Assembly: GCA_022448005.1 (NCBI GenBank)
Contig: JAKUTK010000016.1
Location: forward strand, 1 to 42,561
Length of the DNA stretch: 42,561 nucleotides
Direction: 5' to 3'
Source: Pseudomonas sp.
GTDB taxonomy: Bacteria; Pseudomonadota; Gammaproteobacteria; Pseudomonadales; Pseudomonadaceae
Below the pieces are notes generated by a model. The model was not told where the DNA came from. It did not search any database and was given only the letters and a program-made list of their open reading frames with translations. Positions 1 to 42,561 of the stretch are shown here, one piece after another; position 1 is the stretch's first letter; each line of letters starts with the position of its first letter. The translations under genes were made by a program, and so were the position numbers.

Positions 1-1
1 G

Positions 2-739
2 GCGCGCGGTGCGCTTGGCGACGATGTCGTCCTCGCTGATGCCACTGTGCCCGTGGATGTTGCGCTCTCGTTCGTCTGCAATGCTCGTCTCATAGCGAAA
101 CTCCTCGCGGCCCGGTGCCTTGTAGTCGTGGCACATGAACACGCGGGTCTCGGCTGGTAGCGTGAACAGTTTCTGAATTGACTGGTACAGCGTCCGTGCA
201 TTTCCGCCGGGGAAGTCGCAGCGTGCGGTGCCATAGTCGGGCATGAACAGGGTATCGCCGACGAATGCGGCGTCGCCGATCACATAGGTCATGCAGGCCG
301 GCGTGTGGCCTGGCGTATGAATCGCCTGCGCCTGGATGTGGCCAACCTGAAAGACATCACCGTCGTGAAACAGACGATCAAACTGACGGCCATCAGTGGC
401 GAATTCGCTGCCCGCATTGAACAGGCTGCCAAAGGTGTTTTGTACGACGGTGATCTGGTCGCCGATCGCCAGCGTCCCGCCCAGCCGCTGTTTCAGGTAC
501 GGCGCGGCGCTCAGGTGGTCGGCGTGCACATGGGTTTCGAGCAGCCATTGCACCTTGAGGTCGTGCTCGCGGACATAGTCGACCAGGCGCTCAGCCCCGG
601 CATGTGACGTACGGCCCGACGCCGGATCGTAATCCAGCACCGAGTCGATCAACGCGCACTGACGCGTTTCCGGGTCGCTGACAACATAACTGTAAGTAAA
701 GGTCGCGGGATCGAAGAACGCTTCAACGCGGGCATTCAT
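2..739 (-). CDS. MBL-fold metallo-hydrolase, persulfide dioxygenase/ETHE1-like (3' end cut by window edge)
   Basis: The reading frame begins at ATG 739 and runs off the left edge, so about 246 residues are visible and the C-terminus is missing. The metal-binding motif THVHADH (HxHxDH) is near residue 70, followed by HTPGHTP, VGDTLF and a PDYGTARCDFPGG stretch. That last stretch is typical of the glyoxalase II-like branch that includes sulfur (persulfide) dioxygenases such as ETHE1 and the Blh proteins, which oxidise glutathione persulfide to sulfite using a mononuclear iron centre. Family placement is confident; the substrate is inferred. The gene is monocistronic here and convergent with nothing visible. 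An AT-rich inverted repeat lies 83 bp upstream and could bind a regulator. Confidence 0.85.
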   Translation of the reverse strand, partial: MNARVEAFFDPATFTYSYVVSDPETRQCALIDSVLDYDPASGRTSHAGAERLVDYVREHDLKVQWLLETHVHADHLSAAPYLKQRLGGTLAIGDQITVVQNTFGSLFNAGSEFATDGRQFDRLFHDGDVFQVGHIQAQAIHTPGHTPACMTYVIGDAAFVGDTLFMPDYGTARCDFPGGNARTLYQSIQKLFTLPAETRVFMCHDYKAPGREEFRYETSIADERERNIHGHSGISEDDIVAKRTAR

Positions 740-821
740 GGCTTGCTCCTTTGCTTGGCTAGATACGGGTGGGGGTATGCCTGCAAGGATCTTAGCGCTA
801 GATACGGTTATATGCTTAGAC

Positions 822-835
822 TTAATAGTTATTAA
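822..835. promoter_or_regulatory. AT-rich inverted repeat upstream of the MBL hydrolase
   Basis: TTAATA-GT-TATTAA is a perfect 6-bp inverted repeat in an otherwise GC-rich spacer, 83 bp upstream of the hydrolase ATG. Persulfide dioxygenase genes are often controlled by ArsR-type sulfide sensors that bind AT-rich palindromes. That link is inference, and no regulator gene is visible here. Confidence 0.3.
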
Positions 836-917
836 CGCGTGTGAACCAATTCTGCTGGTGTTTCAAAGCGAAGCTGGGGGGGCAGGGGAGAGCGTCGGGT
901 GGTTTGCCGGTGAAGGG

Positions 918-1649
918 TCAGCGTGTCTTGGTGCCGGATTGGTCACTGACAATACGGCCGTCAACCAGTTGTATGGTTCGTGCGCAGTCGGCAGCCAGCC
1001 GCGGATCATGGGTCACCACCAGTACCGCGCAGCCGAACTGCGCATTGATACGGTGGAATAGCTCGAAGACACTTTGCGCGGTGCGAGTGTCGAGATTGCC
1101 GGTTGGCTCGTCGGCCAGCAGCAGTGGAGGGCGGGTGACCAGTGCGCGGGCAATGGCGACCCGTTGTTGCTGACCGCCGGATATTTGCGTGGGTTTCTTG
1201 TCGGCAAACGCGCCCAGCCCGACTTCGTCTAACAAACTGCGAGCCAGCTCGATATCCGCACTCGACGGCTTGCCGTGGCGGATCATCAATGGCATCAGCA
1301 CATTCTCCAGTACGCTGAACGCCGAAATCAGATGGTGAAACTGAAACACGAAACCGATGGCCTGGTTGCGCAGCCGGGTGCGGGTTTCATCATCGCTGTT
1401 GCGGGTGGGCTGGCCGAGTAGGTACAGCTCGCCCGAACTGGGCGCATCGAGCAGACCGATCAGGTTGAGCAGGGTGCTTTTGCCGGAACCGGATGGCCCG
1501 ATAAGCGCCGTCAATTCACCGCGGCACAACTGCAAGTCGATGCCATGCAGCACTTCCGTTTCCAGCGGGGTGCCGAGGTTGAACGCTTTACGTACCTGCT
1601 CGAGACGCAGAACCTCTTCGACGCTCGGGCTGGCAGCGGACTCAGACAT
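918..1649 (-). CDS. ABC transporter ATP-binding protein (LolD/MacB-type exporter)
   Basis: This 243-residue ATPase is the energising subunit of the exporter encoded just upstream. The start is ATG 1649 ([18 protein letters not shown]); the frame stays open further upstream but that part only overlaps the permease. Visible motifs are Walker [10 protein letters not shown], a Q-loop in FVFQFHHL, the ABC signature [10 protein letters not shown], Walker [13 protein letters not shown] and the switch His in VVTHD. The [16 protein letters not shown] region and the compact length are typical of the LolD/MacB/DevA group, which works mechanically on periplasmic substrates. The start overlaps the end of the permease gene by 8 bp, indicating translational coupling. 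The C-terminus contains the usual [10 protein letters not shown] strand. The substrate is unknown. Confidence 0.9.
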
Positions 1650-2875
1650 AGCGGATCGCCACGGCAGGGTCGTAGCGCGCTGCGCGGCGTGCCGGCATGG
1701 CGGCGGCCAACACGCCGGTAACCGTTGCGACCAGCATCGCCAGTGGTACCAGCGTCGGGTCGACCGGTATGAAGAACAGGCGTGGCCCGGCCAAATTGAA
1801 GACCTGCACCAAGCCCCAGCCGACAGCGCCGCCGCAGGCCGAGCCAAGCAAACCGAGCAACCCACCTTGCAGCAGGAACACTCGGAGTATCTGTCCGCGC
1901 GGGCTGCCCATGGCCCGCAGGATGCCGATCTCGCGGGTGCGTGCGTTGGACGACGCTTACCGCCAGCACGCTGGCGATGCCGAAGGCCACCGAGACCCCG
2001 ACAAACACACGGATCATCTCAGTGGTCATGCTTTGCGAACTGAGGGCGTTGAGCAGTTGACCGTTGGTTTCCATCCAGCTCTCCGCGCGCAGTCCGGTCA
2101 GGCGGGCCAGCCGTTCGGCGATGCGATCGGCTTCGAATATTTCGCCGACCGTGGTATCGATCACGGTGACGCCTCCGGCCAGGTCGAGAAGGGTCTGAGC
2201 CTGCTTCAGGTCGAGGTAGACATAGCGCGCATCCAACTCACGCACCCCTAGCTCGAAGATTCCGGCGATGTCGACCACGGCCTCGCGGCCTTCGCCGGCG
2301 TCCAGTCTTAGCTTGTCGCCGATGCCAAGGCCCAGGTCGCGTGCGAGTTCCTTACCGATCACAGCATTACCGGCGCCGACGGTGAACTGGCCGGCTATCA
2401 GATCCTTGGCCAGTGGGATGATCTGCTGATAACGCACCGGATCGATGCCGAGCAGCGCGACGGATGATCGCGCCACACCGCGCCGGGCGATAGCCGGACC
2501 GCTGATGACCGGTGAAACAGCAAGTACCTGCCGGTCTTCATCAAGCACATCGCGGATGTCCTGCCAGTTGATGATCGAGCGCAGGCGCTGCGCTCGTGGA
2601 CTCTCCAGCACCAGCGACCAGCTGCCATCATCGGCGGGCAGAACACGGTTGAGCTCATCGGGCGGAAGGATACGAATATGCGCCTGTGTGCCCAAGGTCC
2701 GTTCGATGACGTTGGCCTGTAGGCCGGTGATCAGCGCTGTGATGAACACGATGACCGCGGAACCGACAGCGATGCCAAAGATGATCAGCAGCGATTGCAT
2801 GCGGTTGTCCAGCAGGAAGCGCAGGGCAATCAGCCATTCGGTCCATAGAGAGTCGGCCAGGCGCACCGGGGTCAA
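1642..2875 (-). pseudogene. ABC exporter permease (MacB/FtsX-type), frameshifted by a 4-bp duplication
   Basis: The N-terminal part (from ATG 2875, MTPVRLADSLWTEW) has a first membrane helix (LLIIFGIAVGSAVIVFITAL) and a MacB-like periplasmic core, then reads into VLAVSVVQRT and leaves frame near 1935-1945. The rest (GSPRGQILRVFLLQGGLLGLLG to AVAIRYV, stop 1642-1644) continues in another frame with the last two helices. At the break the plus strand reads GTGCGTGC; removing one 4-bp unit restores VVQRTREIGILRAMGSP, the expected FtsX-domain sequence. The repaired protein would be about 409 residues, normal for the family. As written, the product loses its last transmembrane helices, so the exporter should be inactive unless this is a sequencing error or a reversible slippage variant. 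It overlaps the adaptor stop by 4 bp. Confidence 0.85.
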
Positions 2876-4056
2876 TCCCGGATGCCGTGGGGCATCGGTA
2901 GTTCGCGAACCCGCACGCGCTGGCCAGCTTCCGCTTCGGCGGCCAGCACCAGGTCGCCAGCCGCCAGGCCTTCTATCACTTCGCTCAGTGCAGTGCCCAG
3001 CAGACCCAGGCGAACCTCGACGCGCTCGACGACGCCCTCATTTATCCGTAGCACCTGAGCGCGAGTGCCGTTGCGGGCGAGCAGGGCATCGTTGGGTAGC
3101 ACCAGCGCCTGTTCACGGCGGCCGGTCTCGATGTTCACCGATACCGTCATGCCCTGACGCAAGAAATCGGCTGGCTCCAGCAGGTCGAGGTGGACATCGA
3201 TGGTGCCGCGCGCGGTATCGACACTCGGCGCGATGAAGCTGACCCGAGCTTGCAGCACCCGCTCGGGATAGGCGTCGGCGATCACTTTGGCGGCCTGGCC
3301 GAGCTCGACCGGTGCCAGGTTCTTTTCGTCCAGGGGAAGGAGAATTTCGCTGCTGCCGGAGCGCGCGACAGTCAGCAGTGTGCGGCCCGGCTGCACCAGA
3401 TCGCCGGGTTCGACGTCCCGTGTCTGGACGATGCCATCCACCTGCGCGTGAACACGGGTTTTGGCCAGTGCCGCGCGTGCCGCTTCCAGGCGCTGTTGCT
3501 GCACCCGCTCTTCACTGCCGCCCTCGGCCAACGCTGCAGCGGCGAAGCGTGCGCGATCACGCACAGCGCGTGCCGTCAGTTCCGCGCGGCGCGCCTGTTC
3601 GAGCGGCTCGGAAGCCAGCAACTTGCGGTCGAACAGTGCTTTCCGGCGCTTCAGCTCGCGGCTTGCCTGCTCGAGATTGTGCTGGGCCTCGCGCGCCGTC
3701 GCCTCTGCCTGTGGGCGAGCGGAATCGATCAGTTGCTGTAGGGCCGCTTCGGCTTCGCGCAAGCGGGCGCGCTGTTCGTCATCGCGCAGCTCCAGCAGCA
3801 GATCACCGGCTTTTACCGCGTCGCCTTCACGCACATGCCGCGCGGCAATCACGCCAGTGATCTCGCTGCCGACCTGGGCCAGCGACTGGGTGTCCACTTC
3901 GCCACTGGCGACCACGCGTTGCACCAATGGTCGTGTTTTCAACCGGTAACCTGGCAACTCCGGCCCTTGCAGTTGACGCCAGCCCAGCCAGCCTGCAATC
4001 AACAGCAGCACAATGAGGAACAGCAACGCGCGGCGGATTGATTTAGCGGCAGGCAA
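2872..4056 (-). CDS. HlyD/MacA-family periplasmic adaptor subunit of the ABC exporter
   Basis: This is a membrane-fusion protein linking an inner-membrane ABC exporter to an outer-membrane channel. It has an N-terminal membrane anchor (ALLFLIVLLLIAGWLGW), a lipoyl half-motif (GEVDTQSLAQVGSEITGVIAA), a long Glu/Ala/Arg-rich coiled-coil hairpin at about residues 95-200, the second lipoyl half (VDGIVQTRDVEPGDLVQPG) and beta-barrel and membrane-proximal domains. I chose TTG 4056 because AGGGAG (4066-4071, minus strand) lies 9 nt before it. A GTG at 4080 would add eight residues but has no ribosome binding site. That gives 394 residues. The stop overlaps the permease ATG (ATGA), so adaptor, permease and ATPase form one operon. 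MacA/DevB type is clear; cargo is not. Confidence 0.88.
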   Translation of the reverse strand: MPAAKSIRRALLFLIVLLLIAGWLGWRQLQGPELPGYRLKTRPLVQRVVASGEVDTQSLAQVGSEITGVIAARHVREGDAVKAGDLLLELRDDEQRARLREAEAALQQLIDSARPQAEATAREAQHNLEQASRELKRRKALFDRKLLASEPLEQARRAELTARAVRDRARFAAAALAEGGSEERVQQQRLEAARAALAKTRVHAQVDGIVQTRDVEPGDLVQPGRTLLTVARSGSSEILLPLDEKNLAPVELGQAAKVIADAYPERVLQARVSFIAPSVDTARGTIDVHLDLLEPADFLRQGMTVSVNIETGRREQALVLPNDALLARNGTRAQVLRINEGVVERVEVRLGLLGTALSEVIEGLAAGDLVLAAEAEAGQRVRVRELPMPHGIRD

Positions 4057-4203
4057 AACGGACCACTCCCTGTGCGGCACATGACGACCATCGGACGCAC
4101 AAGCTTACGGATAATCACCCGCTATGGGTACAGCGCGGGTATCACTCGGCAGAGACACCATAACCGCGTTGAATCATCGGCAGGCTCTTGGGCTCAAATA
4201 GTG

Positions 4204-4258
4204 AGCCCCTTCGTGGTACGGGACTATCGCAGCGATAGCCTCGCCCTTAGAAGGGGCT
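4204..4258 (+). other. Nested inverted repeats in the leader of the ZIP transporter gene
   Basis: AGCCCCTTC (4204-4212) pairs perfectly with GAAGGGGCT (4250-4258) and encloses a second perfect hairpin CTATCG-CA-CGATAG (about 4225-4238). The element ends 39 bp before the ZIP start codon and is not followed by a T-run, so it is not a simple intrinsic terminator. It could be a structured 5' leader, or the end of a repeat element. No known riboswitch was recognised in it. Confidence 0.5.
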
Positions 4259-4297
4259 GAGTACACTCAACGTTCCCGCTTTCAGGATTTGCTGATC

Positions 4298-5227
4298 ATG
4301 GCGTCAACCGCTCAAAGCCCCGCTGCCACTTTGCGCGCCGTCTGGCTCGCTCAGGCCCAGGCCAGTCCGTGGATTACCTTCAGTCTTGCCGCTGCGACAG
4401 TGGTTGTCCTGCTACTGCTCGTGGCCGGTGGCGTCAATGCGTTCAATAACGAGTCCAGTAATGTTCGCTACGCCATGTTGGGGGGAAGCGCCGGTTTCGT
4501 AGCCACTGCTGTTGGTGCGTTTCTGGCCATCGGCTTGCGCGATATCTCCACTCGCACGCAGGACAGCATGCTGGGGTTCGCAGCGGGGATGATGCTGGCA
4601 GCTAGCGCATTCTCATTGATCCTGCCGGGACTGGAAGCCGGCCGTGAGCTGTTTGGCAACGGGCCCGCTGCGGCATTGACCGTAGTAGTCGGGCTCGGCC
4701 TCGGCGTTTTGCTAATGCTCGGGTTGGACCACTTCACACCGCATGAGCACCAGAGCACCGGACCCCGTGGCCCCGAATTCGCGCGGCTCAATCGCGTGTG
4801 GCTGTTTGTCCTGGCTATCGCGCTGCACAACATTCCCGAAGGGATGGCCATCGGCGTGAGTTTCGCCACTGGCGACTTGAGTGTCGGGTTGCCGCTGACC
4901 ACCGCGATATCGATACAGGACATCCCGGAAGGGCTGGCGGTCGCGCTCGCACTGCGCACCACCGGTTTGTCTGCGCGGACGTCCGTGCTGATTGCGGCAG
5001 CTTCCGGGCTGATGGAACCCATCGGGGCGCTGGTCGGCATAGGCATGTCCAGCGGCTTTGCCATTGCTTACCCGGTCAGCCTCGGGTTCGCGGCAGGTGC
5101 CATGATCTTCGTGGTGTCGCATGAAGTCATTCCAGAAACGCATCGCAACGGCCATCAGACGCCGGCCACGCTCGGGCTGATGCTGGGCTTCGCTGTAATG
5201 ATGTTTCTAGACACGGCGCTGGGTTGA
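4298..5227 (+). CDS. ZIP-family divalent metal transporter (GufA-like)
   Basis: This 309-residue inner-membrane protein of the ZIP family moves zinc or related divalent cations into the cytoplasm. The family hallmark lies in adjacent helices: HNIPEGMAIGVSFATGD at about residues 175-190 and SIQDIPEGLAVALAL at about 215-230, supplying the His, Asn, Pro-Glu and Asp-Glu metal ligands. About eight hydrophobic helices are visible, with a hydrophilic HFTPHEHQSTGPRGPE loop that is His-rich as in other ZIPs. ATG 4298 is preferred over an in-frame TTG at 4289 because AGGA (4284-4287) lies 10 nt upstream of it. The gene stands alone behind a structured leader (4204-4258). The GufA branch is the closest match by motif; metal specificity is not readable. 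Confidence 0.9.
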   Translation: MASTAQSPAATLRAVWLAQAQASPWITFSLAAATVVVLLLLVAGGVNAFNNESSNVRYAMLGGSAGFVATAVGAFLAIGLRDISTRTQDSMLGFAAGMMLAASAFSLILPGLEAGRELFGNGPAAALTVVVGLGLGVLLMLGLDHFTPHEHQSTGPRGPEFARLNRVWLFVLAIALHNIPEGMAIGVSFATGDLSVGLPLTTAISIQDIPEGLAVALALRTTGLSARTSVLIAAASGLMEPIGALVGIGMSSGFAIAYPVSLGFAAGAMIFVVSHEVIPETHRNGHQTPATLGLMLGFAVMMFLDTALG

Positions 5228-5302
5228 ACGCATCTGTGTGGCGCTGAGCGGCCCCGCGTTCCGCAGTCATGCAGCACTGCGCGAAGGGGGCCGTGACTGT
5301 GC

Positions 5303-6709
<1,407 letters not shown>

Positions 6710-6973
6710 TTATCTCCCCCCTTTTATTGCCAAGCATCGGCTCCCTGCGAGTCCGAGCATGTTGTCACGCCCGCTTATCGGGATGACGCGCGACATCTTC
6801 AGGCTGCAGTGCTCGAAAGTACTCAAGCTCGCCTACAGCTAGCCAGTCGAGCGCGCTTGGCATTGTTGACCATGCGTCCGGCTGGAAATGTGGTTGGAGC
6901 GCCGTAGTCGGGATTCTTCTGCTGACATCCTGCAGGTCAACTGGCCTGAAACGGCACATTCGAGGGGTTTCGT

Positions 6974-8149
6974 TTGTCAGTTAAAACAAGCTGGGACATC
7001 TTTTGCGTTGTCGTCGACAACTACGGTGACATTGGCGTGACCTGGCGACTGGCGCGGCAGTTGGTGGCCGAGTACGGCCAGTGCGTGCGGTTATGGGTCG
7101 ATGACCTCGATACCTTCGCTCGGCTCTGTCCGGGCGCCAGCACCACCTCCGCTCAGCAATCGCACGAAGGTGTCGAGGTGCGTCATTGGACACCTGAGTG
7201 GTCAGGGGCAGAGCCGGCTGAGGTGGTGATCGAGGCTTTTGCCTGCCAGCTTCCAGACGCCTATATAAAGGCAATGGCTTGCAGTGGGCGCCGCATCCTC
7301 TGGCTCAACCTCGAGTACCTCAGTGCAGAAGACTGGGTGGTGGGCTGCCATGCGCTCCCTTCTATGCAGCCCGATCGCTTGCAGAAGTATTTTTTCTTTC
7401 CGGGATTCGAACAGGGCACCGGCGGACTGATTCGCGAGGGCGATCTGCTGGAACGCCGGGAGGCGTTTCAAGCCAACCCAGTGCTACGTGAAGCCTTTCT
7501 GCAGAGCTTCAGTCTGACCGTGCCGGCCAACGCGCGCTTGCTCTCGCTGTTCGCCTATGAAAATCGCGCCGTTGCCGGATGGCTCGATGCGCTGGCTGTT
7601 GATGAACGTCCATCACAGTTACTAGTGCCTGAGGGTCGGGTCTTGGGCGACGTGGCGGCGTGGCTGGGGCTCGAGCAGCTGCGAGCTGGTGATCGTCACG
7701 CCCGTGGTGCGCTGCAGGTTGCAGTGCTGCCGTTCATGACGCAGAACCAGTACGACATGCTGCTGTGGTGTTGCGACTTCAATGCCGTGCGCGGCGAGGA
7801 ATCCTTCATTCGGGCGCAGTGGGCAGGGCGGCCATTGGTCTGGCACATCTATCCTCAAGATGAAGATGCGCACTGGGACAAGCTCAACGCATATCTGGAT
7901 CTGTATGTCCGCGACCTCTCACCACCGGCTGCGGGAGCGCTACGTGAGTTCTGGCGTGCCTGGAACGAGGGCATAGGCAGCGGCATCGCCTGGACCGCGA
8001 TGCTCGAGCACGAGGCGGAGCTGCAGGCGCATGCGGACCGCTGGACACACAAACAGGTCGCCAACGGAGATCTGGCCGGGAAACTGATGCTGTTTTACGC
8101 GGACTGGTTAGGGCCTGCTCCGGCGCGACACCCGGCTGCTCCGGCTTGA
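6974..8149 (+). CDS. earP: EarP, EF-P-arginine rhamnosyltransferase
   Basis: EarP transfers rhamnose from dTDP-beta-L-rhamnose onto Arg32 of elongation factor P, activating it to relieve ribosome stalling at polyproline. The 391-residue protein has the conserved N-terminal WDIFCVVVDNYGDIGVTWRLARQL, including the two Asp residues used in donor binding and catalysis. Its C-terminal Rossmann half contains FNAVRGEESFIRAQWAGRPLVWHIYPQDEDAH, the signature of the family. The start is TTG 6974: GAGGGG (6962-6967) lies 6 nt upstream and the TTG begins exactly at the conserved N-terminus. Its substrate efp is the next gene, 134 bp downstream, and carries Arg32, so enzyme and substrate are matched. Confidence 0.96.
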   Translation: MSVKTSWDIFCVVVDNYGDIGVTWRLARQLVAEYGQCVRLWVDDLDTFARLCPGASTTSAQQSHEGVEVRHWTPEWSGAEPAEVVIEAFACQLPDAYIKAMACSGRRILWLNLEYLSAEDWVVGCHALPSMQPDRLQKYFFFPGFEQGTGGLIREGDLLERREAFQANPVLREAFLQSFSLTVPANARLLSLFAYENRAVAGWLDALAVDERPSQLLVPEGRVLGDVAAWLGLEQLRAGDRHARGALQVAVLPFMTQNQYDMLLWCCDFNAVRGEESFIRAQWAGRPLVWHIYPQDEDAHWDKLNAYLDLYVRDLSPPAAGALREFWRAWNEGIGSGIAWTAMLEHEAELQAHADRWTHKQVANGDLAGKLMLFYADWLGPAPARHPAAPA

Positions 8150-8283
8150 CCGTTCGGTAAGCCTGCCAGTATGGGACAGCAAAGGGGGCGATGCGTCGCA
8201 GTAACGCGGCTTGCGACGAAACAGGAACAGACCCTATGATACGCGGCCTGATTTTATGTCTCTAATTCCATTCGGATATTCGT

Positions 8284-8850
8284 ATGAAAACCGCACAAGA
8301 GTTCCGTGCCGGCCAAGTGGCCGTTATCAACGGCGCGCCCTGGATCATCCAGAAAGCCGAGTTCAACAAGTCCGGTCGTAACAGTGCCGTGGTCAAAATG
8401 AAGCTGAAGAACCTGCTCAATGGTTCGGCGACCGAGACCGTTTATAAGGCTGATGACAAGCTGGAACCGGTCATTCTCGAGCGCAAGGAAGTGACCTATT
8501 CCTACTTCGCTGACCCGCTCTACGTATTCATGGACGAAGAGTTCAACCAGTACGAAATCGAAAAAGACGACCTTGAAGGCGTGATGACCTTCATCGAAGA
8601 CGGCATGACTGACGTCTGCGAAGCCACTTTCTACAACGACAAGGTGATTTCAGTCGATCTGCCGAACACTATCGTTCGTGAAATCGTCTACACCGAGCCG
8701 TCCGTTCGTGGCGACACTTCCGGCAAGGTAATGAAGACTGCGCGCCTGAAGAATGGCGCTGAGCTGCAGGTTTCCGCTTTTTGCGAAATCGGCGACTCGA
8801 TCGAAATCGACACGCGCACCGGCGAGTACAAGTCCCGCATCAAGGCCTGA
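8284..8850 (+). CDS. efp: Elongation factor P, arginine-32 type
   Basis: EF-P enters the ribosomal E/P site and stimulates peptide bond formation at consecutive prolines. The 188-residue protein has the usual three beta-barrel domains, an N-terminal KOW-like domain and two OB-like domains ending in [13 protein letters not shown]. The modification loop reads [12 protein letters not shown] and the tip residue is Arg32 rather than lysine. This is the form rhamnosylated by EarP, encoded immediately upstream. EpmA/EpmB-type lysylation would not apply to it. No strong Shine-Dalgarno precedes ATG 8284. A canonical terminator follows at 8902-8930. Confidence 0.98.
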
Positions 8851-8901
8851 TTACAGCCCTGCGCGGACGAGCCTGGCCTGGCGCCGGGTTAGTTGATACC
8901 G

Positions 8902-8930
8902 AACCCCGCTTATTGCGGGGTTTCGTTTTT
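8902..8930 (+). terminator. Intrinsic terminator of efp
   Basis: AACCCCGC (8902-8909) pairs perfectly with GCGGGGTT (8915-8922) across a TTATT loop, followed by CGTTTTT. It lies 52 bp after the efp stop codon and closes the earP-efp region. Confidence 0.88.
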
Positions 8931-9161
8931 CTCGGGCTGGTGATATGTGGTGGCCGCCCGCGCGGTGTCTGCATTCTTCGTGGAAAGCAGCAAACGGAGC
9001 GTCAGGCACTACGGTTCATCTGAACGGTAGGACCTGACACGAGAGAGGTGCTTACCCTGCGAGGTTGCCTCCACTAGAGCTGCATCGGGACGGCGGCTCT
9101 GATGCTCAGCCGAACAGACGCGTCTTCAGCTCACAGCCTCAGACAATCTCGTGACAGCGCG

Positions 9162-9192
9162 AGCCCCCGCTGCCCACAGAGCAGCGGGGGCT
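9162..9192. terminator. Strong 12-bp hairpin, possible bidirectional terminator
   Basis: AGCCCCCGCTGC (9162-9173) pairs perfectly with GCAGCGGGGGCT (9181-9192) around a 7-nt loop. The following bases (GATTCTTACT) are only weakly T-rich, so termination efficiency is uncertain. It sits just upstream of the presumed promoter for the aromatic leader and may insulate it from upstream transcription. Confidence 0.5.
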
Positions 9193-9212
9193 GATTCTTA
9201 CTGCACTGCCGG

Positions 9213-9242
9213 TTGAAACCAGGCGGCGCGCTGGAGTATGGT
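9213..9242 (+). promoter_or_regulatory. Candidate promoter for the aromatic leader and DAHP synthase transcript
   Basis: TTGAAA (9213-9218) and TATGGT (9237-9242) are spaced by 18 bp. A start near 9249 would leave a short 5' end carrying GGAGA (9256-9260) before the first leader ATG at 9266, the arrangement expected of attenuator-controlled transcripts. Motif evidence only. Confidence 0.45.
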
Positions 9243-9265
9243 TCGGGCATCCTTTGGAGAACAGC

Positions 9266-9394
9266 ATGCTGCTCAATCTGATTCCCTCGATCCTTGCGAC
9301 CATCGGCGCCATGCGCACGGCGTTGCTGCGTGGGCAGGCGATTGCGGCTGACGGTTACTATTTTGGGTATTGGTTTAGCCATCGGCGCGCCTGA
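9266..9394 (+). CDS. Leader peptide 1, aromatic-rich (42 aa), attenuation of DAHP synthase
   Basis: A 42-codon frame with a good ribosome binding site (GGAGA, 5 nt before ATG 9266) ends in a cluster of aromatic codons: residues 31-37 read YYFGYWF (TAC TAT TTT GGG TAT TGG TTT), followed by SHRRA and TGA. Forty-eight bp later comes an intrinsic terminator with a long T-run (9443-9483), then eventually a DAHP synthase gene, the first step of Tyr, Phe and Trp synthesis. This is the layout of a classical ribosome-mediated attenuator, in which stalling at Tyr, Phe or Trp codons would favour an antiterminator. GGGTCG (9420-9425) can pair, with one bulge, with CGAACCC (9441-9447) at the base of the terminator. 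Function is inferred; the frame and terminator are directly visible. Confidence 0.8.
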   Translation: MLLNLIPSILATIGAMRTALLRGQAIAADGYYFGYWFSHRRA

Positions 9395-9442
9395 TACCCC
9401 ACCGGCGCCCTAGCAACCCGGGTCGCCACCAGACAGTTTTCG

Positions 9443-9483
9443 AACCCCCGGTCGGCCACCCGACCGGGGGTTTTGTTTTTTTT
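9443..9483 (+). terminator. Intrinsic terminator acting as attenuator behind leader peptide 1
   Basis: AACCCCCGGTCGG (9443-9455) pairs perfectly with CCGACCGGGGGTT (9460-9472) over a CCAC loop, followed by TTGTTTTTTTT. It lies between the first aromatic leader and the DAHP synthase with no complete gene before it, so it must be read through for expression. An upstream near-copy of its left arm (AACCCGGGTCGCCACC, 9415-9430) may take part in alternative pairing. Confidence 0.9.
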
Positions 9484-9518
9484 GGCCTGAGAAGGCCTCA
9501 CACACCGAGGACAGCACC

Positions 9519-9620
9519 ATGTATCACAACACCAACGCTTACCGCACCTACCGCTATGACTGGCGATTTAGCCGCTTCACGGCCGCAGCACTTACACACC
9601 CAGACCGAACACTTCGCTAG
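9519..9620 (+). CDS. Leader peptide 2, aromatic-rich (33 aa)
   Basis: A second short frame lies after the attenuator. ATG 9519 has a strong ribosome binding site, GAGGA (9507-9511), 7 nt upstream. Seven of its first 20 residues are aromatic: Tyr 2, 8, 11 and 13, Trp 15, Phe 17 and 20 (core YRTYRYDWRFSRF). It ends with TAG at 9618-9620, only 1 nt before a perfect 12-bp hairpin. The DAHP synthase start is 45 bp further on. Density of Tyr, Trp and Phe codons, ribosome binding site and position all point to a second stalling peptide for the same gene. Its mechanism need not be transcriptional, because the hairpin has no T-run. Confidence 0.75.
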   Translation: MYHNTNAYRTYRYDWRFSRFTAAALTHPDRTLR

Positions 9621-9621
9621 C

Positions 9622-9649
9622 GCCGACGCGGCACAGATGCCGCGTCGGC
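9622..9649 (+). promoter_or_regulatory. Perfect hairpin abutting the DAHP synthase ribosome binding site
   Basis: GCCGACGCGGCA (9622-9633) pairs perfectly with TGCCGCGTCGGC (9638-9649) over a CAGA loop. AAAGGA, the DAHP synthase ribosome binding site, follows at 9651-9656. There is no T-run, so this is better read as a translation-level or antitermination element than as a terminator. A ribosome finishing leader peptide 2 would stop right at its base. Confidence 0.7.
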
Positions 9650-9665
9650 CAAAGGACCGCCAGTC

Positions 9666-10736
9666 ATGAATGCACCAATCAACGCCTCAGCCCTTAGCTG
9701 CAATACGTCCTCCACCCCAGCCAGACGTAGCGCTCTTCCGTTACCGAGTCCCGCTTTACTGCGGCAACGGCTGCCCCTCAGCGCATCGCTTGAGGAGCGC
9801 GTCCGAGATGATCGAAAGGCCATTCGCGCCGTGCTTAACGGCGATGACCCGCGCCTGCTGGTGGTGGTCGGCCCTTGCTCATTGCATGATCCGGCGTCCG
9901 CACTGGAATACGCCGAGCGGCTGGCTGAACTGGTTCCGAAGGTCAGCGATCAGCTGCTGCTAGTAATGCGCGCATATGTCGAGAAACCACGAACTACCGT
10001 CGGGTGGAAGGGGCTGGTTTACGATCCGCAGCTCGATGGCAGCGGTGACATGGCTGAAGGGTTGCACCTGTCGCGGCGGTTGATGCTGGATATCCTGGCG
10101 TGCGGGCTGCCGATCGCCTCCGAATTGTTGCAGCCCCTGGCGGCGGGCTATTTTGATGACCTGCTTGGCTGGGCAGCGATCGGTGCACGTACCAGCGAGT
10201 CGCAGATTCACCGTGAGATGGTCAGCGGGCTCGACCTGCCGGTGGGGTTCAAGAACGGGACCGATGGCAGCCTCGGGATTGCTTGTGATGCCATGCGCTC
10301 GGCTGAGCACCCGCATCAGCACTTCGGAATCGACGAGCTGGGGCATCCAGCGCTACTAAGCACGAGCGGCAATGGGGATACCCATCTGGTGTTGCGTGGT
10401 GGACACTCAGGGCCGAATTTTGACGAGGACAGCGTCGCAAAGGCCCGTGACACGTTGGCGCGCCAGGGCATTGCCCAGCGCATCATGGTCGACTGCAGTC
10501 ATGCCAACAGCGGTAAAAACCCACTGAGTCAGCCAGCAGTACTGTCATCCGTTGTCGATCAACGCATGGCTGGCGATTCAAGTCTGCGCGGCGTGATGCT
10601 CGAGAGCCACCTGTTCGACGGCTGCCAGCCCCTGTCCGGCGAGCTGAGGTATGGCGTTTCCATTACCGACGGCTGCCTTGGTTGGAGTGCGACCGAGCGG
10701 ATGCTGCTTGGCGAAGCGGATCGCCTGCGCCGCTAG
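9666..10736 (+). CDS. 3-deoxy-7-phosphoheptulonate (DAHP) synthase, class I
   Basis: The enzyme condenses phosphoenolpyruvate with erythrose 4-phosphate, the committed step of the shikimate pathway. The 356-residue protein is the length of AroF/G/H enzymes. Visible family motifs in order are VVVGPCSLHD, MRAYVEKPRTTVGWKG, GARTSESQIHREM, PVGFKNGTDG, HLVLRGG, MVDCSHANSGK (metal and substrate ligands) and GVMLESHLFDG. The start is ATG 9666 with AAAGGA 9 nt upstream. The first 30 or so residues are poorly conserved, as usual for the regulatory N-terminus, so the feedback inhibitor cannot be read off and no isoform letter is assigned. The gene stands alone behind two aromatic leader peptides, implying control by charged Tyr, Phe and Trp tRNA levels. 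Confidence 0.96.
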   Translation: MNAPINASALSCNTSSTPARRSALPLPSPALLRQRLPLSASLEERVRDDRKAIRAVLNGDDPRLLVVVGPCSLHDPASALEYAERLAELVPKVSDQLLLVMRAYVEKPRTTVGWKGLVYDPQLDGSGDMAEGLHLSRRLMLDILACGLPIASELLQPLAAGYFDDLLGWAAIGARTSESQIHREMVSGLDLPVGFKNGTDGSLGIACDAMRSAEHPHQHFGIDELGHPALLSTSGNGDTHLVLRGGHSGPNFDEDSVAKARDTLARQGIAQRIMVDCSHANSGKNPLSQPAVLSSVVDQRMAGDSSLRGVMLESHLFDGCQPLSGELRYGVSITDGCLGWSATERMLLGEADRLRR

Positions 10737-10744
10737 AGCGAACC

Positions 10745-10767
10745 AGCCCGGCTGCGACGGCCGGGCT
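10745..10767 (+). terminator. Hairpin downstream of DAHP synthase, weak terminator candidate
   Basis: AGCCCGGC (10745-10752) pairs with GCCGGGCT (10760-10767) over a 7-nt loop, 9 bp after the stop codon. No T-run follows, so it may be a weak or Rho-assisted terminator. Confidence 0.4.
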
Positions 10768-10830
10768 TGCGGCGTCGGGTTGCCAAGGGCAACCTTTGCG
10801 GCTCGTTTCGATCGATGAATCAGGACCTGC

Positions 10831-11502
10831 ATGCGCGACTACAAATGGTTGCACGAATACTGCCTCAATCGTTTCGGCTCGGCCGCAGCACTGGAGAGCC
10901 GCCTGCCGCAACCCCATAGTCCCGATGAGCTTCGCGCCGTTGCGGATGACCGATACCTTTCGCTGATCAGCCTGCGTATCTTCCGCGCCGGGCTCAAGCA
11001 CAGCCTGGTCGACGCCAAATGGCCGGCGTTCGAAGAGGTCTTCTTTCGTTTCGACCCTGAGAAGCTGGTGTTGATGGGCGGCGAACACATTGAACGGCTG
11101 ATGCAGGACGCCCGCATCATCCGTCACCTGGGCAAGCTCAAGAGCGTGCCGCGCAACGCCCAGTTCGTGCTGGACGTGGCGAAGGAGAAGGGGAGTTTCG
11201 GCAACCTGATCGCGGATTGGCCGGTCACCGATATCGTCGGCCTGTGGCGCTATCTGGCCAAACACGGCACCCAGCTGGGAGGCCTTTCGGCGCCGCGTCT
11301 GCTGCGCATGGCGGGCAAGGACACCTTTGTTCCCAGCGATGACGTGGTCGCTGCGCTCAAAGCGCAGAAGGTGGTAGACAAGGTGCCCAGCAGCCAGCGG
11401 GACCAGGCAGCCGTGCAATCGGTGTTCAACCAATGGCACAGCGACAGTGGCCGCCCCATGTCTCAGCTTTCGGCGATGCTGGCGTTTACGGTAAACCACT
11501 GA
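10831..11502 (+). CDS. DNA-3-methyladenine glycosylase I-like protein (Tag family)
   Basis: The 223-residue protein resembles the Tag-like branch common in pseudomonads. Tag removes 3-methyladenine from alkylated DNA, starting base excision repair. Recognisable stretches are LVDAKWPAFEEVFFRFDPEKL, MQDARIIRHLGKLKSVPRNAQ (helix-hairpin region) and LWRYLAKHGTQLGG. The N-terminus MRDYKWLHEYCLNRFG differs from the Cys-Trp zinc-binding start of E. coli Tag. The terminal zinc-snap His and Cys residues of classical Tag are not obviously conserved, so family membership is likely but activity is not certain. It stands alone between the DAHP synthase and the DUF2946 gene. Confidence 0.75.
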   Translation: MRDYKWLHEYCLNRFGSAAALESRLPQPHSPDELRAVADDRYLSLISLRIFRAGLKHSLVDAKWPAFEEVFFRFDPEKLVLMGGEHIERLMQDARIIRHLGKLKSVPRNAQFVLDVAKEKGSFGNLIADWPVTDIVGLWRYLAKHGTQLGGLSAPRLLRMAGKDTFVPSDDVVAALKAQKVVDKVPSSQRDQAAVQSVFNQWHSDSGRPMSQLSAMLAFTVNH

Positions 11503-11637
11503 CGGGTTCGACCTACGAGTGGAGTGTCGAAGCCTCGTTGTCGGTGATGTCGCGCGTGGCAGCAACAGCGCTTAGCCCGATGTTCTGCGGCGGTTTGGCG
11601 CAGCGCCGCCCAAGCACGGGCGGTGTACAGTCAAAAC

Positions 11638-12003
11638 ATGACCATCGTCAAAGACAAGCGTATTCAGATCATATGGGTGCTGTTCACCTGCATCCTGCTC
11701 AACGCTTTTGTCTGCAGCTTGAACCATGGCTCCCACATGGGATTCGAGCTTGCCATGGGGCAGGAGTCGTTCTGCGCCAGCAATGCATCGTCAGTTGGCG
11801 GCGATGTGTTCCCCGCCGATGTTCATGAGCTGGCTGAGCACATGCTGGATTGCCCGCTATGCGGCTCGGTCTTTCTCGCCATTGCGGTGCTGTTTGCGCT
11901 GGGTTGGCTGGGAATTCCGGCAACCGCGTCGCTGCCTCGACCTGGCCCGCAACGGCGTGGTCCGCGTTACCACTGGCCATCGCTGAACCCCCGCGCACCC
12001 TGA
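11638..12003 (+). CDS. DUF2946 family protein
   Basis: A 121-residue protein with an N-terminal membrane segment (IQIIWVLFTCILLNAFVCSL), a short periplasmic region with several His residues and a Cys, and the LDCPLCGSVFLAIAVLFALGWLG stretch (a Cys-x-x-Cys pair beside a second hydrophobic segment) that marks DUF2946 proteins. Such genes often sit near copper- or TonB-related loci; no such neighbour occurs here, so a metal role is only a guess. ATG 11638 was chosen over an in-frame GTG at 11623. The C-terminal 35 residues are Pro/Arg-rich and probably disordered. Confidence 0.75.
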   Translation: MTIVKDKRIQIIWVLFTCILLNAFVCSLNHGSHMGFELAMGQESFCASNASSVGGDVFPADVHELAEHMLDCPLCGSVFLAIAVLFALGWLGIPATASLPRPGPQRRGPRYHWPSLNPRAP

Positions 12004-12025
12004 TAGCCCGACCGGACTCCCTCGC

Positions 12026-12057
12026 CGTCCGAACGCAGCCTGGCTGCGGAGCGGACG
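12026..12057 (+). other. Two-step hairpin downstream of the DUF2946 gene
   Basis: CGTCCG (12026-12031) with CGGACG (12052-12057) encloses CGCAGC-CTG-GCTGCG (12034-12048). It starts 22 bp after the DUF2946 stop and is followed by AAAAAGA rather than T residues, so it is at best a 3'-end stabilising structure. Confidence 0.4.
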
Positions 12058-12107
12058 AAAAAGATCGTCGGTGACCCGACGGTACGGTCAACTCAGGGGC
12101 TTTCACC

Positions 12108-12662
12108 ATGGCCATGATGGAAAAATTCGCTCGCACCGAGGGCCGCATCGGCTATCGGCTTCCCTTCCCGGATTACCCCAGCAATGCCCGCAGTTTTGTG
12201 CATCTGGACGCCCGATTGTTGCCCTATTGGCATGCCTTGTTCGACGTTTGCCCAGGGTTGCTCAAGCTTGATCCGCCAGATGGCCTGGACATCTTCCGCC
12301 AGTTCATGACGTGGGCCTACGGCTGCCAGCTGGCGCTGGGCTGGACGTTTCACCTCGGCGTCTGCCGCTGGCTGCTGAGTTCCGGTTACCGAGATCTGGT
12401 CGAGCCGGAGCATATCGAGACCATGATGATCGCCGCTGCCGCGCGCTGGGTAGCCAGCGACGACAGCGCGGCAATCGGCGTCGTGCTTGGCTGGCAAGGT
12501 GGCAATCAGCACGTGTTCGACTGGAAGCCACAGGTTCGCCTGGGCACGCGGCCGCTTGCAGCTGAGCAGGAAGAGCTTCCTCCGGCGCCTTGGGACTTTG
12601 CCTGGAGCCCGCTTGCCACGACGAGTGGCAGCGGTTTTCGGCGCTGGTTGAGGGTGCCCTGA
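12108..12662 (+). CDS. Conserved hypothetical protein, function not recognised
   Basis: A 184-residue protein starting at ATG 12108, with AGGGGC 7 nt upstream. No signal peptide or obvious enzymatic motif is visible. It is rich in Trp and aromatic residues (LPYWHALFDVCPGLLKL, FMTWAYGCQLALGWTFHLG), with one moderately hydrophobic stretch (residues 65-90) and a Pro-rich C-terminal part (LPPAPWDFAWSPL). Codon use resembles the neighbours and the ribosome binding site is good, so it is very likely a real gene. It lies between the DUF2946 gene and the cytochrome bd operon and shares no overlap with either. I do not assign a function. Confidence 0.7.
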   Translation: MAMMEKFARTEGRIGYRLPFPDYPSNARSFVHLDARLLPYWHALFDVCPGLLKLDPPDGLDIFRQFMTWAYGCQLALGWTFHLGVCRWLLSSGYRDLVEPEHIETMMIAAAARWVASDDSAAIGVVLGWQGGNQHVFDWKPQVRLGTRPLAAEQEELPPAPWDFAWSPLATTSGSGFRRWLRVP

Positions 12663-13041
12663 CTGCGACAGTGTGCCGCGGACGTGCTGGCCTCGGCCAG
12701 CCAGGTTGTCGATGCGGCGCGTGGTGCAGGCGCAAGTTCCCGCGATGCTCTGCGCGGGGCGCCGTATTGCTGATCTAGCGTGCAACGACGTGGATGCAGT
12801 GGGCAGTGTCGGCGGGGCGGGGCAGGTTGTCGCAGTTGTTGCTAAGACGGTCACGCCGGACACTTTCCCTGCCTCGGATCAGAGCAGAGTTCCACGGTGG
12901 GTTCGAGGTGTAGCGATTGAGCCCGGGCCGCGACAGCCGGGTTTTGGCCCCCTCCCCAAAGGGGGCTGCAATCGCCTCACGCGGTCGGAGTTCGATGCGC
13001 TCGAACAGGGGTTCGGCACTGAAGTGCAAGGAGAGCTAGGC
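12663..13041. other. Upstream region of the cytochrome bd operon
   Basis: No gene is supported in these 379 bp. A hairpin GCCCCCT (12947-12953) with AGGGGGC (12960-12966) lies about 75 bp before cydP, just after a CCGGG repeat followed by TTTT (about 12940). I looked for an ANR/FNR-type site (TTGAT-N4-ATCAA) and found no good match, so oxygen control of the operon is not visible from the sequence. Confidence 0.4.
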
Positions 13042-13221
13042 ATGTTTAGGTCATCGCTCAGACGGGACATCGCGCTGGTTCTGCTGGTCAAGCTTGCGAT
13101 CCTCATAACCATAAAAACGATCTGGTTCGATGCGCCCAGCACTCCGGAAAACGGTTCGGCGCGGATTGCCGAGTATTTGCTTGATTCACGGGGTTCGTTC
13201 CCTGAGGGAGGACCGAGATGA
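13042..13221 (+). CDS. cydP: CydP, putative small subunit of cytochrome bd oxidase
   Basis: A 59-residue protein with one membrane helix ([19 protein letters not shown]) preceded by Arg-Arg-Asp and followed by a short polar tail. The [15 protein letters not shown]...IKTIWFDAP pattern fits the CydP family, found directly before cydA in many beta- and gammaproteobacteria. ATG 13042 has a very strong ribosome binding site (AAGGAGAG, 13028-13035). The stop codon overlaps the cydA ATG (ATGA), so the two are translationally coupled. CydP is thought to be an accessory subunit of the oxidase; its precise role is not established. Confidence 0.82.
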
Positions 13222-14858
13222 TCTCGGAAAACGTTGTCGATCTGTCACGCCTGCAGTTCGCCATGACGGCGATGTACCACTTTCTTTTCGTGCCGCTGAC
13301 CTTGGGCCTGGCCTTCCTGCTGGCCATCATGGAGTCGGTCTACGTCATGACCGGCAAGCAGGTCTACAAGGACATGACCCAGTTCTGGGGCAAGCTGTTC
13401 GGTATCAATTTCGCCCTCGGCGTCACCACCGGGCTGACCATGGAATTCCAGTTCGGCACCAACTGGGCCTACTACAGCCACTACGTGGGTGACATCTTTG
13501 GCGCGCCGCTGGCAATCGAAGGCCTGATGGCGTTTTTCCTGGAGTCGACCTTTATCGGGTTGTTCTTCTTCGGCTGGGATCGCCTGAGCCGAGTGCAGCA
13601 TCTGGCGGTCACCTGGTTGGTGGCGCTGGGGTCGAACCTGTCGGCATTGTGGATCTTGATCGCTAACGGCTGGATGCAGAACCCGGTGGGCTCGGAGTTC
13701 AACTTCGAAACCATGCGCATGGAGCTGGTCGATTTCGGCGCGCTGCTGTTCAACCCGGTCGCACAGGTCAAGTTCGTCCACACGGTGTCGGCCGGTTATG
13801 TCACTGGGGCGATCTTTGTTTTGGCGATTTCGTCCTTCTATCTACTGAAGAAACGTGACCTTGGCTTCGCCCGGCGCTCGTTTGCCATCGCGGCGGTGTT
13901 CGGCCTGGCTTCGACCCTCTCCGTGATCATCCTCGGTGACGAGTCCGGCTATGAGATTGGCGACGTGCAGAAGGTCAAGCTGGCGGCCATCGAGGCCGAG
14001 TGGGAAACCCACCCCGCACCGGCCGGCTTCACCTTGTTCGGTCTGCCTAATCAGCAGGAGCAGCGTACCGACTACGCGGTGAAGATTCCCTATGCGCTGG
14101 GGCTGATCGCGACGCGCTCGCTGGACGAGGAGGTCAAGGGCATCAAGCAGCTAGTCGCCGAGCACGAGCTGCGCATTCGCAACGGCATGCTGGCCTATCA
14201 GCGTTTGCAAACACTCCGTAGCGGGGACAAGTCACCGCAGGCCATCGCCGCGTTCAACGAGGTCAAGCAGGACCTGGGTTACGGCCTGCTGCTCAAACGC
14301 TATACCGACAAGGTGGTTGACGCCAGTGACGAGCAGATCCGCCTGGCCGCACTGGATACCATCCCCGATGTGTTCAGCCTGTTCTGGACCTTCCGCGCCA
14401 TGGTTCTGGCGGGCTTCCTCATGTTGCTGCTGTTTGGTCTGGCCAGCTGGGCTTCGATCAAGCGAAATGCCGAGAACAGGCCTTGGCTGCTCAAGTTCGC
14501 CTTGTTCAGCCTGCCGCTGCCATGGATCGCCGCGCAGACCGGCTGGTACGTCGCCGAGCATGGCCGTCAGCCCTGGTCGATCGCCGAACTGCTGCCAACG
14601 CATCTGTCCGCCTCGACGTTGGCGGCGGGGGATATCTGGGGTTCGCTGGTGGCGCTGGTGGCTTTCTACACGCTGCTGCTGGTGGTGGAAATGTTCCTGA
14701 TGATCCGTTTCGCGCGCCTCGGGCCAAGCAGCCTGCACACCGGCCGCTATCACTTCGAGCTCGAAGCAGCCGCCGCCAACCACATGCGCAAGCTGCGCGA
14801 CGCCGTTGCCGTGCCGGAAGCTGCAAAAGACGCACCCATCGAACCGACCCCTGTGTGA
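13218..14858 (+). CDS. cydA: Cytochrome bd ubiquinol oxidase subunit I
   Basis: CydA carries hemes b558, b595 and d and oxidises ubiquinol with oxygen at the inner membrane. The 546-residue protein follows E. coli CydA nearly throughout: [21 protein letters not shown] (His21 equals the high-spin heme ligand His19), [44 protein letters not shown] and [15 protein letters not shown] (a heme b558 His). A long Q-loop runs from [24 protein letters not shown] to RYTDKVVDA, so this is the long-Q-loop bd type, not the short-loop cyanide-insensitive CioA type. The C-terminus [15 protein letters not shown] is also typical. About nine transmembrane helices are visible. It is coupled to cydP upstream and lies 10 bp before cydB. 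Confidence 0.98.
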
Positions 14859-14868
14859 GGTAAACAAG

Positions 14869-16011
14869 ATGTTCGACTACGAAGTGCTCAAACTCATCTG
14901 GTGGGTATTGATCGGCGTGCTGCTGATCGGCTTCGCTCTGACCGACGGCTTCGACATGGGCGCCATGGCGTTGATGCCTTTCGTTGGCAAGACCGACAGC
15001 GAGCGGCGCGTGGCGATCAACACCATCGCGCCGCATTGGGATGGCAACCAGGTGTGGTTCATCACCGCCGGCGGTGCGCTGTTTGCAGCCTGGCCGATGG
15101 TCTATGCAGTGGCGTTTTCCGGGCTTTACTGGGCAATGCTACTGGTGCTCTTCGCGCTGTTCTGCAGGCCGGTGGGCTTCGACTACCGTAGCAAGGTGGA
15201 AGACCCGCGCTGGCGCAGTGCCTGGGACTGGGCCCTGTTCGTCGGAGGCGCGGTGCCAGCGCTGGTGTTCGGTGTGGCCTTCGGCAACCTGTTCCTCGGC
15301 CTGCCGTTCCAGCTCGACGAGCTGATGCGCTCGACCTACCAGGGCTCGTTCTTTGCGTTGCTCAATCCGTTTGCGCTGCTTTGCGGCATCGTCAGCCTGA
15401 GCATGCTCTGCGCCCATGGCGGTGCCTGGCTGATGATGCGCACTGAAGGCGCGCTGGGTGAGCGCTCGCGTCTGGCAACCCGCCTATGCGCGCTGGTATT
15501 TCTGATTGGCTTCGTCGGGGCGGGCCTGTGGCTAGCGTTCGGCATTCAGGGTTTCAACCAGCTGTCGGTCACCGATCCGGGGGCGGCGCTCAATCCCCTG
15601 CTGAACAAGCAGGTGATGCAGAACAACGCGGGTTGGCTGGGCAACTACAGCCGTTACCCCAGCACCCAAATTGCACCGATCGCCGGAATCATTGGCGCGC
15701 TGATAGCGCTGCTGGGCGCCAGTCGTAACAGCGGCGGGGTGAGCTTCCTTGGCACCAGCCTGATGATTGTCGGCAGCATCTGCACTGCGGGGTTCGCCTT
15801 GTTTCCCTTCGTCTTCCCGTCAAGCCTCGATCCGGCCTCCAGCCTCACCCTGTGGGATGCTGTATCGAGCTTCAAGACGCTGGGCATCATGTTCGTCGTG
15901 GTCTGCATCTTCGTGCCGCTGATTCTCTGCTACACGCTGTGGAGCTATATCCGCATGTGGGGCCGACTCAATGATCAGACCATCGACGCCAACCCGCACG
16001 GCTTGTACTGA
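14869..16011 (+). CDS. cydB: Cytochrome bd ubiquinol oxidase subunit II
   Basis: CydB is the second large membrane subunit of bd oxidase. The 380-residue length matches E. coli (379). The N-terminus MFDYEVLKLIWWVLIGVLLIGFALTDGFDMGAMAL and the stretches INTIAPHWDGNQVWFITAGGALFAAWP and FCRPVGFDYRSKVEDPRWR are strongly conserved. ATG 14869 was chosen over an upstream ATG at 14806 because it has a GAGG site 8 bp upstream and starts at the conserved MFDYE. It lies in the operon cydP-A-B-X-ybgE and is followed by a strong intercistronic hairpin (16015-16044). Confidence 0.98.
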   Translation: MFDYEVLKLIWWVLIGVLLIGFALTDGFDMGAMALMPFVGKTDSERRVAINTIAPHWDGNQVWFITAGGALFAAWPMVYAVAFSGLYWAMLLVLFALFCRPVGFDYRSKVEDPRWRSAWDWALFVGGAVPALVFGVAFGNLFLGLPFQLDELMRSTYQGSFFALLNPFALLCGIVSLSMLCAHGGAWLMMRTEGALGERSRLATRLCALVFLIGFVGAGLWLAFGIQGFNQLSVTDPGAALNPLLNKQVMQNNAGWLGNYSRYPSTQIAPIAGIIGALIALLGASRNSGGVSFLGTSLMIVGSICTAGFALFPFVFPSSLDPASSLTLWDAVSSFKTLGIMFVVVCIFVPLILCYTLWSYIRMWGRLNDQTIDANPHGLY

Positions 16012-16014
16012 GCC

Positions 16015-16044
16015 TCTGGCCAGGCGCCCGCGCGCCTGGCCAGA
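16015..16044 (+). other. Strong intercistronic hairpin between cydB and cydX
   Basis: TCTGGCCAGGCGC (16015-16027) pairs perfectly with GCGCCTGGCCAGA (16032-16044) over a CCGC loop, giving a 13-bp stem. It begins 3 bp after the cydB stop and ends 22 bp before cydX. There is no T-run and the operon continues, so it probably protects the cydAB message or adjusts the amount of cydX relative to cydAB. Confidence 0.7.
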
Positions 16045-16066
16045 ACGACCCTACGGAGAAAACATC

Positions 16067-16192
16067 ATGTGGTACTTCACCTGGATTCTCGGCGTACTGC
16101 TGGCTTGCAGCTTCGGCATCATCAGCGCGCTCTGGTTCGAAGCGACCCAAGACCTCGATGCGGAGCCAGGCCGTGATCGGCTCGGTCAATAG
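16067..16192 (+). CDS. cydX: CydX, small subunit of cytochrome bd oxidase
   Basis: A 41-residue protein beginning MWYFTWILGVLLACSFGII, nearly identical to the N-terminal helix of E. coli CydX (37 residues). CydX is a single-helix subunit needed for stable, active bd-I oxidase and packs against CydA. ATG 16067 is preceded by ACGGAGAA. Its last 35 bp overlap the ybgE gene in another frame. The C-terminal tail (FEATQDLDAEPGRDRLGQ) is a little longer and more polar than in E. coli. Confidence 0.93.
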   Translation: MWYFTWILGVLLACSFGIISALWFEATQDLDAEPGRDRLGQ

Positions 16193-16484
16193 CATCCTCT
16201 ACCGCAGGCCCGGCTGCGTACTCTCGCTGCTTTTGGCCACGCCGCTGGCCCTGCTGTTGCTGATTCACCCCGCGGTGATGGTCGACGGAGCAGGTAGTTA
16301 CAACCACGCACAGCTTATGCTGGTGATGTGGGGCATATCAGCGGGCTTCATTCATGGCGTCGGCTTCGTGCCGCAGCATTGGCTATGGCGCCTGCTATTC
16401 CATCCAGCGGCCGCCTGGCTGCTGATGGGGCAGGGGTACCTGATGCTATTGCCCGATGGCGCGCTAGGGCTGGTGTCGGGTTGA
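16158..16484 (+). CDS. ybgE: Cyd operon protein YbgE
   Basis: A 108-residue membrane protein with about three helices (VLSLLLATPLALLLLIHP, LVMWGISAGFIHGVGF, AAAWLLMGQGYLML). The FIHGVGFVPQHWLWRLLFHPAAAWLLMG segment is the signature of the YbgE/CydE-like family found at the end of cyd operons. ATG 16158 lies inside cydX, so the two genes overlap by 35 bp. Function is unknown beyond its constant link to cytochrome bd. Short upstream residues suggest no signal peptide. Confidence 0.85.
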   Translation: MRSQAVIGSVNSILYRRPGCVLSLLLATPLALLLLIHPAVMVDGAGSYNHAQLMLVMWGISAGFIHGVGFVPQHWLWRLLFHPAAAWLLMGQGYLMLLPDGALGLVSG

Positions 16485-16690
16485 GCCGACCAGACATTGC
16501 CGATCCCCATGTGCAACCTGCGCCGTCGATTAGGGGCGCGGCTACAAGGTGGACTCGCTATTGCGCTACATGAAAGCCACCCAGACGTTTTGCCGCAGCT
16601 AGTCGGTCACATTTGCGGCAATAGAATTTGCTCATCGGAGCGACGGCAGGCATAGTTTCGCCACTTTCGACTTCCCGACCTGTCAGTGTC

Positions 16691-17338
16691 ATGCGCCAAC
16701 GCCTCGCACCCCTGTTGCCCTTTGCGCTCGTTACGCTGTTGACGGCCTGTGCCACGCAGCCGGAGCAGACCGAAAGCCCGCTGCTGTCGCAGGAGTTCCA
16801 GTTCGATTTCCCGGTTGAGGTATCAGAGGCTGATGCCGACCCTCAAGCCGTAACGGACGAACCCACCGAGCAGCAACTGCGTGAGCTCGCCGATGACGAG
16901 AGCTACGAGTTGCCGGCTCTGGCCGATAGCGTGCTTGAGCGCGGTTTCACGCTGGTAGGCACCCCGTACCGCTACGGTGGTAGCTCCACAAAAACCGGCT
17001 TTGATTGCAGTGGTTTCGTCAGTTTTCTGTTTCGCAAAGAGGCCGGCATCGAGCTGCCACGCTCAACCCGCGAAATGATCAATCTGGAAGCACCGAAGAT
17101 CAAACGCAGCGAGCTGGAGCCGGGTGACGTGGTCTTTTTCAACAACCGTGGGCGTGGTCAGGTCAGCCATGCCGGTATCTACATCGGCGGTGACCGGTTC
17201 ATTCACTCGTCCAGTAGTCGCAGCGGCGGCGTCCGCGTCGACAGCCTTGATGACAAGTACTGGCGTTCCAGCTTCATGCAAGCCAAGCGCGTCCTGGTCC
17301 TTGCCCATAACTCAAGCGCTGTTTCCAGTCATCACTGA
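16691..17338 (+). CDS. NlpC/P60-family lipoprotein, cell-wall endopeptidase
   Basis: A 215-residue exported lipoprotein. The signal peptide ends in the lipobox LLTAC (Cys20). An acidic linker (about residues 30-80) separates the anchor from a C-terminal NlpC/P60 domain with TPYRYGGSSTKTGFDCSGF (catalytic Cys106), VSHAGIYIGG (His160) and RFIHSSS (His172). Such Spr/MepS-like enzymes cut peptide crosslinks (D-Glu-mDAP or mDAP-D-Ala bonds) in peptidoglycan. No clear Shine-Dalgarno precedes ATG 16691, but the lipoprotein signal starts there. Residue two after the Cys is Thr rather than Asp, so outer-membrane sorting is expected. A paralogue follows 83 bp downstream. Confidence 0.9.
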   Translation: MRQRLAPLLPFALVTLLTACATQPEQTESPLLSQEFQFDFPVEVSEADADPQAVTDEPTEQQLRELADDESYELPALADSVLERGFTLVGTPYRYGGSSTKTGFDCSGFVSFLFRKEAGIELPRSTREMINLEAPKIKRSELEPGDVVFFNNRGRGQVSHAGIYIGGDRFIHSSSSRSGGVRVDSLDDKYWRSSFMQAKRVLVLAHNSSAVSSHH

Positions 17339-17421
17339 ATGCTGAGATAGATCTGCATCGGGCTTGCATCCATTTCTACATGCCGGCAGAGTGATGGCTC
17401 ATTTGCCTGGACTGCTCTGCC

Positions 17422-17952
17422 ATGCCTCTTCTGGCTCGTTCTACAGCTGTTCTGCTGACCGCGATGATGCTTGCTGCCTGTTCCAGCCAAGCGCCGGTCG
17501 AGCCGGTAATCGTCGCGCCTCTGCCAACACCGCACGAGTTTCCCGGCACTGCTGAAGAGGTACTTTTCACGGCTCTGGGGCTGGTGGGTACGCCGTATCG
17601 CTACGGCGGCAATACCCCTGATGGCGGCTTCGATTGCAGTGGTCTGATTACCTATGTCTACCGAGGCGCAGCCGGCGTTGCATTACCGCGTACGACTCGC
17701 GAGATGAACGCCATGCGGGGCGCTACCATCAGGCGTGATGACTTGAAAGCAGGTGATCTGCTGTTCTTTGCCACCAGCGGCGGGCGTCGTGTCAGTCATG
17801 CGGCCATCTACGTCGGCGAAGGGCGTTTCGTCCATGCACCCTCAACCGGTGGAACGGTACGCCTGGACAGCCTCTCCAACAGTTACTGGCAGAAAAACTA
17901 CCTCAGCGCCAAGCGCGTGCTGGACGGTGACCGTCTCGCTCAAAACCCGTAA
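17422..17952 (+). CDS. NlpC/P60-family lipoprotein, paralogue of the preceding gene
   Basis: A 176-residue lipoprotein with lipobox LAAC (Cys20) and an NlpC/P60 domain: TPYRYGGNTPDGGFDCSGL (Cys72), VSHAAIYVGEGRFVH (His126, His138). The domain aligns with the upstream gene across its full length (ALPRTTREMN against ELPRSTREMI; SLSNSYWQKNYLSAKRVL against SLDDKYWRSSFMQAKRVL), but the acidic linker is missing, so the catalytic domain sits much closer to the membrane. Tandem duplication followed by divergence is the simplest reading. Both are presumably peptidoglycan hydrolases with different reach into the wall. Confidence 0.9.
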   Translation: MPLLARSTAVLLTAMMLAACSSQAPVEPVIVAPLPTPHEFPGTAEEVLFTALGLVGTPYRYGGNTPDGGFDCSGLITYVYRGAAGVALPRTTREMNAMRGATIRRDDLKAGDLLFFATSGGRRVSHAAIYVGEGRFVHAPSTGGTVRLDSLSNSYWQKNYLSAKRVLDGDRLAQNP

Positions 17953-18056
17953 CGCTGGCGGGAGTCGAACATGATAGGCGCTGGCAGTCACTTTCTTTGT
18001 TGTCCGCGCCGCCGAGCGGGCGCGGATTGTAGGCGCTGCGATTGAGAGGTCGTTAG

Positions 18057-18377
18057 ATGGCGCCACTCCTGCGTTTGCCCGACCAGCCTGAAGCCTGCGA
18101 GCTGTGCCTGCGGCAGGCGCCTTTGACCCGCCATCACCTGATTCCCAAAGCCTTGCACGGCAAAACCTACATCCGAAAGCGCTTTCCTCGTGAGGAGCGT
18201 ATTACCGCCACGCTGTGGGTTTGCCGGCCCTGTCACAACCAGATCCACCGCCTGTTTACAGAGAAGGAGCTGGCGCTCAGCTTCAACAGCCGCGACGCGT
18301 TGCTGGCCGACCCGCGCCTGCGCACCTTCGTCGACTGGTTATCGGCCAAGCCTGCCGGATTCGTCCCACGCCATTAA
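18057..18377 (+). CDS. Small HNH nuclease-like protein (YisB type)
   Basis: A 106-residue protein with a zinc ribbon and an HNH-like core: CELCLRQAPLTRHHLIPKALHGK and, after about 30 residues, LWVCRPCHNQIHRLFTEKELA. The two Cys-x-x-Cys pairs should bind structural zinc, and the RHH...HNQIH residues are the metal-finger motif. YisB-like HNH proteins are widespread and lack an assigned role. The gene has GAGAGG before ATG 18057 and stands alone; no restriction or phage genes are near it. Confidence 0.82.
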   Translation: MAPLLRLPDQPEACELCLRQAPLTRHHLIPKALHGKTYIRKRFPREERITATLWVCRPCHNQIHRLFTEKELALSFNSRDALLADPRLRTFVDWLSAKPAGFVPRH

Positions 18378-18409
18378 CCGGCTGCAAAGCCGCGCCAGTC
18401 CGGTGGAAT

Positions 18410-18440
18410 AATTCGAAATATCTTCGAATTGACATTTGTC
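18410..18440. promoter_or_regulatory. Two adjacent inverted repeats upstream of nhaD
   Basis: AATTCGAA (18410-18417) and TTCGAATT (18423-18430) form a perfect 8-bp inverted repeat with an ATATC spacer. Immediately after it, GACA-TT-TGTC (18431-18440) is a second perfect palindrome. They lie about 100 bp before the nhaD start and just upstream of a possible -10 TATGAT (18466-18471), the position of an operator. The regulator is unknown. Confidence 0.45.
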
Positions 18441-18477
18441 AGGTGTCGAATTGTCGCACTTTGGCTATGATCGGCGC

Positions 18478-18537
18478 CCCAACTTCTCGGGTGCGCATCC
18501 GCGCACGAACCGCCCCTCCTTATCCGTTAGGTGCCCC
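18478..18537 (+). promoter_or_regulatory. Short structured 5' leader of nhaD, possible cation-responsive switch
   Basis: GTGCGC (18491-18496) and GCGCAC (18501-18506) form a perfect hairpin. The overlapping GGGTGC (18489-18494) can instead pair, with two wobbles, with GTGCCC (18531-18536), which lies between the AGG of the ribosome binding site (18529-18531) and the ATG. The two pairings exclude each other. About 60 nt in front of a sodium/proton antiporter is suggestive of the nhaA-I type lithium/sodium riboswitches, but I could not confirm the consensus. Confidence 0.4.
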
Positions 18538-19803
18538 ATGCCTGAAATACTTCAGTACGTGCTGATCGGCCTCGCCGTGGCCGCTCTGCTCGGTGTTGTT
18601 CTTGAAGAAATTACCCATGTAAACAAAGCCAAGGTCACGCTGTTCTTCGGCACCTTAGCGTGGATGCTGCTGTTCATCTTTTCCCCGCAGGGCGCCGAAC
18701 GCGACCTGGTACTCACCAGCCTCAACGAAAACATCGCGGAGATCGCCGGGCTGTGGATCTTTCTGGTGGCGGCGATGACCTTTGTCGCTTACCTGAACAA
18801 GAAAGGCCTGATTGAGAACCTGATCTACCTGGTTTTGCCAAAGCGGATCAGCGAGCGGCAGCTGCTGTTCCTGACGGCGACGTTCTGCTTTGTGTTCTCC
18901 TCGCTGGCGGACAACATTACCGCGACGCTGGTCTCTATCACGCTGATCATGTCGCTCAAGCTCAGCGCCGAAAAGACGATTAAATATGCGGCGCTCGTGG
19001 TGTTTGCAGTGAACTCCGGCGGCGTGGCGCTGATCACCGGTGACGTCACGACCCTGATGATCTTCCTAGCCGGAAAAGTAGAGATCCTGCAGCTGTTGCT
19101 GCTGGCGCTCCCCGCTTTTCTGGCGGTCATGCTGCTGGCGGCGATGCTCTCGCTGGGCATGAGCGGGCAGGTCGTGGTGGAGAGCCATCGCACCGATGTA
19201 CGCCGGGTCGACATTGCCATCGCCCTGATCTTTCTCGGCACCATCCTGTGCACCATCGCTGGCAACTTCTTCTTCCAAATTCCGCCCGTGCTGACCTTCC
19301 TGAGCGGGTTGTCGATCATGTTTCTGGTGGCGCGCTTCTTCAGCGACGACATCGAAACCGATCCGATTCTGGAATACGTCCGCCAGGTTGAGTTCGAGAC
19401 CTTACTGTTCTTCCTCGGCATCCTGCTGCTGGTCGGCATGCTCAAGGAAATCCATGTGCTCGACGGCCTAGTGCGTATCTATGACCAGGTGCCTGCCGTG
19501 GTCGCCAACTACCTGATGGGCATCCTGTCAGCCGCGATCGACAACGTACCGCTGACCGCTGCACTGCTGAAGTCCGGACTTGAAATGGGCATCGCCGAGT
19601 GGATGGTGCTGACCTATGCAGTGGGCGTCGGCGGTTCGCTGCTGGTCATCGGTTCCGCAGCCGGCATCGTGGCCATGAGCAAGGTGCCGGGGCTGACCTT
19701 CGGTAGCTACCTCAAATACAGCCTGTACCTGTTCGTTGCATTCAATCTCGGCTTCGCTGGCGTGTATCTGACCGGGCTTGCTGTGGCAGGCGCGGTGGGC
19801 TGA
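18538..19803 (+). CDS. nhaD: Sodium:proton antiporter NhaD
   Basis: A 421-residue inner-membrane antiporter of the NhaD branch of the ion transporter superfamily. It exports Na+ or Li+ in exchange for protons and supports salt and alkaline tolerance. About eleven helices are visible. Conserved stretches include VLEEITHVNKAKVTLFFGTLAWM at the N-terminus, FSSLADNITATLVSITL (Asp-Asn in the transport path), NSGGVALITGDVTTLMIF and SAAIDNVPLTAALLKSG, the second Asp-Asn half-site. ATG 18538 is preceded by TTAGGTG and starts exactly at the conserved N-terminus. The gene is monocistronic and convergent with the metallophosphoesterase. Confidence 0.93.
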   Translation: MPEILQYVLIGLAVAALLGVVLEEITHVNKAKVTLFFGTLAWMLLFIFSPQGAERDLVLTSLNENIAEIAGLWIFLVAAMTFVAYLNKKGLIENLIYLVLPKRISERQLLFLTATFCFVFSSLADNITATLVSITLIMSLKLSAEKTIKYAALVVFAVNSGGVALITGDVTTLMIFLAGKVEILQLLLLALPAFLAVMLLAAMLSLGMSGQVVVESHRTDVRRVDIAIALIFLGTILCTIAGNFFFQIPPVLTFLSGLSIMFLVARFFSDDIETDPILEYVRQVEFETLLFFLGILLLVGMLKEIHVLDGLVRIYDQVPAVVANYLMGILSAAIDNVPLTAALLKSGLEMGIAEWMVLTYAVGVGGSLLVIGSAAGIVAMSKVPGLTFGSYLKYSLYLFVAFNLGFAGVYLTGLAVAGAVG

Positions 19804-19820
19804 ACCGCGCTCGGGACGCG

Positions 19821-19845
19821 GCAGCTCAGAACCGCTGTGAGCTGC
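19821..19845. terminator. Hairpin between convergent nhaD and metallophosphoesterase genes
   Basis: GCAGCTCA (19821-19828) pairs with TGAGCTGC (19838-19845) over a 9-nt loop, in the 47-bp gap between the two convergent stop codons. T residues are few on either side, so this is only a probable bidirectional terminator. Confidence 0.5.
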
Positions 19846-19850
19846 TGCGT

Positions 19851-20654
19851 TTACCAATGCAGGTTGAAGTGCGATCCGAGCACGAACTGATCATCGAGCA
19901 AATCCCAGCGCTCGACACAGACCTTCTTGTCAGCGCCCGGGTGCAGCTTCAACCGATTGAACGAGTTTGGAGAGGTGCCGCGTACGCGTGATGAGAGGGT
20001 GGTGCCTGCCTGGACCATCCAGATCTCGCGAGACAGCGCGGTGTACTGCTTGGACAAGGGCAATACATAGGGCAGGTGGATGTGCCCGCCCATTACCAGA
20101 TCCAACCCTTCATCGGCCCAACGGTGCAGCGCATTATCTGCGTTGTGCTGAAGGTTGCTCAGATCGCTCAGCACCATCGCGCCGAAGGGCTGGTGCGCCA
20201 CCACGATACGGATCTTGTTCGGGTCGCTCTGCTCGAGGCGCCGGGCAACCGCTTGCACCTGCTCGTCGGTCACCAGTCCATCCTTGTGGCGCCTGGGGTG
20301 GGTGGTGTTGAGGCCGATGACCAGCATCTCGTCGTTTTCGAAGGTCGGCTCCAGATCGTCACCAAAGTGGCGACGGTAGTTGCGGTAGGGCATGAACAAA
20401 CGCGCAAAGACGTTATACAGCGGGATGTCTTGGTTCCCCGGGATCACCAGCGCTTTCGTGATGCCATGCCCATGCAGGCGCTGCACGAAGGCCTGAGCAT
20501 CGGGGAACTGTCCGGCCCTGGCGCGCTGCGTGATGTCGCCGGAAAAGATCAGCAGGTCCGCGCCGTGCTCGCGCACGTGGTCTTCCATGGCTTGCACGAC
20601 GGCGGGCTGTTCGGTGCCGAAGTGAGTGTCGGAGATCTGCACGATGCTGGTCAT
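19851..20654 (-). CDS. Metallophosphoesterase (Icc/cyclic-nucleotide phosphodiesterase-like)
   Basis: A 267-residue calcineurin-like phosphoesterase starting at ATG 20654. The dimetal-binding motifs appear in order: SDTHF (Asp9, His11), SGDIT (Asp40), PGNQD (Asn74, Asp76), VVAHQP and GGHIHLP. The layout matches class III phosphodiesterases such as Icc (CpdA) that hydrolyse cAMP. An oddity is Gln75 in the motif that is normally Gly-Asn-His-Asp; the CAA codon (20430-20432 on the minus strand) is one base away from His. That His helps position the phosphate, so activity or specificity may differ. It is convergent with nhaD and divergent from the B12 operon. Confidence 0.85.
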   Translation of the reverse strand: MTSIVQISDTHFGTEQPAVVQAMEDHVREHGADLLIFSGDITQRARAGQFPDAQAFVQRLHGHGITKALVIPGNQDIPLYNVFARLFMPYRNYRRHFGDDLEPTFENDEMLVIGLNTTHPRRHKDGLVTDEQVQAVARRLEQSDPNKIRIVVAHQPFGAMVLSDLSNLQHNADNALHRWADEGLDLVMGGHIHLPYVLPLSKQYTALSREIWMVQAGTTLSSRVRGTSPNSFNRLKLHPGADKKVCVERWDLLDDQFVLGSHFNLHW

Positions 20655-20823
20655 GGGTGGCTGTCTTCTCGTCTGATGTTTGTGACGGTGGCATTGTTGC
20701 ATTCGAAGCCAATCGGCGCCCGGCGTTCCGGTAAATCGCAAGCAGCGCTCCCGAAACCTATTCTGGCTCGGGTCCTGATCGCTTTCGGTTGCGCTGCGCA
20801 GGGCCTTGGACTACCCTCCGCGC

Positions 20824-21020
20824 TGCTTCAGGTGCCCCCTGGCGAAACGCCAGAGGGGTGAAACAGGGAAGCCGGTTCATTCGATGAAGATTCCGGCGCT
20901 GCCCCCGCAACGGTAGGCGAGACAGGACACCGCTCACAGCCACTGTGCCACAGGCATGGGAAGGCCGCGGTTCCAGGATGCAAGGCATCCGCTCGCAAGC
21001 CCGGAGACCGGCCTGTCGCA
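20824..21020 (+). promoter_or_regulatory. Cobalamin (AdoCbl-type) riboswitch
   Basis: The leader holds the conserved cobalamin riboswitch pieces in order: GGTGCCCC...GGGGTGAAACAGGGAAGCCGG, the core GCTGCCCCCGCAACGGTA, AGCCACTG (20938-20945) and the B12 box AAGCCCGGAGACCGGCCTG (20997-21015). It precedes btuB and the whole cobalamin operon, so binding of adenosylcobalamin should switch both uptake and synthesis off. The gap of 125 bp to the btuB start contains an anti-Shine-Dalgarno element described separately. The rest of the 485-bp region from 20655 holds no gene; promoters for the divergent genes must lie at about 20660-20820. Confidence 0.96.
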
Positions 21021-21084
21021 TTCCACGGCAGTGCGGCGGGCGCTGATCGGGGTGCGGCTGCTTGCACCTGCGCTCCCTTCGCAT

Positions 21085-21133
21085 TCTCCGTCTGCCCTTA
21101 TCGACTGTTGTCGTGCGGCGGGCACGACGGAGA
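21085..21133 (+). promoter_or_regulatory. Anti-Shine-Dalgarno pairing, expression platform of the B12 riboswitch
   Basis: TCTCCGTC (21085-21092) is perfectly complementary to GACGGAGA (21126-21133), which contains the btuB ribosome binding site. A competing hairpin GTCGTGC (21110-21116) with GCACGAC (21122-21128) uses part of the same strand. These are the two mutually exclusive folds expected of a translation-control riboswitch, and there is no T-run for termination. Confidence 0.65.
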
Positions 21134-21140
21134 CCTGAAC

Positions 21141-23015
21141 TTGACCTGCAAGACCCTCAACACCTCGGCAGCGTTCGTGCTGCTTGGCTATGCTTCGCTT
21201 TCCCATGCTCAGCCGGTACAGCCGCTGAACCTCAACGAACAGGTGGTTACGGCCACGCGGACCGAGCAGGTGCTCAGCCCGATTGCCTCCACCAGCGTCA
21301 TTACCCGCGAGCAGATTGTGCGCAGTCAGGTGCAGAGCGTTCCTGAATTGCTGCGCGGCCTGGCGGGCGTCAACTTCGCTTCCAACGGCGGACGCGGCAA
21401 AACCTCTTCCGTGTATGTGCGTGGCACCAGCAGCCAGCATCTGCTTGTTCTGGTTGATGGGGTGAAAATCGGATCGGCCACATCGGGCGGTGCGTCGCTT
21501 GAGAACATTCCGGTCGAGCAGATCGAGCGTATCGAGCTGGTTCGTGGGCCGCGGTCCAGCCTGTACGGTTCGGAAGCGGTGGGCGGGGTCATGCAGATCT
21601 TCACGCGGCGTGGGGAAGGCGAAGGGTTCAAGCCCTATTTTTCCGCTGGCGCGGGCAGCCGCTCCAGCTTCGACGGTACCGCGGGCATATCCGGCGGGCA
21701 GGGTGCCGGATGGTTCAGTCTCGGCGTGGCGAGCGCATCAACCGACGGCATTAACTCAAGGGCCTATCGGCCTTCAGCACCACGCTCCTACGAACCCGAT
21801 GCGGACGGTTATCGCGAGCTGTCCGGTGCCTTGCGCGGCGGCTATAGCTTCGACAATGGACTGGTGCTGGACGGCAGTTGGCTGCATGTCGATACCCACA
21901 GTGACTACGACTCTCGGTCTACCTCAGGTGCGACAGGTCGCTTTGCCTACAGCGACGGCAGCCAGCAAGTCATCGGCGGCCGGGCACGATTCACGCCTAT
22001 CGATCCATGGCTGGTCACCTTGCAGGCCGGGCACAGCGAAGACAACACCGATAACTTTCGCGACGGTGGTTTCTATTCGCGTTTCGATACCAAGCGCGAT
22101 TCTTTCAATTGGCAGAATGACTTCAGCGTGGCTGAAGATCAGCTGCTCACGCTTGGTTTCGACTACCAGCAAGACCGCATCGACGTGACGGACGACTATG
22201 CGGTCGACACGCGCGACAACAAGGGCGCCTATCTTCAGTACCAGGGCCGCTTCGGCCGCCACGGCGTTTTGGCTGGCCTGCGTCGCGATGACAACGAGCA
22301 GTTCGGCAACCATGACACCGGCAATCTTGGCTGGAGCTATGACCTGCGTGACAACCTGATACTGAGCGCGTCCTACGGCACGGCATTCAAGGCGCCCACC
22401 TTCAACGATCTCTACGCGCCGGACACCGGCTTCACTGCCGGCAACCCCGACCTGCAGCCGGAGGAGTCGCAGAGCTATGAGCTGGGCGTGAAGGGAGAGC
22501 AGCAATGGGGCGAGTGGAGCCTCAACGCGTTCGAAAACCAGATTGACGACCTGATCATCTGGAGTGGCAGCAGTCCGATGCAGCCGCAGAACCTCGATGT
22601 GGCGCGCATTCGCGGGATAGAAGGCGTGGTCGGCACCGAGCTGCTGGGCTGGGATGTCGTCACCTCGGTGACCGTCCTCGACCCGCAGGATCGCAGCAAG
22701 GCCAATCACGGGCATCTGCTGCCGCGGCGCGCCAAACGGACGCTGAATGTCGACCTGGACCGTGCCATTGGTCGCTTTGCTGTCGGCACAACGCTGTACG
22801 CAGCGAGTGAGCGTTTCGACAAATCCAGCAACGCCGAAGCCGAGCGCTTGCCCGGCTATGCCCTCGTCGACCTGCGTGGTGAGTACCGTCTCGATGAGGC
22901 CTGGCGACTGCAGGCAAAACTGAGCAACCTGTTCGACCGCGATTACGAAACCGCCCAGACCTATGAACAGCCCGGCCGCGCGATCCATTTCACGATCCGC
23001 TACCAGGCACTCTAA
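21141..23015 (+). CDS. btuB: TonB-dependent vitamin B12 receptor BtuB
   Basis: BtuB is a 22-strand outer-membrane barrel that takes up cobalamin using TonB energy. I chose TTG 21141: GGAGA ends 7 nt upstream and the product then starts with a signal peptide cleaved after SHA (about residue 23). The TonB box is NLNEQVVTATR. The plug domain follows (VITREQIVRSQVQSVPELLRG, VYVRGTSSQHLLVLVDGVKI, ELVRGPRSSLYGSEAVGGV), then the barrel (FKAPTFNDLYAPDTGFTAGN, LQPEESQSYELGVKG, LSNLFDRDYETAQTYEQPGR). The length of 624 residues fits BtuB (E. coli 614). The last residue is Leu rather than the usual aromatic. First gene of the riboswitch-controlled operon. Confidence 0.95.
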   Translation: MTCKTLNTSAAFVLLGYASLSHAQPVQPLNLNEQVVTATRTEQVLSPIASTSVITREQIVRSQVQSVPELLRGLAGVNFASNGGRGKTSSVYVRGTSSQHLLVLVDGVKIGSATSGGASLENIPVEQIERIELVRGPRSSLYGSEAVGGVMQIFTRRGEGEGFKPYFSAGAGSRSSFDGTAGISGGQGAGWFSLGVASASTDGINSRAYRPSAPRSYEPDADGYRELSGALRGGYSFDNGLVLDGSWLHVDTHSDYDSRSTSGATGRFAYSDGSQQVIGGRARFTPIDPWLVTLQAGHSEDNTDNFRDGGFYSRFDTKRDSFNWQNDFSVAEDQLLTLGFDYQQDRIDVTDDYAVDTRDNKGAYLQYQGRFGRHGVLAGLRRDDNEQFGNHDTGNLGWSYDLRDNLILSASYGTAFKAPTFNDLYAPDTGFTAGNPDLQPEESQSYELGVKGEQQWGEWSLNAFENQIDDLIIWSGSSPMQPQNLDVARIRGIEGVVGTELLGWDVVTSVTVLDPQDRSKANHGHLLPRRAKRTLNVDLDRAIGRFAVGTTLYAASERFDKSSNAEAERLPGYALVDLRGEYRLDEAWRLQAKLSNLFDRDYETAQTYEQPGRAIHFTIRYQAL

Positions 23016-23053
23016 TCGCGCCCGCTGGCGCGTTGCCCCAAAGGAGAACACCG

Positions 23054-23623
23054 ATGATCAAACTGTCCCCAAGAGCCCAACTGGCTGTCGGTATTGCACT
23101 GGCCGTGCTGATGGCTATGACCCGTGGCCAACACTTCGCCTCGGTAAATTTGCCAAGCGCTTCATGGGCGGTGTTCTTTCTGGCGGGTGTGCTGCTGGCG
23201 CCGCGCTGGGTGTTTCCGGCTTTGTTTGTCGAGGCGTCGCTGCTGGATTTCGCCGCCATCCAATGGCAGGGCGTGAGCAGTTATTGCATGTCACCGGCTT
23301 ACTGGATGCTGGTGCCTGCCTACGGCTCCCTGTGGTTCGGCGGACGGATGTATGCGCGGATGCACCGTGACCAGCTGAGCAGCCTGGCGTTGCTGGCGGG
23401 CGTCGTGGTGCTCAGCGCCTTCGTGTGCTACCTGTTTTCCGGCGGTGGTTTCCTGTTTTTCTCCGGCCGCTATCCGGATCCAAGCCTGGCGCAGCTGGCT
23501 GAGCGCATCGGCACCTACTACCCCCGTTACCTGGGCAATCTGGCGCTGTATGTCGGCACCGCTGCGGTCGTGTTCGTCGGGCTGCGTGCCTGGACTGCAC
23601 AGCGCGAAGGCGCTCGCGCATGA
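23054..23623 (+). CDS. btuM: BtuM-like vitamin B12 transporter (solitary ECF S-component family)
   Basis: A 189-residue membrane protein with about six helices, placed between btuB and cobO under a B12 riboswitch, so an inner-membrane role in corrinoid uptake is likely. It contains SSYCMSPAYWMLVPAYGSLW; the single conserved-looking Cys78 falls where BtuM proteins carry the cysteine that ligands cobalt and removes cyanide from cyanocobalamin (Cys80 in Thiobacillus denitrificans BtuM). AAGGAG precedes ATG 23054, and the end overlaps cobO by 4 bp. No ECF ATPase genes and no BtuC/D genes are in the window. The assignment rests on context, topology and the Cys position, recalled from published work. 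Confidence 0.68.
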   Translation: MIKLSPRAQLAVGIALAVLMAMTRGQHFASVNLPSASWAVFFLAGVLLAPRWVFPALFVEASLLDFAAIQWQGVSSYCMSPAYWMLVPAYGSLWFGGRMYARMHRDQLSSLALLAGVVVLSAFVCYLFSGGGFLFFSGRYPDPSLAQLAERIGTYYPRYLGNLALYVGTAAVVFVGLRAWTAQREGARA

Positions 23624-24231
23624 GTGAATCCAGCGAGCGCGATGCCCGCCACAAGGCGCGCATGCAGCGTAAAAAGGCCGTGGTAGACGAGAAGATTGCC
23701 GAAGCACAGGACGAGTACGGTCTGCTGCTGGTCCACACTGGCAATGGCAAGGGTAAGAGCAGTTCGGCCTTTGGCATGGTCGCGCGTGCACTCGGCCACG
23801 GCATCAAGGTGGGCGTGGTGCAGTTCATCAAAGGCGCTGCCAGCACCGGCGAAGAGAGTTTCTTCCGACGCTTTCCCGATGAGGTTCGCTATCACGTGAT
23901 GGGCGAAGGCTTCACCTGGGAAACCCAGGATCGCCAGCGTGATATCGCCAAAGCAAAGGAGGCGTGGGATGTCGCCGCGCAGCTGTTGGCTGATCCGGAC
24001 ATTGGTCTTGTCGTGCTGGATGAGCTGAACATCGCGCTCAAATATGGCTACTTGGAGCTTGATCCGGTGCTGGCTGATATCGAGTCGCGACCGCTGTTGC
24101 AGCATGTGGTGGTCACCGGCCGCGGCGCGCCGCCGGGTTTGATCGAGGCAGCCGACACCGTGACTGAAATGAGCTTGGTCAGACATGCGTTCAAGTCAGG
24201 CGTAAAGGCGCAGAAAGGGGTGGAGTTCTGA
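23620..24231 (+). CDS. cobO: Cob(I)yrinic acid a,c-diamide adenosyltransferase
   Basis: CobO (BtuR/CobA type) transfers the adenosyl group of ATP to the Co(I) corrinoid, forming the carbon-cobalt bond. The 203-residue protein has the P-loop HTGNGKGKSSSAFG used in this unusual inverted fashion, GVVQFIKG, WETQDRQRD (Trp near the corrin site), VLDELNIALKYGYL and VVVTGRGAPPGLIEAADTVTEM. The basic N-terminal helix (ARHKARMQRKKAVVDEKIAEAQ) covers the active site in homologues. ATG 23620 overlaps the btuM stop. A palindromic repeat separates it from cobB. Confidence 0.97.
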   Translation: MSESSERDARHKARMQRKKAVVDEKIAEAQDEYGLLLVHTGNGKGKSSSAFGMVARALGHGIKVGVVQFIKGAASTGEESFFRRFPDEVRYHVMGEGFTWETQDRQRDIAKAKEAWDVAAQLLADPDIGLVVLDELNIALKYGYLELDPVLADIESRPLLQHVVVTGRGAPPGLIEAADTVTEMSLVRHAFKSGVKAQKGVEF

Positions 24232-24250
24232 TGTCTGCTTTGACGACGAG

Positions 24251-24330
24251 CGTAGGGTGGATGACGCTTTTTTCATCCACCGTTGTTGGTAACAGTGGTG
24301 GTGGATGGGTGGAGCGTTATCCACCCTACG
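24251..24330. repeat. 80-bp palindromic repeat element between cobO and cobB
   Basis: The outer arms CGTAGGGTGGATGACGCT (24251-24268) and AGCGTTATCCACCCTACG (24313-24330) pair over 18 bp with one G-T mismatch. Inside, CATCCACC (24274-24281) pairs with GGTGGATG (24300-24307). No coding sequence is present. From memory, GTAGGGTGGAT palindromes are scattered through genomes of the stutzeri group, so this looks like one copy of a dispersed non-autonomous element. Only one copy occurs in this window. It interrupts an operon that otherwise has 4-bp overlaps, and its hairpin may affect expression of cobB and later genes. Confidence 0.75.
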
Positions 24331-24382
24331 GTGCCACACCATGTTCACAGGGCTCGATCTCCGTCGCGAGTGCGATTGCACG

Positions 24383-25678
24383 ATGAGCGGGCCACGCCAG
24401 TGCCCAGCCCTACTGATAGCCGCACCCGCCTCAGGCCAGGGTAAAACCACCGTAACGGCTGGCCTGGCTCGCTTGCATACGCGCCAAGGCAAACGCGTGC
24501 GTGTCTTTAAGTGCGGCCCGGATTTCCTCGACCCGATGGTTCTGGCGCGCGCCAGTGGCCACCCGGTCTATCAACTCGATCTGTGGATGGTGGGGGAGGC
24601 GGAAAGCCGTCGCCTGCTTTGGGAAGCGGCGCGCGATGCCGATCTGATTCTTATCGAAGGGGTCATGGGTCTGTTCGATGGCACGCCCTCGGCAGCGGAT
24701 CTGGCGCGCCAGTTCGGAGTACCGGTTTTGGCGGTAGTCGATGGTTCGGCGATGGCACAGACCTTCGGAGCGCTCGCCCACGGTTTGGCCAGTTATCAGC
24801 CGGATTTGCCGTTTGCCGGTGTGTTGGCCAACCGGGTCGGTAGCAGCCGACACGGTGAAATCCTTCGGGACTGCCTGCCTGAGAATCTTGGCTGGTTCGG
24901 CGCCCTGCCGCGCGCTGAATCCGTTGGCTTGCCCAGCCGCCATCTGGGTCTCGTACAGGCGCAGGAACTGGCCGATCTGGACGCCCGACTCGACGCGGCT
25001 GCCGACGCCTTGGCGGCGAGCGCGGATTGCAGCCTGCCCGCATCGATCAGCTTTCCGCCACCGGCACCCGAGACACTGCCGAAACTGTTGAGCGGGGTGC
25101 GTATCGGTGTGGCACGTGACGCCGCTTTCTCGTTCGTCTATCAGGCCAATCTCGATCTGTTGCAAGCGCTGGGCGCGGAGCTGCTGTTCTTCTCACCACT
25201 GCGATTTTCCCGTTTGCCTGCCGTGGACAGTCTTTATCTGCCGGGCGGCTACCCGGAGCTGCATCTGCGAGCGTTGAGCCGCAACCATGCGATGGCCGAG
25301 GCGATACGCGCTCATCACGATGCAGGCAAGCCAATGCTTGCCGAATGTGGCGGCATGCTTTATCTGCTCGACGGCCTGACCGGCCAGGACGGGATCCGGG
25401 AAAGCATGCTCGGCTTGATTCCTGGCGAGGCGCAGATGCAGAAGCGCTTTACCGCACTGGCGCTGCAGGAGGTGCAACTGCCGGAAGGACGCCTGCGTGG
25501 CCACACCTTTCACCATTCCTCGCTCGAATCGCCAATGCAGCCACTGGCGAGAGGCGAATGCCCGAACTACAAAAGAACGGCTGAGGCGGTGTACCGGCAG
25601 GGTCGGCTGACGGCTTCCTATATTCACTTCTACATGCCGTCCGATCCCGTCGCGGCGGCGGCGATGCTCTGTCCATGA
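24383..25678 (+). CDS. cobB: Cobyrinate a,c-diamide synthase
   Basis: This glutamine-dependent enzyme amidates the a and c side chains of (hydrogeno)byrinate (CobB/CbiA family). The 431-residue protein has an N-terminal ATPase domain with the P-loop APASGQGKTTVT, FKCGPDFLDP, EGVMGLFDG and, at the C-terminus, a class I glutamine amidotransferase domain with YLPGGYPELH, MLAECGGMLYLLDG (nucleophile Cys), GHTFHHSSLE and ASYIHFYMPS (catalytic His). ATG 24383 begins the conserved N-terminus; no good ribosome binding site precedes it. An upstream in-frame start at 24305 would lie in the repeat and is rejected. The stop overlaps bluB (ATGA). Confidence 0.96.
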   Translation: MSGPRQCPALLIAAPASGQGKTTVTAGLARLHTRQGKRVRVFKCGPDFLDPMVLARASGHPVYQLDLWMVGEAESRRLLWEAARDADLILIEGVMGLFDGTPSAADLARQFGVPVLAVVDGSAMAQTFGALAHGLASYQPDLPFAGVLANRVGSSRHGEILRDCLPENLGWFGALPRAESVGLPSRHLGLVQAQELADLDARLDAAADALAASADCSLPASISFPPPAPETLPKLLSGVRIGVARDAAFSFVYQANLDLLQALGAELLFFSPLRFSRLPAVDSLYLPGGYPELHLRALSRNHAMAEAIRAHHDAGKPMLAECGGMLYLLDGLTGQDGIRESMLGLIPGEAQMQKRFTALALQEVQLPEGRLRGHTFHHSSLESPMQPLARGECPNYKRTAEAVYRQGRLTASYIHFYMPSDPVAAAAMLCP

Positions 25679-26325
25679 GCGAGTTTGCCTTTACCGAGGA
25701 GCAGCGCGCTGGCGTGTACCGGGCGATTGGCGAACGTCGCGACATGCGGCATTTCAGCGGAGGCGAGGTTGCACCCGAGTTGCTGGCGCGCCTGCTCGAG
25801 GCCGCGCATCAGGCGCCTAGCGTGGGCTTGATGCAGCCTTGGCGTTTTCTGCGTATCAGCCTTCCTGAATTGCGAAGCGCCATTGCCGATCTGGTCGAGG
25901 AGGAGCGACTCCTGACCGCTGCGGCGCTGGGCGAGCGTGGCGAGGCGTTCATGAAGCTCAAGGTTGAGGGCATTCACGATTGCGCTGAGTTGCTGGTCGT
26001 CGCGTTGATGGAGGGTCGCGAGGCCCATGTGTTTGGCCGTCGCACAATGCCGGACATGGACCTCGCTTCGGCTGCCTGTGCGATCCAGAATCTCTGGCTC
26101 GCTGCGCGGGCCGAGGGTCTGGGCATGGGTTGGGTATCGCTGTTCGATCCTCAAGCGCTAGCCGATCTGCTGCAGATGCCCACGGGGGCCAAGCCGGTTG
26201 CGGTGATTTGCCTTGGCCCGGTGGCTGAGTTCTACCCTGCGCCAATGCTCGCGCTTGAAGGTTGGACCCAGCCGCGACAACTCACTGAGTTGCTGTTCGA
26301 TAATTACTGGGGTCAGCAGTCGTGA
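25675..26325 (+). CDS. bluB: 5,6-dimethylbenzimidazole synthase
   Basis: BluB cannibalises reduced FMN with oxygen to make dimethylbenzimidazole, the lower base of B12. The 216-residue nitroreductase-fold protein shows [67 protein letters not shown] and [16 protein letters not shown]. The [15 protein letters not shown] and [12 protein letters not shown] stretches separate BluB from ordinary nitroreductases. Because the reaction needs oxygen, the organism makes the base aerobically. It overlaps cobB by 4 bp and cbiB by 4 bp. Confidence 0.95.
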
Positions 26326-27233
26326 GCGTGGCCCTAAGCTGTTTAGCGGGGGTTGCGCTGGATGCGGCACTCGGCGAACCGCGTCGCGGCCATCCCCTGG
26401 TCGCGTTCGGCAAGCTGGCCGATCGGCTCGAGCGTCATTTCAACGGACCCGGCGGTCGCGGCTGGCGCAGCCATGGCGTTACCGCCTGGTGCCTCGCCGT
26501 GCTGCCGCTGACGGCATTAGCGTGGCTGCTCGGTTCGCTGCCAACTGTTGGCTGGCTGGTCGAGATCTGCTTGCTCTACATGGCGCTGGGACTGCGCAGC
26601 CTTGGCGATCATCTAATGCCGGTCGCCCGTGCGCTGCGCCAGGGTGATTTGACCGAGGCGCGCCAGCGCGTCGGTTTCATCGTCAGCCGCGATACACGTG
26701 AACTCGACGAGCAGGGCGTCGCCCGAGCCGCAACCGAGTCCGCATTGGAAAATGGCAGCGATGCGGTATTCGCCGCGCTGTTCTGGTTCGTGCTGGCAGG
26801 CGCACCCGGTGTGGTGCTGTACCGACTGAGCAATACGCTCGATGCCATGTGGGGCTACCGCAACGAGCGCTTCGAGCGATTCGGCTGGGCCGCAGCGCGT
26901 ATCGATGATGTGCTCAATTACGTCCCGGCCAGGCTGGTTGCGCTCACATATGCGCTGCTGGGCCAGACGCGGCGAGCCTGGCATTGCTGGCGCACGCAAG
27001 CGCCGCTGTGGGACAGCCCCAACGCCGGCCCCGTAATGGCTGCTGGGGCCGGTGCGCTAGGCGTGGCGCTGGGCGGTCCAGCCGTGTACCACGGCGAGGT
27101 ACATCATCGACCCGTGCTCGGAGAAGGCGAAGCGCCTCAGTCTCGAGATATCGAGCGCGCGCTGGACATGGTCTGGGCCGGCGTCGGTCTGTGGTTGCTG
27201 GCATTGCTGCTTGGGGGCTGGCTGGATGCTTGA
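26322..27233 (+). CDS. cbiB: Adenosylcobinamide-phosphate synthase (CbiB; CobD in Pseudomonas naming)
   Basis: This membrane enzyme attaches aminopropanol or its phosphate to adenosylcobyric acid. The 303-residue protein starts at GTG 26322 (overlapping the bluB stop as GTGA) and contains [94 protein letters not shown] and [26 protein letters not shown], all typical of CbiB. About four to five membrane segments are visible. The last 8 bp overlap the decarboxylase gene that makes its aminopropanol phosphate substrate. Confidence 0.96.
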
Positions 27234-28218
27234 GCACGGCGGAAAACTGCGCAGGGCGGCCGAGCACTTTGATATACCGCTGCACGATTGGCTGGATCTA
27301 TCTACCGGCATTGCGCCCTACGGTTTAGATCTGCCGGCTATTCCCAGCGAAACCTGGCTGCGCCTACCGGAAACCGAAGACGAATTGGAAGCAGCTGCGC
27401 AGCGCTATTTTGGTGCCGCCTCGCTGTTGCCAGTGGCTGGCTCTCAGGCTGCGATCCAGATGTTGCCGCGCTTGCGCAGGCCATTGCAGGTCGGAATCGT
27501 CTCGCCCTGTTATGCGGAACATGCCGAGGCCTGGCGCCGCGAAGGGCATCGTCTCAGCGAATTCAGCGAGGGCAGTGTGCCGCGGGCGCTCGACGGGCTT
27601 GATGTGCTGGTCGTGGTCAATCCGAACAACCCCACCGGCCGCCTGTTGCCACCGGAGCAGTTGCTCGACTGGCATGGTTGTCTTGCCGAGCGTGGTGGCT
27701 GGCTGATTGTCGACGAAGCTTTCATGGACCCAACCCCGTCTCACAGCTTGGCCCCGCATAGCCACTTACCAGGGCTGATCGTCTTGCGCTCGTTCGGCAA
27801 GTTTTTCGGCATGGCCGGTGCGCGGCTGGGTTTCGTGCTGGCGGAGCAAGGCTTGCTGTCCGTGCTCGGCGATGCCCTTGGGCCATGGCCGATTGCCGGC
27901 CCGTCACGTTTCATCGGCACCGTCTTGCTTGGTGATCGTGAGGGGCAGCACCGTCAACGCGAGCGCTTGCGAAGCGATAGCGAGCGACTGGCGCAGCTGC
28001 TTACAGAGCAGGGGTTGCCGCCCACCGGGGGCTGCTGGCTTTTTCATTGGGTTGTGACGGAGGAAGCCACGATGCTCCATGAGTTTCTGGCCTGCCAGGG
28101 CATTCTGGTGCGTCGCTTCCTGTATCCGTCGAGTGTGCGCTTCGGGCTGCCGGTGGACGAAGCCGGATGGGCGCGGCTGACCCGGGCGCTAATCAGCTAT
28201 CAGGCGGTACGCACATGA
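27226..28218 (+). CDS. cobD: Threonine-phosphate decarboxylase (CobD; CobC in Pseudomonas naming)
   Basis: A PLP enzyme of the histidinol-phosphate aminotransferase fold that decarboxylates threonine phosphate to (R)-1-aminopropan-2-yl phosphate, the linker of the nucleotide loop. The 330-residue protein begins [32 protein letters not shown], and has [47 protein letters not shown] (Schiff-base Lys) and the C-terminal VRFGLP. ATG 27226 has GGGGGC 7 nt upstream and overlaps the end of cbiB by 8 bp. Its stop overlaps cobQ. Confidence 0.95.
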
Positions 28219-29684
28219 GCACCTTGATGGTTCAGGGCACAACCTCCGATGCCGGCAAGAGCACCTTGGTGACCGCGCTGTGTCGCTGGCTCAAGCGTCA
28301 AGGTGTCACTGTCGTGCCTTTCAAACCGCAGAACATGGCGCTGAACAGCGCGGTTACCGCCGACGGTGGCGAGATCGGGCGTGCTCAAGCGGTGCAGGCC
28401 CAGGCCGCCGGCTTGCCGCCGCACACCGACATGAATCCAATCCTGCTCAAGCCCAACAGCGATGTGGGCGCGCAGGTCATCATTCACGGCCAAGCCGTCG
28501 GCAACATGGATGCGGTGGCCTATCACGACTACAAACGCGTGGCGATGGAGGCGGCGCTGGCATCGCACCGGCGCCTGCGCGATGCCTATCAGGTGGTAAT
28601 GGTCGAAGGCGCGGGTTCGCCGGCCGAGATCAATCTGCGCGCCAACGATATCGCCAACATGGGCTTCGCCGAAGCGGTCGACTGCCCGGTGATCCTGATC
28701 GCCGATATCGACAAGGGCGGCGTGTTCGCGCACCTGGTCGGCACGCTGGAATTGCTCAGCCCCAGTGAGCAGGCGCGGGTCAAAGGCTTCGTGATCAACC
28801 GCTTTCGCGGCGATATTGCCCTGCTGCAGCCGGGCCTCGACTGGCTCGAACAGCGAACAGGCAAGCCCGTTCTCGGGGTGCTGCCATACCTTATGGATTT
28901 CCACCTCGAAGCAGAGGACGCCGTCGACGTGCGTCAGTCCGCGAAGAACGAGCAGACCTTGAAGGTCGTGGTGCCGGTCCTGCCGCGTATCAGCAATCAC
29001 ACCGACTTCGATCCGCTGCGTTTGCATCCTCAGGTTGATCTGCGTTTCGTCGGGCCCGGACAAGCGGTCCCGCCTGCGGACCTGATTGTCCTGCCGGGAT
29101 CGAAAAGCGTGTGCGCTGACCTCGCATGGCTGCGCGAGCAAGGATGGGAGCCGGCCATCCAACGGCATCTGCGCTACGGCGGCAAGGTGCTAGGGATTTG
29201 TGGCGGCCTGCAGATGCTGGGCGACGCAATTGCCGACCCGCTGGGGCTGGAAGGACCGGCTGGACAAAGCGACGGGCTGGGACTGCTGAGGTTTTCCACA
29301 ACGCTGGCTGCGCACAAGCAGCTGCGCAACGTCCGGGGTCGACTGGCGATTGATGGCGCCGACATCACCGGCTACGAGATTCACGCGGGCATCAGTGACG
29401 GACCGGCACTGGAGCGTGCTGCCGTACGACTCGAAGAGGGGCGCGGTGACGGTGCGATCAGCGAGGATGGCCAGGTGCTCGGCACCTACCTCCATGGCCT
29501 GTTCGAGTCTCCCGCTGCTTGCGAGTCACTGTTGCGCTGGGCCGGGCTGGAGAAGGCGCAGCGGGTCGATTACCAGGCACTGCGCGAACGCGATATCGAG
29601 CGCCTGGCGGATCTGGTGGACAAGCATTTGGACGCCTCGCACCTGTTGGCGCTCTGCGGGCTATCAAGGGAGACGGGGGCATGA
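28215..29684 (+). CDS. cobQ: Cobyric acid synthase
   Basis: CobQ amidates the b, d, e and g side chains of adenosylcobyrinate a,c-diamide using glutamine. The 489-residue protein has an N-terminal P-loop domain ([56 protein letters not shown]) and a C-terminal amidotransferase domain with [27 protein letters not shown] (nucleophile Cys), GYEIHAG and GTYLHGLFE (catalytic His). The length is as expected. It overlaps cobD by 4 bp and cobU by 4 bp, in the centre of the operon. Confidence 0.97.
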
Positions 29685-30202
29685 TTGAGCTCATCCTCGG
29701 TGGGGCGCGGTCCGGCAAGAGTCGGTTGGCCGAGCGGCTTGCCGTTGAAAGTGGTCTGGCGGTCACCTACATCGCCACGAGCCAGCCGCTTGACGGCGAG
29801 ATGAGCGAGCGCATCGCTCATCACCGTGCCCGGCGCCCTGCCAGCTGGGTGCTGATTGAAGAACCGCTGGCGCTGGCTTCAATCCTGCGTGAACACGCCC
29901 GAGCGGATCGCTGCCTGTTGGTGGACTGCCTGACACTCTGGCTTACCAATCTGCTGATGCTGGACGACGCGAGTCGCCTGGTTGAGGAGCGCAATGCCTT
30001 GCTCGAGTGTCTTCATGAGCTGCCGGGACGGGTACTGATGGTGAGCAATGAAACCGGGCTGGGTGTGGTGCCGCTGGGTGAGCTGACCCGCCGTTATGTC
30101 GATGAAACCGGCCTGTTACATCAAGCCCTCGCCGAGCGTTGTCAGCGGGTGATCTTTACCGTGGCGGGCTTGCCAATGACCCTTAAAGGAGTGGCGCTTT
30201 GA
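29681..30202 (+). CDS. cobU: Adenosylcobinamide kinase / adenosylcobinamide-phosphate guanylyltransferase
   Basis: CobU (CobP) phosphorylates adenosylcobinamide and then attaches GMP, activating it for joining to ribazole. The 173-residue protein has the P-loop [13 protein letters not shown], then [27 protein letters not shown] (HHRARRP includes the guanylylated His), [14 protein letters not shown] and [30 protein letters not shown] 29681 overlaps the cobQ stop, and the end overlaps cobT (TTGA). Confidence 0.96.
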
Positions 30203-31248
30203 ACACGCAGTGGTGGTTGGAGGCCTGCCGGGTACCGGACGAAGTGGCACGCCGGGCGGCACAGCAGCGCGATGCTCAGCTGACTAAACCGGCGGGTGCG
30301 CTTGGGCGTATCGACTCGGTGATCCCCCAGCTGGCGGCTTTGCAGGGGCGTGAACGCCCGTCATTGAAGCATGTGTTTATTGCCATTTTCGCCGGAGACC
30401 ACGGCGTTGCCGAGGAAGGCGTTTCTGCGTTCCCGCAATCAGTCACTGCTCAGATGCTTGGCAATTTCGTCAACGGCGGCGCCGCGATCAGTGTGCTTGC
30501 CAAGCAGCTCGACGCGATGCTGGAGGTGATTGATCTGGGAACGGTGGCTCCGTTGTCGCTGCCTCGGGTGCGCCATCTTTCGCTGGGGCCGGGCACCCGC
30601 AATTTCACCGGAGAATCGGCCATGAGTGCCGAAACCTGCCAGCTCGCCATGGAGGCTGGGCGCGACACTGTGCTGCGGGCGCAGCAACAGCGCAGCGAGC
30701 TGTTCATCGGCGGCGAAATGGGCATCGGCAATACCACTACTGCGGCGGCGCTGGCCTGCGCCTTGCTGGGTTGCGCGCCGCACGAACTGGCTGGGCCGGG
30801 CACCGGCCTGGATGCGGCGGGTATTGCCCATAAGAGTGCAGTCATCGAGCGGGCGCTGGCGCTGCATGTGGGGCCGCACGACACCCTCGGCTGGATGCAG
30901 CGGCTCGGTGGTTTCGAACTGGCTGCGCTCACCGGCGCCTATTTAGCGTGCGCGCAGCAAGGCATCGTCGTGCTGGTCGACGGCTTTATCTGCAGTGTGG
31001 CGGCGCTGTGTGCGGTGCGTCTGAACCCAGCCTGTCGTGACTGGCTGATCTTCGCGCATCGGTCGGCCGAGCCGGGCCATCTCGCTGTGCTTAAAGCCTT
31101 GGATGCGCACCCGCTCTTGGATCTCGGTCTGCGGCTAGGCGAGGGCAGCGGCGCGGCGCTGGCGGTTCCGCTGCTTCGGCTGGCCTGCGCGCTTCACGAC
31201 GGCATGGCCACGTTCGACGAAGCCGCTGTCGCGGCGAAGCACTCATGA
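30199..31248 (+). CDS. cobT: Nicotinate-nucleotide-dimethylbenzimidazole phosphoribosyltransferase
   Basis: CobT makes alpha-ribazole phosphate from dimethylbenzimidazole and nicotinate mononucleotide. The 349-residue protein starts at TTG 30199 in a TTGA overlap with cobU. Family motifs are [74 protein letters not shown] and [15 protein letters not shown], with the catalytic Glu in the last Thr-Phe-Asp-Glu-Ala stretch. The base it uses is supplied by BluB in the same operon. The end overlaps the phosphatase gene by 4 bp. Confidence 0.96.
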
Positions 31249-31838
31249 GCGTTCAGCTGGAGTTGCTGCGACATGGCGAAACCGAGTCCGGTGGCGGATT
31301 TCGGGGGCGGCTGGATGATGCGCTCACCGTAAAGGGTTGGCAGCAGATGCGTGCCGCCGTCGCCGGTGCCGGGCCTTGGGACCGAATCATCAGTTCGCCC
31401 CTGCGCCGCTGCGCGGACTTCGCGGCTGAACTCGCCGAGCAACAATCCCTTGAGCTCGATCTTGAGCCTGACCTGCGCGAGCTGAACTTTGGCGATTGGG
31501 AGGGGCGCACCGCCGCCGACCTGATGATCGATCAGAGCGAAGCCCTGGGGCGCTTCTGGAGCGACCCGTACGGCTTCACTCCGCCCGGAGCGGAGCCCGT
31601 CGCGGACTTTGAGAAGCGCGTGCTGGCGGCAATCGAGCGCCTGACCGATCGTTGCGCGGGCGAACGTTTATTGCTCGTCACCCACGCAGGCGTGATGCGG
31701 CTGTTGCTGGCAGAGGCCCGTGGTCTGCCGCGCGAATGTCTGTTGCAGGTCGAGGTTAGTCATGGCGCTTTGTTCGGCCTGAGAACCGGTTTCAACGACG
31801 CCACGCTCTGGCTGGAAGAACGATGCAGCCCTTTCTGA
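31245..31838 (+). CDS. Alpha-ribazole phosphatase family protein (histidine phosphatase)
   Basis: A 197-residue histidine phosphatase with [10 protein letters not shown] (phospho-His), [19 protein letters not shown] and [18 protein letters not shown] (second His). In this position it should dephosphorylate alpha-ribazole phosphate or the cobalamin phosphate in the last steps, the job of CobC in Salmonella naming. The name is left blank because cobC means a different enzyme in Pseudomonas nomenclature. It overlaps cobT by 4 bp and cobS by 16 bp. Confidence 0.9.
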
Positions 31839-32554
31839 TTGCGCTGCAGTTTCTGACCTGCCTCCCGGTGCGGCTGCACAGCATCCCCGAGCCACGGTTG
31901 ATCGGCAGATCCCTGCTGTATTACCCGTTGGTGGGGTTGCTGCTGGGCGTCATGCTCTGTTTGCTCGGTATGGTTCTCGGCAATGCGGCGCCACCCTTGA
32001 AGGCCGCTTTGCTGCTGGCCGTGTGGGTCTGGCTGACCGGTGCGTTGCACCTCGATGGCCTGGCTGATAGCGCAGATGCCTGGCTGGGCGGCTTCGGCGA
32101 TCGGGAACGTACTCTGGCGATCATGAAAGACCCCTGCAGCGGGCCGGTTGCTGTCGCCGTGCTGGTGTTATTGCTGCTGTTGAAATTCGTCGCGCTATGC
32201 ACGCTGCTTGAGCAAGGCAACCTGTTGATGCTGTTGACAGTACCGCTGTTGGGGCGAAGCGCAATGTTGGGTTTATTTCTTACGACACCCTATGTGCGGC
32301 CGGGTGGTTTGGGCCAAGCATTGGCCGAACATATGCCGCGATCAGAAGCTCGTTTGGTGTTCGGGCTTATCGTGCTCGCTGGCGTGCTGATGGGAGCCAG
32401 TGGCTGGATTGCGCTGGGGGTTGCAGCGGCGGTTGGAATGCTAGTGCGTCGTTGTCTGCTCCGGCGTCTGGGCGGAACCACAGGCGACACGGCCGGAGCC
32501 TTGCTGGAACTGGTGGAATGCGCGGTGCTGGTTGGCCTGGCGCTGCTGGGCTAG
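31823..32554 (+). CDS. cobS: Adenosylcobinamide-GDP ribazoletransferase (cobalamin synthase)
   Basis: CobS joins adenosylcobinamide-GDP with alpha-ribazole (or its phosphate) at the membrane, completing the coenzyme. The 243-residue polytopic protein has FLTCLPVRLH, LYYPLVGLLLGVML, TGALHLDGLADSADAWLGGFGDRERTLAIMKDPCSGPVAV (metal-binding Asp cluster, family signature) and RRLGGTTGDTAGALLELVECAVLVGLAL. It is the last gene of the riboswitch-controlled operon, convergent with modC with 9 bp between the stops. No terminator is visible in that gap. Confidence 0.97.
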   Translation: MQPFLIALQFLTCLPVRLHSIPEPRLIGRSLLYYPLVGLLLGVMLCLLGMVLGNAAPPLKAALLLAVWVWLTGALHLDGLADSADAWLGGFGDRERTLAIMKDPCSGPVAVAVLVLLLLLKFVALCTLLEQGNLLMLLTVPLLGRSAMLGLFLTTPYVRPGGLGQALAEHMPRSEARLVFGLIVLAGVLMGASGWIALGVAAAVGMLVRRCLLRRLGGTTGDTAGALLELVECAVLVGLALLG

Positions 32555-32563
32555 GGCGAGCCC

Positions 32564-33655
32564 TCAACCCAGCAATGCGACTGTCTTGATCTGCGCCCAG
32601 AGCGCCTTGCCCTCGGAAACCCCGAGCTGATCGGCCGAGCGCCGCGTAATGCGCGCCAGCAGCGGTGTGCCTTGGGCGTCCAGGCGAACCAGAACATGGG
32701 CTGGCGTATCGGCGGTGACCACTTCAGCAACCCGCACCGGTAGCAGGTTGCTGATGCTGGTGCCTTCCGCACGTTCCAGCGTCAGGCTGACATCCCGCGC
32801 ATGGACGCGAAAGCGCAGCCGATGCCCGACCGCTTCGCTCCGCTGCGCCACCAGCACATCACCGCCCTGAAACGTCAGGCGAGTGAGGTGATAATCCAGG
32901 TCGTGTCCCGTAATTTCCGACTCGATGACAACGCCAGCATCCTCACCGAACGCGGTCGGCAGATCCAGGCGTGCCAGGGTTTCATGAAGTGCTCCCTGCG
33001 CCACGACCTTGCCCTCGTCGAGCAGGACCAGGTGGTCAGCCAGTCGCGCCACTTCGTCTGGCGCGTGGCTGACATAGAGCAGGGGGATATCCAGTTCGTC
33101 GTGCAAGCGTTCGAGGTACGGCAGGATTTCCTGTTTGCGCTTCACGTCGAGGGCAGCCAGAGGCTCGTCCATCAACAGCAGGCGAGGACTGGTAAGCAGG
33201 GCGCGCGCGATGCCGACCCGTTGCCTTTCTCCGCCGGAAAGCCGCTCCGGCATGCGCTCCAAGAGGTGCTCGATACCCAGCAACTCGACAGCCTGATCCC
33301 AAGCGACGCGCCGGTCCTGTGATGGGACGCGCTTCATGCCGAATTCGAGATTGCCTTTGACGGACAGGTGCGCGAACAGATTGGCATCCTGAAACACATA
33401 ACCAATCGGGCGCTGATGCGGTGGCACTAACCACTGGCGGCTCGAGTCTTGCCAGCAGTCGCCATTAACCACCAGTGTTCCGGTGCTGCTGCGCTCGAGC
33501 CCGGCGATGCAGCGCAAGCAACTGGTCTTGCCCGAGCCCGAAGGACCGAACAGAGCGGTAACACCTCGCCCCGGTAGTTCGACATCGACGTCCAGCGTGA
33601 AGCCTGGATGGGTCAGGCGCAGGCGAGCATGGATCCCGCTCGGGTTGCTGGTCAT
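32564..33655 (-). CDS. modC: Molybdate ABC transporter ATP-binding protein ModC
   Basis: ModC energises molybdate uptake. The 363-residue protein starts at ATG 33655 and contains Walker [11 protein letters not shown], the ModC-typical [28 protein letters not shown], signature [17 protein letters not shown], Walker [29 protein letters not shown] and a C-terminal Mop (TOBE) domain from about residue 290 ([33 protein letters not shown]) that senses bound oxyanion. The frame stays open far upstream through modB, but the conserved start and ATGA overlap with modB define the gene. Confidence 0.97.
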
Positions 33656-34344
33656 CCGCGCCACCCCTGCCGAATGGGGCTCGCATAGAGCGTGAGCAGT
33701 ACAAGAAAGGAAAACAGCAGCATCCCACCGGCGAGCCAGTGTGCCTGGGTGTATTCCAAGGCTTCGACGTGATCGTAGATCTGTACGGACAACACGCGGG
33801 TTTTCTCGGGGATGTTCCCGCCGATCATCAGCACGACACCAAACTCGCCCACCGTATGGGCGAAGCCGAGAATGCTGGCCGTTACGAAACCTGGCCGTGC
33901 CAGCGGCAATACGACGGTGAAGAAGGTGTCCAGCGGGCCCGCACGCAAGGTTGCTGCGGCTTCTAATGGACGTTCGCCAATCGCTTCGAAGGCGTTCTGC
34001 AACGGTTGCACCACGAAGGGCATCGAGTAGAAAACCGAGCCCACGACCAGGCCGGCAAAGGTGAACGGCAGGACGCCCATACCGAGCGTTTGGGTCAGTT
34101 GCCCAACGGGTCCATTGGGGCCCATCGCTACCAGCAGATAGAAGCCGAGCACACTGGGTGGAAGTACGAGAGGGAGCGCCACCACGGCGCCAATGGGGCC
34201 TTTCAGGCGTGAGCGGGTTCGTGCCAGCCACCATGCGATGGGGGTTCCGAGTAGTAACAGCAGAACGGTGGTGATGCTGGCGAGTTTAAGTGTCAGCCAT
34301 ATGGCAGAGAGGCTGGCGTCATCCAGAGTGGGCAATTCCATCAC
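33652..34344 (-). CDS. modB: Molybdate ABC transporter permease ModB
   Basis: ModB forms the membrane channel of the molybdate importer. The 230-residue protein has about five helices ([23 protein letters not shown] first) and the cytoplasmic EAA loop [29 protein letters not shown], which docks to Mod[19 protein letters not shown] and [22 protein letters not shown] are typical of ModB/CysW-type permeases. It starts immediately before (on the minus strand after) the modA stop and overlaps modC by 4 bp. Confidence 0.96.
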
Positions 34345-35918
<1,574 letters not shown>

Positions 35919-35952
35919 GATCGGCTCCGGTCGTGGTGACCATTCTGGCAAG

Positions 35953-35976
35953 CGCTATATAGAGTTGTATATAGCG
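35953..35976. promoter_or_regulatory. ModE operator
   Basis: CGCTATATA (35953-35961) and TATATAGCG (35968-35976) are perfect inverted repeats with a 6-bp spacer, matching the known ModE box pattern of TATA-rich half-sites. The centre is about 47 bp before the modE start codon, so it most likely overlaps the promoter of modEABC. It is also 94 bp upstream of the divergent peroxidase gene, which could be affected. Confidence 0.85.
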
Positions 35977-36016
35977 TTTTTGTGGTGGCCCTTGTCTTGG
36001 CCGATAGACACCGTTG

Positions 36017-36036
36017 CTCCCGGCGTGACACGGGAG
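36017..36036. promoter_or_regulatory. Inverted repeat upstream of the glutathione peroxidase-like gene
   Basis: CTCCCG (36017-36022) and CGGGAG (36031-36036) are separated by 8 bp and lie 34 bp before the peroxidase start. It may be a regulator site or an mRNA hairpin. No matching regulator family was recognised. Confidence 0.3.
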
Positions 36037-36069
36037 TAGCGTGGCTTCGATTCCACCTGGAGCTCTGTT

Positions 36070-36618
36070 ATGAAAATCGAATGGATTGCCGCCTCACTTG
36101 CGCTGCTTTTAGTGGCTGGTCCTGCAGCGGCCGAGCAGTGCCCAGCGTTGCTTCAGCATGAGCTTCCGCAGCTGCGATCAAAGGAAACCATCGATCTCTG
36201 TGAGCAGTTTCAGGGCAAGGCGTTAGTAGTGGTCAACACCGCCAGCTTTTGCGGCTTCGCCCCTCAGTTCAAAGGGCTGGAGGCGCTGTATCAGCGTTAC
36301 AAAGATGATGGGCTGATGATTCTTGGCGTGCCGTCCGATGACTTCTTTCAGGAGTCAGACGATGCGGCGGAGACGGCTGAGGTTTGCTACGTCAATTACG
36401 GCGTGACCTTTCCGATGACGCAGACACAGCCTGTGCGTGGCGGCGACGCAATTCCGTTGTTTCGCGAGCTGGCCGAGCAGGCCGGCGGGGCCCCGCGCTG
36501 GAACTTCTACAAGTATGTAGTCGATCGCAACGGCAAGGTGGTCGATTACTTCTCGAGCAAAGTTGAACCGGATGATCCAGCGCTGATCGCTGCGGTGGAA
36601 AAGGCGTTGGCGAAATAG
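36070..36618 (+). CDS. Exported glutathione peroxidase-like protein
   Basis: A 182-residue thioredoxin-fold peroxidase with a signal peptide cleaved near AAA-EQ (residue 21), so it acts in the periplasm. The active-site region is [22 protein letters not shown] with peroxidatic Cys61, and the Trp-Asn pair is present in [15 protein letters not shown]. The third tetrad residue, normally Gln in Phe-Pro-Cys-Asn-Gln-Phe, is replaced: the segment reads [13 protein letters not shown], with Asp at that place. Extra Cys residues (24, 44, 106) occur and could act as resolving Cys. Most bacterial members use thioredoxin rather than glutathione as reductant. The protein may be an unusual periplasmic thiol peroxidase. 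Confidence 0.87.
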
Positions 36619-36627
36619 CGGAGGGAT

Positions 36628-36649
36628 GCCCCGACCGTGCGGTCGGGGC
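36628..36649. terminator. Hairpin between convergent peroxidase and fadL genes
   Basis: GCCCCGACC (36628-36636) pairs perfectly with GGTCGGGGC (36641-36649) over GTGC, between the two convergent stop codons. T-runs are missing on both strands, so it is a likely but unproven bidirectional terminator. Confidence 0.55.
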
Positions 36650-36656
36650 GGGTGCA

Positions 36657-37922
36657 TCAGAAGCGGTAGGTCATGGCAGCGCCGAAACCGTGAGCGCTGT
36701 TCTCGTACGTTGAGTTGTAAACTCCACGAGTTGCGCTGGTCTGCTGGATCTTGGTGTCCTCTTCCCACAGGTACGAATAGGCCAGATCAACTGTCATGTC
36801 GTCGGTAGGATTCCAGGCCAGACCGAAGCTCACTGCAGTGCGGTCGCCAGTCGGGATGCGTGGTGAGCGGTGAGTGTTGTTGGTCGGACTCTGGTCGAAC
36901 GCCAAGCCGGTACGAAGCGTCCATTGCTTGTTCAGTTTGTATGCTGCACCAAGGGCGTAGGACCAAGTGTCATGCCAGTCCTGCTCTTCGGTGATGGTGC
37001 CAACTCGCGGCGCGATCGGACCTGGCATTCCGTCGTTTTCGATGATGATCGCCTCTAGACGGCTCCAGCGCGTCAGCATCGCGCCGCCGTAAAGCGTCCA
37101 CTGGTCGTTCAGCTCGTGCGTCATGGATACGTCGATCGACTCAGGTGTTTCGAGATCGAGCGATGCGTCGTAAGTGCCTGCGAACGGACCGAAACCTACG
37201 CCGGAAACACGTGTTTCGCCTTCCAGTGTGTAGTCGACTTTCGAGTGGTACGTCAGACCCATGCGAGTGTGAGGCGTGAACTCATATAGCATGCCCGCAT
37301 TAAAACCGATGGCGGTATCGTCGCCGGTTACCTTGATTCGGCCGTCATTGGCGCCTGGGGTAGCGGCATTCAAAACAGCACTCTGCAGCTCGCCGTCAAT
37401 CCGGTTGATGGTCGGACCGAAGCCGATGGATAGCTTCTCGTTAAAACGGTAGCTGACCGTAGGCTGGACTGTAATGACGCGCACTTCGCTGTAATCGCCG
37501 AAATAACGACCCTGGAATCCGCTTTCGTAGTCGGTGATCAGGCCGAACGGTACGTAGATACCAACGCCAACTGCCCACTTGTCGTCCAGAGGCTTAACGT
37601 AGTAACCCATCGGGACCGCAGTAAAGGGAACCATGTCACCGTCGTTGGAGCCGTTGCCTGGGAGCCCGCTTGTGTCGTTGATGTCAGTCTTAGCATTGAT
37701 CGCAGCCATCCCGAAACTCACCTGCTCGCTCTCGAGAAGCGCCATACCCGCAGGGTTTCCGAAAACGGTGGACGCGTCATCGGCAGAAGAAGAGCGACCG
37801 GCGAACGAGGTGCCCATGCCGCTGATGCTTTGTTCGTTAAGGGCGAAGCCGGCAGCCATGGCCTGAGTGGAAAGGGCGCCTACGGCTACTGCAATCGCGG
37901 TCTTCAACCATGTTTTTTTCAT
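36657..37922 (-). CDS. fadL: FadL/OmpP1-family outer-membrane transport protein
   Basis: A 421-residue beta-barrel for uptake of long-chain fatty acids and other hydrophobic compounds. It has a signal peptide ending TQAMA, then the conserved N-terminus AGFALNEQSISGMGTSFAGRSS and DDASTVFGNPAGMALL that forms the hatch, and ends in the barrel terminal motif MTYRF with C-terminal Phe. Inner stretches GYYVKPLDDKWAVGVGIYVPFG, YRFNEKLSIGFGPTINRIDGEL and MGLTYHSKVDYTLEG are typical of FadL. Substrates in pseudomonads include fatty acids and aromatics; the ligand here is not readable. It is monocistronic. Confidence 0.93.
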   Translation of the reverse strand: MKKTWLKTAIAVAVGALSTQAMAAGFALNEQSISGMGTSFAGRSSSADDASTVFGNPAGMALLESEQVSFGMAAINAKTDINDTSGLPGNGSNDGDMVPFTAVPMGYYVKPLDDKWAVGVGIYVPFGLITDYESGFQGRYFGDYSEVRVITVQPTVSYRFNEKLSIGFGPTINRIDGELQSAVLNAATPGANDGRIKVTGDDTAIGFNAGMLYEFTPHTRMGLTYHSKVDYTLEGETRVSGVGFGPFAGTYDASLDLETPESIDVSMTHELNDQWTLYGGAMLTRWSRLEAIIIENDGMPGPIAPRVGTITEEQDWHDTWSYALGAAYKLNKQWTLRTGLAFDQSPTNNTHRSPRIPTGDRTAVSFGLAWNPTDDMTVDLAYSYLWEEDTKIQQTSATRGVYNSTYENSAHGFGAAMTYRF

Positions 37923-38066
37923 TGTTGTACTCCAGGGGAAAAAGCGGCTCGGACCCTATCAAGCTTCTCTGATTCGTCGCAAACGAAAGAGTGCAATTTT
38001 TCGTAAAGCGCGACGATCGGCGCCGATAAGCGGTCGAATAGCAGATAAAAGCCGTTGGGCCTAGAT

Positions 38067-38080
38067 TGACCATGCGGTCA
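38067..38080. promoter_or_regulatory. Palindrome upstream of fadL
   Basis: TGACC-ATGC-GGTCA is a perfect 5-bp inverted repeat, 145 bp upstream of the fadL start codon and 17 bp after the sseA stop. It resembles the size of TetR-family operators that control fatty acid genes, but distance to the gene is large and no regulator is nearby. Confidence 0.3.
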
Positions 38081-38096
38081 TATTTTACTGCTTGGG

Positions 38097-38942
38097 TCAG
38101 GCCACGGGGCGCCCAGGATCGGTGATCCACTCGCTCCATGAGCCTGGGTACAGTTTGGCTAGTGGGTAGCCGGTTAGACACAGGGCAAACAGGTTATGAC
38201 AGGCCGTTACGCCAGATCCGCAGTAGGCCACGACGGTGTCTGCTGGCTGATCGGTCAATAACCCGTCGAATCGTGAGCGCAGCCGGTCGGGGGAAAGAAA
38301 CTGCCCCGTGGCATCAAGGTTTTCAGAGAACGGCACGCAGCGAGCGCCAGGAATATGCCCGGCCACGGGGTCGATCGGTTCGTGCTCGCCGAGAAATCGG
38401 GGTAGGGCACGAGCATCGATCAAGGTCAGGCCTGGCTGCCCCAGGCGTTCCGTCAGTTGTTGTGCAGAGATCAGCAGATCGTCGTCGGGCGTGCCATCGA
38501 ACTGGCCGGGCTGACGATCTGACAATTCTTCGGTTACCAGCCCGCCAGCCTCACACCAGGCTTTGAAACCGCCATCCAGTAGGTAAACACCGCTGCGTTT
38601 GCCTAGCCATGCCAGCAGCCACCATGCCCGCGCGGCGAATGCGCCAGGACCGTCGTCGTAGAGCACGACTTCGCTGTCATTGTTCAGGCCTGCAGCGCGA
38701 AGGCGCGCGATCAGATGCTCCGGCTGCGGCAACGGATGTCGACCAGTCTGGCCGCGAACTACTGGGCCTGAGAGATCCTTTTCCAGATCGAGAAAGCGCG
38801 CCCCGGGGATATGCGACTGCTCATAGCTGCGCCTACCTTGATCAGCGTCTTCGAGCGTGAACCGACAATCCAGAATGCACAGGTTTGGCTCCGAGAGTCG
38901 TGCGGTCAGTTCAGTGGTGTCGATCAGTTGAGCAAGCGGCAT
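38097..38942 (-). CDS. sseA: 3-mercaptopyruvate sulfurtransferase (rhodanese family)
   Basis: A two-domain rhodanese of 281 residues starting at ATG 38942 (GGAGA upstream). The first domain (LCILDCRFTLEDADQGRRSYEQSHIPGARFLDLEKDL) is inactive, and the second carries the active loop YCGSGVTACHN. CGSGVTA is the loop of mercaptopyruvate sulfurtransferases, whereas thiosulfate sulfurtransferases have a Cys-Arg-Lys-Gly-Val-Thr type loop. The enzyme passes sulfur from 3-mercaptopyruvate to thiols or cyanide. It is divergent from rnd, with a 146-bp intergenic region. Confidence 0.93.
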   Translation of the reverse strand: MPLAQLIDTTELTARLSEPNLCILDCRFTLEDADQGRRSYEQSHIPGARFLDLEKDLSGPVVRGQTGRHPLPQPEHLIARLRAAGLNNDSEVVLYDDGPGAFAARAWWLLAWLGKRSGVYLLDGGFKAWCEAGGLVTEELSDRQPGQFDGTPDDDLLISAQQLTERLGQPGLTLIDARALPRFLGEHEPIDPVAGHIPGARCVPFSENLDATGQFLSPDRLRSRFDGLLTDQPADTVVAYCGSGVTACHNLFALCLTGYPLAKLYPGSWSEWITDPGRPVA

Positions 38943-39088
38943 GGCAGGTCTCCGTGCGGATTTCTCGAGAACGTTATCACGCATGTCGCTAGAGCCGATC
39001 AATGCGCTGCGAATACCGGGACGCGATATATACTGCGTGCCTTTTCGCCCGCTCGTCGGTCGTAACGCTGAACAACAAGGAGGGCCTA

Positions 39089-40213
39089 GTGGCCATCGAA
39101 ACTCAATGGGTGCTGGACGATGCGCAACTGACCCGACTTTGTTCCGAGTGGCGCCAGCTGCCTTATGTAGCTGTGGACACAGAGTTCATGCGGGTCGATA
39201 CGTTTTACCCGATCGCCGCGCTGCTGCAGGTCGGCGACGGGCGTTGTGCCTATCTGATCGACCCGTTGCTGATTACCGATTGGACTGCGTTTGCGGGTCT
39301 GCTGACTGACCCGTCGGTCGTGAAAGTCCTGCATGCCTGCAGCGAGGATCTGGAAGTTCTCTGGAGGCTTACCGGTAGCCTGCCGGTGCCGTTGTTCGAT
39401 ACGCAACTTGCCGCCGGCTATCTGAACATCGGATTCTCAATGGGCTACTCGCGCTTGGTGCAGAGCGTGCTGAACATCGAGCTGCCAAAAGGTGAGACCC
39501 GTTCCGATTGGCTTCAGCGGCCATTGAGCGAGATGCAGGTGCGCTACGCAGCTGAAGACGCACAGCACCTGGCGGAGTTGTACGAGGCGCTGCTTCCAAA
39601 GCTGTCTGAGGAGAAGCGTGCCTGGGTGATGGAGGACGGTGCGGAGCTGGTCGCCAATCTACAGCGTGAAACCGATCCTGACGAAGCCTACCGTGAGGTC
39701 AAACAGGCTTGGCGCCTCAAACCGCGTCAGCTTGCAGTGCTGCGAGTCCTGACGGCCTGGCGTGAGCGGCAGGCCCGAGTACGTAATCAGCCGCGCAATC
39801 GGGTGCTACGTGAGCACAGCCTGTGGCCGCTGGCGCGCACCCAGCCGAATGATCTGGTAAGTCTGGCGCGTATCGATGACATGCTCCCGCGCACGGTGCG
39901 CCAGGATGGCGAGACTTTGCTCGAGCTGATCCGTACTGCCGCCGCTACGCCCGAGCAGGACTGGCCGCAATCTTTACCGGAGCCGTTGCCACTCGATGCG
40001 TCGGGTCTGCTGAAAAAACTACGTGCTGTCGGTCAGCGGGAAGCCCAAGTCATGGACATCGCCCCGGAACTGATGCTGCGCAAGAAGGTGCTGGAAGCCT
40101 TGTTGAAAACCGGATATCCCGACGGTCCTTACGAACTGCCTGATTCGCTGCGTGGTTGGCGTCGCGAACGAATGGGGCAGGCCCTTCTCGAAGTGCTGGA
40201 AGAGAAATCATGA
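39089..40213 (+). CDS. rnd: Ribonuclease D
   Basis: RNase D is a 3'-5' exoribonuclease that trims tRNA precursors. The 374-residue protein (E. coli 375) starts at GTG 39089, directly behind AAGGAGGG. The DEDD nuclease motifs are [12 protein letters not shown] (Asp, Glu), [12 protein letters not shown] (Asp) and [20 protein letters not shown] (Asp, Tyr). Two HRDC domains follow, the first at [24 protein letters not shown]. An upstream in-frame ATG at 39002 lies too far from a ribosome binding site. The stop overlaps ycgL. Confidence 0.97.
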
Positions 40214-40503
40214 AACGCATCTGCTCCATTTATAGAAGCCCGCGCAAGAGCGGGATGTACCTGTACGTCGAGCGCAGCGAAGCGCTCGCCAGGGTCCCTG
40301 AAGCCCTGCTTGCCGCCTTCGGCCCGCCGCAGCTTGCCTTTGATATCGTCCTTACGCCTGAACGCAAGCTGGCGCAGGAGGACATTGCGACCGTGCTCGA
40401 TAACCTTGAGAAACAAGGTTATCACCTGCAGATGCCGCCTCCTGAGGAGGACTATATCGAGCACTTGCCGGAAGAATTACTCCGGCGAAATGACCCGATG
40501 TAG
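40210..40503 (+). CDS. ycgL: YcgL domain-containing protein
   Basis: A 97-residue protein starting [38 protein letters not shown], with [29 protein letters not shown]. This is the YcgL domain, a small alpha/beta fold of unknown function found next to rnd and ycgN in gammaproteobacteria. ATG 40210 overlaps the rnd stop (ATGA), so it is translated with RNase D, which suggests a link to RNA metabolism. Confidence 0.93.
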
Positions 40504-40620
40504 AGCTCTGGGCGGCCGTCGGTCGGCTTAGCGCTGACTTAACCGCTCCGAACTTCCACGTGCTTGGCCAGCTCCTCGGCAGTGGCTAGACTCGCAACTT
40601 TCCTTGAGATGGCTATTTTC

Positions 40621-41070
40621 ATGGCGGCAAAAGTCGAACCCTTCTGGATGCGCAAGACTCTGGCCGAGCTGGATGCGGCCGAGTGGGAGTCGCTGTGCGA
40701 CGGCTGTGGCCTGTGCTGCCTGCAAAAGCTCGAGGATGAAGAGGATGGCAGCGTCTATTACACCCGGATCGCCTGCAAACTGCTTGATCTGAAAAGTTGT
40801 CGATGCACTGACTACCCCAATCGCCGTGCCAGTGTTCCTGACTGTGTCCAACTGACAGCTAAAGACGCGGCGCAATTCAAATGGTTGCCGCCAACCTGTG
40901 GCTATCGCCTCGTAGCTGAAGGCAAGGATCTTCCGCTTTGGCATCATCTGGTGTGTGGCGATCCGGATGCCGTACATGCCGAGCGAATTTCCCAGTCGGG
41001 CCGTATGATCGCCGAAGGCTCCGTGGCTGACGAAGACTGGGAAGATCATCTGATATTCCGGGCCGGTTGA
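40621..41070 (+). CDS. ycgN: YcgN family cysteine-cluster protein
   Basis: A 149-residue protein with the cluster [14 protein letters not shown] near residue 27 and further Cys residues in [34 protein letters not shown] and LVCGD. The CxxCxxCC pattern plus later cysteines is the signature of the YcgN/UPF0153-like proteins, which may bind zinc or an iron-sulfur cluster; the role is unknown. ATG 40621 is the likely start; an in-frame ATG at 40609 would add four residues. It follows ycgL after 117 bp, a conserved neighbourhood. Confidence 0.92.
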
Positions 41071-41122
41071 ATCTACATCGACCCGCGTCGTCATAGCACT
41101 GAACCCAATCTGGAGCCGCTCG

Positions 41123-42349
41123 ATGCCCCGCCGTCAGTTACCGCTGCTTGCCGTTCTGTTGCTCTCATTCGTGACGCCACTTCAAGCGGCCAAACGGGTC
41201 GATCTGGACTACACCGTCAAGTTCGTTCCCGAACAGGATGCGGCAGAAGTGGAGCTCCTCCTTGAGGATGGCAGCGCCGTTAAGTTTCTCGATTTGAATC
41301 TCGGCGGGGAAGGTGCCTACAGCGATTTCCAAACCGATGGCGAAAGCAGCTGGGAGCAGCAGGGTGGTCGCGGTGTCTGGCGGCCCGCGCCTGGCAAGGC
41401 TCGGCTAAGTTACACGGTTAAGATCAGTCATCAGCGCAAAAGCGGCCGCTTCGATGCGCGTATGACCGACGACTGGGCATTGCTGCGCGGGGACGATCTG
41501 GTGCCTGCCGGTCGGCTTGACCAGCAGGATGGCGTCAGGCTGGTTTCTCGACTGCAGTTCGAGCCGCCGGCAGGTTGGAAGAGCGTAGAGACCGGCTGGC
41601 CACGTATCGGCAAGAATCGCTTCCGCATCGACAATCCCGAGCGCCTTTTTGATCGTCCGACCGGCTGGGTTCTCGCCGGCAAGCTTGGCAGTCGCCGTGC
41701 CCGACTGGGCGAGACTGATGTATCGGTGTCAGGTCCGGTGGGCGAGGGGCTGCGCAGGATGGATATCCTCACCTTGCTAACCTTCGTCTGGCCTGAAATG
41801 CAGAATGTATTCCCGCGCGATCCCGGCAAATTATTGGTTGTCGGGGCTGGTGACCCGATGTGGCGGGGCGGCTTGTCTGGCCCTAACTCGCTGTTCATGC
41901 ACGCCGACCGGCCATTGGTCAGTGAGAATGGCACCAGTTCGCTGGTGCACGAGCTGGTTCATGTGTTCAGCCGGATCTCCGATGCAGACCGCAGTGACTG
42001 GATCAGCGAAGGGCTGGCCGAGTACTACGCAATCGAACTGATGCGCCGCGCCGGCGGCATGAGCGAGGATCGCTACCAGGCGGTCAGGGAGCACCTGACC
42101 AAATGGAGTCGCAAGGTCGATAGCCTACGTACCGAGCGATCCAGTGGCCCGATCACAGCCAGAGCTGTGCTGCTGTTACAGGAGCTTGACCGGGAGATTC
42201 GCCAGCGCAGCAAGGGTCGCCACTCACTGGATGACGTTGCGCGGGGTTTGATGCGCCTGGACCGGGTAACCACCGACGACTTCATCAATATCACCGAAAC
42301 CATGTTGGGCGGTGGGTCGAAGGTTCTGGATACTCGGTTGTTGCGTTAA
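41123..42349 (+). CDS. Secreted gluzincin-type metallopeptidase (M61-like)
   Basis: A 408-residue protein with a signal peptide (LPLLAVLLLSFVTPLQA), a beta-rich N-terminal half (DLDYTVKFVPEQDAAEVELLLEDG) and a C-terminal peptidase domain. The zinc motif is HELVH (276-280), and SEGLAEYY follows, with Glu296 as the probable third ligand, 16 residues on. This resembles M1/M61 peptidases, in which Asn/Ser-Glu-Gly-x-Ala comes after the HExxH. GNLPHNE-type M61 features are not obvious, so the subfamily is open. Expected location is periplasm or outside the cell. It is followed by a threonine aldolase gene in the same direction. Confidence 0.72.
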   Translation: MPRRQLPLLAVLLLSFVTPLQAAKRVDLDYTVKFVPEQDAAEVELLLEDGSAVKFLDLNLGGEGAYSDFQTDGESSWEQQGGRGVWRPAPGKARLSYTVKISHQRKSGRFDARMTDDWALLRGDDLVPAGRLDQQDGVRLVSRLQFEPPAGWKSVETGWPRIGKNRFRIDNPERLFDRPTGWVLAGKLGSRRARLGETDVSVSGPVGEGLRRMDILTLLTFVWPEMQNVFPRDPGKLLVVGAGDPMWRGGLSGPNSLFMHADRPLVSENGTSSLVHELVHVFSRISDADRSDWISEGLAEYYAIELMRRAGGMSEDRYQAVREHLTKWSRKVDSLRTERSSGPITARAVLLLQELDREIRQRSKGRHSLDDVARGLMRLDRVTTDDFINITETMLGGGSKVLDTRLLR

Positions 42350-42413
42350 GGTCGTCCCGGCTGCACAGGCGGCGTGTGACCTGTGGACGAATCCATTCGG
42401 GTAAGGATTTTTG

Positions 42414-42561
42414 ATGAATCTGATCGATCTTCGCAGCGATACGGTCACGCAGCCCACCTCGGCGATGCGCGAGGCCATGCTGGGTGCCGTCACCGGCGAT
42501 GATGTGTATGGCGAGGATCCTACGGTCCGCCAGCTGGAGGAGAGGCTGGCGGCGCAGCTGG
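42414..42561 (+). CDS. ltaE: Low-specificity L-threonine aldolase (5' part only)
   Basis: The first 49 codons run off the right edge. The start [15 protein letters not shown] and then [26 protein letters not shown] are the N-terminus of PLP-dependent threonine aldolases, which split threonine or allo-threonine into glycine and acetaldehyde. AAGGA lies 6 nt before ATG 42414. The catalytic Lys is outside the window. Confidence 0.92.

Follow-up and report, generated by a model that had tools for sequence, protein, structure and literature searches.

What controls the gene for 3-deoxy-7-phosphoheptulonate (DAHP) synthase at this locus, and what do two short open reading frames (ORFs) rich in aromatic codons, placed one behind the other in front of it, contribute to that control? 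Aromatic synthesis begins with DAHP synthase, its entry valve, which metabolic engineering often targets, and ribosome-mediated transcription attenuators are known at the trp, his, leu and phe leaders. The window, by which we mean the whole stretch of 42,561 nucleotides that was analysed, is part of a genome of 4.99 Mb (G000), probably that of a Stutzerimonas, and the closest named relative of its DAHP synthase is the enzyme of Stutzerimonas stutzeri 4C29 (95% identity). The two-leader arrangement is real and conserved. We propose, with about an even chance of being right, that the two leaders read the supply of charged aromatic tRNA in series, leader 1 acting on transcription and leader 2 on translation.

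Downstream of the elongation factor P gene the order of elements is promoter-like site, leader 1, terminator, leader 2, 12-bp hairpin, AAAGGA ribosome site and the start codon of the DAHP synthase gene (Table 1). A sequence-only reading had described two aromatic leaders, a terminator, a hairpin and the ribosome site of the DAHP synthase, and every part named in it was found at the position claimed. Leader 1 indeed carries the run YYFGYWF towards its end, with six aromatics among seven residues, and an aromatic run is kept in relatives; leader 2 has the seven aromatics that had been counted in its first 20 residues (Y2, Y8, Y11, Y13, W15, F17 and F20). Each leader has its own Shine-Dalgarno sequence, the terminator with its long T-run stands behind leader 1, and the hairpin upstream of the DAHP synthase ribosome site is perfect over 12 bp. 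The aromatic codons, the terminator and the hairpin, for which conservation in relatives had been expected, are all kept. A search of Pfam gave no family for the peptide of either leader (up to E 0.1). The genome has a second DAHP synthase gene (G000:C120), and the 3996 bases covered at that locus contain no short ORF with four aromatics in ten residues.

Table 1. Features of the two-leader locus, in window coordinates
Feature	Position	Strand	Remarks
Elongation factor P gene	8284-8850		Upstream neighbour of the two-leader region
Promoter-like site	9213-9242	+	TTGAAA-18-TATGGT, upstream of leader 1
Leader 1 ORF	9266-9394	+	42 aa, ATG 9266 to TGA 9394; peptide end ...GYYFGYWFSHRRA; GGAG at 9256-9259
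RF00627 (Pseudomonas sRNA P15)	9352-9470	+	End of leader 1 plus attenuator; 111.4 bits
Leader 1 control codons	9356-9376	+	TAC TAT TTT GGG TAT TGG TTT
Hairpin GGGTAT..ATACCC	9365-9399	+	Strand 1 bears control codons; from folding and P15 consensus structure
Second protector helix	9404-9427	+	GGCGCCC / GGGTCGCC; from folding and P15 consensus structure
Predicted antiterminator	9418-9451	+	CCGGGTCG (9418-9425) with CGAACCCCCGG (9441-9451); from folding
Intrinsic terminator	9442-9483	+	14-pair stem 9442-9473, then T-run TGTTTTTTTT
Leader 2 ORF	9519-9620	+	33 aa, ATG 9519 to TAG 9620; GAGGA at 9507-9511
Trap strand 1 (predicted)	9555-9565	+	TATGACTGGCG, codons Tyr-Asp-Trp-Arg
10-nt block TGGCGATTTA	9561-9570	+	Codons Trp-Arg(CGA)-Phe(TTT)-A; exact in 75/80 loci
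CGAACAC block	9606-9612	+	Near the end of leader 2
Perfect 12-bp hairpin	9622-9649	+	Between leader-2 stop and ribosome site; no T-run
Shine-Dalgarno of DAHP synthase	9651-9656	+	AAAGGA
Trap strand 2 (predicted)	9658-9668	+	CGCCAGTC plus start codon ATG = CGCCAGTCATG
DAHP synthase gene (controlled gene)	9666-10736	+	NF009395, 496.6 bits; TIGR00034, 426 bits; PF00793

Conservation was followed in DAHP synthase loci, the best 80 of 588 in which a relative is encoded; with the window added and a locus that has no upstream DNA (L065) removed, 80 loci were examined. Rows L001 and L002, from the window's own genome, were dropped before counting. A few of the starts chosen by rule are probably wrong (for example those of leader 1 in L003 and L007, and of the gene in L039, L040 and L047). 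Leader 2 occurs in 76 of the 80 loci, and all 76 also have leader 1 (74 by pattern and two by reading), so that the two leaders recur together more than expected by chance. Each of the 76 loci that bear the 10-nt block of leader 2 has an ATG in frame for this leader, preceded by a Shine-Dalgarno core of 4 nt, and the aromatic N-terminus of leader 2 is conserved from Pseudomonas to Halomonas. The leader-2 block is absent from the four Salinicola loci; leader 1 without this block was seen in L067-L070, L108, L112, L113, L124 and L125.

The promoter pattern that was used (TTGnnn-16..18-TAnnnT) describes a sigma-70-like motif and not a mapped start. It is found at most 75 nt upstream of leader 1 in 68 of 78 loci, as compared to 22 of 2140 random 75-nt windows, and in none of 76 loci in the 80 nt upstream of leader 2. 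Since the promoter-like site precedes leader 1 and not leader 2, both leaders and the DAHP synthase gene are likely transcribed as one unit, in agreement with the single message that the earlier reading had assumed. That reading had named a transcription start between the leaders, which would remove leader 1 from the message, as the outcome that would speak against it; as far as sigma-70-like patterns are concerned, no internal promoter before leader 2 was found in the same 76 loci.

Leader 1 is very probably a transcription attenuator. Its motif TAYTGGTTY occurs in 78 of the 80 loci, the remaining two (L075 and L079) having a divergent aromatic run, and TATTGGTTTAG is exact in 71 of 80. Part of these frozen bases (TAT, TTT) can be attributed to the use of rare codons: in the control stretch Tyr is encoded by TAT in 173 of 191 codons and Phe by TTT in 172 of 200, compared to 77 of 438 and 20 of 334, respectively, in the DAHP synthase genes. 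The end of the leader and the attenuator together match Rfam family RF00627 over the full length of the model (positions 1-119 of 119; gathering cut-off 70). The conserved 5' part of this family corresponds to the codon run TAC TAT TTT GGG TAT TGG TTT AGC and its 3' end to the terminator. Within the region scanned around the leaders (8500-11000), P15 is the sole Rfam family above its cut-off at the two-leader locus; no T-box is found among the three gathering-level Rfam hits in the window or among the ten matches up to E 10 at 8500-11000. The membership of the leader-1 region in the P15 family does not appear in the earlier description.

Folding of the leader 1 region was done on the window sequence, with the ribosome represented by a mask. 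When the control codons are free, GGGTAT pairs with ATACCC and GGCGCCC pairs with its partner in the second protector helix. When the codons from Tyr to Trp are masked and the 3' arm of the terminator is absent, GGCGCGCC captures GGCGCCC, which leaves the first antiterminator strand free to pair with the second and blocks the 5' arm of the terminator. The predicted antiterminator thus forms with masked control codons and not in the free RNA. It also forms in incomplete RNA when the ribosome sits on the stop codon of leader 1, so that termination would need ribosome release. The complete terminator, once present, is contained in every predicted fold, whether the ribosome is stalled or not, and the choice between antiterminator and terminator must therefore be kinetic, that is, dependent on the order of events.

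The most surprising part of the arrangement is the frozen block of ten nucleotides in leader 2. TGGCGATTTA exceeds in conservation every stretch of 10 nt in the aligned DAHP synthase gene, where the best of 1008 windows of this length is identical in 76% of 75 leader-2-bearing loci (L078 was left out of this alignment since a stop cuts its stretch short). In L062 the block is replaced by the one-base variant TGGCGCTTTA; in L111 it reads CTGCGATTTAGC, so that GCGATTTAGC is retained there though the Trp codon is lost. No single conserved cis partner of TGGCGATTTA was found, its complements lying at the leader-2 start, in the leader-1 strand and in the ribosome site, and its near-invariance is not accounted for by a pairing partner that varies. 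A general use of rare codons in leader 2 was rejected as the cause of the CGA codon: CGA accounts for 73 of the 2018 Arg codons of the DAHP synthase genes and for just one of 106 Arg codons upstream of the Trp codon in leader 2. Programmed frameshifting at CGA-TTT-A into a frame overlapping the DAHP synthase start was also considered; the frame so reached ends at 9669 in the window but meets an early stop in L005 and L019, and the idea was discarded on these two loci rather than on a count over all loci. The Tyr codons before the Trp codon occur in both spellings (86 TAT and 196 TAC), which may be taken as a sign that leader 2 is translated. The sequence-only reading did not describe the 10-nt block.

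Between leader 2 and the gene, the hairpin was counted in the 64 of 76 leader-2 loci that have at least 30 nt up to the gene start; the 12 shorter loci were left out (L060, L071 and L073-L082, without L072), and L060 and L073 are short partly through the gene start chosen. The hairpin region is more stable than shuffled sequences (z below -1) in 62 of the 64 loci, and none of the 64 has a T-rich tail behind it. An intrinsic terminator was therefore rejected for the hairpin, in line with the earlier reading, which had called it a non-terminator; with no T-rich tail, the second step is most naturally taken as translational.

How such a step could work is suggested by a helix predicted in the window, which joins the Tyr-Asp-Trp-Arg codons of leader 2 to the start codon of the DAHP synthase gene by 11 pairs (ten Watson-Crick and one G-U) and encloses the 12-bp hairpin in its loop. 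All energies given here refer to naked RNA and a simple ribosome mask. The duplex of leader stretch and ribosome site in the window has a predicted energy of -20.0 kcal/mol; the cost of opening the ribosome site of DAHP synthase is 11.4 kcal/mol, of which 6.7-7.5 kcal/mol are removed by a ribosome whose A site lies anywhere between -12 and +15 relative to the Trp codon. In the genus, duplexes of -12.0 kcal/mol or stronger were found in 49 of 53 loci (window included) and in 17 of 20 distinct combinations of leader and ribosome site; the same 49 loci have z at -2.0 or below against shuffled leader stretches. The position of the ribosome was varied in 25 of the 53 loci: a drop in opening cost exceeding 1 kcal/mol was obtained in 18, 17 and 17 of the 25 with the ribosome at -6, 0 and +6 from the Trp codon, and in 1, 4, 3 and 2 with the ribosome at +27, +33, +39 and +45. 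Masking upstream, at -27 and -24, also lowered the cost, in 6 and 5 of the 25, and in L153 masking of the control codons made opening dearer. Two loci of the genus carry TTC for GAC before the Trp codon and TCAGAATG at the gene start; six pairs are kept, and the duplexes are weak (-5.3 and -7.2 kcal/mol).

The match between leader and site is modest when each leader is compared with the sites of others: own pairings average -14.55 and re-dealt ones -14.12 kcal/mol, with 4.2% of permutations as good and relatedness not removed. Complements of TGGCGATTT occur in the DAHP synthase ribosome site of 29 of 76 loci (20 of 55 distinct sites) versus 11 of 153 control genes, and 2.2% of shuffled probes do equally well on the distinct sites. 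In silico, the ribosome site is thus hidden by leader RNA in the window and its genus, as in a translational attenuator. According to these models leader 2 would be a translational gate opened by stalling in the window's genus, a statement for and against which we see equal weight. The helix between leader 2 and the start codon is lineage-specific, and it is a further feature absent from the earlier description.

When the modelled ribosome holds the Trp codon in its A site, the cost drops by over 1 kcal/mol in 10 of 24 loci of the window type, in 4 of 40 of the fluorescens/putida type and in 0 of 11 of the Halomonas type. A universal start-codon trap was accordingly rejected, since it fails in most fluorescens-type Pseudomonas and in all Halomonas-type loci tested. 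The transcriptional gate followed by a translational one, which the earlier reading had suggested, therefore stands in part: conservation, the promoter pattern and the hairpin without T-run agree with it, but a ribosome site opened by stalling was obtained only for most of the genus loci tested, for few of the fluorescens/putida type and for none of the Halomonas type.

Leader 2 is longer in 51 loci with the fluorescens/putida- or Halomonas-type design. In 31 of these, aligned in 30 distinct rows, TGGCGATTTA is followed by a gapless stretch of 75 nt with two interleaved helices, CGNTCGG/CCGANCG and GCCRCC/GGTGGC, the first strand beginning 6 nt after TTTAGC. In this alignment 93.1% of the cells pair (2 of 500 shuffles are as high) and three pairs are changed on both sides (4 of 500 shuffles). 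One pair fails in 16 of the 30 rows, and further pair types are ordinary (118 of 500 shuffles). When the partner is slid by +3 columns, four both-side-changed pairs and a covariation of 0.107, versus 0.110, are obtained, but just 53.6% of the cells are paired. The stretch that holds these helices is missing from the window-type leader 2. Each lineage may thus have its own design of the second gate, or a different role of leader 2 may be common to all. Among Halomonas-type loci, pairing is conceivable between CTCCG within leader 2 and CGGAG in the Shine-Dalgarno sequence, both strings being present in 7 of 17, which is given here as a lead only.

The proposed sequence of events is as follows, with the structure of the leader 1 step modelled and its regulation inferred, and with the leader 2 step predicted. 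Transcription would start upstream of leader 1. With an ample supply of Tyr-, Phe- and Trp-tRNA, the ribosome would leave leader 1 and both protector helices, GGGTAT/ATACCC and GGCGCCC/GGGTCGCC, would form; the terminator would then stop RNA polymerase and leave a short RNA, P15. When one of the aromatic tRNAs is short, the ribosome would wait on TAC TAT TTT GGG TAT TGG, the antiterminator CCGGGTCG/CGAACCCCCGG would form before the terminator is complete, and transcription would continue. In the full message, the Tyr-Asp-Trp-Arg codons of leader 2 would pair with CGCCAGTC and the start codon, with the 12-bp hairpin folding away the RNA between the two strands. A ribosome waiting on these codons would break the helix and free the start codon, so that DAHP synthase would be expressed only if the shortage of aromatic tRNAs persists once the first gate is open. 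In its most complete form the proposal is an AND gate in time, the attenuator being followed by a start-codon lock that a stalled leader 2 opens, with TGGCGATTTA as a regulatory element new to description that predates the divergence of Pseudomonas and Halomonas; we put this form forward tentatively and rate it somewhat below an even chance.

Other explanations of the same region have to be weighed against this proposal. The conserved region could be mainly a trans-acting sRNA that happens to precede the gene, as its Rfam label (Pseudomonas sRNA) implies; in the accessible part of PMC2375449, P15 is named among the sRNAs detected by Livny et al., and we infer that the Rfam P15 is the same RNA. 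This explanation has very little probability: the 5' part of P15 is the aromatic codon run of an ORF, its 3' end is a terminator, and an attenuated leader would itself show up as a short RNA. Moreover, 14 of the 16 P15-matching loci read in wider genome draws have a DAHP synthase, the two without one in the stretch being weak matches (29.8 and 28.4 bits). P15 is thus likely the attenuated end of a leader-peptide transcript and not a free sRNA. An arrest peptide like TnaC, with leader 2 stalling on an abundant free aromatic amino acid, is hardly more convincing and also highly improbable. All 75 translated leader-2 peptides share WRF followed by S or T, and many have an RT-like tail; the distance from Trp to the stop, however, ranges from 17 to 41 codons, and the nucleotides are frozen and not the residues alone. 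The shared WRF is not independent evidence, because the 75 peptides were chosen by the TGGCGATTTA pattern.

The two remaining alternatives leave leader 1 as the sensor or concern leader 2 as RNA. If leader 1 alone sensed the aromatic tRNAs, leader 2 could serve to feed ribosomes to the DAHP synthase gene by translational coupling, with its aromatic codons tuning the traffic. Seven Halomonas-type loci (L075, L077-L082), in which only 4-7 nt separate the stop of leader 2 from an ATG of DAHP synthase, fit such coupling, as do L124 and L108, where a short upstream ORF shares an ATGA overlap of its stop with the gene start, L125 with overlapping ORFs, and the lack of a trap common to all lineages. 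In most Pseudomonas-type loci, by contrast, the stop is about 39-50 nt from the gene start with a stable hairpin between; coupling does not need CGA-TTT, which is nevertheless kept more strictly than any 10-nt stretch in the aligned enzyme gene; and it would lower expression on starvation, the wrong sign for a biosynthetic gene. We consider coupling unlikely. Somewhat more doubtful is an RNA element, composed of the block and the helices in leader 2 and bound by a protein or a small RNA, with translation being secondary. The near-universal TGGCGATTTA with its frozen synonymous sites, the survival of GCGATTTAGC after the loss of the Trp codon in L111 and the extent of pairing in the interleaved helices of the 31 long leaders would all suit an element of this kind. 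Against it stand the in-frame ATG and Shine-Dalgarno sequence in 76 of 76 loci, P15 as the only Rfam family above its cut-off at the locus, and the helices themselves, which are missing from the window type, contain a pair that fails in more than half of the rows and give nearly equal covariation after the +3 slide.

Control by two leaders in series, as preferred here, can be compared with several known systems. Similar to the trp, his, leu and phe attenuators (see also PMC1183508), leader 1 has a promoter-like site, a ribosome site, control codons, alternative helices and a terminator; it differs from them in having codons for three aromatic amino acids at once, an extra helix between protector and antiterminator, and a second leader behind it. 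RF00627 is the same RNA as the 3' part of this leader region, listed as an sRNA gene and read here as an attenuated leader end. In the accessible text of PMC8632094, the uORFC-13-1 motif before aroF of Acholeplasma is proposed as an attenuator; it likewise has a leader ORF with one or more Phe codons and a terminator in front of a DAHP synthase gene, but it comprises one leader, belongs to another phylum, and its description there includes neither a second leader nor a ribosome-site trap. A table in the available part of a Shewanella study (PMC2659441) gives 'Attenuator sensing tyr-tRNA' for aroF. Two leader peptides, with stalling on a leader controlling the next gene, are found in ermB (PMC8274638, in part); there stalling is induced by an antibiotic and not by shortage of tRNA, and the accessible part describes no amino acid transcription attenuator in front.

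The nearest relative of the leader 2 step would be, by analogy, the LEU element of leuA in Actinobacteria (PMC1262725, from 2005), in which pairing of codons with a ribosome site is already known. As far as the accessible part of that paper goes, a run of leucine codons in an upstream ORF pairs with the Shine-Dalgarno box of the downstream gene, and a pseudoknot is predicted, to which the interleaved helices in some relatives of the window locus are similar. Pairing of control codons with the Shine-Dalgarno region, the hallmark of that element, is present in the window, where the partner is the start codon together with the spacer that separates it from the Shine-Dalgarno sequence. The differences from the LEU element are the use of aromatic instead of leucine codons, a pairing that reaches the start codon, and a complete attenuator in front. 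Because the window-type leader 2 lacks the interleaved-helix (pseudoknot) stretch, we do not file the window as a LEU element. The authors of that work found that codon mutants kept regulation and considered translation of the leader unlikely, favouring a protein, and the same caution applies to leader 2.

A literature search, judged mainly on titles and the openings of abstracts, gave no description of two stacked amino acid leaders or of this region, which is weak as a negative since few subscription journals were covered; PMC2965389, on premature terminators, makes no mention of P15, DAHP or aroF, and PMC4833913, on reinitiation after leaders, makes no mention of Pseudomonas or aroF. What is new is therefore the stacked pair of leaders, each kind of step (attenuation, and pairing of codons with a ribosome site) being known already. 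If the proposal is true, it would account for a sharp threshold in the response of one gene to three amino acids, and would offer a natural case, open to testing, in which attenuation of transcription is followed by attenuation of translation, in a control region of which one half is filed as an sRNA and the other half is unannotated in the libraries searched.

The spread of the arrangement was examined with P15 and with a model of the leader-2 core (R2) that was built from 48 aligned loci; searches over more than 40 genomes used the stricter filters of Infernal, by which weak matches are lost. A draw of 293 genomes from the order gave P15 in 27 and R2 in 17. Both occur in 15 of the 293, namely in 12 of the 13 listed members of the window's family and in three of family f3, which the likeness of the leaders suggests to be Halomonadaceae; the remaining member of the window's family (G595) has neither. 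The R2 match in G543 was dismissed as a chance match, as it sits in a long ORF resembling ftsW. Nine of the twelve genomes with P15 only were read by eye (G567, G627 and G646 were not among them): TGGCGATTTA is absent in L108, L112 and L113, is replaced in L111 by the form given above, and is present in five more, L109, L110, L115, L116 and L117. A class-wide draw gave P15 in 7 of 369 genomes, two of them above the cut-off, and within the window's genus R2 is found in 52 of 56 genomes.

In several Halomonas-type loci the start of the DAHP synthase gene lies only a few nucleotides 3' of the stop codon of leader 2, the second of the two aromatic-rich leader reading frames in front of this gene. 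The CGGAG Shine-Dalgarno region of the DAHP synthase is complementary to stretches of leader 2 in L075, L078, L082 and other loci of this lineage group. Close to the end of leader 2 the window carries the sequence CGAACAC (9606-9612), which is found again in most Pseudomonas-type loci, and among the arginine codons located 3' of the WRF motif (Trp-Arg-Phe) of leader 2, 110 of 264 are CGA.

One genome of the genus, G661, harbors the leader-2 region twice (L151 and L176), on separate contigs and with identical sequences across the compared stretch. Since the contamination estimate of this genome is 5, the two copies may represent an assembly mixture.

The upstream neighbours of the leader region are the genes for EarP and elongation factor P, which are listed below with further features of the window.

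Structured RNAs, a hairpin and upstream genes in the window
Feature	Position	Remarks
Small SRP RNA	6595-6691	RF00169, 76.7 bits
EarP (EF-P arginine rhamnosyltransferase) and elongation factor P	6974-8850	EarP: TIGR03837
GC-rich hairpin, 12 pairs, weak T-tail	9162-9192	upstream of leader-1 promoter-like site
Cobalamin riboswitch	20813-21030	RF00174, 100.3 bits
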